Part shown: piece by piece, positions 1-64,000 of the stretch
Layout of the letters: each line of letters opens with the position of its first letter
Position numbering within the stretch: the stretch's first letter is position 1
From: Isoetes taiwanensis
Taxonomy: Eukaryota > Streptophyta > Lycopodiopsida > Isoetales > Isoetaceae
Length of the DNA: 64,000 nucleotides
NCBI GenBank assembly: GCA_021234155.1
Contig: JAJEKV010000003.1
Span: 27,449,166-27,513,165, forward strand
Reading direction: 5' to 3'
Program-made: the position numbers and the translations under genes
Notes under the pieces: model-generated
Database searches by the model: none
Told to the model about the DNA's origin: nothing
The model's input: only the letters and a program-made list of their open reading frames with translations

Positions 1-1731
1 TTTCCTATGACTTTTTCACCATCCTTATGTTCCAATATTCATTGACCATGGGTCAAAAGGGACCAAAAATTCAAAAGTTTTAGTTTGACCTAAAAACCCT
101 CTAGATGGAAAGCTTGGAAAAAAAGAGCTGACTTGGTCTTTTAAAATTCAAAAAAAACCTTTGGAAAGACCTTCAAAATTGGATTCTTGGGATGCGTGCC
201 AAAAAATAAAAAACCTATTCTAGCCTATCTACCCTATCTATTTCTGCATAGTTCCAGGTCACCTCCCCCTTTTTTTTCCACGTGGCAGCAGGGCGTGGGG
301 GCCAGACACGGGCTGGGTGTCCCCTCTGCGTGGCACGCAAATTTAATAGTGGGTCATTTTTCCTTATATACCTTAGCCTCCGAACCACTTCGCCTGTGGG
401 ATATATCACCCTTAAGAATTTTCGATGAACCCTAAGAAATAGGGGAACATGTTAAATCCGCCAATTGCACCTAAACTTGATTGAATCCCGCCAATTTCAA
501 CCAAATTAGCTCCTAAACCTTTTAAAACCATGGGGATCCTTTGTGGCATTTGATTCGATGGAAATTGCTCAATTTGGGCCTCAAATCACTCAACCGAGCT
601 AGCTTTTGGGAAGAACAGGTTCTTAAACCAAGATCACAGATCAAATCGACCCTCGAGAGATATACCTCCGTGATTTTGGCGCATTGAATTTTTGATATCC
701 TTTTTGCTCGCTTCTCTTTCCAGATTCCAGCTCCATTTCGATTCGAGATTGAAGTCCCCTGTTCGTTGTGACTGTTCAAAGATCGAAGCACCTCGCTTGC
801 AAACTTAAATAATCACTCCATATTACTTCATTGGTATTTTTGAAGCTCTCGAAAGGCTCAAGCAGCCTCTTGAATTTTCTCTCAAGCATTATTATTTTCA
901 AAGCTTTGGTAATACCCCCGTTGACATAGTCATACCTTTCGTATCACATTGCTATAATGCATAGTCTTTGCCTGAAAAATCATTGTCATCATTGTACATC
1001 CTTTTTTTTGTAGTTCTCAGATTACCTTTTTAAAAGCAAAAAAAAAAAAAAAACCAAAAACAAGACCAAAAATATTTACTCAGAAATTATATCTTCTTGG
1101 TGTAGTTGTATCTCATCCTTATAGAAATCCTAGACCCCTATACATTCGGAGAAAACATATAAAAAGATTTCTTTTCATAATCAATTCTGAGTTTGTTCTT
1201 TTCTTGAGGTTTTGTTTACTTACAGAAAAATTAAAACATCCTTTTGCTATTCAAACCTTTTGCACGTGATCTAGAGGCTATTTTGAAGTTGCCTGCACAA
1301 ATCCCAACCCAAAATTCCCCATCAAACTCCATCTGCAAAATTTGGCTCTGTTTTGGCACTCGCCAACTTTTTGACCTGCCTTTGACCTCGATTTTCTTGA
1401 CCTTCCCTTATTCAAATCAAGTCAAGTCTTCTCCACCATTTTCCTCTGCTTGTTGACCACTGATAACACCAATCAGATCTTCAAAATCTCTCAAGGTGTG
1501 TCTGCAAGTTCAGTTTTTGCTCTGACAGTTTTTTCAGTTTCAGGGACTCTAGTGATTTTGAAAAAACTAGCACTTAAAAAATGAATTTTCTGGTTTCATA
1601 TAACAAGGATTGATCACCCTAAGTGATCTGGAGGTTCTAACCACTTTGTTTAAGATTCCTTTGAGGTTAGGCTAAAATTCCAGGTTTTAGGCTAACAGGT
1701 AGATTGCTGTCACTTGGACAGGCGGGACCAC
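1..1731. other. No gene recognised
   Basis: Only short open frames without recognisable motifs occur here. Sequence is AT-rich with short homopolymers (a long A run near 1040). No repeat shared with the rest of the window was noticed. Confidence 0.5.
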
Positions 1732-3255
1732 TGTGACGCTCCCTGAATATATACGGCGCTCCGGACGTATACATACAGGGACTTCCCCCTCCCATGGCAA
1801 TCAGCTCACCATGAGCAGGGCCCTCCGTCTAACTCGGACCATCCGTAGAGAGATGCCCGAGTGAAGGACAAGGAAGTGTCATTCGGCCCATGCCTTCAAT
1901 GGGACTCCTAAGCTGCGGAAGCGTGAATACATGTTAGCACACAGCATAAATCATATATAAATAACCACCACGAAGGGTGGCACATCCATCCAAGTACTAA
2001 CGGCAAAGAATATGCATCTAATCCTAAGGAAAACACCCCAAACCCCAGGTTCTACCCCGGTTCAGACTCCTGTGAGGATGGACTGACGGCTCGGTCTCAA
2101 GAGATCAATAGACAGAGGTATAACCTGGCATTGGCTGGCATAGAAAAGTGGCTAGGGTTGTCCACTCCATCCGCCCCTCTTGTGCACACTTTGCAGATGA
2201 GTCGAATCATGCTATGGCATCACTATAGCCTTCCGGAGACGCAGACTCAAGGTACCACCCTTCGAGCCTACTCCAGGTTACATCCCCCTGGTCCGATGAG
2301 GTAGGTCGGGGAAGTGTCCCCTTCCAGGATCGCAGCAGTTCCATGGGTGGGCTAGATCCGTACCCGACCTACTCCCCTAACTCATCAAAGTACAGGATGC
2401 CCCATATGGGTCACACCTCTGCAACCAGGGAGTGTCAGACCCATACTCGGCCCTCTACGTGACCGACTATCAGGCCTAGCCCACCGTAGGAGTCTCAGGA
2501 GCCTTTTATGTTCGTGCAAGTCCCCACCCCCACTTCCCCACTGCGTCCCTTCTCTGGTGCTGGGCAATTCCATAGCATCCACGGCCCGGTGGTCTCTTGT
2601 GCACAGGCCGCATCTAATGGGAATAATATAGGGCTCTATCTATGAGCATACTACAATACATGGGCTCAGAGGTCTATACCCTCTGTAATCCCCCATCTCC
2701 AGAGTCCTAACTATGCAAAGAACTACTAAACCATCAACCAAAGCACATACAGAGACTAGAGATAAGAATACTCACCATATCAATCAAGGGTTAGCCTAAC
2801 AGATAAACCACAGAGAAAAACAGAGAGAGAACACACCACAGAGAGGCGCTATGCTATGAATCAACAAAGTAACCTACTGACTAACCGTCAAATCGATCTT
2901 GGGCTGCTCCATCTCGACTAACTGAAGGCGCCTGGCGGCTGCTTCTCCTCCTCCATCTCCAATTGCTCCTAATTCGAATTGGGGCACAAAAGCCCCAATT
3001 TGGGTATCCCAAATTGGAAACCCTGCCTTGCCCAATCGATTTGGGCCAGGTGGCATGTCATTAATTAACTAATTTAAGCTAATTAGGTTAATTAAGACAA
3101 AAATACACTTAATTAGGGTTTATTAATTTAGCATAGCTAAATTAATCCCTTTTAGGTCAACCCCCTAGGTTGACATACCCCATGGTGGCGTATGCCTACT
3201 ATGTGACGTGTCAGTATATTTATACATATACCGTATAAATACGTGGAACGTCACA
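1732..3255 (-). mobile_element. Solo LTR related to the 6.1-16.5 kb retrotransposon
   Basis: Read on the minus strand, this 1.5-kb block starts TGTGACGTTCCA and ends GAGCGTCACA. The full element's LTR likewise starts TGTGACGTTCCA and ends GGCCGTCACA. Similarity continues inside: the stretch reading GCGGCCTGTGCA on the minus strand, the GACACTC region and the ACTGACACGTCAC motif all occur in the same order as in the LTR at 6123-7701. No primer-binding site follows the end at 1732 and no internal region is attached, so it is best read as a solo LTR left by LTR-LTR recombination. No clear 5-bp target duplication was found (ACCAC before, TGTCA after), so the ends may be eroded. Confidence 0.75.
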
Positions 3256-3347
3256 TGTCACCTTTACAAACAGTCGCGGCCCTAACAAACCTCGGCTATT
3301 ATCAGACACGTACAGACTCGCCCTAGCGGGCCTCGTCTAATGTGTTT

Positions 3348-3460
3348 AAAATGCGTGGCCTCGACTGCACGTCTGAGGCCAAATATTTAGTTATACGTCC
3401 GAGATTGAGGCCTTACGTGCCAAATATCTGGCCTCAAACATAGCCTCGGCCACGCATTTT
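3348..3460. repeat. Short foldback (MITE-like) element
   Basis: A perfect 13-bp inverted repeat AAAATGCGTGGCC / GGCCACGCATTTT bounds 113 bp. Inside are further GAGGCC/GGCCTC blocks and two copies of CCAAATAT. It lies about 90 bp past the solo LTR. No target duplication was identified, so it may be a MITE or a simple palindrome cluster. Confidence 0.5.
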
Positions 3461-3914
3461 TGGTTTTCAGCCTTAGTTAGACCGATAACCTTACCTTGTA
3501 TAAATTGATGAATCCTTGATAATAGTGACAAAAAATGCTAGTTAGTCCAATTTCCAATTGGGTGGTGAAAGAGCACCGTTACTTTACAATTTTTATGATC
3601 TAGTGGAAAAGAGACCCCTTCTCCTAGCTAGATCCCATCGTAACAAGGCATGCGAGTTCTTACTTCGCAATTTTCCATGCAAATTCTCTCTTCCTAGACT
3701 TCTTGCTTCATAGTAATTCAAAACGTAGAAGAATAAAATTCAACCACCTCACTTCGAATATCAATGAATTTCAGCAATTTAGGCAAACTTTAGAACTTTT
3801 TCTTACGTAAACTTGGAGCGTAAAATTACCATACAACTTCAATGAATTTATGGCAAGTCTCACAAGGCTTCTCCAGTTAGACACCCAAATTCCCATCTAT
3901 CATCATTTCGGTTT
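3461..3914. other. No gene; 3' flank of the aminopeptidase exons
   Basis: No coding motif or repeat was recognised. On the minus strand this is immediately downstream of the aminopeptidase stop codon and could hold its 3' UTR. Confidence 0.4.
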
Positions 3915-4497
3915 TTAAACATCGACCCTGATTGAGCTATCCAACTTGGTGAAGTCTTGGAAAAATGCTTTGAAGTGATTATAAGAGTAGGAAACATCAT
4001 CTGTACCACACATCTCACAAACACTATGCATGGACAAAGTGGGTGCACCAACATCTACAGTGCGGATTCCCAATCCACTTGCCAATATGGGACCAATTGT
4101 AGATCCACATGCCATATGATTGCATACGACAAAATCCTGTCATAAATCAGTCAAACAAACCAGAAGCATGATAAAATCCTGAACTTTGCAATTGGCTTAC
4201 TTGTGTTGGAATGCCATGCCGTCTCTCGATCTCCCGAAATATGTAAGCAGTAATGGCATTTGTGGCATAACGTTGATTGGCATTATGCTTGATAACAAGC
4301 CCTTTGTGCATCTTTGGCTGATGACTATCATCAGGCTTATCCTGGGAGTGCATATGATGATACCTTGTATTATACATAAATAATCCAAATACAATAGCCT
4401 ATATAGGCAAGAATACATACTTGTGTAATTGGGATATAGACAGTGAGCTATATCTGCAGAAACCGAAAAACTATTTTGGATCGCCTTCTCAATTGTC
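3915..4497 (-). pseudogene. DAP: Aspartyl aminopeptidase (M18), three 3' exons
   Basis: M18 enzymes are dinuclear-zinc aminopeptidases that remove N-terminal Asp/Glu. Minus-strand exons: about 4497-4421 (KAIQNSFSVSADIAHCLYPNY), 4341-4201 (HQPKMHKGLVIKHNANQRYA then FREIERRHGIPTQ) and 4136-3915 (ACGSTIGPILASGLGIRTVD, then GAPTLSMHS, ending in TAA). The HKGLVIKHNANQRYATNA, GSTIGPI and GAPxLSMHS blocks are family hallmarks, and the last His is an expected metal ligand. Splice sites around the last two exons are clean (GTAAGC donor, CAG acceptors), and both exons are whole numbers of codons. The junction from the first exon (donor GTATG) to the second is one base out of frame. With the damaged upstream exons at 20.3-20.7 kb, the locus is probably a pseudogene; a real gene with one assembly indel here cannot be excluded. 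Confidence 0.75.
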
Positions 4498-6117
4498 ATA
4501 TGCAAGTATGTAGACAAGAGGAAATATGGTAAACAGAGCCAAGCCACATATGCAGATTGTCATATTTTACACCATTCTCTACCATATGATGGCATGTCCT
4601 ATGTTTTAAAAGTTCTATGGCAGTTCCTCTATTAGATTCCATCTCCATTAAAAAGACAGCATAAGAATCACTTCCATCATAGTGTTCATAGGTAAAAAAC
4701 AAGGTGCTGCGCACGGGGGGTTGCCCTCCATGGCCGGAGAGTGAAGTGACTTAAGTTGTAGTTGTAGACAATAGAGTGTTTGAATCAAAATTGCTATTTT
4801 AAGACATTGACATTTTGTGAACGTGTTGGTACGCATTTGCATTACTAAGTTCTGCTTAGGTGTTGAGGTGTTGTTGGAGTAGGATGTAGTTGGACATATG
4901 GACTTTGGGATTTGAGCGCAAGGTATTGGTGTTTGGTGCTTGGTATGGAACTAGGATGGCAGAAGCATAAAGAGAAGTGTAATAAAGGAGAGAATGGATG
5001 TACATGTTTTGTGAAGTGGTTTAAATCGTAGTTGAAAGTTATGTTTTGACATTTTATTGAAATTGGTACTTTTAGACAATAGAGTACTTGAAACCATGAG
5101 TTTATTAATAGGATGATATACATTGGAGTACTTGATAGTTGATAACATACGAAACAATTTATGAAGAATCAAAATAGAGGAACAAGAGATCAATTTTTTT
5201 TGTCAGATCCTTCTCCGTGAGCTGTAATACAAGTACTCTTTTTGTGGTACGACTTTTGATGTACGTGAGACAAAGTATACTCAATGCCTCATTAATGCCT
5301 AAGTAGGACTACAACTTGTAATATACATTTTCCAATACAATGTTTTTGTTGTTTGGTGGGACTTAAGTTGTTGTGGTAGGTGTTTATTCCAAGAGACAAG
5401 TAACAGTGGGCAAGAGCACAAATTGAATGGCAGGAGCAATGTTTGTTTGTGCCATAATTTGCAGATCCTACAATAATATACTGTAAAAATGTAGAGACAG
5501 TATGCCTAGACAAGGTATTGACGTATGACTGCTATATGCATATCTTCTTAGCATGCAGTTATTGAAGTTGTTTCTCTTGGTAAGTAGATAATGTATTCCT
5601 GAAACAAATGCTTTATAGCTCAATCAAAGTTATCCATACAACATGGCAAATCACTGTTTTATCTTTTTAACCCGTGGTCTGTTGAAGATGGAAGTTGGAA
5701 AGCAAATTCATCTCCATCTTCAAATGCAAGATTGGCTCCTTGTCCAAGGGAAGGAGATACAACATGCACAACATCTAAGACGCAAGAATATTGACTGCTT
5801 GCTTGTTAAGAAAAGGAACACATTCTGCATATATTTTTATACCTTTCAAGAGCACTACAAAACTTTTATACCCTTGAAGAAGCACAGGCACATCAAGTAT
5901 TCTCCTTTTAAAGATCAACTCTGGTTCCGTAGCCTAGTAGACAATTGAATTAGATTTCATTAGGTAATTCAACCAAATAAATTAGTGGGGAATAAGAACC
6001 CTGAATTATTTGATTTGCAAGTCCCTAGTTCTTGAAGGCATTTAGCAAGCTCTGCTTGGCCTCTTGAGATTCCTTAGCAGCAGTTCCACCATGTCCATCT
6101 CTGAAACCGAACGTAGA
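4498..6117. other. No gene recognised; probable intron of the aminopeptidase remnant
   Basis: AT-rich sequence with only short frames lacking motifs. If the exons at 20.3-20.7 kb belong to the same locus, this is the downstream part of a very long intron. At 6020-6120 the minus strand reads RDGHGGTAA, which faintly recalls the DGHGG motif of PP2C phosphatases, but nothing around it supports that. Confidence 0.35.
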
Positions 6118-6122
6118 ACAGA
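6118..6122. repeat. Target-site duplication, left copy (ACAGA)
   Basis: ACAGA lies directly before the 5' LTR and is repeated exactly at 16537-16541 after the 3' LTR. Five bases is the usual LTR-retrotransposon duplication length. Confidence 0.9.
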
Positions 6123-7701
6123 TGTGACGTTCCAGCGTAACATACGGTATGAATACGTATATTATACTGACACGTCACTAGTACATATCGACTCAGACGA
6201 CATGTACACGGCGACCGTAAAGGGTAGTACCCTAGGGTACGACCTTGTGAACCATTATATTGCACATGTTAAGGCCACATGTGAATATAATATCCTTTGC
6301 CATGTGGCAATAGCCCATTGACCAAAAAGGGCCCAGCCCTAAATTCGTGGGCATAAAGGGGCATAAACCCTAAAAGGGAAACCCTTTCGGTTTCCAGCCC
6401 CTATAGGTCGGATTGCAGCAGCTTTGGGCGCCATTTCGCCTGAAGAGTAGCAGAGGAGTCGGAATTCATAGGTTGCAGCTCAATCCAGGACCAGCAGTCT
6501 CGAGATCCAGCAGCATGGACGCCTTCAGAGGAGTAGGAGCCAGCCAAGAAGCGGGTTAGTAGTTGATCTGATAGTTAAATCCGAGTTCTCAGGCCTCATT
6601 CCATAGGATTAGTATTCATTCTTAGCTATAGGCGACCCCTACAGCCTAAGAATGATAGGAACTAACAAAGGAACCTAACCATGTAAGATTAGGTAGATTA
6701 GAATAGATGTATTCTATTATTTCAGTTCTGTTGTGATGTTGTTTTGACATTCTATGCGCCACTCTTGTGTATTGGGAAGGGGGGTAGAGACCCAGAGCCC
6801 AAGTAGTTGGATGATCCTAGTTTTAGCCCATTAATTCCCAATTAATGCGGCCTGTGCATAAGAGCCCGCCTGGCTGTGGGTGGCGGAGCTAGACCGGCTG
6901 ACAAGGGAGGGCTTGTCTAATCACGGTTGATCCCGCTGGCGCGTAACGACGGCCGGGGAACGCTGTGAGCTAGGCCTAATACCCTGGCACTGCGTGAGGG
7001 CAGGGTATGGGCTCGACACTCGTGGGGTGATGCGTCACCTTCCAGTGAGTTGAAGTCGAATACGAGCAGTGGCTCTCTAGCTCGCCTGTGATTGGCATGA
7101 ACCTCCTGGAGGGGAGTGATCTCCTCCTGCCTCATCGGACCGGGAGATGCAACCCAAAGAGTAGTAGCCCCTCGGCTATTCACCCGGCAGCAGCTACGGT
7201 GGGGCTCCAATACTTTTCACCTATCCGCAAAGTATGCAATGGAGGGGCGGATGGAGTGGACTACCCAACGACCATGTTCCTATGCCCGCCCAAATCCATT
7301 TGCCATGAATTACGCTGCGTTGCTATCCGGAGACCCCAAGCCGCCGGGTCTTTTTCCCCATGAGTCCGAGCCACGGGTAGGATTTCCCCATGTTATGTTG
7401 ATGTAACCGATGTGTTGTTGCAGCATCTTTGTGATATGGTGGACCACCCGCCGAGGTGGGTATGTTATTGTTGATTGATGTCATGTGCTCATGTTTTGTT
7501 TACGCTTCCGCAGCTAGGTCGATTCCCGAGGGAGACGGGATGAATGACACGTCCATTCTTCCCCGTCGGGTTCTTGGCCACCATCAAGGGCCCGATGTTA
7601 GGTGGACGGCCTCATGTCGGCGGAGCGCAGATCTTTGGTTTGAGGGATGATCTCCAGTTTGTATACGATCGGGGCATCGTATATGAGCTGGGGCCGTCAC
7701 A
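6123..7701 (+). repeat. 5' LTR
   Basis: Begins TGTGACGTTCC and ends GGGGCCGTCACA. It matches 14990-16536 along its whole length and the solo LTR at 1732-3255. It should contain the element's promoter and polyadenylation signals, but I could not place a TATA box with confidence. Confidence 0.9.
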
Positions 7702-7702
7702 A

Positions 7703-7714
7703 TGGTATCAGAGC
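7703..7714 (+). other. Primer-binding site for initiator tRNA-Met
   Basis: TGGTATCAGAGC follows the 5' LTR after one base. It is the standard complement of the plant initiator tRNA-Met 3' end and fixes the element's plus-strand orientation. Confidence 0.92.
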
Positions 7715-7931
7715 TCTGATCTTGGCAGACCAGGATCGAGCACTGACCGAAACCCTATAGGAACTAACTCATCTAGACATTCAGTCTTGGAGGTAAAAGC
7801 CCAAGCACAAACCTCGAGTAGCGGGAAAATTTTTTTTTTCCTGGGGTAGAGCTAGTAATTATCTAAGATTAGGATAATTAGAGAACATAGGCACTTAAGA
7901 GATCCTACTAAATTTCAGGCACTTTTGGCCA

Positions 7932-9037
7932 ATGACTCAAGAGCGCGCCAGAGCATGTTAGGTTCGGACCTAATGGCCCTCTCGCAAGACTCTTAGAGTA
8001 GTCACCCCATATGAACCCTAGAACTTGGCCTTAGGAACTCCAAATGGTAAAATAAAAGATGAAATCCCAATTAAAAAGCTCGAAATAGCTAGAATTATAT
8101 GTTAAAACATCAAAAAACATTAAGTACAAGTCACTTTTGGAACAATGCCTCCAAGAGTGCGCCAGAGTATAGTTAGGCCCCGACCTAACCCCCTCCTCGC
8201 GCACTCTTAGAGTCATCCCTAAAAGTGACCTCAAAAATTGATCATAACTTACTCAAATGGTAAAGGTAATAATAGAATCTTGTTTATAATGATTAAATTA
8301 GTGGGAAACGCATGTTAAATTGTGTAAATTGGATAAGTTTAGAGCGGAAAGGGACAACACCTCTAAGGGTGCGCCAGGGCATAGTTAGGTCTGGACCTAA
8401 TACCCTCCTCGCGCATGCTTAGAGGGGTTCGAGAGAAAATAGTTGAAGAAGACCTAGCTTCGATTCGAGATATGGAGGATTTCATCAACAAACCAAGAAA
8501 TTAAGCAAGGCAGAGATGGAGGTCGTGCAACACTTGAAGACTCATTGGCGTGCACGCTCCACGCAAAAGACACCGAGAGACATGAGACTGGCGAAGTACA
8601 TCAAGAGGACAGATAAATAGAACACAAGTCGCTTTTTTTTGTAACTAACAGTGTTTATATGTGATGTATGAAAATTTGAATAATAAAGATATATAGTCGT
8701 TTAAAAAATGTGTATTCATTAGGTACAATGATCCGAGCAAATGCGATATTTTGACCAACGACTCCAAGAGTGCACTGTGAGCATAGTTAGGTCCCAACCT
8801 AACCCCCTCCTCAAGACTCTTAGAGTCATCCGACCCAACCGGGGCCTTGATTAGCCCTACTTGCTCCAAACGTAGTAATAAACAAAGAAACTTGCATTTA
8901 GGAAGAAAACTAATAGGAATTTACCCCTCCCAGCGGATTCTTGACATCCATTAGGCAGAGATAGGCCAATGACTCCAAGAGTGCGCCAGAGACCACTTAG
9001 GTCCCAACCTAACACCCCCTCAAGACTCTTAGAGGCG
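7932..9037 (+). repeat. Array of five related hairpins in the retrotransposon leader
   Basis: Five copies of a 68-72 nt unit lie at about 7932-8003, 8145-8214, 8360-8428, 8760-8828 and 8970-9037. Each has an outer stem of the type CCAAGAGTGCGC / GCGCACTCTTAG and an inner palindrome TTAGGTCxxxGACCTAA. Spacing is about 213, 215, 400 and 210 bases, so one unit may be missing. The sequence between hairpins is not obviously repeated. They lie just after the primer-binding site, where packaging or dimerisation signals of retroelement RNA are expected. Confidence 0.85.
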
Positions 9038-9049
9038 CCCGATTTTTCA

Positions 9050-12000
9050 AACCCCATAACTTGAGCTACAGAGCTCCAAATCGCTTGAAATTTGTTGCAA
9101 TAGGACCGTTAGACAGCCTAGAATCCATTTATGACCTCAAATTAGGCTAGAAATGTCAAACCCCAGCTCAAAATGACCAAAATTGCTCAAACCCTTGAAT
9201 TGTTTTTCCAAACTGTGGTTTGTTTGTAAATAGAAGCATACCCCATTAGTACCTCACAAGTATTGCTCTCGGCCCAAAGCTGATGCCTTACTCCAAGGTA
9301 TAAGTGCCCAAGAACACCCCTTTGTTATAGTCATCTAGACCTCAGCATAGCAACCCAAGTCCAACTGTTGGTACATCACCTCTGCTCATGCCAAAGGCAT
9401 AAACCTTGACCTAATTTTGTGTCCTTCTAATAGAGTTTGACCTATACAGCCGCCACATTAACACTCCCTATTGCCAGGATACCTAGAAAGGAGCTAGAGT
9501 CTAGAGCTGCCCAAGTCACTCCGTGTGTAGAGACTGGACTCCCCCAAACCAACTTTGATAGGACCTTAGAGTATGCCTCAAACATCATGGAGGTTTGAAA
9601 AACAACCCTCACGTCATACCATACCACACGTCCTAATGTCCATAGACTTGGAGATTATAGACATGTCTCCACTAATGCTGCTCGAGCCATCTTGCCTGCT
9701 TATAGAGCCCAAAATGTTGTAGGAGCGCCCTTCAAATAGACCCTTAGACTCTAGGATATACGAGCGTCACTTCCGAAGGACGGGGCCAGAGCCACAGAAG
9801 AGCTAGAGGTGCAACTCCTTGAAGACATCAAGGTCCCAGCCGATGTACAGACAAGATAAGGAGAGGAGACCGAAAAGGCAGACCCAAGAGAGGGAAGCAC
9901 AACGACAAACACCTCAACCGACAAAAAAGAGTAGAACGGGGACACCACCGCCTATCATCAATCTTCATCAAATGAGAAGAATATTCAGTAACCAACCCCA
10001 TCAAGAATCTTCTAGATGTCAACCTCCCGGCTACCACGTCCACGAGCTCAGATCAGAAAGACGATCTCGACGCCCTCACCAGCTCGACGCAATAGAAGAA
10101 CGCAAGGCAGCAAAATACACTTAGACAGCAATGTCACGTTAGCATCACGAGCTAGGGCCAGAGGGCATAATCTTCCGTCGAGGAGAGAAGGCATGGCGAC
10201 ACAGGAGCGTATAGAAAGCAAAGGAAGGACGACTTTACTACGTCAGCCAAGGAGTGCGAGACTCGAATGGATAGGATCCAAGGGACGGAGGAGACGACCT
10301 AGCCAGCAGGTACAAATCACGCAAAGGCAACCAGAAGAAGCTAGAATAGGTGCAATGGAGATGACCACACTTCCAAGCACAGGAGAGGCACCTCGGAATG
10401 AAGCAAAGCCCAATCAACAGGGGCGCAGTCAGGAATTCAACCTACGGAGGAATGACAACGCCGCGCCTCACATCGACCCGCATCTCGAGCTTCAAGACAT
10501 TCAAGAACGTCCGACCAGAACGGCGGTGATCAACCCATCAAGGGCACCGACATCGGCAACCTTGCAACGACACCGCGATACGGGGATGTTGAGCGGTCAC
10601 CGCGATTCTTTACGGACATACACATTAAGGAGGAGCATCTTTTCAAGGGATCACATCGACGAACACTCTTCGCAACTTGGGGTGACGAGCTTCCGGATCG
10701 ACATGAAGCTCAAAAATAGTAGCAAAGATCTCAAGGAATCTCGAGTCAACCGTAGCTAAGAAGATGTAGCAAAACCGAAGGATCAAACGCGATAGGAGAG
10801 GGGAAACCCTAAAGGAGTGTAAACATTTAAGTAGATCTTTGTAGTTGTTTTGAAAAAGTGGATGAATTAAAATCCTAATGTAAATGCATATATGTCTATT
10901 GTATATCTCGGTGCTCACAGATATAGTGGAGAAACATGAGTTTAAAGTCATGTTTTACAGATTTAGCGCGTAGATCAGGAAGCTCCTTCACTTCGACTAC
11001 CAAATGAGGAAGCAAAGAAGCACAACTATAGCCCAAGATCAAAATGGAAGAGCAAGTCACGAGGGAGAAACGACCCAGAGGCCAAGACACAGGAAGTGCC
11101 CTCAAGTAGAAGACCTCTCGCCCACCCAATGTCGGAACAAGAGACAACACCGGTCATGTCAAGATCATCGTGCACTGTGACATCGTCGTGACGCTTAACA
11201 CTACCTCTTGTGTGGCGGCAACACTTGATGAACTTACGACACGAGTGGCCTCAACAATCGAAGGAGGAACGACCCGACATCAACGAGCCAGCTAAGAAGG
11301 CAACATCTCGACGACCATAATTGGAAGCTCGATGGAGAACCAACTAGGTGAGGCAAGGCGAGGCGAGCCGATAACTTGCACGCGGACTTGCATGCAACTT
11401 GGTGAACCCAAGGATCGACGATTCAAAGAACAACTGCAGAAGAGAACAACTCCAGAGGAGTATAGCCAAAGGAAGCGCGCACAGCCTCAAGAGACGCCTC
11501 CAAATAGCTTCAAGTATCATGAAGGGAGGAACAATTACAGCCCGAGAACAGAATCAGGAGGCAGACCGAAATGTCGAAGCATCAACGACCAGCACACCTT
11601 TAGTTAAAATGTGATGCAAAGCGTGTTGTGCCATAGCCGACAAACATCGGAGGGCCCAAGTATATCAACAAGTTACCCCGGAGTACGAGCTGACGTACAA
11701 TAGGAGGATATAGATCGTCAACACCATGGCACCGGGAGGAACACCGATGACATTACCAAGGAGTAGGTGTGCAACTCGAAGGGAGGCACAAGGGGGACTT
11801 AATAGCTCTATTAGTAATTGTAATTATGTAAGCTATATGCTTTGCATATATAGTTCCCTTGTTATTTCTTCCCTCCCATAGCGTAACAAATCAAACGAAG
11901 AGATGTCAGCCAATTTGCAGGGGTGAAGCAATCAACATCTTCAACACTCTTCGGGCAACGCAATAACGACAAGAGGACTCGATGTATGAGACGTCGATGG

Positions 12001-13975
12001 AGTCGAGGAAACAATATCGGATATAGAGTCATCCTTTAGCTGCCAAGACAAAGAGTTCAAGATGAAAGATCTTTTTCAACGGCGCCACCTTCAGGCTTTT
12101 GAAAAGCGGCATGGAAGATTTCAAGTGACCAACTACACCATCAAAGACCAGCAAGGAGAGGCTTCTAAACGAACAAAGTCAACCTCTACATCAAGAGGAG
12201 CCGCCGTCAAGGAGACCGAGGTATCGAGCGAATCGGAAGAACGTACCTTGCTACTTCAAGCAGGCAACCAGTGGATGAGCTTCTAGCAAGCTCAGGAATC
12301 TAAGACCATGGGGCTTAGTAGGTTAAAAGTACGGACGGCAACATCCATATTGGGATTAGAAGGCATTGCCAGATATTCTCGCTGAAAGGATTGCCCCAAT
12401 ATTGAGCTAAGCGTCAAGGATTGGGAAGGAAATGCATAGGAGTGACTAAAATTATACACGATCGTTAACAGACATCCAACGTATTGAAATCACTTGGTGA
12501 GATTGATCACCTCGCTAAGAAGGAATCATTACTAGGATAATTGTTGACCATGTATAAATCTAGTACCTCCAAAGAATAATCCAACCGAAAGAAAAAAAGT
12601 AATCTAACAAGTCCGGCCAACTTGTTACGATGACATCAATTCGATTGGTAGGAATATTCCAAGAGTTTAAATAACTAAGAAAGGGGGAATCTCTAGAATA
12701 TAAAAGAATAATACATGTAAGGTACATCTAAAATAAGAATTATAGTAATCAAGTAGTCTTTTGAGACAAAAGGAATCGTCGTGATGACAAAACCTTGTGA
12801 TTTAGAATCGTTCTAACTAAGTAGGTAACCCATAGCTATATTGAAATAAATGATAACATAATATGTATATCCATCTTAGATGGTTATATATGTCAGCTAA
12901 GGCTAGTAAATTAATGCGCTAAATAAGAAGCGTATAACCTCTTAAGGGGAGAGAATAAATATGACGTTGTGTACAACGCCATTGAAGGGGTGAGGACCAT
13001 TTTCTTTTTGAAGAAAGTGGGAGGGCTCAATCTCGAGATTGAGCGTACTTGCATCGAATTGACCAAGTCAGAATAGAGTTCACTCCCGCAATGGCCGAGG
13101 CGAATAGAGCGTAAAATAGATAGATACCTTAGGCTCAGGAGGCCTTCAACGTGCGAGACTGACGTAGCAGCTAACTACACCAATGAAGTGGAGCAAAACT
13201 ATGGGAGCAATGCAACGACCAAGTCATCTCCAAATTACTCAACGCCAGCTCAATGGGTGGATCGCGTTCTAGCCTTAGGTAAGGTGTGCGCATGTATTAT
13301 AAGTTTTAATGTGTCTTATAGATAAGTTAAATATAGATCCTAATAACCGCATAGAAATTGTCATGACGTATATGTATCATACGGAAATAAGTTAAATAAC
13401 AACGATAATGTGAGTTAGCATGTTAATTCAATTCCTTCCAAGGATAGCTATATGACCTCGAGGTCCTTATAAATATAAATAGAAAATAGAATTCGGATAT
13501 ACTTAAGTGCATCTTAGGGATATACTTCCAAGGGTAATGCAAGACCCAAGGAAGAGAATAAGAAGCACATCTAGTTCTTGTGTATGATAACTAAAACCTT
13601 CTCTATGTAACAATAGGTCTAAAAATCAGGGTTATTGTTTAAATAATCGTGATCTAAAAGTAATTAAATATTGTAAAGCTTAGAGTAAATATAATTGTAC
13701 TATCGGAAGTAATGTATCCGATGCTATGATAACGTTAATTCATAAATATTACGTTAAGGTAATTATGTTAATCACATGCATTAAAGGGGCCCGCAAAAAA
13801 ATCGCTCGGGCATGTCGATTTGTGTTTAGATTAATTTCATGTGTAGTTAGTATAATCACGCATGCAACCTATGAGGTAAGGGTTGCATGCGTTGCTACCG
13901 ATGATGAGATTACTACGGTGATCTCTAGGGCGTGGTGTAATGTCAATGTAGGCATGACCAGCGTTCCCGCTGGAT
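9050..13975 (+). other. Non-coding or fully degenerate interior of the retrotransposon
   Basis: No gag or pol domain was recognised. Between about 9780 and 12300 the sequence is purine-rich with many short Arg/Lys/Glu/Gln-rich frames, possibly an eroded gag-like region. From 12300 to 13975 it is AT-rich with no frame of note. Confidence 0.5.
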
Positions 13976-14375
13976 GAGTGGAAGGTAGATTAGAAAGTCT
14001 ACCGTTCCCGGAAGTAGGCGACCCTCGAGAGAAAGGAGGTCATCAGGGGAATGCATTAATAGGAAAAGCACCTCTAGCCCCATATATGCTTTGATAGGAG
14101 GAATCGGCCTTCACGCCCATATACGGGGAAGGACCTATCCTCCATATTTGGGCAACTAGGGTGTAGGCATGAGCGGCATATAGGCATATAGGCGTCTGTC
14201 TCTCCACGGCCATAATGGAAGATTCACCCTCTTCCCTAGGGAGATTAGCCATGCATCCATGTAGATAGGTGGGGTGGTCACCATATAACCAAAATTTTAT
14301 TAATAATTAAAATGGTTCTAACGTAGTGACGACTGCTGGCCAATAGAGCTCCTGAGGGGCGAGGAGGTCGAAGAA

Positions 14376-14895
14376 TTTAAGACTTGCAACACAAATTTTG
14401 TTATAATGTGATGCAAGAGATGAAGAGTACCTTAGAAGTGTAAATTTTGTATGGAATTAATAAACTTTGATAAACTTAAATATTGTATTAAGTAAGGGCA
14501 ATAATTACCTTGCGTGGATTAAGTTATAAAGTCATAAGTTAATTGGATAATAAAATAGTACAGTAATGTCTTAAACATTACCTTAGAGTAATTCTAATAA
14601 TTAAGATAGTAAGTGTGTAATTATAGATATTGTAAAATTAATACGGGTTTTAGGTCAAGACTTGCAACACAAATTTTGTTGGAATGTGTGCGAGGAATGA
14701 AAAGAAGTACCTTAAATATCAAATTATATGTAAGTGGTAAATTGTGATAAACTAAATGTTGTGATACTTGAGAAACTAATAAGTACCTTGTTTTTAAGCT
14801 CACGTTTGACAAGTTATTTGATAATGTAATGCGTAATATTGATTTAAAAATATTACCTTAAAATTAATCTTAATAAATGTGTAAGTATTATAAAG
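14376..14895 (+). repeat. Degenerate tandem duplication near the 3' end of the interior
   Basis: Two similar units start at about 14376 and 14655, each opening with GACTTGCAACACAAATTTTG. They share later blocks such as ATTACCTT and AATAAATGTGTAAG. The copies have diverged through many small indels. Confidence 0.6.
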
Positions 14896-14980
14896 TAGTA
14901 TATCGTATGCATCGGGTTGATTGTAGGAAGAGCCAAGGTAGGAGACTCACGATCTTTGCGGACGACATCAATTCAAGGTA

Positions 14981-14989
14981 GAGGGAGAA
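14981..14989 (+). other. Polypurine tract
   Basis: GAGGGAGAA lies directly before the TG of the 3' LTR, at the expected place for plus-strand DNA priming. Confidence 0.85.
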
Positions 14990-16536
14990 TGTAGCGTTCG
15001 GCGTAACATCACCGGTACGAATGCATTATATTATCTTGACATGTCACTAGTACATGGGCTGGGCTGACATGTACGGCTGACGTAAAGAGGTAGTACCCAC
15101 AAGTGCGACCTTGTGAACCGATATATTGCACGTATTTAAGGCCACATGTGAGATATAATATCCTTTGCCATGTGTGATAGCCCATTGACCAAAAGGGCCC
15201 AGCCTAAGTGCGTGGGCATAAGGGGCATAAACCTAAAGGGGAAACCCTTTAGGTTTCCAGCCCCTATAGGTTGGATTGCAGCGGCTTTGAAGCCATTTAC
15301 TTTGAAGAGTAGCGGAGAATTGAATTCATAGGTTGCGGCTCAATCGGGACCCGGCCCGATCTCGAGATCAGCGGCATGGGCGGGTAGGAGCGGCGTAAGA
15401 AGCGGGTTAGTAGTTGATCTGATAGTTAAATCCGAGTTCTCGGGCCTCATTCCGCCCAAGTTAGTATTCATTCTTCTTAGCTATGGCGACCCTTTCACCG
15501 GCCTAAGAATGATAGGGGCATAACAAAGGAACCTAACCATGTAGATTAGGTAGATTAGAATAGATGTATTCTATTATTTCAGTTCTGTTGTGATGTTGTT
15601 TTGACATTCTATCGCCACTCTTGTGTATTGGGAAGGGGGTAGAGACCCGAGCCCAAGTAGTTGGATGATCCTAGTTTTAGCCCATTAATTCCCAATTAAT
15701 GCGCTTTGTGCATAAGAACCCTGGCCGTGGGTGGGAGGAGCTAGACCGGTGACAAGGGAGGGCTTGTCTAATCACGGTTGATCCATCCGTGGCGTAACGG
15801 CGGCCGGAACGCGGCAGTGAGCTAGGCCTAATACCACGCCTGCGTGAGGCGAGGGTATGGGCTCGACACTCGTGGGGTGATCGTCACCTTCCGGTGAGTT
15901 GAAGTCGAATCGAGCGGTGGCTCTCTAGCTCGCCTGTGATTGGCATGAACCTCACGGGGGGAGTGATCTCCTCCCGCCTCATCGGGGACTGGGGAGATGC
16001 AACCCGAGAGTAGTAGCCCCTCGGCTATTCACCCGGCAGCTACGGTCGGGCTCAATACTTTTCAAACCTATCCAAAAAAGTATGCCTGGGAGGGGCGGAT
16101 GGAGTGGACTACCCAACGACCATGTTCCTATGCCACCAAATCCATTTGCCATGAATTGCATGCACGTTGCTATCCGGAGACCCCAAGCCGCCGGTCTTTC
16201 CCCATGAGTCCGAGCACAGGTAGGATTTCCCCATGTTATGTTGATGTACTGATGTGTTGTTGCAGCTACTGTGATATGGTGGACCACCCTTCGAGGTGGG
16301 TATGTTATTGTTGATTGATGTCATGTGCTCATGTTTTGTTTACGCTTCCGCAGCTAGGTCGATCCCGAGGGAGACGGGATGAATGACACGTCCATTCTTC
16401 CCCGTCGGGTTCTTGGCCACCATCAAGGGCCCGATGTTAGGTGGACGGCCTCATGTCGAAAGCGGATCTTTGGTTTGAGGGATGATCTCCAGTTTGTATA
16501 CGATCGGGGCATCGTATATGAGCTGGGGCCGTCACA
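14990..16536 (+). repeat. 3' LTR
   Basis: Begins TGTAGCGTTCGGCG and ends GGGGCCGTCACA, collinear with the 5' LTR. It is 32 bp shorter, with many small indels and substitutions; a common class is CAG in the 5' copy against CGG in this one. Confidence 0.9.
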
Positions 16537-16541
16537 ACAGA
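16537..16541. repeat. Target-site duplication, right copy (ACAGA)
   Basis: Exact repeat of 6118-6122, directly after the 3' LTR. Confidence 0.9.
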
Positions 16542-19500
16542 GGTTTGCAGGTTCGCAAGTTTTTATCCCAAAACCCCTCTCCAATCGATCACCCCAACAA
16601 CTCATGCAATTTGAGACTTTCCACACATATTCGGGCGAGCTCAATGTGGAAATAAACTGCTAGTACAACATCTTTTTTCTTTTCTACTATCTCTAGCCCT
16701 CCACTTGGGATATTCTCTTCCTATTCCTTTCTACACCCTAATCTATGCCATTCGTCACACATATTACAAGCATATTCCAAATTCACCTAGGGGCAACCCA
16801 AAAACCAACACTTATATTAGGATCTTGAATTGAATAGTTTTGTCTCAGGCCATTGACGATGTTTAAGACATCGAGCAGAATGCTTGTTTATGATGTCAGA
16901 GTAATCGGGCATTCCGCTATACCTAATTTCTGAGCAAGGTGTAGAGTGCAGCCTGGAAATGAGACTCATTATGGGTTTTCTTGCCAAAGCTTACATAACT
17001 GTGCTAGAGGCTGACCTTTATCCAGTCTGGGACTAATCACAGCTCAAGAACAATGGTTTCCGACCCTTTTTGCTTGGTCTAGCTCGATCTTTTTATCGAA
17101 TTTCTTACTTTCTTCGCCAGCTGAGGGTTTTAATCTGGATGATTTTTGAATTAGATTGATCCACATAGGGAGCCATAAGCACGCCCGGTAAATTTTAGGG
17201 CCGGCAGAGTAATGAGCCTTTCAACAAGTCTGGCTATAGCCATTCACTATAACCTCCGGTTTGCATAATTCCAAGATCCGACTTAATCCAAAAGCAAAGG
17301 CGTAAGGAATACAAAAATCACAAGTGGAAAAAAGGTATGCTAAAATATACTATGCAACAATTTGCATCCTTTACAACGGGATAAATGCTAGCAGTTTATC
17401 TACAACAGCCAGGAACTAGGTAAGCTCACCACAATCAAGCTGCTAAGGATCGCGGCCTTGTTCTAATAATCGGATCTTGAATCGATAACAAAGTAATAAG
17501 AAAGATGCCCTCTTAAATTGATAACGGATGAGGAGTGAGCATACCCAAGAACAAAAAGCCTAAGAAGCTCGCATAACTTAGTTTGGTGCATTTGTATTTG
17601 CTGCCATAATTACGAGGGGAGTTATTAGAACTTTAAGTATATGAACCAAACTACCTATTATAGAACTAACTGAATCAAACTGCACATATGATCACCACAA
17701 TTGATCAAAAACCAAATTAGCACATATCTATCTATATTTAATGAAACAAAGATTCATTGAATTGTTTGCTCAAGCATGATATAGATTCTAAGGACCTGTT
17801 CTGCCATGTCTTTCTCTGCTTGTTCTTTCTCTGCGCCTTGTGTTAAAAGGGGCAAGGCAACAGATATGAAAGCCAGGGGCCTGGAAGGCGACAGTTTCAA
17901 CATCGTCGGCGTCCATATTCACTTCAGAAGCCATGTCTGCAAGACAAAACCAGAGAGTACATTAAAATTTACTAAATTTAAGATCTGAACTTTCAATCCA
18001 ACACTAAGCTGAAGGTAACAAAGATGGAAATGCAGTTATGGCTCAAAACCGATCTGAAAAACAATGGCCAACTTACCTGCAATACATCTCCAGCTTGAGT
18101 GTCAAACAGAGGGGCCTTGTCGATAATGAAGAGCTGCTCTTTCTCAGTAGCCCACAGCATCTCTTTGTTGCTCTGTGTGGATGCGTTTATAGAGTAAGCT
18201 CATGGCAGTCCATGCTTCTAGAGCGGCTTAAAGAGGATGCTAAGGGCTCAGATTGAAGCCTAGGGCATGCCGCATCCATCAAAACCTATGATAATCCCAT
18301 CGCCGTTAGAAAATTTGTGCAAAAGCTCCATGAAGCACGACCAAATCCTAAGATTTTACAACTTCCAAAACAAAATGTGTCTATTGTGGGTTTAAGACTC
18401 AAGCATGTACTATGTATGCTGCTTAAATACATGGCACAAATATTTATTCTAAAGGATATCACTCTGCACACGGACAGACACAATAATATTCCAAGCAGTC
18501 TCTTTTTGCAGCTGGGAAGCATAGCCAATACCAACTGCGTATTTAATCACATATGCACATTGTTAACCACTTCACCGGGTTACAAAGATAACTGCATTTT
18601 TTTCTCCAATCCACAAAATGTACTAAATAAAATATATTAAAGACTTACATTTTGATGACTCCAATTTGGGGTTTCCTTCAGATTAAGATAATAACCAAAC
18701 AAGCTCCTCCAGATTGCATATTTAGCCATGGCGGGGAACCATCAAGATAACAATGAAGCCAGCCACGCCATCAAAAGGTTAGCCAAGGTTAATTGTCGAA
18801 GACCATGATCCACATTATAGACAAAGAAGCACACAACATAGGAAGGCGAAGGAACCCAAACCCAAGACCGGCATAGCTTAGATTCGATGCGAAAGGGAAG
18901 AAAGGCCGCAAGTGGGTTCCTTGAGAGATTGAAACATAAAACATAGAAAAGGTGCAAAGGAATTCAATGAAGAAAGGGAAGGAAGCCCGGTGATCGCCCA
19001 AATGGCCTTTGTAAATGAACTGAGCGATTAGAAAGACTCGTTGGATTACCAATTAAGCCAAGACCGCACTGTGTTCGCGTTGATAGGAAGCCTTTGGTTG
19101 AGTTTTGAGACCTTCGTTCGAATCAAGCTAGGCAAAGAAATTTGACCTTGGGACCCAAGGGCCGTTTTGGTCGAGAAGGGTTTTGGTAGTGGCAATGGCC
19201 GCAGATTCGGCCGATGTCTGCACAGGGTTCCGTAACTTCCGTCCATGCCTCTACTCATAAGATGTGACCATGACACAATTTCGTACAATCAAACCACTCA
19301 ACCAATACAATAACGCTCACCATTTTTCCATCGTTCTATCTTTCAGATCAAGTCCGGTGCTCTACCCTTCACAAAATCTGAGGGCCGGATGATAAACCCT
19401 GCTCTGTCCGGAGCCTTCCCTGATTCCCATACCATGGAGTTCTCAGAAAAAAACTGCAATTCAAATGGTAACGTCATAATCAACAAATTACTTGCACTAA

Positions 19501-19661
19501 CTCCATCTCCAAGATCCCTAATGATACCAAGCAACGCCTAACAAACTCGAGAATGCCAGCGATCCCCCAGAGCCCCAGAGCAGGCCTCTCCGGTTAGCCA
19601 GCTTCAAGAGTGGCTGCCCAACAACGAAAACGACCTAGCATTTACATCCAATAAGGGGTTT
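16542..19661. other. No gene recognised; probable intron sequence
   Basis: No convincing coding motif on either strand. A short piece near 16775-16815 (CCTAGGGGCAACCCAAAAA) resembles the end of the dispersed repeat at 19662. Several 60-107 aa frames carry no family motif. Confidence 0.4.
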
Positions 19662-19760
19662 TAGCAGTCATAGGCATATTTCAAGCATATACTGGCATAT
19701 ACCTATAATATGCCACAAACCCACATAAACAAGGGTTTGCCCCCTTAGGGGCAACCCAAA
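19662..19760 (+). repeat. Dispersed GCATAT repeat, copy 1
   Basis: Shares with the copies at 22350 and 59131 a block of AGCATATACTGGCATATAC type followed by AATATGCC, then AAACCCACAT, and a terminal hairpin GGGTTTGCCCC / GGGGCAACCC followed by an A run. All three copies have the same orientation. The family is not recognised; it may be a short SINE- or MITE-like element. Confidence 0.75.
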
Positions 19761-20347
19761 AAAAAGCCATGATATGGAAGGAGAGAAAGGTGCTGTTGTT
19801 TGGCAATTTCTCATAAGAGTGAAAAATAAGAAGTACAAATAGAGCTTAAGATGCATTATGTATATCTAGAGACCAAAATAACAGAAGAGACACAAAAGAA
19901 GAAACATAGGGCAAGTTCACTACATCTAGGAGAGATTGATATATAAACACGTACATAATATGGGTCGTCTGAAGTTGGCAATGGCGTAAAGCGCAGAGAG
20001 TTCTGAGAAGAGGAGGGCGTGGGCGTGGCAATGCCGAGCCCGTGAGGCTGAAAAGGTCAAGAGGCCTAATTGTCCTCCTCTCGCAGTAAATGAATTTAAT
20101 GCTTGCAGCCCAAAGAGCATAAGTGAACATAAAAATCATCTACCAATTTTGAGGAAAAAAACAGCCTGCTTTACGTTTCACAAGGTTCCCTAAATCCATA
20201 GAAGTCGCCATAGACCTTGTGCTCTAGAATACTTTCAGCAACCAAAACAAGGAGCCGATCTTAAAAAAAATTGATTCTGATAACTTGACCCTAACAAAAT
20301 AGTCATTCCTACCTATTGTGCAAAGTCACGTGAATCAAGATCATTAC

Positions 20348-20690
20348 CGAATCACATTTGTCTTGTTGAATGCATTATCCCTTGAGAGCATCAAATATGA
20401 CGGGAGATCCAAACCTGTGTCAATTGGATCCAACCTCTTCATGGTCAAATAAAGCAATCATACGAACACCCGACTCTTCTTCCAAAGAGTCCAGACTTGT
20501 TGCATCAATCAAAGCCTGAATGGCATGTCAGTTAATTCACTTCAAGTTATCAGTTTTTATAACATAATATTCTAACATCACTTGAGAGAACAAAATGACA
20601 TGCATAGATTGTCAAGTCTTCCAGAGAATACAAACTCCCTAAGGGCACCCCCAACAACACTCGGCTACATGTCACAGAAACAGAATTGAT
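20348..20690 (-). pseudogene. DAP: Aspartyl aminopeptidase (M18), two internal exons, damaged
   Basis: Exon about 20690-20581 reads GALREFVFSGRLDNLCMSFC and SLK. Exon 20515-20348 reads ALIDATSLDSLEEESGVRM then IALFDHEEVGSN. The FSGRLDN and FDHEEVGS blocks contain metal-binding and catalytic residues of M18 peptidases. These exons lie just before the ones at 3915-4497 in the family order, so both sets probably belong to one locus interrupted by about 15.8 kb including the retrotransposon. Damage: a stop codon just before PSVVGG where the family has Gln, a stop right after EEVGSN, a frameshift in the SPVIF(D)ALS region, and a donor that has lost a G. Exons for the N-terminal half were not found. 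Confidence 0.75.
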
Positions 20691-20738
20691 TCAATGACGC
20701 TGACAAGGTAGTAAATGCACAAAAAAAAGGATACTTAC

Positions 20739-21053
20739 TCGCGACCTGGAAGGGACTGAACCAAAGCTTGCAATCCTGCATGGCAATAAAAAGAATTAAG
20801 AATTACTAAATCAGATCTCAACACAAAGCATATCTAAATATAAGATGGGCATCCAAGCAAGCCAGCATTCCAAGAAAATGCTTAGAGAGAGAAGCAAGAG
20901 TGAAGACAACAAGGAGCTACCAGCAGACTTCTGAAACGTCACGATCTTCTCGACAAACCCATGAGAGAAAAACACTTGATACTGCACATCCACGGTGATG
21001 GGATAGATTGTGTTGTGAATAGTGACTAAAGGAATATGATTAGGCTGCTGATC
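20739..21053 (-). pseudogene. Polypyrimidine-tract-binding protein RRM fragment, two exons
   Basis: PTB proteins bind CU-rich RNA through RRM domains and control splicing. Exon 21053-20921 reads LVTIHNTIYPITVDVQYQVF then FVEKIVTFQKSAG, a close match to a PTB RRM. It has a CAG acceptor and a GTAGCT donor. A second mini-exon at 20775-20739 continues as LQALVQS, with CAG acceptor and GTAAGT donor, after which homology stops. Start, other RRMs and stop are absent. The fragment sits directly upstream of unrelated M18 exons on the same strand. Confidence 0.75.
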
Positions 21054-21494
21054 CTGAAGAAGCCCCACAGAGAACGAGAAAAGAAAGGGGGCAGAAATTT
21101 AAGAAAAAAGTGCCTAGAAATAAGAGAGAGAAGATCCTAAAGACATGATCCAAAGCATCTTGAAATATTATCCTTTCCTAGATTATTCATGGAGCAAGTG
21201 CCAGTTTACAAAATCTTTGCCATGCAACCTTTAGAAATTTCTGGAAGATAATTTTCTTGTTCCTCAAAAACATGCAGTCTTTCTAAAGCAAATCGTATGA
21301 GAACATCTATTTCCAGGAAAAAACACTAATACACAATTGGTCCTTGCTTTTTATTTTTTGCTAGTTGAGGAACTGCAAAAATCTCAAGGGATATACGTAG
21401 ATAGAAGAAGAGATAGTACATACTTGGAGGCCATTGAACTAACCTAGACAAAAAGGGAATTACAGTAAGAAACAAGAGGGCGGGGGAGTAAGGG

Positions 21495-21671
21495 ATCACC
21501 AGGCCTGGCATTTCTTATTCTGACTTGAAGCTGCTGCAAAGGTCCAAACAAATGTTTGGCACCATGGTCCTGAACATAACGTCTATATGCATTGTTAAAA
21601 TCCCATGTTGAAACCTGAACTAGTACTGAAGGTACTATATACCGGTTGTCACCATCCTTCCCCTCCATACC
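21495..21671 (-). pseudogene. Exon-like fragment of unknown family
   Basis: Minus-strand frame beginning after a GATGGCAG acceptor: GDNRYIVPSVLVQVSTWDF, then RYVQDHGAKHLFGPLQQLQV, before a possible GTGATC donor. It looks protein-coding in composition, but I do not recognise the family. It lies between the PTB and oxygenase fragments on the same strand. Confidence 0.35.
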
Positions 21672-22023
21672 TGCCATCATCAATTCACACAGTCCATATC
21701 AATACCTCATTTTGCACTAGAACAGTGATGTCCTTGAACTGGGTATTAAGAAGAAAAGAAATTAGAAGACTCCTCAACATCCTAAGCATAAACATGCAGC
21801 ATTTTTGCTCTGGTAGAAAGACTTACACCAAACACCCAGCCTTCTGATTATCCCCAACACCCAGCCTGATATTTACGTTGAGCCAGCTAAGGTATACACC
21901 CATAGACCTGACTTTGGAGCATTAAAGCCACAACCATAAATTCGAGAGATCTTCTTAGCTAATGCAAAGTAATATTCAGGCTAAGAAGTAACTTTGATGA
22001 TCTTCCACATGTTGTAATCATAC

Positions 22024-22150
22024 CTGAATCAAGTCTCCAACATTTAAGCAAATGCACCAGGGCGTGGCTTCAGAGGGATCCATTCTCCATCCCATCTTCT
22101 AACTTGAAGACCCCCAACTTGGTCCTGTCCTAATACTGTTAGTGCACATC
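22024..22150 (-). pseudogene. 2-oxoglutarate/Fe(II) oxygenase fragment
   Basis: Minus strand reads DQVGGLQVRRWDGEWIPLKP then RPGAFA; a one-base shift then continues NVGDLIQ, followed by a GTA donor. This is the GLQV...W..V.P.PGA...NIGD block of the plant 2OG-Fe(II) dioxygenase superfamily, whose members oxidise hormones and specialised metabolites. The metal-binding HxD and the final H..R segment are not present, so only one exon remnant is left. The frameshift inside the block argues for a pseudogene. Confidence 0.7.
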
Positions 22151-22349
22151 CAAACATAGCGCAATACCTAGCTAGTGAATGCTTGAACGATTCGGCCTCT
22201 AACCTTCAAAAATAAAGCATACATTTAGCCGAGATGCTCTATATTTTTTCGGGCTAAACTGCCTGGTTCTTTGTACGCACAGAAGAACAGAAAACAGATT
22301 GTAGAATCCGGTTATCCAGTTTCGAAATAGTTGCCCAAGAACAGCCACG

Positions 22350-22481
22350 ACCGCCAGTTTACGCTCTATAGCAAGTTTGGAGCAGTCATTGGCATATTCC
22401 TAGCATATACTAGCATATACTCAGAATATGCCATAAACCCCACATGGACAAGGGCTTGCCCCCATAGGGGCAACCCAAAAA
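22350..22481 (+). repeat. Dispersed GCATAT repeat, copy 2
   Basis: Same structure as the copies at 19662 and 59131, with an additional upstream CCGCCAGTTT...AGTTTGGAGCAGTCA segment shared with copy 3. Confidence 0.8.
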
Positions 22482-22609
22482 TTTATCACGATGGGTTTAT
22501 TTTTTTTGAATCTCCTATTTTGATATAATATCAAATTTCAGAGTTTTAGCTTTCAATTGATACTAAGCATAAGTCGTTTCCACAAATTTTAAGCTGTATG
22601 TTCATTTTG

Positions 22610-22875
22610 ACACCAATAGACACTCAAATGCCCTTCTGGACCACCAATAACCCTCTATTGGACTACTAAATACTCATACTTGACCTTTATTGGACCACAA
22701 GTGCCCGTCAACAGACCATACATTTAGCTCAAATTTTAATAGTTCTTCAGGTGGGCTATTAAAGGACAAGGGTGGGCTAAAGGGCAAAAGTGAGCTATCA
22801 AAGGGTACAAAGTGGGCTATAAGGGGCAAAAAGTGGGCCATTGAAGGGGAGTGGGTAAAAGAAGGGGACCTTCCC
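22610..22875 (+). repeat. Two adjacent short degenerate tandem repeats
   Basis: From about 22610 a unit containing TATTGGACCAC / TTCTGGACCACC recurs. From 22752 about five units of 20-22 bases of the form GTGGGCTATAAGGGGCAAAA follow. Reading frames across them are a by-product of the repetition. Confidence 0.65.
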
Positions 22876-23350
22876 CTTAAGTAATGCTTGTATATTTTGA
22901 TGAATAACTTTTTTGAGGTGACTCTGCCAAATAAGGCAGCGCACACTGTAAGATATTCTGGTTGGTAATTTTTTGAGGCGGCTCCAGTAGACAAGGTGGC
23001 ACATGAGCAGTGGAGTGACGAGTGTGCCGCGGAGTCTGGTGACGTTGCTGAGATTTTTTTTTTGCCGCAATGTCTTTCGGGCAGGCATTACTAGATGTAA
23101 TGACTGCAAGATTGAAATTTCTATCCTCTACTTTGTTTCGAGGATCTTGCGCGTGGGCAGATCCTTTCTGTGTAGAGCTTTTGATAAGGTTTTAACATAA
23201 CTGTGTTATTAACAAAAGGATGGAATTAGATAGATAGTATTTTTATTAAAACAAAAAGATAAGGATAGAAACAAATGCGATGTTTATTGGCTATCTCGAA
23301 AATACAAGCCCGTATCTGCAAGAAAAAACCCCAAGATCTTAAGAATATAC

Positions 23351-23430
23351 TTTTTTTTTTTTTTTTTTAGCACGCCAGCCTAACCAAGCGTGCAACCCTC
23401 CTTGCAATTCTAGGCTATCCACGTAGCAAG
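23351..23430 (-). repeat. Dispersed repeat with poly(T) border, copy 1
   Basis: An 18-base T run is followed by TAGCACGCCAGCC and a block ending in TTCTAGGCTATCCACGT. A second copy lies at 28199-28270. On the minus strand this looks like a retrocopy ending in poly(A), possibly a SINE. No Pol III promoter boxes were confirmed. Confidence 0.5.
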
Positions 23431-24429
23431 TTCCAAGTAAGCAAAACGTGAGGTGGCATGTTCTGCACCTTCGGATCCTCTCTTTTACGAATCAATGGCC
23501 GAGAAAATTAAAAAAAATGGCAAAAAATGGCACGGAGATGGAGAAGGTCGCCCTCCCTCCGTCGAGCCTTATTTTTTTGCTTTCAGCTCGTCCAATTCCT
23601 TCTTTCTTTCTGTGTCAATCCGCAAGTTACATTTCTTCCTCTCCTCATACTAACAGAGCCGAAGCGCCGAGATGAAAAACGTCACTAATAATGCCTTTTC
23701 GTTTCTTCCTTGTTCCGACCTTTTCTTTAACGCGGCATTGGTTTGGAGCCGAGAGTTGTTCTCGTCTCTGGATGTTCAAGGGCTGATCCTACATCATCAT
23801 CTTTTTGCAATAGCTGTAAAAGTTCCAAAACCTCCTTACCATAGTCTAAGCATTCCGGTATGTATCTATTCTTTTACATTTTCTCTTATGCATTTGAGCT
23901 TGGTTATTTAGGCATGCTAAACGTTAGTTACCATATCCGTGCTCAACAAATGATAGCGTTCTCTGAGATCTATTACGGTGGCGAGCTACGGATCTATTAC
24001 GGCCGTTGAGACTTCTACGCAAGCTAGACCAGCCATTGTCAATAATGCGATTATTCCCATGCTTTCTCACGATTGCGGTCTTAGTAAAATATCGGGGTGG
24101 GTTCGTGCACCCTGCTGTGGATTACTCTATACCTGTAGCTTTTGGCAAGGAAATGACAAATGCTCGCTTGTTCATGTTGTTTATTCATCTGGATTTATGT
24201 TGCATCTATCCTTGCGTTGGATGTCATCTGAATAATAACACTGGGAAAGTCTGTGCAGGCATGCAACAAAGGAAATGATGTGTATGAAATGCTTAGAAAT
24301 TCAGCCTGTTGCTGCCACATGTGCAACACCTTCATGTAATGCTTATAGCATGGCTAGTTACTTCTGTAACATCTGCAAATTCCTCGACAATGACAAACAT
24401 GGCTTGTTTTGGTTCCACGAGAAACCCCG
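23431..24429. other. No gene recognised
   Basis: Several plus-strand frames of 66-90 aa are present (for example 24006-24278), but none shows a family motif. It could hold exons of a gene I cannot identify. Confidence 0.3.
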
Positions 24430-24457
24430 CTATGATTGCGGATGATGACATTATATC

Positions 24458-24600
24458 CTGCCAGACTAAGAGTGCATTCTCTTGTAACCATTTCTTGAAA
24501 TAATTCCCAAGCTTCATCTGCTCTGTTCTCTTTGTAGAAGTCACTGAGTTGCGTTCATTGTTTGCAGAAGCCCCTTAGCATCATCTAATCGTTTCTGATG
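24458..24600 (-). pseudogene. PPR remnant, copy 1 (truncated)
   Basis: The minus strand shows the same helix as the other copies (EAWELFQEMVTRE-type), but the preceding part of the repeat is missing and frames are broken. It is part of the triplicated segment. Confidence 0.55.
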
Positions 24601-25107
24601 GCAAAGATCATCTAGCAAGACAAGGTACGAGATACCCCACTATATGTTTTGTGTTCTTCTTTTGTGCTACCCTGCAGCTATTTGACAGTCTCAATAACAT
24701 ATTCCACTCCAATAAAGCTTGATCTTGGATATCATAATGGCACACGTGGTTATCTGGTATTCCTAGTGTTACCTAATGCCTAGAGTTAGCAAAAGTTATC
24801 AAGTTTGCGGTTATCTAATGCCTAAAACGTTATCTGATATAGATTCGTCAATCAAGGGACGTAGAGATAGATCCATGCATTGTATAATAACAGGCAGTAA
24901 ATAGAGAATGTTTTGTTCTATGTTAGCTTAATTAAATGGGTCTTGTAACATACCTTTGCGTGGATCCAGCTTTGATGCGACAAGAGTATGCATCATTCCC
25001 ATATGATTTGCATACTAAATTACAAGGCCAGAAGCGCATCTGTATTGGAGCAGGAGTCTAGTGCTCTTACTTGTTTGTGGTACATGGAACATCGTCAATA
25101 TTATTTC

Positions 25108-25389
25108 CTAAGCTAAGCCTAACATAAGGACTAAGCCTCTGGACAGAGAAATATTAATAAGCAGTCTTTGAGCACTCTCAGTTGTGATTCCGATGATGAC
25201 ATGAGAAACGCCACCATGATTGCCCTTGATGACATTATATACTGCCAGACTAGGAGTGCATTTTCTTGTAACCATTTCTTGAAATAATTGCCAAGCTTCA
25301 TCTGCTCTGTTCTCTTTGTAGAAGTCACTAATAAGCATGGCATATACAGTTGCACTTGGGGGACAATTAGTTGCATTCATTGTTTGCAA
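25108..25389 (-). pseudogene. PPR motif remnant, copy 2
   Basis: Reads PPSATVYAMLISDFYKENRA then DEAWQLFQEMVTRKCTPSL. This is one complete 35-residue pentatricopeptide repeat plus the start of a second (P-type). PPR proteins bind organellar RNA through arrays of such repeats; here a single repeat is followed by non-PPR sequence and a stop. A lone unit of this kind cannot be a functional PPR protein. Confidence 0.75.
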
Positions 25390-25934
25390 AAGCCCCTTAG
25401 CATCATCTAATCATTTATGATGGCAAAGACCATCTAGCAAGACAAGGTACGAGATACTCCACCATATATTTGTTGTTCTTGTTTTGTGCTACCCTGCAGC
25501 TATCTGACAGTCTCAATAACATATTCCACTCCAATAAAGCTTGATCTTGGATATCATAATGGCACACGTGGTTATCTGGTATTCCTAGTGTTACCTAATG
25601 CCTAGAGTTAGCAAAAGTTATCAGAAGTTTGCAGAAGTTATCTAATGCCTAAAAAGTTATCTGATATAGATTCGTCAATCAAGGGACGTAGAGATAGATC
25701 CCTGCATTGTATAATAATAGGCAGTAAATAGAGAATGTTTTGTTCTATGTTAGCTTAATTAAATGGGTCTTGTAACATACCTTTGCGTGGATCCAGCTTT
25801 GATGCGACAAGAGTATGCATCATTCCCATATGATTTGCATACTAAATTACAAGGCCAGAAGCGCATCTGTATTGGAGCAGGAGTCTAGTGCTCTTACTTG
25901 TTTGTGGTACATGGAACATCGTCAATATTATTTC

Positions 25935-26204
25935 CTAAGCTAAGCCTAACATAAGGACTAAGCCTCTGGACAGAGAAATATTAATAAGCGATCTTTGAGC
26001 ACTCTCGGTTGTGATTCCGACGATGACATGAGAAACGCCACCATGATTGCCCTTGATGACATTATATCTTGCCCGGACTAGGAGTGCATTTTCTTGTAAC
26101 CATTTCTTGAAATAATTGCCAAGCTTCATCTGCTCTGTTCTCTTTGTAGAAGTCACTAATAAGCATGGCATATACAGTTGCACTTGGGGGACAATTAGTT
26201 GCAT
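25935..26204 (-). pseudogene. PPR motif remnant, copy 3
   Basis: Nearly identical to copy 2, but the annotated frame is shifted (the PPR frame continues in another phase), with small differences around 26070. It is part of the same tandem triplication. Confidence 0.7.
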
Positions 26205-26440
26205 TCATTGTTTGCAAAAGCCCCTTAGCATCATCTAATCATTTATGATGGCAAAGACCATCTAGCAAGACAAGGTAACGAGATACTCCACCATATATTT
26301 GCTGTTCTTGTTTTGTGCTACCCTGCAGCTATCTGACATTCCCAATAACATATTCCAGTCCAATAAAGCTTGATCTTGGATTTTATAACGTAAGGACTAT
26401 GCTTGCCCCTTTGGACAGAGTAATATTAATAAGCACTCTC

Positions 26441-27181
26441 AATTGTAGAATTTTAGCATTTTTGGCAGGCGTAATTCTATAGCCAATGTACACAAATCTA
26501 ATATGGAGTATGTAGGGATCGGGAATGAGGTTTTTGTACAACCTTACTCAAACTTGATCTTTACGGAAATTTGAAATTGACCGCACAATTCCGTTATCCG
26601 GGCCGGCTCGATCTCGGTCCATTAGCTTGGGCAATAATCAAATTACTCATCCGCCATCAAACACGAGCCATTTTACTAGGTTGTCTTATCTCTCGATTAA
26701 TACGAGAATAAGCTCGGTTTTGATAGTGTTGCGGGGGGTAGCAACACTTCCATCTTTATTTTACCTAGTGCTTTCGATTGTGGTTTCCTTTGGGAATATC
26801 ACAAACATATTTGCTTCAAGTATCTATATTTTAGAGCTAAGCCGTAACGTCATAAATTGGGTTTGAAACTAATCTGATTATTTGATACAGCTTGAGCATA
26901 AGAAATTTTTCCACCAGAATGGGTATGGGACATGACAATGTGGCAGCTTGCATGATGCATGTTGGGTTTTTGGCAAGATGTATCAGCGAAATGTTAGTAA
27001 TTCAGTTCAATTCCTGATTGAATAGTCTATGTGCATCCTTACTTGACCGCACTGCACAAATACCATATTTATAAAATTCAATGGACCACATTTGCTGTAC
27101 ATGCCTATGACTATGTTGCTCTGTTCTAAGAAGACGCTTAAGTTGCCCTTTCTAAAGTTGCTCATTCTATCTCTTTCTTAG
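26441..27181. other. No gene recognised
   Basis: Short frames only. The plus frame at 26627-26866 is Ser/Thr/Ile-rich with no motif. The right end forms the intron-like sequence before the WD40 remnant. Confidence 0.35.
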
Positions 27182-27445
27182 GTGTTCATGGCTTCAGCAG
27201 ATAAAACTGCTAAAGCTTGGGACATATCAGATACCAGCTAGTTGGTTGCATGTGGCTGAAAGATTATTCGATCTCAATTTCTTTGAATGGCCAAATAAAC
27301 TTTTGATCAACCGAAAATGCCGCAACCCCACAAAGGGTGCTTTCTGGACACATGAAGATCACTGCAATAGCATTGGCATTGACAGATCATGGCACTGACA
27401 TTTATTCTGGCAGCTATGATGGAGTAATAATAGGGCTTCCTTTGT
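27182..27445 (+). pseudogene. WD40 fragment resembling actin-interacting protein 1
   Basis: After a TTTCTTAG acceptor the sequence reads VFMASADKTAKAWDIS. Across frameshifts it continues as SISISLNGQINF, then ENAATPQRVLSGHMKITA, and DIYSGSYDGVI before breaking off. The order SADKTAK.WDI / ISLNGQ / GH.K.ITA / YSGSYDG matches the mid-part of plant AIP1, a WD40 protein that acts with cofilin to disassemble actin filaments. Stops and frame changes between the blocks, plus the absence of the other WD repeats, mark it as a pseudogene. Confidence 0.7.
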
Positions 27446-27869
27446 CAGTATGAGATGAAATAATTGAAAAACATTACTTTTTTGCTTGCTGTTGGATCTG
27501 AACTGTTGACATGTGGACTCAACAAGGTAATGTAAATGGAATTACTATTAATTTTGATGGTTTAACATGTGTATTTATGTTAAATAGTTTGCATGGGATT
27601 AATCAACAGTTTCAAAGAGCAGCTTTGGTTTGTGAAAAATTTGGATGCAATTGATCTTGCAGAGCCTTGCAAAGACCGTGATTGGAAGACATGAAACCAA
27701 GCAAGGTAAAGAATTACTGGAACATCAATCCCTTCAAAGAAAGTATTGCATGCCAAGCAAATGACCATTTGCCAAATACTTCTAATTCCTGAAAACTCAT
27801 TTGATGCTCAAATCATACGCCCCAATTCCTCTCAAAAACATGCGGATGTTTTGTTAGATGTATCGATTA

Positions 27870-27975
27870 CTTAATTAGCATGTCAGTTTACTTAGATGAC
27901 TATGTAGATTGGTAAATACCATCTTAATTAGCATGTCAGTTTACTTAGATGACTGTGTAGATTGGTAAATACCAT
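27870..27975 (+). repeat. 53-bp tandem duplication
   Basis: CTTAATTAGCATGTCAG... to ...AAATACCAT occurs at 27870-27922 and again at 27923-27975, with a single base difference. No gene lies here. Confidence 0.9.
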
Positions 27976-28198
27976 TGTTACAACAAATGCATCCTGCCAA
28001 ATTCCACAACTCAATATACCACAACTTAATATTATCTATCACTAAAAATAATGCCGCCAAACTTAAATGCCTAATAAATTTGACCTAACCAGAGTGTTTT
28101 TGTGTGCACAACAACCATAAAAGTTTAAAAAAGGAAAAAAAGGGACTTTATTACATTGCATAACTAGACCACAGCCCTTGGCGTGCCTTTTTGCTAGT

Positions 28199-28270
28199 TT
28201 TTTTTTTTAGCACACCAGCCCTACCGGGCCTACAGCCTTTCTTGAAATTCTAGCCTATCCACGTTGCATG
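28199..28270 (-). repeat. Dispersed repeat with poly(T) border, copy 2
   Basis: A T run, then TAGCACACCAGCCCTAC and ATTCTAGCCTATCCACGT, parallel to the copy at 23351. Confidence 0.5.
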
Positions 28271-30489
28271 TCCACGTCAGTATTTATGACATGGAGATGA
28301 CATGTTATATTCTAAACCGTTCGATTTTAATCCTAGGGTTTTTCGACCGTTTGATGACGGCATATTGCACAGAATATGCCGCCTACAGAAATCCAAGCCG
28401 CAGGTGCAAAGTCCACCAGGGGTCAAATTGACCCCATAAAATAGGGGCACAAAAATGCCCCTAAACCATTGTGCAGAAACGTGACCATCCCTTAGTTCAA
28501 TCGTGATTTAAAATTACAAACGTAAATTACAAACGGCCTATTAGAAGGGAGGGCAACGGAACCGATTCCCCGCCGCCAGATTCGGCAAACATCAAAGTAG
28601 CTCACGGTCCGCCGCCTCATCGAATTCGCACGGCCGCTACTTATCAGGGCCTGCTATAAACGTGAGCATGAAACATGAAATGCTTATAACAAGAAACGTG
28701 ACCATTTGTGACAACACACAACCGCTCTTTGTGAGCACAAAACCGCCATTAATTTATCATAACAAGAGCATTGCTGATATGCTTATAACAGAAGACGTGA
28801 GTATGAAGCATCAAATGCTTATAACAGAAAGACTTGTTACAGCACCAAACTGCCCTTTTTCCAGCAATCATCAATTTAGCTCTGTGAAAACAGAGCCAGC
28901 AGGAATCTTGGCTCCACAGAAGCCTGTGAAGATTGAAGAGAAAGAGCAATGCAACACCGACAACACAAAAGGAGACACAAGAATTTAACAAATGTAAACT
29001 TCCCTATTCCAGGGTCTGGGCCCCCAAGTTCTGCCCGAAATTTCTAAGCCTGTACAATTCTCTCAGGCCGCAAACATCTCCATTCCAGAGAATCCGGTGC
29101 CCACAGGAAGACCCTGCTGAAGAAATCCGGCGCACAACCAAAAGCCGATAATATGAATGGCGGATTCGCAAGACCTCCGGGACGACACCTGCACGAGCCG
29201 AATTTAGAAAGAAGTATGGCTGTGTGCCAGGTGCCTAATCCATCACGCGCTTCTACCTGCGGCTTCACCTCTAACAAAAAACCCTATACTGTTTCTTCCT
29301 AAAACCGCCCTGCCAGCGTCATCTTTCTACGTATAATAATACGAATACCTCAGAAAACAACTCAAAATCATATGTTATAAATATACGGAAGTTGATCGTG
29401 CACACATTATTCAAGAGATACGACAGGTTAGATTCTCGGTCTTTCCCAGGCATCTCTCGCTCAGGTCTATTGTCATGCCCATACAAAAAAGTGCTCGTGT
29501 TCTGTCTAAAATGCATTCCCCTTTATCTGCCGTCTCAGGGACTGCTGGATTTCCATGTATCATTCTTATTTTGAAACTTCATTTTGCAGCCATGATTCTT
29601 TCCGTGATTCTTCCTCCCTACGTCAACATTCCTTGTTCATTTTTTCTGTGTCTTTCGGTGGTCGGGCAAAGGAAAACAGTTCTATTTCTTGTTGTCCCAA
29701 GTTCTTCTACCTAGACCTTCCAGCCGTCATGTTTCCCAGTTTGGCAAAGGCTTTCTTGGCAGTTGATTTTGAAGTCTTCCAAACACGAGGTTTGCACCAT
29801 CATTACATGCCTATCTTCCAAACACTTCGGCAGAGGGTAGACAATAACGTATTTGATTCTTGTTTTTGGTATTGTGGGTCTGCACAGGTGCCCATGATTC
29901 CGAGGACCATGCAACAATGTCTATCTTTGTTGAACAGAAATCCCAGCATTGTTGAATAACGTCACTGGAAACATCTTCTACAGATAGTGGATCAATTAGC
30001 AATCTTCATCGGCAAATAATCCACAGTAGAACCAAAGACCTGGCCTTGTTTTCCCAACTGTTCCATAGATTCTGGCAGTTCTTAGATGCATGATCTGAGA
30101 TCATTAAGTTCTATATGAACCACGGTTCCTCAAGAATTGCACTTTTAAAGGGATCCCGACCCGTCAGAAACTTTGGTATCCTGCATTTTAGACATTTCGC
30201 TCAGAAACCATTTCTGCTGTCTCTCAGAGATGCCATTGTTATAACGCTTTTGCCAGGGCCATGGGCTGCATGTCATGCTGGTAGGCATTTGGAATGCTGG
30301 AACAATATGTGGGGTCTTTCTCAGCTATTGGAGCTTTATGCTCAGCAAATATTTTTCTTGTGGTGTTATCTCAAGATCTAAACGGTAAGATTTTTGTTTT
30401 CTACACATATAGTGATAGTGCATGTCAGAGGTAGTGGATTATATAAGAGATCAGCGTTGGTGAAACTTTCAAATTACATAAGATAGCTA
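28271..30489. other. No gene recognised; short internal repeats at 28660-28830
   Basis: A motif of the form ATGCTTATAACAGAA/GACGTGA recurs near 28680, 28780 and 28810. Frames such as 28662-28988 and 29555-29959 carry no family motif. Upstream exons of the malectin-like remnant could lie here but were not identified. Confidence 0.35.
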
Positions 30490-31032
30490 GATGCTCAAAC
30501 CATTTTAGACTATCTGATGGTCCTGAAAACTGCTATAATATCTCAGTGCCTAACGGACACTATCTGCTAAGTTTTTTCCTTTCATATGGAGATGCTGACA
30601 ATTCCAATCAAGAGCCACAATTTGATGTTTCTTTGGAAGGGACATTTGTTTATTCCCTGGCGTGAGTACAGACATTGGCCTTGCATATGCTGTTGACGAT
30701 GGTAGTGCCACTGCTTGCTTCCATAGTTCAGGTCATGGGAATCCCTCGGTTGGTTCAATTGAAATCCTGCAGATACCTGATCATGCATATCAGCTTGGTG
30801 ACCACATTGATCATTACATAAAAAGATCATGAGAGTTGATTGTGGATCTAACGTGACTGGATTTTGCTCATATTCTTATCAATCGACATCCTCAACCAGC
30901 ATAGGGGAAGAGCTTTCCTATACCTTTCAGGTTGAACCAAATGGAAATTATTCTATTTGGCTGCACTTTGCAGAAATAGCGGAGGATGTTGTTGCAGAGG
31001 AGCAACGGGTATTTAAGGTTTTCTACAACTGA
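30490..31032 (+). pseudogene. Malectin-like receptor ectodomain fragment
   Basis: Plus-strand blocks read LSDGPENCYNISVPNGHYLL, QEPQFDVSLEGTFVYSLA, DDGSATACFHSSGHGNPS then VGSIEILQI, and finally VEPNGNYSIWLHFAEIAED with EEQRVFKV. These follow the order of the plant malectin-like domain, the cell-wall sugar-sensing ectodomain of some receptor-like kinases and related membrane proteins. Frames change between blocks (near 30660 and 30830), a stop follows YSLA, and a stop follows VFYN. No signal peptide, transmembrane or kinase segment was found. It is best read as a pseudogene. Confidence 0.75.
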
Positions 31033-32687
31033 GTTCGGCTCCCTTTTGCAGTTGTTAAACAACCTAGGAAATGCTTTCTAGGTTCTGATTGATAGAATCC
31101 TAGAACATGGGAAAAAAAATACAGACAAAAGGCTGCATATATGGCTCAGGAAAACGACCAAGCATTTCGTGACCGTCTAGAAGAGTCCCTATAGTGGTCT
31201 GTCTAGAGCACCAGCCAAGGTATTAATACTCCTAAGGATTCGTTTAACATGCATCTTTGACATGTGCAGGTGAGCAAGTACAGATGTGTAGAGGAGGGAA
31301 AGTGCCTGCACTGCTTTATGAAAGGCCTGCAATAACCTTTTCATGTTTAGAGCTTGCATACATTCAACATTTGTTAGCACACAAGTACATAAAGTGCCAA
31401 TTCTGGTGCCAATTCTTGCACGGCCTGAATGCAAGCAAAGGTATGCAATCTCAAATATTTTTCTATTTTCTTTAAACAGAAGGTCATATTTCAATTGATA
31501 CGCAGGTCAGAAATGTGATTACCAGGCTGATACATAGGCTTGTGTATCAGACTTTATCATCACTCTTTACCTAATATCCTAAAACGTAGTGATTCATCTC
31601 CAGAGTAATTGCATGTCTTAGATTTCTACTCCAGGTTCAAGGTCTGAATAGAAAAATAATTTGATATCTTAGAATGTAGTGATTCATCTCTAGAGTAGAA
31701 TTGAGCAAGAGGTTTGTTATGATAGCAAGTAACCACTAGATCATGGTTATCTTTTACTCTTTTTAAATGAACTCGTTTCAATTTTCACGTTGTCTCCTTG
31801 ATCTTAAATTCTCCTTGACTTTACTTTGTTCTTCTGATAGGTTTTTTAACTATCTTAGAAGCTTGCTTCACCTTTTGACCTCACATTTATGCTATCAAAA
31901 CCTTTTATTGCTTATGGTTCTTTAGAATGTTGCAATACATGCCCCTTTATCAATTCATAAATCTATCGTGCTTGCTGTGCTAACAATAGGTAGTTGCATT
32001 TCTCCCATATTCTATCTTTATTTTTAACTTCAGCAAAAGACTTAGGCAATGCAAAGCAAGAGATGTTGATATATCGGACTCCCTGTAGAGGAACAAGGCT
32101 GCAAACATTGAAAAACTATTGATTTCTGGTTTTATCTGTGCACAAACATATAGAGATAAAACAATATAGTGTTTTCCATTATAAGTTTCAATGGCATGCT
32201 ACTGTCCTTTTATACTACTTGGCAAAGTGCGGAGGTCAGTTCAGGGTGTCATGTATTGATCTGTCTTCTGGTTTTATTTGTGATTTGCTTGGTGAGCCGC
32301 ACAAACATAGAAAGGTACAACAAGATGTGTTTTCTATTATAAGCCGCACAAACATAAACAGATTTTCTTTTCCATTATAAATTCAATGGCATACTATTAA
32401 AGCTCCAAGGTTTTATAGTGCTTATCCAAATTTTAGAACTTTCTTATGAAGTATATGTAGAATTATTAAACAATAAGGATTTGAGAACTCCAAATAGTAA
32501 AGGGGATGTCAATGTTCAACTACTTTTCTTTGCGACACAGACAAAACGAGACCAAAATTTGTTGCTGGAAATGAATGGAAAATGATGGCGTGTATGGTTC
32601 TAATGCCAGTGTTCCTATTTTTTGCAGAGTTTAAGCACGACTTTCCTAATCTATTCTTAGTATAACAAGCGGAGATATTGAGGGATG
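31033..32687. other. No gene; diffuse short repeats
   Basis: AAACGTAGTGATTCATCTC-type sequence recurs at about 31585 and 31675. A block with CACAAACATA...TTTTCCATTATAA and TTCAATGGCAT recurs around 32140-32210 and 32350-32395. No coding motif was recognised. Confidence 0.4.
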
Positions 32688-32721
32688 AGGAATTTGTGCT
32701 TTTTTCATCGTCGTTCTCTCC

Positions 32722-34032
32722 ATGAGAGTTAACTTGGCCAAGACAAGGGTGCTGCTGGTCCCATCATCCCGGCACCCACGCCTTCCCTCATTCACTTACC
32801 AGGGGCAGGTAGTGGAGGTGGCTTATTCTTATAAGTATTTGGGCATTGAGTTTTCTACTACCACACACGGGATGCATCCATCGTTACGGTCACCGCAGCC
32901 GGAAAGCCCTCAGATGCAATGCAAAAAACAAATCACAAGGCGTAGTCAGATGCATGGGGTCACCAGGCACACTTGTTGAGGGGCCTTGGTTGAACCGGGT
33001 CCTCCTCTATGGGGGCGAAGTGTGGGGGCCGGTGATATCCCTCACCACTTGGAAGCGATCTAGAGCGGTCTACGAAGGCTTTCTTGGCCGGGCACCGGGA
33101 GTGAAATCCACGGCCCCATATCGGATCTTGCTCCGAGAGACGACTTCCTTCCATTACAGAGGGTCTTTGGAACGTCACATTATTTACTTCGGAAGGTGGT
33201 GGCTATGGATGAAGCCCGGCTGCCCAACCTTGCTTTGGCGGTGGCGATGGGCCCATGGCGACTCAAAGCTTCTTTGGAAAGACAAGCAAGCCCAGTGGTT
33301 TCGCTATGGAATGTGCAGCACACGATGTGGACCGGTGCATACACCGGAAGGAACGCTGGCCGCCTTGAAGCACTACTTGGATGCTTGCTTCATGGCCAAG
33401 CTTTGGGATCTGAGAGGGCACGTCACATGTCAAGGTGGCAAACTATCGACAATGCGAAGTTAATCCCATGTTCACGAGGGGCCACACCACTCACCGCACA
33501 CCCATCTACCCATGAAAAGCGCCAGGTGATTGCTTCCATTCAAGACAGTGCACACCACCTCCGCATTGAGGCGGGGAGATGGATTCGGGGAGCAGCGTGA
33601 GGACAGAGTCCGCATGCCTTTGTCAGTGGCCATTGAGGATGAAAGTCACGCCCTCCAGGCTGTCGGTGTCAGACGAGCATATCCGGGCTCGGTATGCTCG
33701 GTTAGTTGTGCCCCATCAGGCCTTGCATGAGCTACTGAGCACGGCCTCTGTAGGCTTGTTGGGATCGTACCTCCGGGAGGTAATAGAAACGCGGACTCAG
33801 TTATGCCCCCCTATCCGACATTAACCTCAGCTGTACTTGTGATTATGTATATAACTGTGTAGTATGTCAGCATCCTTATTGCTACTAAGGTTTTTCCCCC
33901 GAAAACCCTTCGGGGCGGGGGTTTTTTAATCCTGGTAGTAATACGCCTGCTGCTCTCTCTTTGTACTTGGGTCCCATAGGCCAGTTGGTCTCCGTGGACG
34001 ATAAAATCATATTCTATTCTATTCTATTCTCT
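32722..34032 (+). mobile_element. 5'-truncated LINE (non-LTR retrotransposon)
   Basis: Begins inside reverse transcriptase: VNLAKTRVLLV and SYKYLGIEF are the late RT/thumb signature of LINEs. It continues in other frames with LLYGGEVWG, APYRILLRETTSF and a Trp-rich C-terminal part to about 33830, so at least two frameshifts are present. The 3' UTR has a G/C-rich stem (ACCCTTCGGGGCGGGGGTTTT region, 33905-33928) and ends in a (TTCTA)n tail at 34010-34032. The catalytic YxDD region lies upstream of the truncation. A block AGGAATTTGTGCT with a diverged TTCTCTC end occurs at 32688 and again at 34067, possibly a target duplication. Non-functional. Confidence 0.85.
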
Positions 34033-37000
34033 TTAGATTAAATATTTAAGATTTTAATAAGCTCCTAGGAATTTGTGCTATTTCCGTCATTGTTCTCTCT
34101 CAAGATTAAATATTTAAGATTTTAATTTAAGATTTTAATAACCTCCTAAAGATTCGACCAAAGTATACTTGTACTAACATATCAATCTTGATTTACATTT
34201 TTGTGTTTACTAACCAAATCCCTCCAACCCAACCCAACCCAAATGTCATTATCATTCACCATCTACGTGCATAATACAACATAAAAGCCATCACTGTAAT
34301 GATCTGACATTTTTATGCATGCATCCATGATTTGTTATTCCCAATTTGCTTGAAAGGAATTAACGACCTATTAACTAGGAAATCAGACACATATAAGAAA
34401 AAATTAAATCAAGCATATCTAACCACTAAACCATAGTACTATGAAGAAATATTGGTCTGAACTTGCCCATATGGTACCACAGCCTTCTGGTGTTTTTAAG
34501 GCAAGATATTTTTATATTTATTAATAATATGTAATAAATACATTTATTCAAGGCTCTATGATAGCCAGATAACCTATACATGTCAGCACACATGCTCAAA
34601 TCCCTTAACGGATCAAATATAGCAATCCCGCACTATGAATATACTTGTTTCCTACATAACTATGGCGATAAAACGGCAAGATCACAACCTGGATTCAGAG
34701 TAAATATCTAGGAATAACTCTTCCACTTTCCTTTCTTCAAGAAGCTTCATAAGCCAGATCATTCTAATGATAAAATTACAGCTGCTCTGCAAAACCTAAA
34801 ACACCATTTTGTGATATAATTTTAAGGTAAAAATTTTTGTCATTATGCTTGCATTCTTCTTTGTTTTCAATTACTTCATTCAAGCGCATAGCTCAATTAC
34901 TTCTGCAAATTACGTTTGTATATTCTTTTTACAGAAATTTTGGTTGGAAAACAAAGTTCTAATTAAAAAAGTATGATTGTCAAAGCATAACTTGGTGGTA
35001 TGTAAGTCACTAAAAATAAAATGATGTGAAGACCATTGTCCAATTCCTATTAACAAGGGCAATCATTATAGTCATCTATTGTTAACTATAGAAAGGTCGA
35101 GACATTGAAGATAAAGCAAAGAAGGATCAACTATCATTGAGAAAAAGGCAACAAAGTAAAAGAAGTAGACTTCAAGTATAAAAGGTGGTATCTTTTGCAA
35201 CCAAAAAGGAGACACAAGGCATCAGTATGTGGTTGAGGGAAAGAGGCATGCAACAAAAGGGGGAAGCGGCAATGGCTACATATTTTTAGAAGAAAGCACA
35301 TTTAAGAACAAAAGTTGAACTTCGGGTATTTAAGCAGGGACTGTCAGCCAGTTTGCTAGAGGGACCAACAATGACAAGCATCTATCTGCCTCTTCTGATG
35401 ATCTTCAGACAGTAGCGACCAAACACGAAATTCATTAGTGATACTTTGATCCAAAGCTTTTGCAGATACTCTACTGAAATTCCTTTCTTTTTCATAGTCG
35501 GATATCTATTCTATTGATCGGAGGCTATGGTGAAGTAGCGTTGATCATTCCAAAATCCAATAGCCAGAGTCAGTGTGTAAATTTACCATAGCCGATTCAG
35601 AGATGGATCCGATTGTGTGGTTGATTGTAATCCATATCAATTTCTTAAATCACATCTCAACCTGTTATATATATCTTGTTCTCCTCTTGTTTCTCAATCG
35701 AAGTATTGTTTTAAGCTTTTCTTCGACCCAAGGCTTCACAAGTTATATCAGATCTGATTGTTGATTTCATTCTTACAGCTATAGAGATTTGGTTCTAGAT
35801 CTCTGAAAAAATGGATTTGGAGGTAGATTCAACAGAAATTGCATTTTGGTTTGAAAGATCAATGGCAAAATCTGCATAAATATTATGCCTACTATTTGTG
35901 GTGGTGCTGCTACTAGATTCAATTATTAAGCCAAAGGATTGAAGGGACAAATTTTTGAGAAGCAAGTTATTTTGAAGGACGTCATTCTATTCATCATCAC
36001 AAAATGAGTACATTCTATATCACTTTATTCTACATATATCACATGGAAGCCACTCTACTACCTAGGCACGATATGCTAACAATCACCATATACATCATAC
36101 ACTGACTGAAAGGCCGTGCGCCATCATGATCGCCCATCGCACTTTTCTCCAAGCTTCTGAAGGACGTCATCCTATTCATCATCACAAAATGAGTACATTC
36201 TATATCAACTTTATTCTACATATATCACATGGAAGCCAATCTACTACCTAGGCGCGATATGCTAAGAGCTGCTTTACATGTGATTATTGAGTACATATGG
36301 CAGGTTTAAGGTCTCTACCACCAGTTGGTCATATTTAACCCGTGACCTCATGGCAATGGATTTTTAAGGTCCCCATTACTAGACCAATATTGGTCAGCTT
36401 TGAAACCATGACCTTGAGTGTGGCAGTTTAAGGTCCTGCCACTAGACCATGCCCCATAGACAAACCATCATTCCTTACACAAGACAAACCATTATCCCTT
36501 ACACTCGTAATTAAATCCCCCCTAAATCCCCCTTTTGTTTAGGTGCATATTCATACTAGGAGTGAATGCGGACATCGAGAGTTGTTCGATGGGCATATTC
36601 ACGAGTTATTTTCATTTTGTGTTGTAGATAGCAACCCTCAACTGTGGGGTAAGTTATTTTCATTTTGTGTTGTAGATAGCAACCCTCAACTGTGGGGTAT
36701 TGCCTTGGGGTATACAATATAAGAAGATTAGTGGGATATTATAAGGTTTAGAGCAAGTATATGGTGTTGATTCAATATATGTATTGTACAATTTGTAGGG
36801 GAGGTGGAGAGGCTCTCATTGCCCTATATCACCCCTCGTATGTATATGCATCCAAACAAAAGGGAGTTTTATTATGAAAGATAAGGGATAATCCTTTATT
36901 ATAAAGTTTTAGTGTATGTCGTGCATAAAACCCTAAAACTTTCGACGGCCCAGATTTCACTTAAAATTTTGGATTTCCTTGCAGACCATCGAACCCTAGC

Positions 37001-37267
37001 CTCAATCCAAGCTTCAATCCAGCCTGGCTATGGCAGCTGCGGGAGATTCTTGATGGGTTTTGTTGCCGTATTGAATTGGGTTTTCAGACCAAGTACTTAA
37101 AAAGCTTCATTTCGATGGAGATTCGGGATGGGCTATGCGTGAATATGAATATTCTTAGTGGAATTGGGCTGTCTGGAAAGCTTGGGTTGGGCTTTTTTCT
37201 AAAGCTGTAGCAGAATGTTTTTGGATTACTGAGACGGATTATGAGGTTGAATTTTTTTTTCCTTCAG
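34033..37267. other. No gene; several local duplications
   Basis: AGATTAAATATTTAAGATTTTAA recurs at 34035 and 34102. A 107-bp block (GAAGGACGTCAT... to ...GATATGCTAA) occurs at 35973-36079 and 36159-36264. A 47-bp block containing GTTGTAGATAGCAACCC occurs at 36604-36650 and 36652-36698. Otherwise AT-rich with no motif. Confidence 0.6.
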
Positions 37268-37361
37268 ATGGACCGGAGCGTAGACCTGGTTTATGGAGGA
37301 GGAAACGTCACATGGGCCTTATTGCCCACGCTGTGTACGAAGGTGGATGGCATGTTACAGG
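37268..37361 (+). pseudogene. LOG-type cytokinin phosphoribohydrolase exon, frameshifted
   Basis: LOG enzymes release active cytokinin bases from riboside monophosphates. After a TTCAG acceptor the frame reads VDLVYGGGNV, then in a shifted frame MGLIAHAVYEGGWHVTG, followed by a GTAAGC donor. The PGGxGTxxE nucleotide/catalytic motif belongs to a later exon and is not found nearby; GGGxxGLMGxxAxAVxxGGxHVxG is the diagnostic block seen here. The frameshift between the halves and the lack of neighbouring exons suggest an isolated relic, or a gene with very long introns plus an indel. Confidence 0.7.
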
Positions 37362-37864
37362 GTAAGCTCTTCTTAAATGCTTCATTTCCCTGTTTTTTCC
37401 TTTTCCATCCAGACCGGCAGAAAAAAGCCCTTCCATTTTCAATCCGTCCAAAACATCCATCAAATGCAAAGCTACAACTCCACTGAGCAATGGAGCATGA
37501 AGTAAACACAACTGGACTGATTACAGGAGCGATTTCTACCAGGTTTGAAATGCTTTTGTCTTTTTGTCTATAACAGGGAAGCACTGAAAGCTATATTTGA
37601 TTGATAGAAGTTCGTTTCTGATAAGAAAAGGGACCTCAGAATACTGCACATATCTTAAGAAATGCATGCATAAAGTTCTAAGAAACAGTTCCATCCTTAA
37701 TTCACTTGATTCCTCAAAACTTTTCCTGTTTGCCATGCTTCTGGTTCAATATCAACCAAATTTCTCCAGCATAGATTATAAATTTTTGTTCAGAATAATA
37801 AGAGGATGTATGTTTCTGACATGATTTCTTAGGAATTTAATATTTGGGTGACACCATTTCTTTT

Positions 37865-38104
37865 TGCCCATCTGATACAAGCATAAACTACTTTCTGCAG
37901 GGGCCAGTGCTAGAACATTTCGAATTAGAATGAAATGCCAGGGAAGTAGTATGTGACTTTTTAGAAGGAAAAATATATAAACCATCTGTAAAGTCTGTAG
38001 CATCATCAGTGATTGTTGTTTACCATATAACTTGGATATAGGGTATTAAGATTTGGCCACAGCCCTGTAGGACTTGGGATAAACTGGATGTGTAGCAAAT
38101 ATTG
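37865..38104 (+). repeat. Segmental duplicate D1 (left part), interrupted by the 6.6-kb insertion
   Basis: Matches 44929-45347 in order: CTGATACAAGCATAAAC, GAATTAGAATGAAATGCCA, AGAAGGAAAAA, CATATAACTTGGAT, TTTGGCCACAGCCCTGTA, then GATGTG and AGCAAATATTG. Its continuation, GTTGCAAAAGATACTGTGG, is found only after the insertion at 44731. Confidence 0.85.
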
Positions 38105-38257
38105 CCACGGTTCTGTTGCGATAGCAATAGAACCGACATTCCTTGGATGGGGACGCCCTTCCTCGTATCTCCTATTTATTTCGCCTCTTTTTCGTTTTAG
38201 TTTATCGGCGTTCTCTTGAGCTCCATTCATTTTTCCTTTTTGGCTCCACAAGTTTCC
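38103..38257 (+). repeat. Element head, copy 1
   Basis: TGCCACGGTTCTG... to ...CCACAAGTTTCC, 155 bp, apparently identical to 43778-43932. It includes a hairpin 6 bases in: GGTTCTGTTGC, loop GATA, GCAATAGAACC (one mismatch). Confidence 0.9.
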
Positions 38258-39249
38258 TATCACGAACAAAATCTATTCTTCTAGCGGGTAAGCTTTGAAT
38301 AGATTAGCTTTGCTTGGTTCCTCATCCGATGATGGTGTGTGCGCCTTTGTGGATCGTCCTTTCCTTCGGTACTATTGCATCTACTTCCCGTTCTTTGTTT
38401 TTAGTTTATGTTGTCATGCATCGTTTTTTCCCTTTTCTCTGATTTGGTGAATCTACGATGGATTTCCTCTTTCTCTGTTTTTTATTTCGTGCTTACAAGC
38501 ATCCTTTCTCCTTTCTCTGCTTGGTGGGTTTCATGGATCGTTTTCTATGTGGTTCCTTCTATGCCCACAGCTTCTTTTTCGTTCTCCTGTTGACAAGATC
38601 TCTAAGGTGTTTCCCCGTCCTTGGTTGGATCGGTTCTGTGGATTTGTGTTGCACTCCCTCTATCTTTCTGATTTGTATTTCGGTGGCTGTGTTTTTTTGT
38701 GTTTCTATATGCCTTTAGTTTCGGATTATCCAGGCTCAGCTTTGCCCTCTGTGCTTTGATCGAATCTTGCCAAGCATATTTAATTCTGATTTTTGGTTCT
38801 ATAACATATCGATTAGATTAGCTTATAGTTGTTTCGTGTGTTTGGATGGAATCGGCCCTATTGGGCATGGACGGGATGCTGGACGGAGGTTTTATCCTGC
38901 TTATTGGGATTTATAGCATTTTCCATTCTTCTTCTGATGATTCGGGCAGTACCAGGTCCTGGATACTAGGCGTGAGTCATTCATCTCTGGTTCCTCGTCC
39001 TTCTAAAGCTAAGGTATTTCTCAAACTATCCTTTATCTTCAGATGGTTTTTGTAAGGAAATACAGGTTTCGAGAAGCTCTGCAGCCTACGGATGTGAAGT
39101 CTTCTGGCTTCCAAGGAACCGACAGAGGCCGCCTCATGTTCAGAGTGTTCCTTGCACCTTTCTTTACTGCTTGACGGCCTTTAAGATATACATATTTGCT
39201 CAATTCTGCTAATGACCGCTGACTGTGAACATTTGTGCTTTTCTGTAGC

Positions 39250-39339
39250 ATTCCGACTAAATTTCTAGAATCACTGTTATTCCTGATTGTGGTGATTCCG
39301 ACTAAATTTCTAAAATCACTGTTATTCCTGATTGTGGTG
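39250..39339 (+). repeat. 45-bp tandem duplication inside the pyrimidine-rich element
   Basis: ATTCCGACTAAATTTCT... to ...GATTGTGGTG occurs twice head-to-tail with one difference. Other local repeats in the element include GCTTCCGCCTCTGT near 39490-39535 and CTTTGACCCCATTAA-type units at 42630-42970. Confidence 0.85.
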
Positions 39340-42300
39340 ATTTGCACCTGATCTGTATCCAGTTGGCCGATCCTGTATGTTCTTGTTCCATTTTCACAGA
39401 GTCCTCTGCTTGGCATCAACTCTGCCAAATCAAGCTTGTCCCCCGCACCTGATCATAGCCGTTGCAGTTGTGCTTACCATGCAACCGCTTCCGCTTCCGC
39501 CTCTGTAAAAACTTCCGCTTTCGCTTCCGCCTCTGTCGCTGCCTCTTGTCTTGGGGATACCAGGTGCCTCCTTTTTTGCTGCTTCTTGACTTGGGGATAC
39601 CAGGACTTCGTCTAGTTATCTCTTTTTTCTTGATTCACAAATCAATGTTAAAGGTTGTAATTTTTAAAGGGCTCCTTTTTTGCGTTATCTGGTCGTAAGA
39701 GCTAAACACGGAACATCCCACTGTGTTCTTTAATTTGTCTAGTTTCTTTCATATATATATCGATAATTGATTTTCATGGCATTTGTGTTACTAATATTTG
39801 TATGTTACATCAGATGAGTTTCGTTATGATCGACCAGACACTCTCAGTACCACTACAATTCACTATTATTGTTAAGTACCTTTGTAATTTTGTTTTTTTC
39901 ATGATTAGTCTTAATGCACCTATGAGTGTAGTTCGATTTGGACTTACACCGATGACGCTGCACCTAGTTGGGCACATGGGCCCGTCGACTCCATACATGC
40001 AAACCGACTCTTGAAACGATAGCCGCCTAGTTCCAGGTGACTCAATTAATTATTGTTCTACTGGTGGTCTTACATTCAGTATTCTCCCTTTTTTTGCTGC
40101 CGTGTTCTCTCGGGCTTGTTCCCCTCCAGTCCAAATTTAGCCTTGCAAAGGCAGTTTCTCCTCTTCGACATCTGTTAGCTTCGGGGAAGTTTCATGGGTA
40201 CGTGCCTTGAGCTTATATGTATGTGTATACACTAGGTATCCTAAAATTCATTATTGTTAGTAGGATGCTCTTTAGCCACAATTTATCTGTGTTGTGCTTT
40301 CTTGTTATGTATGTTGGCTAGAGTAAGCCGCTCCTTATGTATGTCTCCCTTAGTTCTCATTATTATCTCTGTAAAAGCTATATTCTGCACCCTCTGTTGT
40401 TTTGATGTATCCATTTGTAATGTGGGCACCCTCTAGCTCAAGGAATTGGGAATATTGTGCATTGCATGATTCCAAGCTTCTAGGTTGTTGGTTCTTGCAA
40501 TTATTTCGTTTCTTTCTGGCATGCTTTTTCATTATTCTCATATCCATGATTGCATCATTATGTCAATTTGCTCTAACCATGGCAGTCATTCATTTTCTCC
40601 ATCCCTCTTTACTTTTCGGGCTTGTCGTTTATCTACATGTTCTTGCACTTCGCCCCTTGTTGAGTTTTAAGGTGGTTACCCTTTGTAACATTGGTCATGG
40701 GTTTGGCATTCCTTATCTCCAATTTTGACAATTTTTTGTAAAGATTCTTCTGTTGGAAGTTGGTCCTGGGTTGATCTGGCATATGGTCGAAATTCTTTGG
40801 CAATTTTTATTCTTCTTTGTGTAAATTTTTCCTTTCTCGTCGCTTTTCTTCTTATTTGCCATTAGTTCTCCCTTTATTCATGCTTTTGGATGATCCTACG
40901 CATCTCGTTAATGGCCTGATTTTGCTTATTGCTTCAGGATGGCATCGTTTCACCTGTTGGTATTCATATTGCTCAACGTCTTTTTTGGTTTTTGATCTGG
41001 TTATCATGTCCCCTTATATGCTTCGTTTTTTCCCTTCGTGTTTATCTTGTTTATTTTTTGCTATCTTAGTTTTGGTTGTTAGGTTTGTTCAATTCTTGGA
41101 CATCGATTGACTTTTTTCACCTTTGTTGAGGCCCTCTTTTCTTTCGTATTTCTTGTATAAAATTGGTTTGCCCTCTTTTCTCTATCTTCGGTTCTCACTT
41201 AGTTTGTTGTCCATCCTTGTTACTCTCTTGTGTGACTCCCACACACTTTGTTCTTTTGTTGGTCCATGTGGCTTTATACGTCTTGTTTGCACCCATTGTC
41301 CATCTATTTTAGCTCCATTCGTTTCTTTCAATTCCTTTTGGACCAATTTGTTCGCTTGATCCATTTATCTTGTTAGCCTCTATTGTCTTTGCTATTTTTC
41401 ATGGTAGTTCTTTTATCCTGGTTCGTCAGGTTTGCCCCCCCCCTTTTTTTTTCTTGCTTTTTTCCTTCATCCTGTTGTGATGCACACTACTGCGCATAGT
41501 TGAGCTAGTTGACATTTGTTCACTTGGCACGCCATCTGTTTGGTATCTTTGCTTAATATGCAGTATCCTTGTGCAGTTCGTTTTTGTTCCTTTTACTATA
41601 TTTCATCTTGTTCATGGTGTTTGGTCCCCCTTTTTCATGCTGCACTCTTGCACGGGTTGATCGTGGTACCCACCCTTTACGTCTTGGTGCACTCTTGCAC
41701 GGGTTGCTCATGGTACTCACTTACAGGGCTCCTTTGATTCGTTGTATATATTTTTTGTTGCATATATTTTAGTCGATTCAAGCTTAGTACTTTGGCATCA
41801 TAATTCATTTACAAAGCCCCTCTTCGTTGCATTCACTTTGTTCTCGTGTTTGCATCTCTCTTCTCCATTCAGATGCCATTATTCTTTAGGGCTTCTTGTT
41901 TCTATGGTTGGTTACTAGATATGCTTCGTAGTTTTTTTGGTTTTTTGTGGTCTTATCTCATGGAAATTGGCTCCTATGGGCTTATACTCAGTCAACTTTG
42001 TCATTATTCATTCAATTTATTTGCGACGTTTTGTCTCACTGTCCGTGTCACTCCTTAGCTTTCTTGCTCAATTTGATTTGTCTGCCTATGTTTGGTTTAA
42101 GTTCTTCTTGTCGCTTTCTATGTTCTTTTATACGTCCTCTTTGGTATTTCCTTTGTCAGGTAGTCTCATATTCTCGTTTAGTTCCTTTGGTTCTTTCCAG
42201 TCTGATAGTTATTCTTTTCTCCATGGTTTCTGGTGTTGCATTTGTTCAGTCCCCTTTTTGCGTCCTTTTAACTCTTAGCCTTTCACACATGTGTTTGGTG

Positions 42301-43740
42301 CATGGGTTTTTAGTTCTCCTTAAAACTTTGTTGCTCTATTCCATACTTGCATTTTACAACTTCACCTTCTCTCTTGCCACAGTTCCTTATCTTTATTACT
42401 TTGCCCAGCCATCATCATTTTCTTATCATTCTTGATTGTCCTTTCTTGTTTCCTTCTTCCAATTGGCTTTTCGCCCCCCATTCCTTTGTTCCATGTTGTC
42501 CCAATCAACCATGTAGCCTATTCATTTCATTAGCTTCATTGGTTTCCAAACGAGATTTCATCCAGGTGTCTCACTGTACCAAAATGTTTTTTGCCTTAGT
42601 TTCTCATTGTTCCCTCATTCCTCTTGCCTTGACAATCCTCTTTCACCCCATTAATCCCATTGCGCTTTTTCTTTCCTCAAACTATTCATGTTACTTCCTT
42701 CAATTTCATTTTTGCTTTAGTATCTCATTGTTCCATCACTCCTTCTGCCTCGGCTCTCCTCTTTGACCCCATTAATTTCTTTGTGCCATTTCTTTCCTTG
42801 GGTGTCTAAATTAGTTCCATCCTTAGTATGTCATGGTTCCATCACTTATCTGGCTTCACCTATCCTCTTTGACCCCATTAACTCCTTTGTGTCGTGCCTC
42901 TTATGCCACTGCTTCTATTTGCCTTACTTTCTTCATTTTTTGCTTTACCCCCTTGATCCCATTGACTCCCTTGGTTCACTCGGCCCATCATGTTTGCGTG
43001 AATTTAGCCCCTCTGATCCTATTATCCATGACTTTATTTGCATCTTTGTATTACACCAGTCCTTCTGAACCATACATCCGTCTTTTTTGTCTTTACCATA
43101 TTTTATGTGCTCTGTATATTCTTTTTGTTGGCCCTTGTTGGGTCAATTTTCTTTGTTTTTTCACATATTTCATTTTCCCTATTCTATGCTATTTTCTTAT
43201 GGGTCCTTTTTTGGGGTTTCCTTTGTCAGTTGATCTTAGATTCTCGTTAGTTTTTTATTTAGTCCATTTTTTGTTCGTTCTAGTTGTACTTTTACATTAT
43301 GGAATTTCGTGTCATTTTCTCGTCTAGTTCATTTTTTGGTTCATTTTTTCATTTGTCCTTTTGCTCCATATTTTCTCAGTTGTTTCTTTGTTCTTTCTCC
43401 TTCGTCATTATCCTTTTCCATCCCATGGTTCCTTTCTCCTATTTATCTTTTTCTCCAGTTTCTTGTTTGTCCTTTCTTTTCCATCCCTTGCATCACCTTA
43501 ACACTTATGTTCCTTTTTTATCATGTCTCCATTTGTTCAACTCCCCTCTTTCTTCGCCTTAGTTCTTTTGGCCATGTTAGTGTCTATGATTACCCCAATT
43601 GCTATGTTTTTTCCTTGCTTAGCGTTTATTCCGTTGTCTTGTTCTTTTTTGCCCTTTCCTCCGTTTGGTTCACTTTTTCTCATATTTTTCCTAGTCAGTC
43701 TAGTTTGCTCCTTTCTGGTTGAGATAGGTTCCTCTTCTAT

Positions 43741-43773
43741 CGGCCACTTGATTGTGTCATAGGACCCATCCTA
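43741..43773 (+). repeat. Element tail, copy 1
   Basis: CGGCCACTTGATTGTGTC... to ...CCCATCCTA, repeated exactly at 44693-44725. Here it is followed by GGAA and then head copy 2. Confidence 0.9.
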
Positions 43774-43777
43774 GGAA

Positions 43778-43932
43778 TGCCACGGTTCTGTTGCGATAGC
43801 AATAGAACCGACATTCCTTGGATGGGGACGCCCTTCCTCGTATCTCCTATTTATTTCGCCTCTTTTTCGTTTTAGTTTATCGGCGTTCTCTTGAGCTCCA
43901 TTCATTTTTCCTTTTTGGCTCCACAAGTTTCC
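43778..43932 (+). repeat. Element head, copy 2
   Basis: Matches 38103-38257 base for base as far as I can compare. It begins the short 0.95-kb unit. Confidence 0.9.
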
Positions 43933-44055
43933 CGCCCCCCTCTCCCTTCTTTACAATCAAGGGATAGTCTGTTTTCGGATAGTCTGTTGCAGGGTTTTGG
44001 TTCATTCTATGATGGGGGACAGTGACTTTCTATTACATGTATAGTCTCATTTCTT

Positions 44056-44280
44056 CTCGGCGTGGCACTGTAGCCTCCGAGGCATACTTATTACTTCTTT
44101 CTTTCTCGGCATGGCACTGTAGTCTCCGAGGCATTCTTCTTTTTCATTCTCTCTCGGCGTGGCGCTGTAGCCTCTGAGGCAGCACCAATCGGATGTTTTT
44201 TCCTGCGATGGTCATTCCGCAGACGGTTCTCGATTGATCGGCTGTTGTCACTTCCTCGGCGTGGCCCTGGAGCCTCCGAG
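44056..44280 (+). repeat. Four small CTCGG...CCGAG hairpins
   Basis: Units of 26-28 bases, CTCGGCGTGGCACTGTAGCC then TCCGAGGC, at 44056-44083, 44105-44132, 44153-44180 and 44255-44280. Each can pair CTCGG with CCGAG; the third has TCTGAGG, which keeps a G-U pair. Confidence 0.85.
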
Positions 44281-44692
44281 TGCTATTATATTCTTTCTAT
44301 ATGTTTACAATTTGGCACTTGTCCAGGCTTAAAGCTCCTAACTTTCTAATGGGTCATTCTCATTTTCAGACTTTCCGTTGCAGGTTTTGCAGTTTTCTCA
44401 GTTGGCGGCGCCATCATGTTTGCATCAACTCACTTTTGGCGAATGTTGCTCATTAGGGCGGGATTTTTCATCCCGATGAGAAGTGGTTGCCAGTTTTTTC
44501 ACGTTTGCATATACCAAGTGGTGGAACAATCATCTTTTATCTGGCACTCTTCAATTTTTATCATGCTCTCGATAAATTGTCTAGTTTCGGAGCATGTTCA
44601 ATTTTCAAGCTTTTCATATTTTCTACCCCTAGTAGGGGAACAATATGTACTCAAAGATTTTACAAAAGCTCAATGAGAACACCACTTCACTT

Positions 44693-44725
44693 CGGCCACT
44701 TGATTGTGTCATAGGACCCATCCTA
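44693..44725 (+). repeat. Element tail, copy 2 (right end of the insertion)
   Basis: Same 33 bp as 43741-43773, followed by the resumed D1 sequence AATATTGTTGCAAAAG. Confidence 0.9.
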
Positions 44726-44928
44726 ATATTGTTGCAAAAGATACTGTGGAACATGCATGGTATTATTCGGTTATAAGAGGGTTCGATTATTTAGAAATGA
44801 TTTGGGTAAATGCTAGGATGTTTTCTGGCCAGATGCAGCAAGACAAGCAAGTAGCCATGCAGATTCGATGAGGCTTCTTGCTTGCAGATTTGGGCAAGAA
44901 CTTTTGCCCAATTGCTTTTCGCCCATCT

Positions 44929-45347
44929 GACACAAGCATAAACTTTTTGCAGGTGTCATTGAGAGTGCTAGATTATTTCAAATTAGAATGGAATGCCATG
45001 GAAGTGGTATAGAAACAACCATGCAGATCGGTTGCTGCAACAAACCTAGAGTATACAGTATTGCATGCAAATTTTGTGAAGACCCTGAATATAATACAGG
45101 TTTCTGCATAATGTTAATGCACTTACGTTATGCCTCTGAAACCCAGATATAGTTTGATTTTTATCCAGTTCAAGTAGGGGAGTAGTAGGCTACCAACTAG
45201 AAGGAAAAACATGTAAGCCATTTGTAACATCATCAATGATTGTTATCTATCATATAACTTGGATTTGGCCACAGCCCTGTAAGACTTCGGATAAATTGGA
45301 TGTGTGTTGTTTGGTAAAGTAAGCAAATATTGTTGCAAAAGATACTG
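44929..45347 (+). repeat. Segmental duplicate D2, the empty-site paralogue
   Basis: Collinear with D1 and reading straight through AGCAAATATTGTTGCAAAAG without the insertion. It is longer than D1 in its middle (about 150 bp absent from D1) and has an 18-base difference before the insertion point. Confidence 0.85.
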
Positions 45348-46194
45348 TGGAACATGTATCTTTGTTGATTTGTGTTGTTGAGGTACTTTACATTCTTGCA
45401 AAAAATTGTATGTAAACTTTTGAGAGTTCTCCGCTCAAGTTGCCCCAAACTTTATTAATAAGCAACATTTCTATCTAGAGATCATATTCAATATCTATCT
45501 GAAGATCATGTTTAATTTAAAGCATTTTGAGTTCTCATCTATCTCGAATATAGTATAAACCAATTTCTTATACCGCTATCTAAACTATTTTCTGGAACTA
45601 AAGTTATTGTCTCTGATATCTCTAAGAGTAGTGCTTTTGCTCCTCTCCCATAGCCTACCCCACTCTTGATGCACATGTTTTGTCCATTCAAGATGACAAT
45701 GGTATCATCTTCTTTGAACATATACAACAAATAAAAATATTTTCATGCAACCGAATGTAACACCAATTATGGGCAACATTATCAATAAGGCATCAAACAA
45801 AACGTATTTCTGGATTCTCAGTGCCATCCCATGGACTGCCCACCAAAGGTGATTATTCTGTCATGACAGAGACATGCTTGCTTTCATCAATTACACTCTA
45901 AGCCTACTTCTAAGACATCACATGGAATGATCATAAAAGGTGACAATCACATATAAAGCCCACCAACGATGGGCAATTTACTAGTTGTTTATGTTGTGTG
46001 GAAATTCTAATGTATTGCAAACAAATAAGCAGTTTGGACATAATCATACTAATAAGATGAATGATTATATGAAATGTCACTATGATATCCCATTATTTTA
46101 TCAGATGTTTGTTAGCTGCAAACCTTGAGTAAACGCAAGCCAGAGGAGAACCTTTCATGAGGTTGCCAAGCTTGGTAAGTACTGCACGCTGTCG
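45348..46194. other. No gene recognised
   Basis: AT-rich, with short frames only and no shared repeat noticed. Confidence 0.4.
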
Positions 46195-46405
46195 ATCGAT
46201 CCGCCCCAATGCGCCTATGGAGCCCAAGACGTCCCTATAGGTACGTACCCTACGACCCAGGAGGTGTCAGATCCATACCCGGCCCATATGAAATGGCCGA
46301 TTATAGAACTAGCCATAGTAGGGAGCCTTGTAGCCATGCTAGGCAAGGTTCCACCCCTACACCCCCTGTTAATTGTGAGTTCTTGGCATGGACCTTGCAG
46401 CAGTA
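46195..46405 (-). mobile_element. LTR fragment of the same family as the solo LTR
   Basis: The minus strand carries GGGTATGGATCTGACACCTCC with flanks like the GAGTATGGGTCTGACACTCC region of the solo LTR and GGGTATGGGCTCGACACTCG of the full element. Only about 200 bp is recognisable, just left of the DNA transposon end. Confidence 0.55.
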
Positions 46406-46506
46406 GTCTACGACTGCCAGATGCTACAAAGCTGACATGCTCATGATCACAAAACAAGAACAAGACAAACAAATATGTACAAAGAATGAAGGGAACGTGG
46501 CCAAAT

Positions 46507-46534
46507 GAGGCTGGGTAAAAGCACGCTGTGGTGT
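46507..46534 (+). repeat. Left terminal inverted repeat of the 10.8-kb transposon
   Basis: GAGGCTGGGTAAAAGCACGC then TGTGGTGT. It differs from the right copy by one indel and two substitutions. Confidence 0.8.
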
Positions 46535-48008
46535 TCCAATTCGGCTGTCCCCCCTGTCCCCCCAAAATGTGGCATTGCATCCACCACTTTTGTGGTATGA
46601 AAGTATAATTATGGCACCGCTCAGCTGCCGGTATTTAAGAATAGAGTCCCGCTCAGCTGTGGGGGAAATTCTAATTTCAAAAACTAAAATTCAAATTCAA
46701 ATTCCTATTCGTTGGCCCCTTCCAGTTCTTTGCCTACGTCCTGTTCTTTGGCTCCCTCCCTGCTGCGAGCTCCAATCCATTGTGGATATGGATGTCAATG
46801 AGGTAATCTGTACACAAACCGGCATTTCAGACAGGAGAAAGCGAAGAAGAACCAAGGAACAAGAAATGTTGAAGAAAAGACGCCTTGAGGAAAAGAAGAA
46901 GAGAAGAAAAATTGGAGCTTTAGAATTGGCGAGAAGGATCTGGTTCATCAAGAAGTGCAAGCGAAGAACGCCCGTATTGTCCTTAATTTGCTAACGTCTT
47001 TCCATAAAACAGACCAAAAGAATAGAGGATAGCACGAAGAAAGAAATTTTACTTGATTTTTGAGGGATAAAACATTGGAAAAATTCATAGGTGAAGAATT
47101 AAAGGATTTGGAAGCCAAGAGCATCGTTATAAGGAGCCTCCGGGACTCCATGCAGGTATCAAACTCTCTTCCGGCAATGATCGCCTAGCAGCCAAGAATA
47201 GCTTGCCTTGCAATAAACAGACCACGCGGCAGTGCGATTCTGAAACAAGTGACAAAATCAGCCAATGAGATCTTGGAAAGGTATTAGGTGTTCACCCAAG
47301 AAACCCGCAAAAAGCAAAAAAAAAGAGGGAAGAGATCGATTACAATGGTGGGAAATGGGTTTCTTACAAGAGGGCTAAAAGATTCGATGCAATTTCGGAT
47401 GAACATATAGAAAAAGATTCAAAAATTTTGGATTGAGAACACCAGAGTGTCTCCTAACACAAAGGATGTTAGAACTAGAAGATTGAGAGAAATGTAAGAG
47501 AAGAACATGCTGCCCACTATCTGGAGGAATCACAGGTTAGTTTATTTACATTATTCATGTTTTCTTAGTTATGGTGCTTAGTGTGGTGGTGCATGTGGTG
47601 GTTATTGTGTTGTACAGTGATTGTGTGGTGTCTTTGTATGCGGCATGTGAATTGTGTGTAGTTGACTCTAGTCCGAAATGCAATATTTAATGTTTGGAAT
47701 ATTATTAGAACATGACGTAATCGAGTACTCCTTTCTTTGGGTGTGTGTATGCAGTCTAAAAATATTTGAGCTATAACTAAGCGATCCACGAGATACAAAT
47801 TTCTGTTGAATAAAGACAAATTTTTGTCGATTCAAGCACTGACTCTGTTGGAAAGTATGATATATTAAAAAGGATCTTACAAAATTTGGCTTTACAAAAT
47901 TTGGCTTTCCATTGAAAGCTCATGCACCGAGAACTAAATTTACATGCATGATTTCCTAAGCAACGTGAAATCTTTGGTATGGTGGCTCGAGAACCGGTGC
48001 ATCCAAAA

Positions 48009-48260
48009 TTATTGTTTTTTCGCACTAAAGCATCTAAGCTTTCTGCAATCATCCCAGAATTTAACAGGATGAGGTTTGCCAGTGCTTCCTGCATCCCCTG
48101 GTGCCAGTAAAACCCGCTGTTGCAGAGTCAGAGCGGACAAGTGACAGAGAACAAATATACCAGCTGCCCTTGCAGCAGCATGTAACATAAGGCGATGGAC
48201 CTTGTCTAAGAGCTCTCTTCCGTCAATCGACTCCAAGCATAGCCATTGAAGGCCCGGCAT
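48009..48260 (-). other. Unassigned minus-strand frame inside the transposon
   Basis: An 83-aa frame containing LLDKVHRLMLHAAARAAGI. Composition looks coding, but I recognise no family, and splice context is unclear. It may be captured host sequence or a chance frame in the transposase intron. Confidence 0.2.
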
Positions 48261-48639
48261 CGGTCACTGTTGTATGCCTTTAGGTTGGATTCGAAATCAG
48301 CAAAGAAGGTGGATTTAGGCATATCCACCTTCAGAGATTGATCACGAGCCCTGTTTACATGTGCCGAATGCCCTCCTCGGTCACCCTACAATAGCCGTAG
48401 TGATCTCTGAACATGGATCCTACCATGTTGCCGGAATGAACTTGTTCGAATTGGCACGAATTGGGAATGAAACGCCAAAAATCAGACGTAGGAACAGGAT
48501 TTAGGACCCAGATCCTTTTCTAATGATTAGAAGAGGAATGTAATTATTATCGGGTGTACTAATTTGAAGTGTTTATGAGAGCAAAAGGCTAGGCAGATTT
48601 TTTTATGTCGACGAAATAGGATAAAAGTGATGTGATGTG

Positions 48640-49250
48640 ATGTGTGGTGTCGTGATGGTGTGGTGTGGTGTGGTGTGGTGTGGGTTGCGTTATGTCCATG
48701 GTGTCATGTGGGTGTGTGTGCATGTTAATGTATGATATGTGTGGATTCAATTTTATTTATTCTCCCCCCTCACCCCACCACACCCCATCTATCCCACCAC
48801 CATAGACTACCACCACATCTTTGCGACCACCACATTACCACCACATGCACACACATCCCACGCCACACCCCTCCACCACCACCACCACCACATCACACCA
48901 CAATCCACAACACCACACCACACCACCACCACCACTACACCCCCCCACCACACTCCACCACCATCACACTCCACCACACACCACCACGACCACCACACCC
49001 CACCACCACACTCCACCACACCACATCATAGCACCACACACCACCACGCCCCACCACCCACCACCACACTCCACCACCACTCCACACTCCACCATTTGGT
49101 GTATGGTGTGGTGAATGGCGTGGTGTGTGGTGGGGTGTGGTGTGGTGTGGTGTGTGGTAATGTACACAGCACTAAGGTGCTCGTTCTGGTGAATATGATG
49201 AGTGTGGGGCATGGTATGGTACATGGTTTGGTGTGGTATACACATCCTAA
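48640..49250. repeat. GTG/CCA low-complexity array with strand flips
   Basis: GTGTGGTGTGG-type repeats (48640-48715) give way to CCACCACCAC-type repeats (48769-49095) and back to GTGTGGTG-type (49096-49250). The flips at about 48750 and 49095 make very long imperfect hairpins possible. Open frames here (His/Thr/Pro- or Val/Trp/Gly-rich) are artefacts. It lies in the transposase intron. Confidence 0.9.
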
Positions 49251-50999
49251 CAGTTTAGTGTTCATTTCATGCAGATGCTATTGTTCAAGAGGTTTCTGGA
49301 CCAACATCCAGAAATTAAGATTCGTCTTCGAGCTTTTGAGAAGCTAAAACCCTGGTTTGTTGTGAAATTGAAGGATTTCAATAGTTCTTTGTTGCATTCA
49401 AAGACGTGAGGATGCAAATGCTAGTGGATGGACTCAATGGGATGAGAACCAAACATCCGAAGAACGCACTTGCACCTGCGATGTTTGTAGATCACATGAA
49501 CTTGGTCAATCACGGGGCACACCAAAGCATAAAATTGCAAGTCTGAGGAAGCTTGTGGAGATCTATATTGTGTCCAAAGAGTGAATTAGATGAGTTTCAC
49601 AAGAAGGCGTGCATCCTTGGAAATTGTGAGTCATGTGGAATCAAGAAGTTTCGGACTGTCCCATGGAAGGAAGTGGCAGTAGGAAAGTGAAATGGGAGTA
49701 CATTGACTATGAAAAAGACAACGTCTCGAGTTCTGGTAGGAGACTGACTCATCAGTACAATGAGACAGAACCCAAGGAGCTTCTGGATAAACTGAAAGAA
49801 GCGTCAAAAAATCTTTCCACTCGCATAATTTCAGGTACCAATGGCGGGCAAAAGCGGTTTAAGGAGCTTCGGAGAATCTCCAGCCAGATGCATGTCTCTC
49901 GGTAGTGGATTTTTTGCAGAGAACTATACATTCAAGGAACAAGAGGAGGTGCGGTCGACACATTTGGGTCAATAACAGATTACCATTTTGGTTCAAATAA
50001 CATATCGGTATGACTCGATTGGCGATGAGATTATCAAGGAAACACATTACTATGTATCGGATGATAGGGAACACAATACTTTGTTAGGCGGCAACTTTGC
50101 TTCATGAAGCACCACAAATATCTGGAGCAGAAAGGAAGGGTTCCAAAGAGACATTATGTGTTTTCAGATGGTGCAGCATCTCAATTCAAGGCTTCTAGAC
50201 CATTTTACTTTGTGGCTAGGTACACAAACGACACTGATGTCTATATGATGTGGAATTTTTTGGCTCTAACCACGGAAAGGTGAACACGATGGCAAAGCCT
50301 GCTTGAGTTGAAGAGATGGTTAAGACAACCGCAATACAAGCAAAGACATAAAATTGGGTAATGCTCATGAAGTGGTAGAAGTTGCCGAAGAGATGTTTAC
50401 TTGTGGAACATCCGAAAGTGGATGAACACATCCGAAAACCAAGAAGAGGAAGAATATAAAAAGGTTCTTTTGGGAAGTCAAGGTGGAGGATATAGATCGA
50501 AAGAAAGCATGGGGTGCAGAAAGGATTTTGGACACTAGGCAGATCCATTGTGTACATGCATTCAATCCTGAATCTCCATTGCAGTTGCACACGAGAGAAC
50601 TTTCATGCTTCTGCAGCTACTGCTTGGATGGCATGTGGGCAGTTGTGTGAACAAGCACTACGTTGATGATTGGAAACTTCAAGTTATTGTACCATCCTCC
50701 AATGTGCATGCTGACATTGAGGACCGTAAATCCAGCAGGTCCTTGTTCTCCTCCAATCCCACGATGTTAGCAGAGGCACTTAGAGTTGGTGATAATTTTG
50801 CTGTCGTTGCTCCGAAAGGGAATGATGAGAGTTCTGAATTTTGGATTCTGATGTGCACAAAACCAAAATGGATAGTGGAGAAAGACTTCCAACTCAATGA
50901 AACATGGTACCTCGCCGGTGATAGTGTCATAGAAGGTATGTATTACAAGAAGGGCGCAAGATCAACCGTCGACTATGATCTTTGCAAATAAAGATGCCT

Positions 51000-51880
51000 T
51001 AGGCATAGTATTCACAACACGCATCGCGGCAATCGGACTTCACATGCCACCAACTAAACGTCAAAAACAGGATCAGTATATAGGCTGGATCCTTTAGATG
51101 AGGAGAAAATTTTCTGAGAATTTACCCAAGTTCTTTCGATGATGATGAAATGTAAAACCATTCTCAGTAGTTTTTGAACTCATGTGAAGTTTTGTGCTTC
51201 ATCCGTGAAAATGAGTTTGTCTTGATTTCTTTTTGAAGATTTGAATTCTTCCGAAACACTTGATTCCTTTGTTTGTAAGATGAATTGAATATGAATTTTC
51301 ATTGAAATGAATCGAGGTTACAATAACAATTATGTACATAAGAAAGATATCTGATGATTTAAGCACGAGGTGACTCATGCACCTACATACTTCCCAATAC
51401 ATATGTTCCTCTCGGTTCCGGCTTTTTGTTGCTTCTAATCTTAAAACTTCAAGCATGAACACTCTAACATCAACTAGATCACGGTCTGAAATGTCCACAA
51501 CCCGATTAACCACACTTTGTCAATAATGAGAGTTTGGTTTGTCTTTACATTTAAGTTGACTTACTAGATCGGGCAACAATATATTCACTCCTTTTAAGTA
51601 CCCCCTCACAAATTTGTGCATAAACGAACATCTGGCAGGAATACATGAATGACCATCGGTTTGAAGAGGCGTTTCGAAATTTTCACAACTTCGAGGTTGT
51701 AAAGCTGAAATTATTGTGTCCAAGCAATTCCGTGAACCACGCACTCAAAGTTTGTTGTCATTGTGCCACAACAAACAAAATGCAATGAGCAAGCACTAAC
51801 CTCTCAATATATCCGCTTACGCCATGCAAGCCCGAGCTATCAAAGTGATATATCCCCGGTTTATATCTCAGGCGAGACAC
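51000..51880. other. No gene; between transposase stop and nested MITE
   Basis: No motif recognised. The minus frame at 51199-51513 has no family signature. Confidence 0.4.
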
Positions 51881-51890
51881 GCGTGGTTTC

Positions 51891-52553
51891 GGGGATAGGT
51901 TCAATACGTTAACGCTTTATTTTGAATATACGGAATCATTATGAATTGTATGATACGGCACATATTTGCCGTATAAAACGTAAAAAATACGGCAAAAAAA
52001 AATTCCGGCGTCGGAAGATTTTCGCGTACGCGAAACCTTCTAATTCAGCGTCTGCTGAAAGTTTTTCACAGACGGCGAAATAGTAAAACACAAAAAAAAA
52101 AAAAGCGGGGGTTCGCGTGACGCGCGAAACCTTCTATTTTATGCGTCTGTGAAAAATTTCGGCGTCTGTGAAACGGAAGGTTTCGTCAGACGCCAAATTT
52201 GAATTTCAAATTTTTTTTTTTACGAATTTGAAATTCAAATTTCAGCGTCGCCGAAATCGTATATAAACAACAGACGCTGAACTTTTTAGCGTCAGACGCT
52301 AAATGAAAGGTTTCGTCAGACGCGAAATTTGAATTTCAATTTTTTTTTTTTTTTCGGCACAGTCGCTGGTTTTCTTCGGTTCGCTGTCGAAAAAAAAGTT
52401 TCACAGACGCTTTCACTAAGCTTTTCGGCAGACGAAAATTTTTTTTTTTTACCGCGGAGGGTTTTATACGTTAAATCATTATTTTATTAAAAAATAACGA
52501 TTTTTGACTTTATCGTCGCCGAATTTTGATTTTGTGCATATAGAACCTATCCT
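51891..52553. mobile_element. Nested 0.66-kb MITE with many CAGACG/CGTCTG motifs
   Basis: Inverted ends GGGGATAGGTTC and GAACCTATCCT. Flanked by GCGTGGTTTC (51881-51890) and GCGTGGCTTA (52554-52563), which fits an 8-9 bp target duplication as made by Mutator-like or hAT-like transposases. The interior has about ten CAGACG or CGTCTG motifs in both orientations, the palindrome CGCGTACGCG, repeated GAAACCTTCT / AGAAGG-type and AAATTTGAATTTCAAATTT blocks, and several T or A runs. No coding capacity. Confidence 0.75.
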
Positions 52554-52563
52554 GCGTGGCTTA

Positions 52564-53129
52564 CAATAAAAAATAGGTCCAAAGTTGATGTCCATCACAA
52601 GCGTGCAAAAAACATGTCCGGCACTTATCCGCATTCACATGTTTCCTTATTGTTTTGTAACTATTTGTGTCCTTGGACAATGTCGAAAGTGAAAAAGAGG
52701 GTCAAAGAAATGAAAGGGATGGCTCATTCCTTGGAGAATCAAGTAGTATTCCATGTATGCGCAAACATTCATCCGGCACAATCTCGATGATCACAAATCG
52801 GATGAAAGTATCACCTTGAGAAGAGGAGGATCAATTGATCATTGAAACTTTGCATATCGACTTCCAAAATTTTGATGTCGGTGGAGCTAATCACTTACGA
52901 TTTCAGTTCCACTCAAAGACCACTTCGGATGTGTATTTGGCTTTAGATGGTCGTGGACTGCCAAGCTCTATCATCTCTAGTTCTAAACACACACGAGAAC
53001 ATTTGCTCACAATCCATTCAAATATTTTAAATTGAAAAAGTACAACACATATCATAGAAAGTTTTTTACTTATATTGACTTTCAAAGAGTTTTACAAGAT
53101 TCATTTATGAAAATACTTGTCGAGCATTT
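52564..53129. other. No gene recognised
   Basis: A plus-strand frame at 52835-53035 lacks a recognised motif. This is also the 3' flank of the phosphatase remnant on the minus strand. Confidence 0.35.
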
Positions 53130-53813
53130 TCAAATGCATTCTTGTGCCGACTCTTCAGAATCCCACATGTTCCACATTTGATGTTCCTTCACATAAGCTG
53201 GCACACTTTCTGCAGCCAGAAGTCCCTCCAAAAGGAAATTGGAATCCAACTTGTCGGGAGCAAAACTATTTGGACATATCATTGTGTTAATTTGGTTGGC
53301 GTAACCCTTATATCTCTTTGTCATCTATCAACAATGTGTTTGTCACCTGGTATCTCCAAAATTTCTGGTACACTTTGGACAGATCCTTAAGGAAAATTGG
53401 CTTATTAACCACCTTTAATTTTGTGTTGGTGCAGTCATCCTGATTCCAAATAAAAAGAAATCGCCCTTATATTCCTGCGACAGAACTTTCTCATCAACAA
53501 TTCAACATTACTCTTAGCCATCTTTGGACCACAATGCAATCTCAAATTTTGAAAAACACCATTCTAAGAACTCCTGTAATCCAGGCCTGGAAACTGCAAA
53601 CTTTTGATGGTTCAATTTCTGGATGGTCACTTCTGGCTCGGCCGATGTAGGGATCCTCTCTTTCAAGTCATAAAACTTGCCTAAAACCCCATTAAAATCC
53701 GAACAAGGAGAATTTCGGTTAACCTCTTGGTTTTTCTTGGTTGAGGTTGTATTGGACTCGTTCTTGTGATCGCATCTTGTCCAGATCCGGGGTTTCTTTG
53801 TCAACTTCATCAC
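53130..53813 (-). pseudogene. NLI-interacting-factor (FCP1/SCP)-like phosphatase fragment
   Basis: HAD-family phosphatases of this group dephosphorylate proteins such as the RNA polymerase II tail. Minus-strand order: KFAVSRPGLQEFLEWCFSKF then EIALWS (53580-53520), SNVELLMRKFC, WNQDDCTNTKLKVVNKPIFL then KDLSKVYQ, TNTLLIDD, and NFLLEGLLAAESVPAYVKEH (53220-53160). RPG..EFL.WC...FE...WS, DxDDCTNT, FLKDLSKV and TNTLLIDD are the family blocks. The catalytic DxDxT motif would lie in the missing N-terminal part. At least three frameshifts separate the blocks. It sits wholly inside the 10.8-kb transposon, so it looks like a captured host gene piece. Confidence 0.75.
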
Positions 53814-53923
53814 CGTGCATCCGCATTTGGCTCATATTCAAGACCAAAACTTTTTACGGTGAAGGACCCCGTCTGAGAATGAATCTCAAGGGAATTAATT
53901 TTCCCCCGAATCGGATGCACTAG

Positions 53924-54399
53924 GAATCTCTTCGCGATGGCTTCCAGTTGCAGTAGCATTTATCTCTGCAACATAATTGAAATGAGGAAGACCACAGAAA
54001 AATACAAAAAAATAAATCATGTATGTGGCATCGGTACTTACTTGATCACGATCGCATTCGATTGACTATCCAAATTTCGTTTTGGAGTCTCCGCCGGCCG
54101 TCGGCCGATTTGGGATTGACTTAGGAGTATCAAATGGGGTGAATTCTAGGTACAACCGGGAGGTATCTTGCGTTTCATAAGCGATCGAGGCGTGGATAAG
54201 CTGTTGGATATCCTTGGTCTCAAATTTCGCAATTCGCAAACACTAACTCGAGTGACCTGTGACAACATCGGTAAACATTAGTTAAGGCACTTGTTTGCGG
54301 CCGAATCTATATTGTTTGCGTGACGAACAATATCAAGCCCGGTGAGTTGACAACCATTCAAGAGGGTCATGCACGGGCTTTTACTCTCTTTTCGATGTT
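53924..54399. other. No gene recognised
   Basis: Short frames only. It may include upstream intron sequence of the phosphatase remnant. Confidence 0.35.
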
Positions 54400-54477
54400 C
54401 TGTTTATATATATCTAAAGTGCCCCCTAAAATGAGCGGCGATCTCATCCCGTGAGGCACTTTAGATACACAAAACAG
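54400..54477. repeat. 78-nt hairpin, copy 1
   Basis: TATCTAAAGTGCC pairs perfectly with GGCACTTTAGATA. An outer CTGTTT/AAACAG pairing and an internal loop give a stem of about 23 positions, with a loop of about 31. A diverged copy of equal length lies at 54745-54822. Shared downstream sequence (AAGAGACTAAGCC... to ...CCCCTCTTTGGAC) shows that a block of about 200 bp was duplicated. Confidence 0.8.
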
Positions 54478-54550
54478 GACAAAAAAAGAGACTAAGCCAA
54501 CCAGGGATTGAAGAGACTAAGCCGGGATGAAAGAGACACGAGTACAAGCA

Positions 54551-54660
54551 TCGAGACTTCCAAAACCTTGCTTTCACCCCTCTTTGGACAATGGAACTTA
54601 GCATGTAAACTAAGCTACATTGGCCAAAGAGGAGGTCAAAGAAAGATTGGGAAGTCTCGA
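54551..54660. ncRNA. 110-nt foldback, possible small-RNA precursor
   Basis: A 43-nt left arm (TCGAGACTTCCAAAACCTTG ... CTTTGGACAATG) pairs with a 43-nt right arm (CATTGGCCAAAGAGG ... GGGAAGTCTCGA), with scattered mismatches and a loop of about 24 nt. Length, arm pairing and small bulges resemble a plant microRNA or MITE-siRNA precursor. No known microRNA sequence was recognised, and the second repeat copy lacks the right arm, so a simple inverted duplication is equally possible. Confidence 0.4.
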
Positions 54661-54744
54661 TACTATACTCTAAACAATTACTAACATCCAATTAACCCAC
54701 AGATTGCTATCTTGTTTTATGTCGGGCTTACTCCTTTTGAGTTT

Positions 54745-54822
54745 CTGCTTGATGTATCTAATTAAGCCACCTAAAAGCAGTGAGCGACCTCATCCTAGGG
54801 GCAAATTAGATACATCAAACAG
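54745..54822. repeat. 78-nt hairpin, copy 2
   Basis: TTGATGTATCTAATT pairs with AATTAGATACATCAA. GCC/GGC continues the stem beyond a small bulge. Same length and design as copy 1, with changes on both arms that keep pairing. Confidence 0.8.
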
Positions 54823-55700
54823 ACAAACGAAAGAGACTAAGCCAGGGTTAGTAAACCTGAGTACAAGCATCGAGACTTCCCAAACCTTGCTTTCACCCCT
54901 CTTTGGACTTACTTGTGTCTATTGGTTCTTGTGGTACCACTCGAACACCAAAAGCCAAAAGCCATGTCTCAGTCATGATGTGGGCACAAGCTGGGGCTGC
55001 AGAGGTTCTAGAGTGTCTCGCAAAACAAATTGAGAATCAATAGAGTCTTTAGAGGCGAGGGTTAGAGATGATAATATTTACCTCAAATGGTGTGATAGAC
55101 ATGGAATGTGATATCGGTGGATCGTGATTACGCTATCACAACCGGCGACATATTTACCCTCCCATTTCGATAACGTCCACAAAATGGACAACCTTCATCA
55201 CCCTCTTCTTCTGCCTCAGGAAGCATTGGAAGTGCAGGATCTAAAGGAGTGTCATGACCACTACGCTCAGAAAAAATCTCAAATCTTTGCATTCGAGGTA
55301 GCAGCTCCAGCAGTAAGTCTTCACATGCCTTTAGCTCAATTTCAGGTTTGTTAATTCCTTATTTAATTGTTTCAGCCCGGGCAAACTTTGTACCATTTAG
55401 CTCTTCATCCTTTAGTTAAACACAACCCGAACACCCTCTGGCGCTTTCGGATTTCTTTGTTATGATTGATTGCCATCTCGTGCAAATCAGCTCTAATTTC
55501 GATGCTTTATGCTCCATCAACTCAATCTTTCTTTTGATATCATTTTTCCTATCCTCGTTTGCTTTGCAATCGTTGCTTGCATCTATCAAACCTAGCTGAT
55601 GTTGCAGCCAACCATTCCTTCACAAGTGCGCCATAGTCCGCAAAACAAAACACTACGTGATATGTCGGCCTCCTAACATAGTAAGCCCGCGTCTTGATGG
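54823..55700. other. No gene recognised
   Basis: Minus-strand 55640-55430 contains a Lys/Glu-rich coiled-coil-like stretch in broken frames (KRKIELMEHKASKLEL). It may be an eroded 3' exon of the minus-strand gene at 56442-57029, lying beyond the intervening array. Confidence 0.3.
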
Positions 55701-56262
55701 AAAACCACAATCACACACCACACAACACAAGGTAGTCTCTACACACCATCAAGCATACCACACACCACACAACATACGCCAGACGGTACACACCACACAA
55801 CACGCTGTGGTGGTGGTGGTGGTGTGTGTGGTGGTGGTGGGGTGGTGGTGGTGTGTGGTGGTGGTGGTGGTGTGTGTGTGGTGGTGAGGAGGTGTGGTGG
55901 TGGGGTTTGGTGGTGGTGGTGGTGGTGGTGGTGGGGTGTGTGGTGGTGGTGGGTGTGGTGTGGGACATGGTGGAGTGTGGTGATGGGGTGTGGTGGTGGG
56001 GTGTGGTGTGGTGGTGGTGGAGTGTGGGGTGTGGTGGTGGGGTGTGGTGTGGTTGTGGTGGAGTGTGGTGGTTGTGGATTGTGGTGCGGGACATGGTGGA
56101 GTCTGGTGGTGTGGTGTGGTGGTGGTGGGAGTGTGGTGGTGGTGGAGGGGTGTGTGGTGGTGGTGGTGGGCTGTGGTGGTGGTGTGTGGTGTGGGAGTGT
56201 GGCGGTGGGAGATGGTAGAGTGTAGTGGTGGGAGATCGTGGGGTGTGGTGTGGACATGGTGC
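55701..56262. repeat. GGT/ACC low-complexity array
   Basis: ACACCACACAAC-type repeats (about 55708-55802) flip to a 450-bp GGTGGTGTGG array. On the plus strand the G-rich part has many GG runs capable of G-quadruplexes. It lies in the opposite overall orientation to the array at 48769, about 7 kb away in the same transposon. Frames over 120 aa here are artefacts. Confidence 0.9.
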
Positions 56263-56441
56263 ATCCATTGCACGAAATGCCCCACAGATGGCATCATAGA
56301 GACACAACATGACAATACAGCCAACATGATGCAAAATGGTAGTAGACATACCTGATTCTTGAAGCGGATTTGATGTTACCTTTTTTGTGTTGATAGAAAC
56401 AATCTAGATCAAGCTTGAGATTTTTTTCTGTTGTAACACAA

Positions 56442-57029
56442 CTAATAATTGAACATACCTGCAATGGCATGTTTTGGTCTCAGAACATTGCTCCGCTTTT
56501 CTGTTTTGATTGTGAGTTCAGATTGAATGTGTGGTCTAGAGGAACCTGATTTGGTTTTTTCCCTATCATCTTCATCATCCCTGTCACTTTTACTATTTTC
56601 CTCCTCGTCAGGTTGGATTTGCCTATGCTTTCTCTTGGGTCTAGAAGAACTGGCCTCTGCTTTCTCATCTGGAGTTTTATAATAATCAGAAGCTCTTCCA
56701 TTAAATGACCTCCCCTTTATATGCAGATAATAAGCCACTGCCCAGGTTCCAGGAGCCATTCCACCCCATGTATGTGGCTTCCCTGTAATTCTTTTGTAAA
56801 TTTGCATGAACTCTTTGTATTGTTCATTGCTCAGATTCTTCAACCTGTACAAGAAAACATATGCCTTAATTTTTCAGTTTGAACAAAAAACATTTGGGGG
56901 AAAATACCTGTAGCCAGATTTATTTGGAACTCTGTCACCCCAAAGCTTCTTTAGATCTTCGTGGGGCACAATCTCTTGTTTGAGGAGAGATTTCATCGTG
57001 TAACCAGTGGCGTTCAATTCTGACTCCAT
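56442..57029 (-). CDS. Two-exon gene of unknown function at the transposon right end
   Basis: Exon 1 is 57029-56908 (ATG start, GTATTT donor) and exon 2 is 56844-56442 (GTACAG acceptor, TAG). Joined they give 174 aa in frame. The N-terminal 110 residues (for example EDLKKLWGDRVPNKSGYR, YKEFMQIYKRITGKPHTW then GGMAPGTWAVAYYL) look like a folded domain. The rest is charged and low-complexity with KRKHR nuclear-localisation-like basic clusters. A GCAGGTATG just before the stop could be another donor, so the protein may continue in an exon beyond the GGT array. It points inward from the right terminal repeat, opposite to the transposase. It is therefore probably the element's second protein (DNA-binding or accessory); that role is inferred only from position. 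Confidence 0.6.
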
Positions 57030-57032
57030 TAG

Positions 57033-57122
57033 GGTTCAATCGGCAAGAAGCGGCAAAAAAACAGAGGAAGAGGTGATGGTTCAATCGGCAAGAAGCGGCA
57101 AAAAAACAGAGGAAGAGGTGAT
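57033..57122 (-). repeat. 45-bp tandem duplication upstream of the two-exon gene
   Basis: GGTTCAATCGGCAAGAAGCG... to ...GGAAGAGGTGAT occurs at 57033-57077 and 57078-57122. It lies just before the start codon on the minus strand, so probably in the 5' UTR or promoter. Confidence 0.85.
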
Positions 57123-57281
57123 TCTTTCTTAATTCAAAAAGGTGGACAATGACGTGGCATAAAATTCAAAATAACCGACGCTCATTAATTCGCACTCCCG
57201 CAATCTCTGCTTCGGTATGCACCACCCGATTCTACCACAAAGGTGGTGCCAAAATGTGGCGTCAAAATGCACGTTTTTGAT

Positions 57282-57309
57282 ACACCACAGCGTGCTTCTA
57301 CCCGGCTCT
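57282..57309 (-). repeat. Right terminal inverted repeat of the 10.8-kb transposon
   Basis: Reversed, it reads (A)GAGCCGGGTAGAAGCACGC then TGTGGTGT. CCAAAT follows at 57310. Confidence 0.8.
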
Positions 57310-57374
57310 CCAAATTTGAGATAAAACCTGGCTCCAGTCTAATATAGTGTAGACCGCAAATCTGAGCTCTACAT

Positions 57375-58560
57375 CTAGCTAAATGAAAGGATATTGAAGG
57401 CCCAAAACACAGGTACTGCTACGTGTCTAGGATAAATCTGATCTGTATTGCCTAATGGTGGTTGTATAAACCCAGCAAATGTGACACTCGCAATTAATGT
57501 AGCACCTACTAAGATTGCATGTGCCCCATCTACATATATCTGACGGTCCTGATGTAATCGATCCAACCAAGATTTCACACTTCTTATCTGCAGCAATTCT
57601 TTTATGATATCTTCGTTATCAATTTCCATTGCATATTCTAATGCAGTTTTGCCAAATGTGTCTTGTGAATTTGCTATAATCTCCTTCTTGAACTCTCTGT
57701 TGCTGCACAAGGTATGTATAGCTTTTTTTTTATTTAATAATACTGTCCAATGCAAAGTAGTCATCCCCATCTTCCCCTCTTTTTCATTCACTGCATCCCT
57801 ATTACAACTCTGCAAAAGTTTTACAATTTCTTCTTGGTCAATAAAAAAAGCTAGCCACGATGGGGGCATTCCATCTAGAAGGAATTCATCGATTCTTCGC
57901 CCTTCATTGATGATTTGACGCCGCTGACTCCGTGAGCTTAAAGTCTGCTGCAAACCCCTCCTGATTGTGCCCCTCTTCCATAGGCAATAGGCATATGTCC
58001 CCAACGTTAGATTTCAAGACTGCTTTTATTTTAGCTGCCCAATTTTGCACCCACTGCTCATAGGTCAAGCTTGTTACCTGAAAAATTTATAAGCTCTTTT
58101 GCAAATGGGATGTGTTGGCAAAGCAAAGCCAGAGTCAAGGGTGTCGACTTATCAGTATCTTCAGCTTTTATATCCACTTTAAATCTTCCAAGAATTTGTA
58201 TAACTTCAGTATTACCCTTCCATACAGCCCAATGCATTGGGTTTCTTCCATGTCTATCTCTCATGTTTACTAGAACTGACATCTCTGCACCCCTGTGGTC
58301 GGAAGCAAGCTTAGCAGCTATGCAATCATATTTTCGCTTGTCCCATAAGCAGCTACATAATGAAGAATTGTAACACTGTCACCATTGGTTGCCAACAGAT
58401 CTGCAGTATCATGGTTGTTTTGTGGATGCAAGGCTTTAGAAATGCATAGACCAAATCAAGTGGAAATTCTCCATCCTTATTAGTTGCACACAAGATAGAA
58501 CTAACACAATTTACTCATGATCTAGGTGCGATGCTTCTATTTGATTTGCCATAATCTTCA
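57375..58560 (-). pseudogene. Ankyrin-repeat protein with PGG domain (ACD6-like), broken
   Basis: Plant ankyrin-PGG proteins are membrane proteins, several linked to defence or salt responses. Minus-strand blocks: ATNKDGEFPLDLVYAFLKP, DLLATNGDSVTILHYVAAY, NMRDRHGRNPMHWAVWKGNT, DKSTPLTLALL (ankyrin helices), KMGMTTLHWTVLL, DTFGKTALEYAMEIDNEDI, then the PGG start VDGAHAILVGATLIASVTFA and IQPPLG. Frames change near 58440, 58300 and 58060. The first methionine region is absent. The protein ends after the first membrane helix, whereas the family has about four. The right end of the 10.8-kb transposon lies only 66 bp past this stop, so insertion may have removed the C-terminal helices. Confidence 0.8.
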
Positions 58561-59130
58561 GAGAATGCAACACATTTCGATTGAAATGGAAAGAGGATAA
58601 TAGAGAAAGGAACTAGATACAACCTAGATTATCATTGTCCTCTGCTTGAAGGAACTTGTCATTGCAAGAACTCAAACGCTTGAAGGAACGTGTTGTTGCT
58701 GTTTTAGTTGTTCGCAGAGCAAATCGCAGGCAAGAAACTTGTTCATTGCAAGAACCAAAGCACAATCTCAGCTCCCAGAACACCAAAACCCCAGGCTTAA
58801 AAAAACTATGGCAGGGCCGGATAGAACGACCTATGGCTTGGCATAAGCTGCTACCAGAGGGGATCACCGGACATTCAAAAGCTCTAAACCAGCTGCCATG
58901 ACCTTGGGAGCCTTGGAATGCATGGCGCAGACCTTATGACGACGATGATAATCCTTGGCAGTAGAAAGATCAGTTTGGCAACCTTCTATTTGGCAACGAG
59001 ATGCCTGCATTGATGGAGCACTGGTCCTCTCAACTAAGGAGAACTAATTGACGGACACACAGGACTTTTACTACTCGCCACTGCAAGCAAAAAGGCGAGA
59101 GACATAGCCATAGCCGAAGCCGGAGGGGCT
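58561..59130. other. No gene recognised
   Basis: Contains three short repeats of TTGCAAGAACTCAA / TTGCAAGAACCAAAG type around 58660-58760. No coding motif. Confidence 0.4.
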
Positions 59131-59262
59131 GACCGCCAGTTTGCTGGCAACAGCCAGTTTGGAGCAGTCACCAGCATATTCTAAGCATATGCCGGCATAT
59201 ACTTGGATATGCCATAAACCCACATAAATGAGGGTTTGCCCCCCTAGGGGCAACCCAAAAAT
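59131..59262 (+). repeat. Dispersed GCATAT repeat, copy 3
   Basis: GACCGCCAGTTTGCTGG... to ...GGGGCAACCCAAAAATA, closely matching 22350-22481 and 19662-19760 in the same orientation. Confidence 0.8.
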
Positions 59263-59499
59263 ACGGTTTGAAATACAATACAACACTGAAATCATAGTCC
59301 CAACCAACCATTACGTGAAGCTCCTCCCGCAATACGAAACGAATCGAATTGTGAAAAGTTTTTTTAGATAGTTAGAAGACTGGTGGTCATGTCACAATAA
59401 AAACAGGGCCTGTTTTGCCAGAAACGGGGGCAACTTTCTTGCAGCACGAATTTGAGGCATGATCGTCTAGAGACATCTAATAGAGGAAACCCCATCGCG

Positions 59500-59666
59500 G
59501 TAAATGTCGGACACTGACATGTTATACCCAGCCTTAAATGGCAAAAAATCGGCTAAGTCCACAAAAACGCCGTGTATTTTTTTTTGGGCGTGGCTATAAC
59601 ATGTCAAACACACGGATATACCACGGATATGCCCGTGGGTATAACATGTCAGTGTCCGATATTTAC
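59500..59666. mobile_element. 167-bp foldback MITE upstream of the hydrolase gene
   Basis: A 30-bp inverted repeat, GTAAATGTCGGACACTGACA then TGTTATACCC, and its complement at 59637-59666, with one mismatch. A further partial copy TATAACATGTCAAACAC lies inside. It is 125 bp before the hydrolase start codon, so it lies within the promoter or 5' leader. Confidence 0.8.
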
Positions 59667-59734
59667 TGGGCTGGAAACCCATCAAATTCTCAAAAACTGG
59701 GTTTTTTGGGCTGTATGCGCAGCTAAATGGGACG

Positions 59735-59745
59735 AGCTATATTTA
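59735..59745 (+). promoter_or_regulatory. Possible TATA box of the hydrolase gene
   Basis: GAGCTATATTTAC lies 50-60 bases upstream of the start codon, after the MITE. It is placed by position and composition only. Confidence 0.3.
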
Positions 59746-59791
59746 CTTTCTATAAGATCCCAACGCTGACAAGGTTTCTGTAGTGGAGGCG

Positions 59792-61482
59792 ATGGAAAAG
59801 TTTCCGGGTAAGTTCTTGACGAAGCAAGAGTTGCATAGAGCACATTCCATTTTTCCCATTACCTACAGTTCCATCTGTGTTCAGATTTTTTCCTGCCTAT
59901 GTCCATACAAATCTGACATGAAAACCCCAAACTGGGTAGAATGTATTGGGAGTAAAAGCCTAAAACATCTTTTCTCTTCTCGCTCTTGTGGTCTCTACAG
60001 AACGGGTCTGTTCAAGAAAGCTGTCAATTCCAAATAAGTTAGGTGAGAAATTGGTTGGGTTTTTTGAAGATACCGGCTCAGAGAATGTTGTTATACTTTG
60101 CCATGGCTTTCGATCAGATAAGGTGAAACGGTTATTGCAAATTTTTATAAGTAACTGGAAACTTGTTTAACTCCAAGTTATTGCAGAATTTTTTTTTGCT
60201 TTCTGGCTTGGCAACTGCACTCGCTGAATTGGGCATAAGTTCCTTTAGATTTGACTTCTCTGGAAACGGGTGCTTTGGCCTTTTTACAATCTGCATTATA
60301 TGCTGTACTTTGCAGTTATAATACTCAAATTCTGTTATTTTCTGCAGTGAAAGTGAAGGAGATTTTACATATGGAAATTACTGGAAAGAGGCTGATGATC
60401 TTCGATCTATTGTCAATTTTTGGAATTCTGGTGGTCGCCATGTCAAAGACATAATTGGTCATAGTAAAGGTACTTGCTCACTTAAAGATAATTGGTCCTA
60501 AGAGGTTCACTCTTCAAGAGAGAGAGCTTTATGTTCTGTCCTTAGATTTGACGGACACTCTCTATGAGGGCATGATATATTAATTATGTTCTTATTCCCT
60601 TGCATTTGCTACTTATATTAAAAATTCTATCACCCTGTTCCGCTACAGGTGGAAATGCGGTGTTGTTGTATGCTGCCAAGTATGGTGATGTGCCCAATGT
60701 CATCAATATAAGTGGGCGATTTGATCTTGAAAAGGGAATTAGTGAGAGGCTGGGGAACAACTTTCTTCAACTGATAGAGGAGAAAGGGTTTCTAGATGTC
60801 AAAGATAAATCTGGTATTCCATTTCACCGAGTACTTTCTCAATCTTCTACGTGTCTGTATCTTCTGCTATTGATGATGTTTTTGAGTCCATCAGTGGTAT
60901 ATTCCTGTTTTCATGGTTTATGCATTGGGTCTCCAGCTGGTGTGACTGCGTGACTGACATTAATCTCTGTAGTATTTCCTCTTGGAATTCAAAAAGCTTG
61001 TCACTGTCATTTCATAACTTGTAAATAGCAATATGGCATAATTGGAATATAGGAATCCCAGTCTTGTTACATACCTTTAATTTATATAGGAAACATAGAT
61101 GGCATCGTGTTAATATGGTTTTAAAATTTAGGTAATATTGAGTACCATGTGACGAAGGAAAGCTTGTGCCATAGGCTCAATACAAATATGAAAGATGCAG
61201 CCAGCCATATTCCAAAAAGATGCAGGTAATTCTTGAGTGAATACATACATTCTAAAAAGTTACAGCATTTGGGACTCACATTGAACTATTATTAGGGTGT
61301 TGACAATTCATGGTTCAGAGGACGAAGTTGTTCCTGTGAATGATGCACATCAATTTGCTAAGGTCATAGCAAACCACAAACTGATCATAATTGAAGGCGC
61401 AAATCACATCTATGCGAAGCATCAGAAGGATTTAACATACTTTGTGTTGCGGCACGTGAAAAGTACTCGCTCCAGGCTTTAA
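59792..61482 (+). CDS. Alpha/beta-hydrolase (serine aminopeptidase S33-like), 7 exons, 262 aa
   Basis: Exons 59792-59807, 60001-60122, 60187-60269, 60348-60469, 60649-60813, 61132-61225 and 61296-61482. All introns are GT-AG, phases agree, and the 789-nt sum is exactly in frame to TAA. The protein has the oxyanion loop LCHGF, nucleophile elbow GHSKG (catalytic Ser), Asp in HGSEDEVVPV and His in EGANHIY, so the catalytic triad is complete. FRFDFSGNG, the ADDLRSIV helix and NVINISGRFDL match plant cytosolic S33-like hydrolases of unknown substrate, likely esterases or lipases. No signal peptide is evident. I chose ATG 59792 because its 16-nt exon joins the next one in phase; the 16-nt first exon is the least certain part. 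It faces the zinc-knuckle gene tail-to-tail, about 260 bp apart. Confidence 0.9.
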
Positions 61483-61739
61483 TGTAGACTTACAAGGTCT
61501 TTCAAGTTTGCTGGAATGGCTTGGAGGGCTACACATGCCTCTTCCCAAATGTCAAAATGCATGCATCAAGAGAAAATGGATGCAATTTTAAAATTAAATG
61601 GCAATTTTTTGAACAACTCCATGATCTTCTAGTCTCCTTATGATTTTTCTGTATTAGATCCTCATGCAACCAAAGCTAATTATATCTTTTAATGGGCAAT
61701 ATCATCTACATTAACAGTAGATCTTTAAATCGCAATTGT

Positions 61740-62990
61740 TCATCCTAATTGCTTTTTGTTTGGATATAACAAATGTTGATTAGCTTTTATAAGTGCTCTC
61801 ACAATGCTTTGTTGAAATTGACATAAATATCGAGTACCTAGACCAGCCAAATATCCATACACTGAAAGGATATTTCTAGAAGGATTATCAAGGGGAAAAT
61901 GTGTATCATTATAACTTGCAATGCCTGCATTGTTCCAATCATTTAGCTGTCTTGTTTGTATTTCCATCCAACGAGAGGTTTGTGGCAGCCATGGTGACCT
62001 TTGAGAGCCATTAGAGCAATCACTAAGTGCCCGATCTCTAGACATTGGAAGGATATTTCTAGAAGGGTTCTGGAAGGCGAAATCTTGATTATAACTTACT
62101 ACACCTCGATGATTCAATTGTCTCCTATTATGTATTCCCTTCCAATGAGAGGACTGTTTTGGCAGCATTGAGGACGTTTTGGAGCTATTAGAAATGTAAT
62201 CATTAGGTGGCCGACCTCCAGTGGTATATTTCAAAGGGTGTTCAATGGAAAATTTTGGTCACTGTAGCTCAAAGTGCCAACATTGTTTGAGTTATTAAAC
62301 TCTCTCGTCCGAGGGCGTTCTCGCAGGCAAAGCGACCTTTTGGAGCCATTAATAGATGCAGTTTCTCTAGAGTTCCATGGTTGAGGCGATCTTTTCCGTT
62401 TATTTGGAGTATTCATGCACCCAAGGGCAAAATGTTCTTCTTTGAAGCATGCTTGTGCAGGTTTTTCAGCAGCCTCTTCTCTAGCATTTGGGGACTTTCC
62501 ACAGGCCATGCCAGAATGACCCAGTTCACCACAATTATAACATGATTCTTTGAATTCTCCAAGAACGTTTCGGCAACACAAGTGGCCCTTTTGCTTGCAA
62601 ACGTAACACTTGACCATCTTCAGATCATCTGGATGGTAGCCCTTTATGCACACATCTTTGGCTTTGATTTTGCGGGGGCAAGCATTTGCCTTGTGACCGG
62701 AGTTTCCACAGTAATGGCATTCTGACATCTTCGGGCAGTTCTGAGCCTTGTGCTCAAAATTTCCGCATATGTAACATAACATGGCCTTGGTTGCCGATTT
62801 GGGCATTGAGCAGCGATGTGGCCGGATTTGCCACAACCAAAGCATGGATCAAAATACCGACGAGGCATATTTTCTGCAAATTCCACAAACCGTAATGGAT
62901 TTGCCCTGAAATGTCTCGAATCTCACTCATATTTAAAGCTGTCAACCTTTTTCCGTTTTTACCTAAAGATAAAATTACAGACCTTTTCAA
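61740..62990 (-). pseudogene. CCHC zinc-knuckle protein gene, frameshifted
   Basis: Minus strand, after PRRYFDP: CFGCGKSGHIAAQC, CYICGNFEHKAQNC, CHYCGNSGHKANAC, a degenerate knuckle around DDLKMVK, CYVCKQKGHLCC, CYNCGELGHSGMAC and a degenerate ACFKEEHFALGC. This order, starting with RYFDP, matches plant zinc-knuckle (CCHC) family proteins that bind RNA or single-stranded DNA, related to the Air1/2 and CNBP type. The Ser/Asn/Arg-rich C-terminus holds about three degenerate repeats ending FPLDNPSRNIL-like. Frameshifts occur after the first knuckle (about 62790) and near 62232; the rest is open. It is either a young pseudogene or a real gene with assembly indels. The start codon is not certain. 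Confidence 0.75.
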
Positions 62991-63123
62991 CTGTCTTTTC
63001 CGGAAAGGACTAAGATAAGATAAAATTACAGCATCAAAGGCAACCTTTTTAACTCTCTTTTGGAAAGGGCTAAGAAAAGGCCAGCATAAAATCTATGTTT
63101 CTCAAACTTAGGGTGGGGTTGCC

Positions 63124-63672
63124 ATGTTTGGGGCACTTAAGAGGCGAATGTGGCATATTGTCAAAAACAACCTTAATTTGCTCAACCAAGGCAAGGTATC
63201 CTTGGATACCTCATCAGATATTCCATGCAGTGAAAAAAAAATGCCTTAAAAAAATCAAAGATCTAAGAGATATAGGGCTTTGAAGATTGGGGTGTCTAGG
63301 TGCCCCTATCGTGTGACTAGGGCCTGCATCAGTTCGAAGGTAAGCGCATTTTAGTCTCTTTGGGTTGTTCTTAGCTCTTAGCGTTTATTTAACTGATTTG
63401 GTGTTCACATGCAGTGCCATGGAAGGTTGGAGGAGGACCCAAGGTATTACAGCTCCTACCCATACTGGAAGCCACCGAACACTTCCTCCCTTGCCAAGAA
63501 GACAGAGCGCTGCGGCTCAGGCGCCTCTCAGCAGGCCAAGGATGTCGGCTCCTTCACTATGAACAACTATCTTGTGAATCGCCATGAAATTTCAGATCCG
63601 GTGGGGTCAAACCTTAATGTGGAAGTTACACCAGAAATATCTAATCAGGTGCAGCATGCCAAGAATGATTAA
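63124..63672 (+). CDS. Two-exon hypothetical gene
   Basis: Exon 1 starts at ATG 63124 (MFGALKRRMWHIVKNN) and ends at 63339 before GTAAGC. Exon 2 starts after CACATGCAG at 63415 and runs to TAA at 63672 (DPRYYSSYPYWKPPNT then SSLAKK; VGSFTMNNYLVNRHEI). Both exons are in the same phase across the junction. A stop follows an A9 run at about 63245, and a second A7 run follows, so a pair of homopolymer errors or a true break is present. Family not recognised. It runs away from the zinc-knuckle gene, with about 130 bp between them, so the two may share a promoter. Confidence 0.45.
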
Positions 63673-64000
63673 GAGATGGTTCACTGGCATGTAACAGTTG
63701 CTAAAAGAGATCGGGTTAAATTTGACAGCCCGGTTAGCCCAGATTAAGGAAGCTGTTACTTGTTGGCTAAATAGACACTAAGATATAGCCCTCTTATATG
63801 TTCTGAGTACCTAACTGCATCTTCTTCCTCTTAGTAGGCTTTTTTGTATAATGCCATTTTTCCCGAGGCACTTATGTGGATACAAGCATGTAATAGCCTT
63901 AAAGGCATTCCTAATGAAAGTTGCTTATGCACTTCACATTGCAATTGTATTATGCAATATTGGTTGTGGCTGTTCTGTGGACAACTCAAAAACATTCACT
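63673..64000 (+). other. Probable 3' UTR or flank of the hypothetical gene
   Basis: No coding motif. The sequence is T-rich and A-rich, as usual for plant 3' flanks. Confidence 0.35.

Follow-up and report, generated by a model that had tools for sequence, protein, structure and literature searches.

Retrotransposons that encode a tyrosine recombinase (YR) integrate without a classical target-site duplication, and their recombinases conserve the residue set R, K, H-x-x-R, H/W, Y. TOC1 of Chlamydomonas is a gene-less 5.7-kb relative. In the relevant passages of PMC3783388, PMC9210276 and PMC4157794, Ngaro-like elements of animals and fungi are described with A-pol-B-A-B repeats, RT followed by YR on one strand and no methyltransferase domain. 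Split direct repeats are likewise given for PAT, Kangaroo and TOC elements of nematodes and green algae, known in Volvox and Chlamydomonas (passages of PMC4157794 and PMC3266345), an A1...B1-A2-B2 layout for VIPER of Trypanosoma, which has the short derivative SIRE (passages of PMC6681497), and a DIRS-like repeat structure for KnitGypsy-Dnmt3 of the charophyte Klebsormidium, a streptophyte (passages of PMC5890265). For land plants, the passages concerned of a 2022 review leave DIRS out, such elements having until then been found only in green algae (PMC9033089), and a 2024 review includes DIRS in its list of plant retrotransposons, the relevant passages giving no detail (PMC11630846). DIRS entries in the corresponding parts of two papers list 361 elements and 0.00% for Ceratopteris (PMC6890710) and 8.26% of the genome for Cunninghamia (PMC13415678). 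In the texts of two Isoetes genome papers the word DIRS does not occur.

In the stretch of DNA analysed here, a 64,000-nt window of Isoetes taiwanensis, an insertion of 6.6 kb occupies positions 38103-44725, in the order A1 (155 nt), a pyrimidine-rich non-coding interior (5.5 kb), B1 (34 nt), GGAA, A2 (155 nt), a spacer (0.76 kb) and B2 (34 nt). With a probability of roughly 93%, we read it as a non-autonomous YR retrotransposon with split direct repeats, Ngaro-like in layout and likely moved by the proteins of its relatives. The original prediction had described an insert without terminal inverted repeats, TG...CA ends or a tRNA primer site, outside the usual classes or a heavily diverged member of one. 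Its placement outside the usual classes was not borne out: its 155-nt head recurs at 43778-43932 and its 34-nt tail at 43740-43773, both 100% identical. These split direct repeats (A1 - B1-A2 - B2, with A1 = A2 and B1 = B2), together with relatives that carry RT and YR genes, assign it to a known order, the tyrosine-recombinase retrotransposons. The parts of the element and its site are as follows.

38099..38102, no strand: ATAT, left junction overlap (target letters), from comparison with junctions of other copies
38103..38257, plus: A1, 155-nt split direct repeat at the left terminus, begins TGCCACGG; 155/155 identical to A2, left end of other copies
38258..43739, plus: interior, 5482 nt, non-coding, 67% C+T, from profile searches and comparison with copies
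43719..43739, plus: 21 nt between YR stop codon and B1, common to coding relatives; L041 and L042 match the 21 nt at 95%
43740..43773, plus: B1, 34-nt internal counterpart of the right-end repeat; 34/34 identical to B2
43765..43826, no strand: 62-nt palindrome (hairpin) spanning B1-A2 and enclosing the core, from covariation over 19 aligned junctions
43774..43777, plus: GGAA between B1 and A2, forming the junction core (CCTA-GGAA-TGCC); the same four letters come after B2 in 35/38 right ends
43778..43932, plus: A2, 155-nt internal counterpart of the left-end repeat, from identity to A1
43933..44691, plus: spacer from A2 to B2, from comparison with L041, L042 and copies
44057..44280, plus: a 25-nt stem-loop repeat, TCGGCGTGGC..CTCCGAG, present four times, at 44057, 44106, 44154 and 44256, from a motif scan
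44692..44725, plus: B2, 34-nt split direct repeat at the right terminus, ending CATCCTA, from identity to B1 and right ends of copies
44726..44729, no strand: ATAT, overlap at the right junction, with letters of the target in place of the GGAA of most copies, from comparison with junctions of other copies
44911..45359, plus: D2, target paralogue with empty site at 45326-45332, from sequence, self-comparison and D1/D2 alignment

As originally proposed, the insert interrupts D1, which breaks off at 38102 and is taken up again at 44726, while D2 is continuous through the insertion point and reads AGCAAATATTGTTGCAAAAG. The empty site is indeed preserved in D2: D1 without the insert aligns with D2 across the site, the alignment being poor further left. 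AATATTG is present at both borders (38098-38104 and 44725-44731), so this part of the prediction stood; as a true duplication, however, only the 4 bp ATAT (38099-38102 and 44726-44729) need be counted, since comparison with other copies shows the outer A and the TG to belong to the ends of the element itself as well (..CCTA, TGCC..). Between the insert ends there was no inverted repeat pair of at least 18 nt, in line with the terminal inverted repeats having been declared absent.

The prediction of a mobile, non-autonomous element is borne out, and other genomic copies have the same ends. In the 1.658-Gb genome, motif searches found 326 exact copies of an A motif and 326 of a B motif, against 0 for the reversed controls; the abundance of both motifs is beyond chance. 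Pattern searches in viral contigs (two patterns), prokaryote genome contigs (one pattern) and plasmids gave no match.

Coding relatives were found by way of the YR. The genome holds 58 PF00589 matches, 53 of them without internal stop, and in 4 of the first 12 YR loci repeats resembling the A and B of the window are placed after the YR gene. The locus L041 matched RVT_1 (5.3e-16) and Phage_integrase (1.3e-9), and its repeats agree at 99.4% over 164 nt (A1/A2) and 100% over 41 nt (B1/B2); a second locus, L042, also matched Phage_integrase. In these relatives RT precedes YR on the same strand, A and B lie in the same places as in the window, and a homologous B1-A2 stretch follows about 20 nt past the YR stop. 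Among 20 further YR loci, out of 126 listed and all without stop inside the match, 18 matched the B1-A2 stretch of the window with E 0.003 or better in the 301 nt at the YR end. The YR residues R167, K194, H276, R279, H299, W302 and Y311 are invariant in 12 aligned proteins, one of them partial. Matches of L041 to RNase H, a domain expected next to RT (E 0.00075 and 0.0011), and to Gag are below the curated cut-offs. No methyltransferase domain was matched with Pfam in the three sense frames of this one copy at E 0.1, an rve-type integrase was not found in L041, and the L042 YR matched no solved structure by sequence at E 0.1. Neither locus has stayed intact, L041 having a single stop in its YR and L042 a broken RT, and the A repeats of these two most fully read relatives are only about 80% like those of the window; the hunt for a helper with near-identical repeats covered 20 of the 126 listed YR loci.

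The split repeats could also be two separate same-ended elements of 5.67 kb and 0.95 kb placed in tandem, such as Helitron-like units, in agreement with lone A...B2 units in two of 20 fetched regions (L026, L027) and with extra tandem units in three loci (L009, L020, L080). Against such independent units, 11 of the 20 regions have A1-B1-A2 in the identical long-short order, nine of these 11 with B2 as well, and the coding relatives share this order; A2 is missing in seven regions. A1 and A2 are, moreover, copied together: within 13 elements their mismatches, gaps left uncounted, total 17, compared with a mean of 148 and a minimum of 60 in 20,000 permutations. This showed that A1 and A2 are homogenised inside each copy, the agreement being far better within than between copies. 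Helitrons are marked by a TC start, a CTRR end and insertion between A and T, whereas the ends here are TGCC...CCTA on the plus strand and TAGG...GGCA on the other, with AAT(G) junctions on the plus strand; a Helitron was hence rejected. We regard the tandem arrangement as very improbable.

The interior is T/C-rich on the plus strand over 5 kb (67% C+T in 38258-43739), and the predicted lack of a recognised protein was confirmed: no Pfam family was matched in six frames of 38258-43739 or in one frame per strand of 43933-44691, each at E 1. A coding interior was ruled out by these profile searches and by frame comparison among copies. A 108-codon frame at 40402-40728 is open in L011 and closed in the other three copies compared. 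Rfam gave no match in the window at gathering level or in 37900-44900 at E 0.5, and ARAGORN runs on the window, L041 and L042 were negative for tRNAs. The RT and YR genes lie in the relatives L041 and L042, and membership of the window copy rests on its ends and relatives, as it carries no coding remnant or Pfam match. Slightly less probable still than the tandem arrangement is a once-coding YR element that decayed in place, and hence no mobile gene-less family. The retained 21 nt from YR stop to B1 would agree with such decay; TGA at 43720-43722 aligns with the YR stop of L041. However, the identical repeat pairs of the window copy point to a recent insertion, no RT, Gag or YR similarity below E 0.37 was found in the window, and other copies at their own sites have the same non-coding interior, entire in L011 and L012 at 97% identity and covered to 83-96% in nine other regions. 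Beyond the interior, the last 130 nt or so of the A2-B2 spacer have 81% similar counterparts in L041 and L042, and the stem-loop repeat occurs 52 times in 18 of 25 sequences scanned, coding relatives included.

Left flanks ended in AA in 28 of 30 cases, and right ends read CCTA-GGAA in 35 of 38, with T as the next base in 32 of these 35. The comparison of these ends showed that insertion takes place at an AAT(G) core without classical target-site duplication, the window and L011 being exceptions at the junction overlap. Judged by them, the AATATTG repeat of the window is an atypical junction; the suggested preference for a palindromic AATATT target did not hold, the window being one of the two left-flank exceptions, and duplications of this kind are not the pattern in other copies. 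A non-canonical LTR retrotransposon or LARD with TG...CT ends and a 5-bp duplication AATAT can be dismissed with near certainty: its TG start and duplication can be read from the window alone, and A1 and A2 act like paired repeats, but instead of the whole terminal repeats and 4-6 bp target duplication of LTR retrotransposons there is no full repeat at both ends, the 5-bp duplication is absent from other junctions, and the relatives encode YR, with no rve-type integrase in L041.

For the non-autonomous YR retrotransposon, we may propose the following route. The element would be transcribed and its RNA reverse-transcribed in trans by proteins of the coding relatives. During circularisation, the internal B1-GGAA-A2 junction might guide the joining of B2 to A1, with GGAA at 43774-43777 taken as the putative circle-junction core, and a helper YR would then recombine GGAATG of the circle with genomic AAT(G). 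At the window target, the overlap was the 4 bp ATAT rather than NNAA, with target letters kept at both junctions, which mimics a 7-bp target-site duplication.

Covariation over 19 aligned B1-A2 junctions supports the 62-nt hairpin, in whose stem the recombination core GAATG would be paired. Integron integrases use attC sites as a folded single strand, and CTX phage likewise. By analogy, the B-A circle junction might work as a folded single strand and the YR integrate single-stranded cDNA via the hairpin, which we consider speculative and rather unlikely. If true, a 5.5-kb gene-less family would need little beyond its ends and a few cis signals.

Structure and junctions together document, in a vascular plant, a large family whose members include both gene-bearing and gene-less elements. 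The family supplies many clean junctions for integration chemistry, and its copies reveal the way in which target sites are selected and entered. A large gene-less element seems to be kept mobile by its relatives, and similar elements may hide among unclassified repeats.

With Ngaro-like elements the family shares repeat layout, gene order and, as far as L041 shows, the lack of a methyltransferase match; in contrast, the host here is a vascular plant and no genes are carried by the window copy. The likeness is one of layout and domain content, and the subgroup is tentatively named, these layouts having arisen more than once, as cautioned in a passage of PMC4157794. PAT, Kangaroo and TOC elements have split repeats as well, but encode the methyltransferase domain that the L041 search did not return, and the Kangaroo YR is inverted. 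SIRE is a short non-autonomous form equal to the A2-B2 stretch (passages of PMC6681497), like L026 and L027, and measures about 0.4 kb, compared with 6.6 kb and a private 5.5-kb interior for the window element. KnitGypsy-Dnmt3 has a DIRS-like repeat structure in a streptophyte (passages of PMC5890265), but its Gypsy-type and DNA methyltransferase domains are unlike those of the Isoetes family. New in comparison with these systems are a structurally documented family of the YR-retrotransposon order in a vascular plant, the conservation of a 5.5-kb interior that has no genes, and a hairpin with covariation around the recombination core.

The interruption of D1 is a real insertion, as originally predicted: its paralogue D2 (44911-45359) has an uninterrupted site, and D1 minus the insert aligns to D2 across that site. 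The insert occupies positions 38103-44725. A second copy of its 155-nt head lies at 43778-43932 and one of its 34-nt tail at 43740-43773, each with 0 mismatches, and the parts follow each other in this order:

38103-38257: A1, terminal copy of the left-end repeat
38258-43739: interior, between A1 and B1
43740-43773: B1, internal 34-nt copy of the tail repeat
between B1 and A2: GGAA
43778-43932: A2, internal 155-nt copy of the head repeat
43933-44691: spacer, between A2 and B2
44692-44725: B2, terminal copy of the tail repeat

Based on this architecture and the relatives described here, the insert is a young, gene-less tyrosine recombinase (YR) retrotransposon, probably mobilised in trans. By eye, D2 itself carries about 165 nt (45011-45175) absent from D1 and bounded by AGTRGTA motifs that resemble each other; this may be a small insertion.

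The mobile element postulated in the original prediction is a family member and not a singleton. In the genome (1,658,258,908 bases, 1110 contigs), a search with the insert's initial 298 nt yielded at least 53 matches (scored: 40 of 1653 candidates). Motifs from A (33 nt) and B (18 nt) each had 326 exact copies, the reversed controls none. Among the 100 B places listed, 60 could be grouped by eye into 30 pairs on one strand with a spacing below 2 kb, the arrangement expected of B1 plus B2. Twenty regions were fetched for structure (L009-L028). A1, B1 and A2 stood in order in 11 (L011, L012, L014, L016, L017, L018, L020, L021, L022, L024, L025), with B2 also matched in all of these save L020 and L024 (9/11); L020 held an additional B-A unit. 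In six stretches A occurred without A2 (L009, L010, L013, L015, L019, L023), B directly preceding A in L009 and L023; L028 had a single A plus a weak, distant B, and L026 and L027 consisted of A...B2 alone. These two solo elements measure about 1 kb, with AA at the left junction and GGAA at the right; tandem units with B-GGAA-A junctions were seen in L009, L020 and L080. The window interior was covered whole in L011 and L012, to 83-96% in nine regions (L009, L013, L014, L016, L017, L018, L020, L022, L023), to 34-65% in L010, L015, L019 and L021, and to 1-11% in L024, L025 and L028; L026 and L027 contained none of it.

This interior is non-coding. A search of all six frames at E 1 gave no Pfam family, and its longest open stretch, 167 codons, is reached by 92 of 200 dinucleotide shuffles (average 171). 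Alignment gaps were multiples of three in 5/24 cases against L011, 1/21 against L012, 10/69 against L016 and 11/78 against L018.

Coding relatives exist in the genome. PF00589 gave at least 58 matches, 53 among those listed being free of internal stops, and one YR protein gave at least 126 listed matches (123 of 2028 candidates scored). Among the first 12 YR loci (L029-L040), L029, L031, L033 and L035 carry window-like A (80-85%, longest piece) and B (82-94%, a shorter piece aside) 3' of the YR gene; in the remaining eight A had no match at E 0.01. Read across 7.5 kb, L041 shows A1, a frame resembling Gag with a zinc knuckle (E 0.022, under the cut-off), a reverse transcriptase (RT) frame in which RVT_1 reaches 5.3e-16 and RNase H stays under the cut-offs (E 0.00075 and 0.0011), a YR region with Phage_integrase at 1.3e-9, and B1-A2...B2, with A1/A2 99.4% identical over 164 nt and B1/B2 100% over 41 nt. 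A search of the three sense frames of L041 at E 0.1 detected no methyltransferase. Neither L041 nor L042 is intact: the L041 YR has one internal stop, and in L042 the YR is open for 328 codons and the RT broken. We took 20 further YR loci, all stop-free in the match; 18 match the window from the interior end through A2 (E 0.003 or better), and L098 and L101 match by 11-13 nt only. In coding relatives B1 starts about 20 nt downstream of the YR stop, and a TGA at 43720 in the window aligns with the YR stop of L041. From this position onward the gene-less element retains the sequence.

The A1-A2 comparison covered 13 elements with both copies (the window's, those of ten relatives, and L041 and L042 as coding members), L022 being excluded because its A1 is truncated. 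Within elements the mismatches added up to 17; gaps were ignored, for example where A1 of L012 has a deletion. When A2 copies were dealt to other elements, the mean was 148 and the minimum 60 (20,000 permutations). The own A2 was nearest or tied for 12 of 13 elements and strictly nearest for 9. Such agreement is how repeats regenerated from one template each round behave.

The junction analysis used 30 left ends and 38 right ends, leaving out the tandem, missing or unclear left ends of L009, L020, L022, L023 and L028; right ends include L047 and L049, with identical flanks, and L080, where another A follows. The left flank ended in AA in 28/30, the exceptions being the window (ATAT) and L011 (AGAT). 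CCTA-GGAA stood at 35/38 right ends (exceptions: window, ATAT; L011, GGAT; L055, GAAA), followed by T in 32/35 and by TG in 20. From these counts we infer that the presumed circle junction, CCTA-GGAA-TGCC, undergoes exchange with genomic NNAAT(G). No target duplication beyond the AAT(G) core was apparent at these ends. The AATATTG noted at both borders is present in the window, but as a target duplication it is only apparent; a 4-bp overlap with mismatches resolved to the target letters would explain it. Two copies, L067 and L079, are bordered on the left by an (AAT)n microsatellite, which an AAT core would predict.

The B1-A2 junction forms a 62-nt palindrome (43765-43826). We aligned the window with 18 of the 20 downstream loci (16 distinct rows), L098 and L101 being dropped because their junction is broken off. 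Standard pairs filled 92.3% of 431 cells, and 39-52% with the partner shifted by 1-3 columns. Both sides changed in 10 of 27 pairs (shuffled mean 7.7; 22/500 reach 10) and in 42 cells (mean 15.8; 0/500), and the covariation score was 0.273 (mean 0.120; 0/500). The number of pair types showed no excess over shuffles (396/500 reach the observed value) and pair 15-63 was unpaired in 8/16 rows; the covariation thus stems from few, subfamily-level changes among related sequences. GAATG, the core, does not vary and forms pairs in 79/80 cells. Two more YR subfamilies (L092-L096; L097, L099 and L100) have different junction palindromes and keep this core. Once an element is integrated, host DNA supplies the outer arm at A1; the complete palindrome is therefore confined to B1-A2 and, presumably, the circle. 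RNA, duplex DNA and a folded single strand are all forms in which it could act.

The mechanism we propose builds on what is demonstrated, i.e., architecture, repeat co-copying, relatives with RT and YR, and the junction rule. The gene-less element would be transcribed and its transcript reverse-transcribed in trans; a circle would then form with B1-A2 as guide, and a YR would recombine it at AAT(G). Sequences that may serve as cis signals are A, B, the roughly 130 nt before B2 (81% to L041 and L042) and the stem-loop repeats TCGGCGTGGC..CTCCGAG, which occur 52 times in 18 of the 25 sequences scanned, coding relatives among them. As far as shown, the mechanism is ordinary; notable are the host, the size of the gene-less interior, the junction statistics and the covarying hairpin.

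Elsewhere in the window, a 1.6-kb direct repeat pair (6122-7702 and 14989-16537, 87% identical) probably represents the LTRs of an older element. Further features are a tandem duplication (24416-25559 and 25200-26388; 93% identical, with a unit of roughly 0.8 kb), degenerate arrays of CCA and GTG triplets (48826-49158 and 55807-56252), an ankyrin-repeat frame that matches PGG weakly (57375-58013, minus strand) and a frame with a CCHC zinc knuckle (62231-62848, minus strand).

In mainly non-subscription literature, part of it consulted in detail, we found no structural description of DIRS, Ngaro or split-repeat elements in a land plant. A 2022 review leaves DIRS out for land plants (PMC9033089), a 2024 review names them among the retrotransposons of plants (PMC11630846), and repeat tables have DIRS entries for Ceratopteris (PMC6890710) and Cunninghamia (PMC13415678). 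For the solo A...B2 units, VIPER/SIRE of Trypanosoma offers a parallel (PMC6681497). In layout, A-pol-B-A-B with no methyltransferase domain, the family resembles Ngaro elements (PMC3783388, PMC9210276, PMC4157794); the last of these papers argues that layouts of this kind arose repeatedly.
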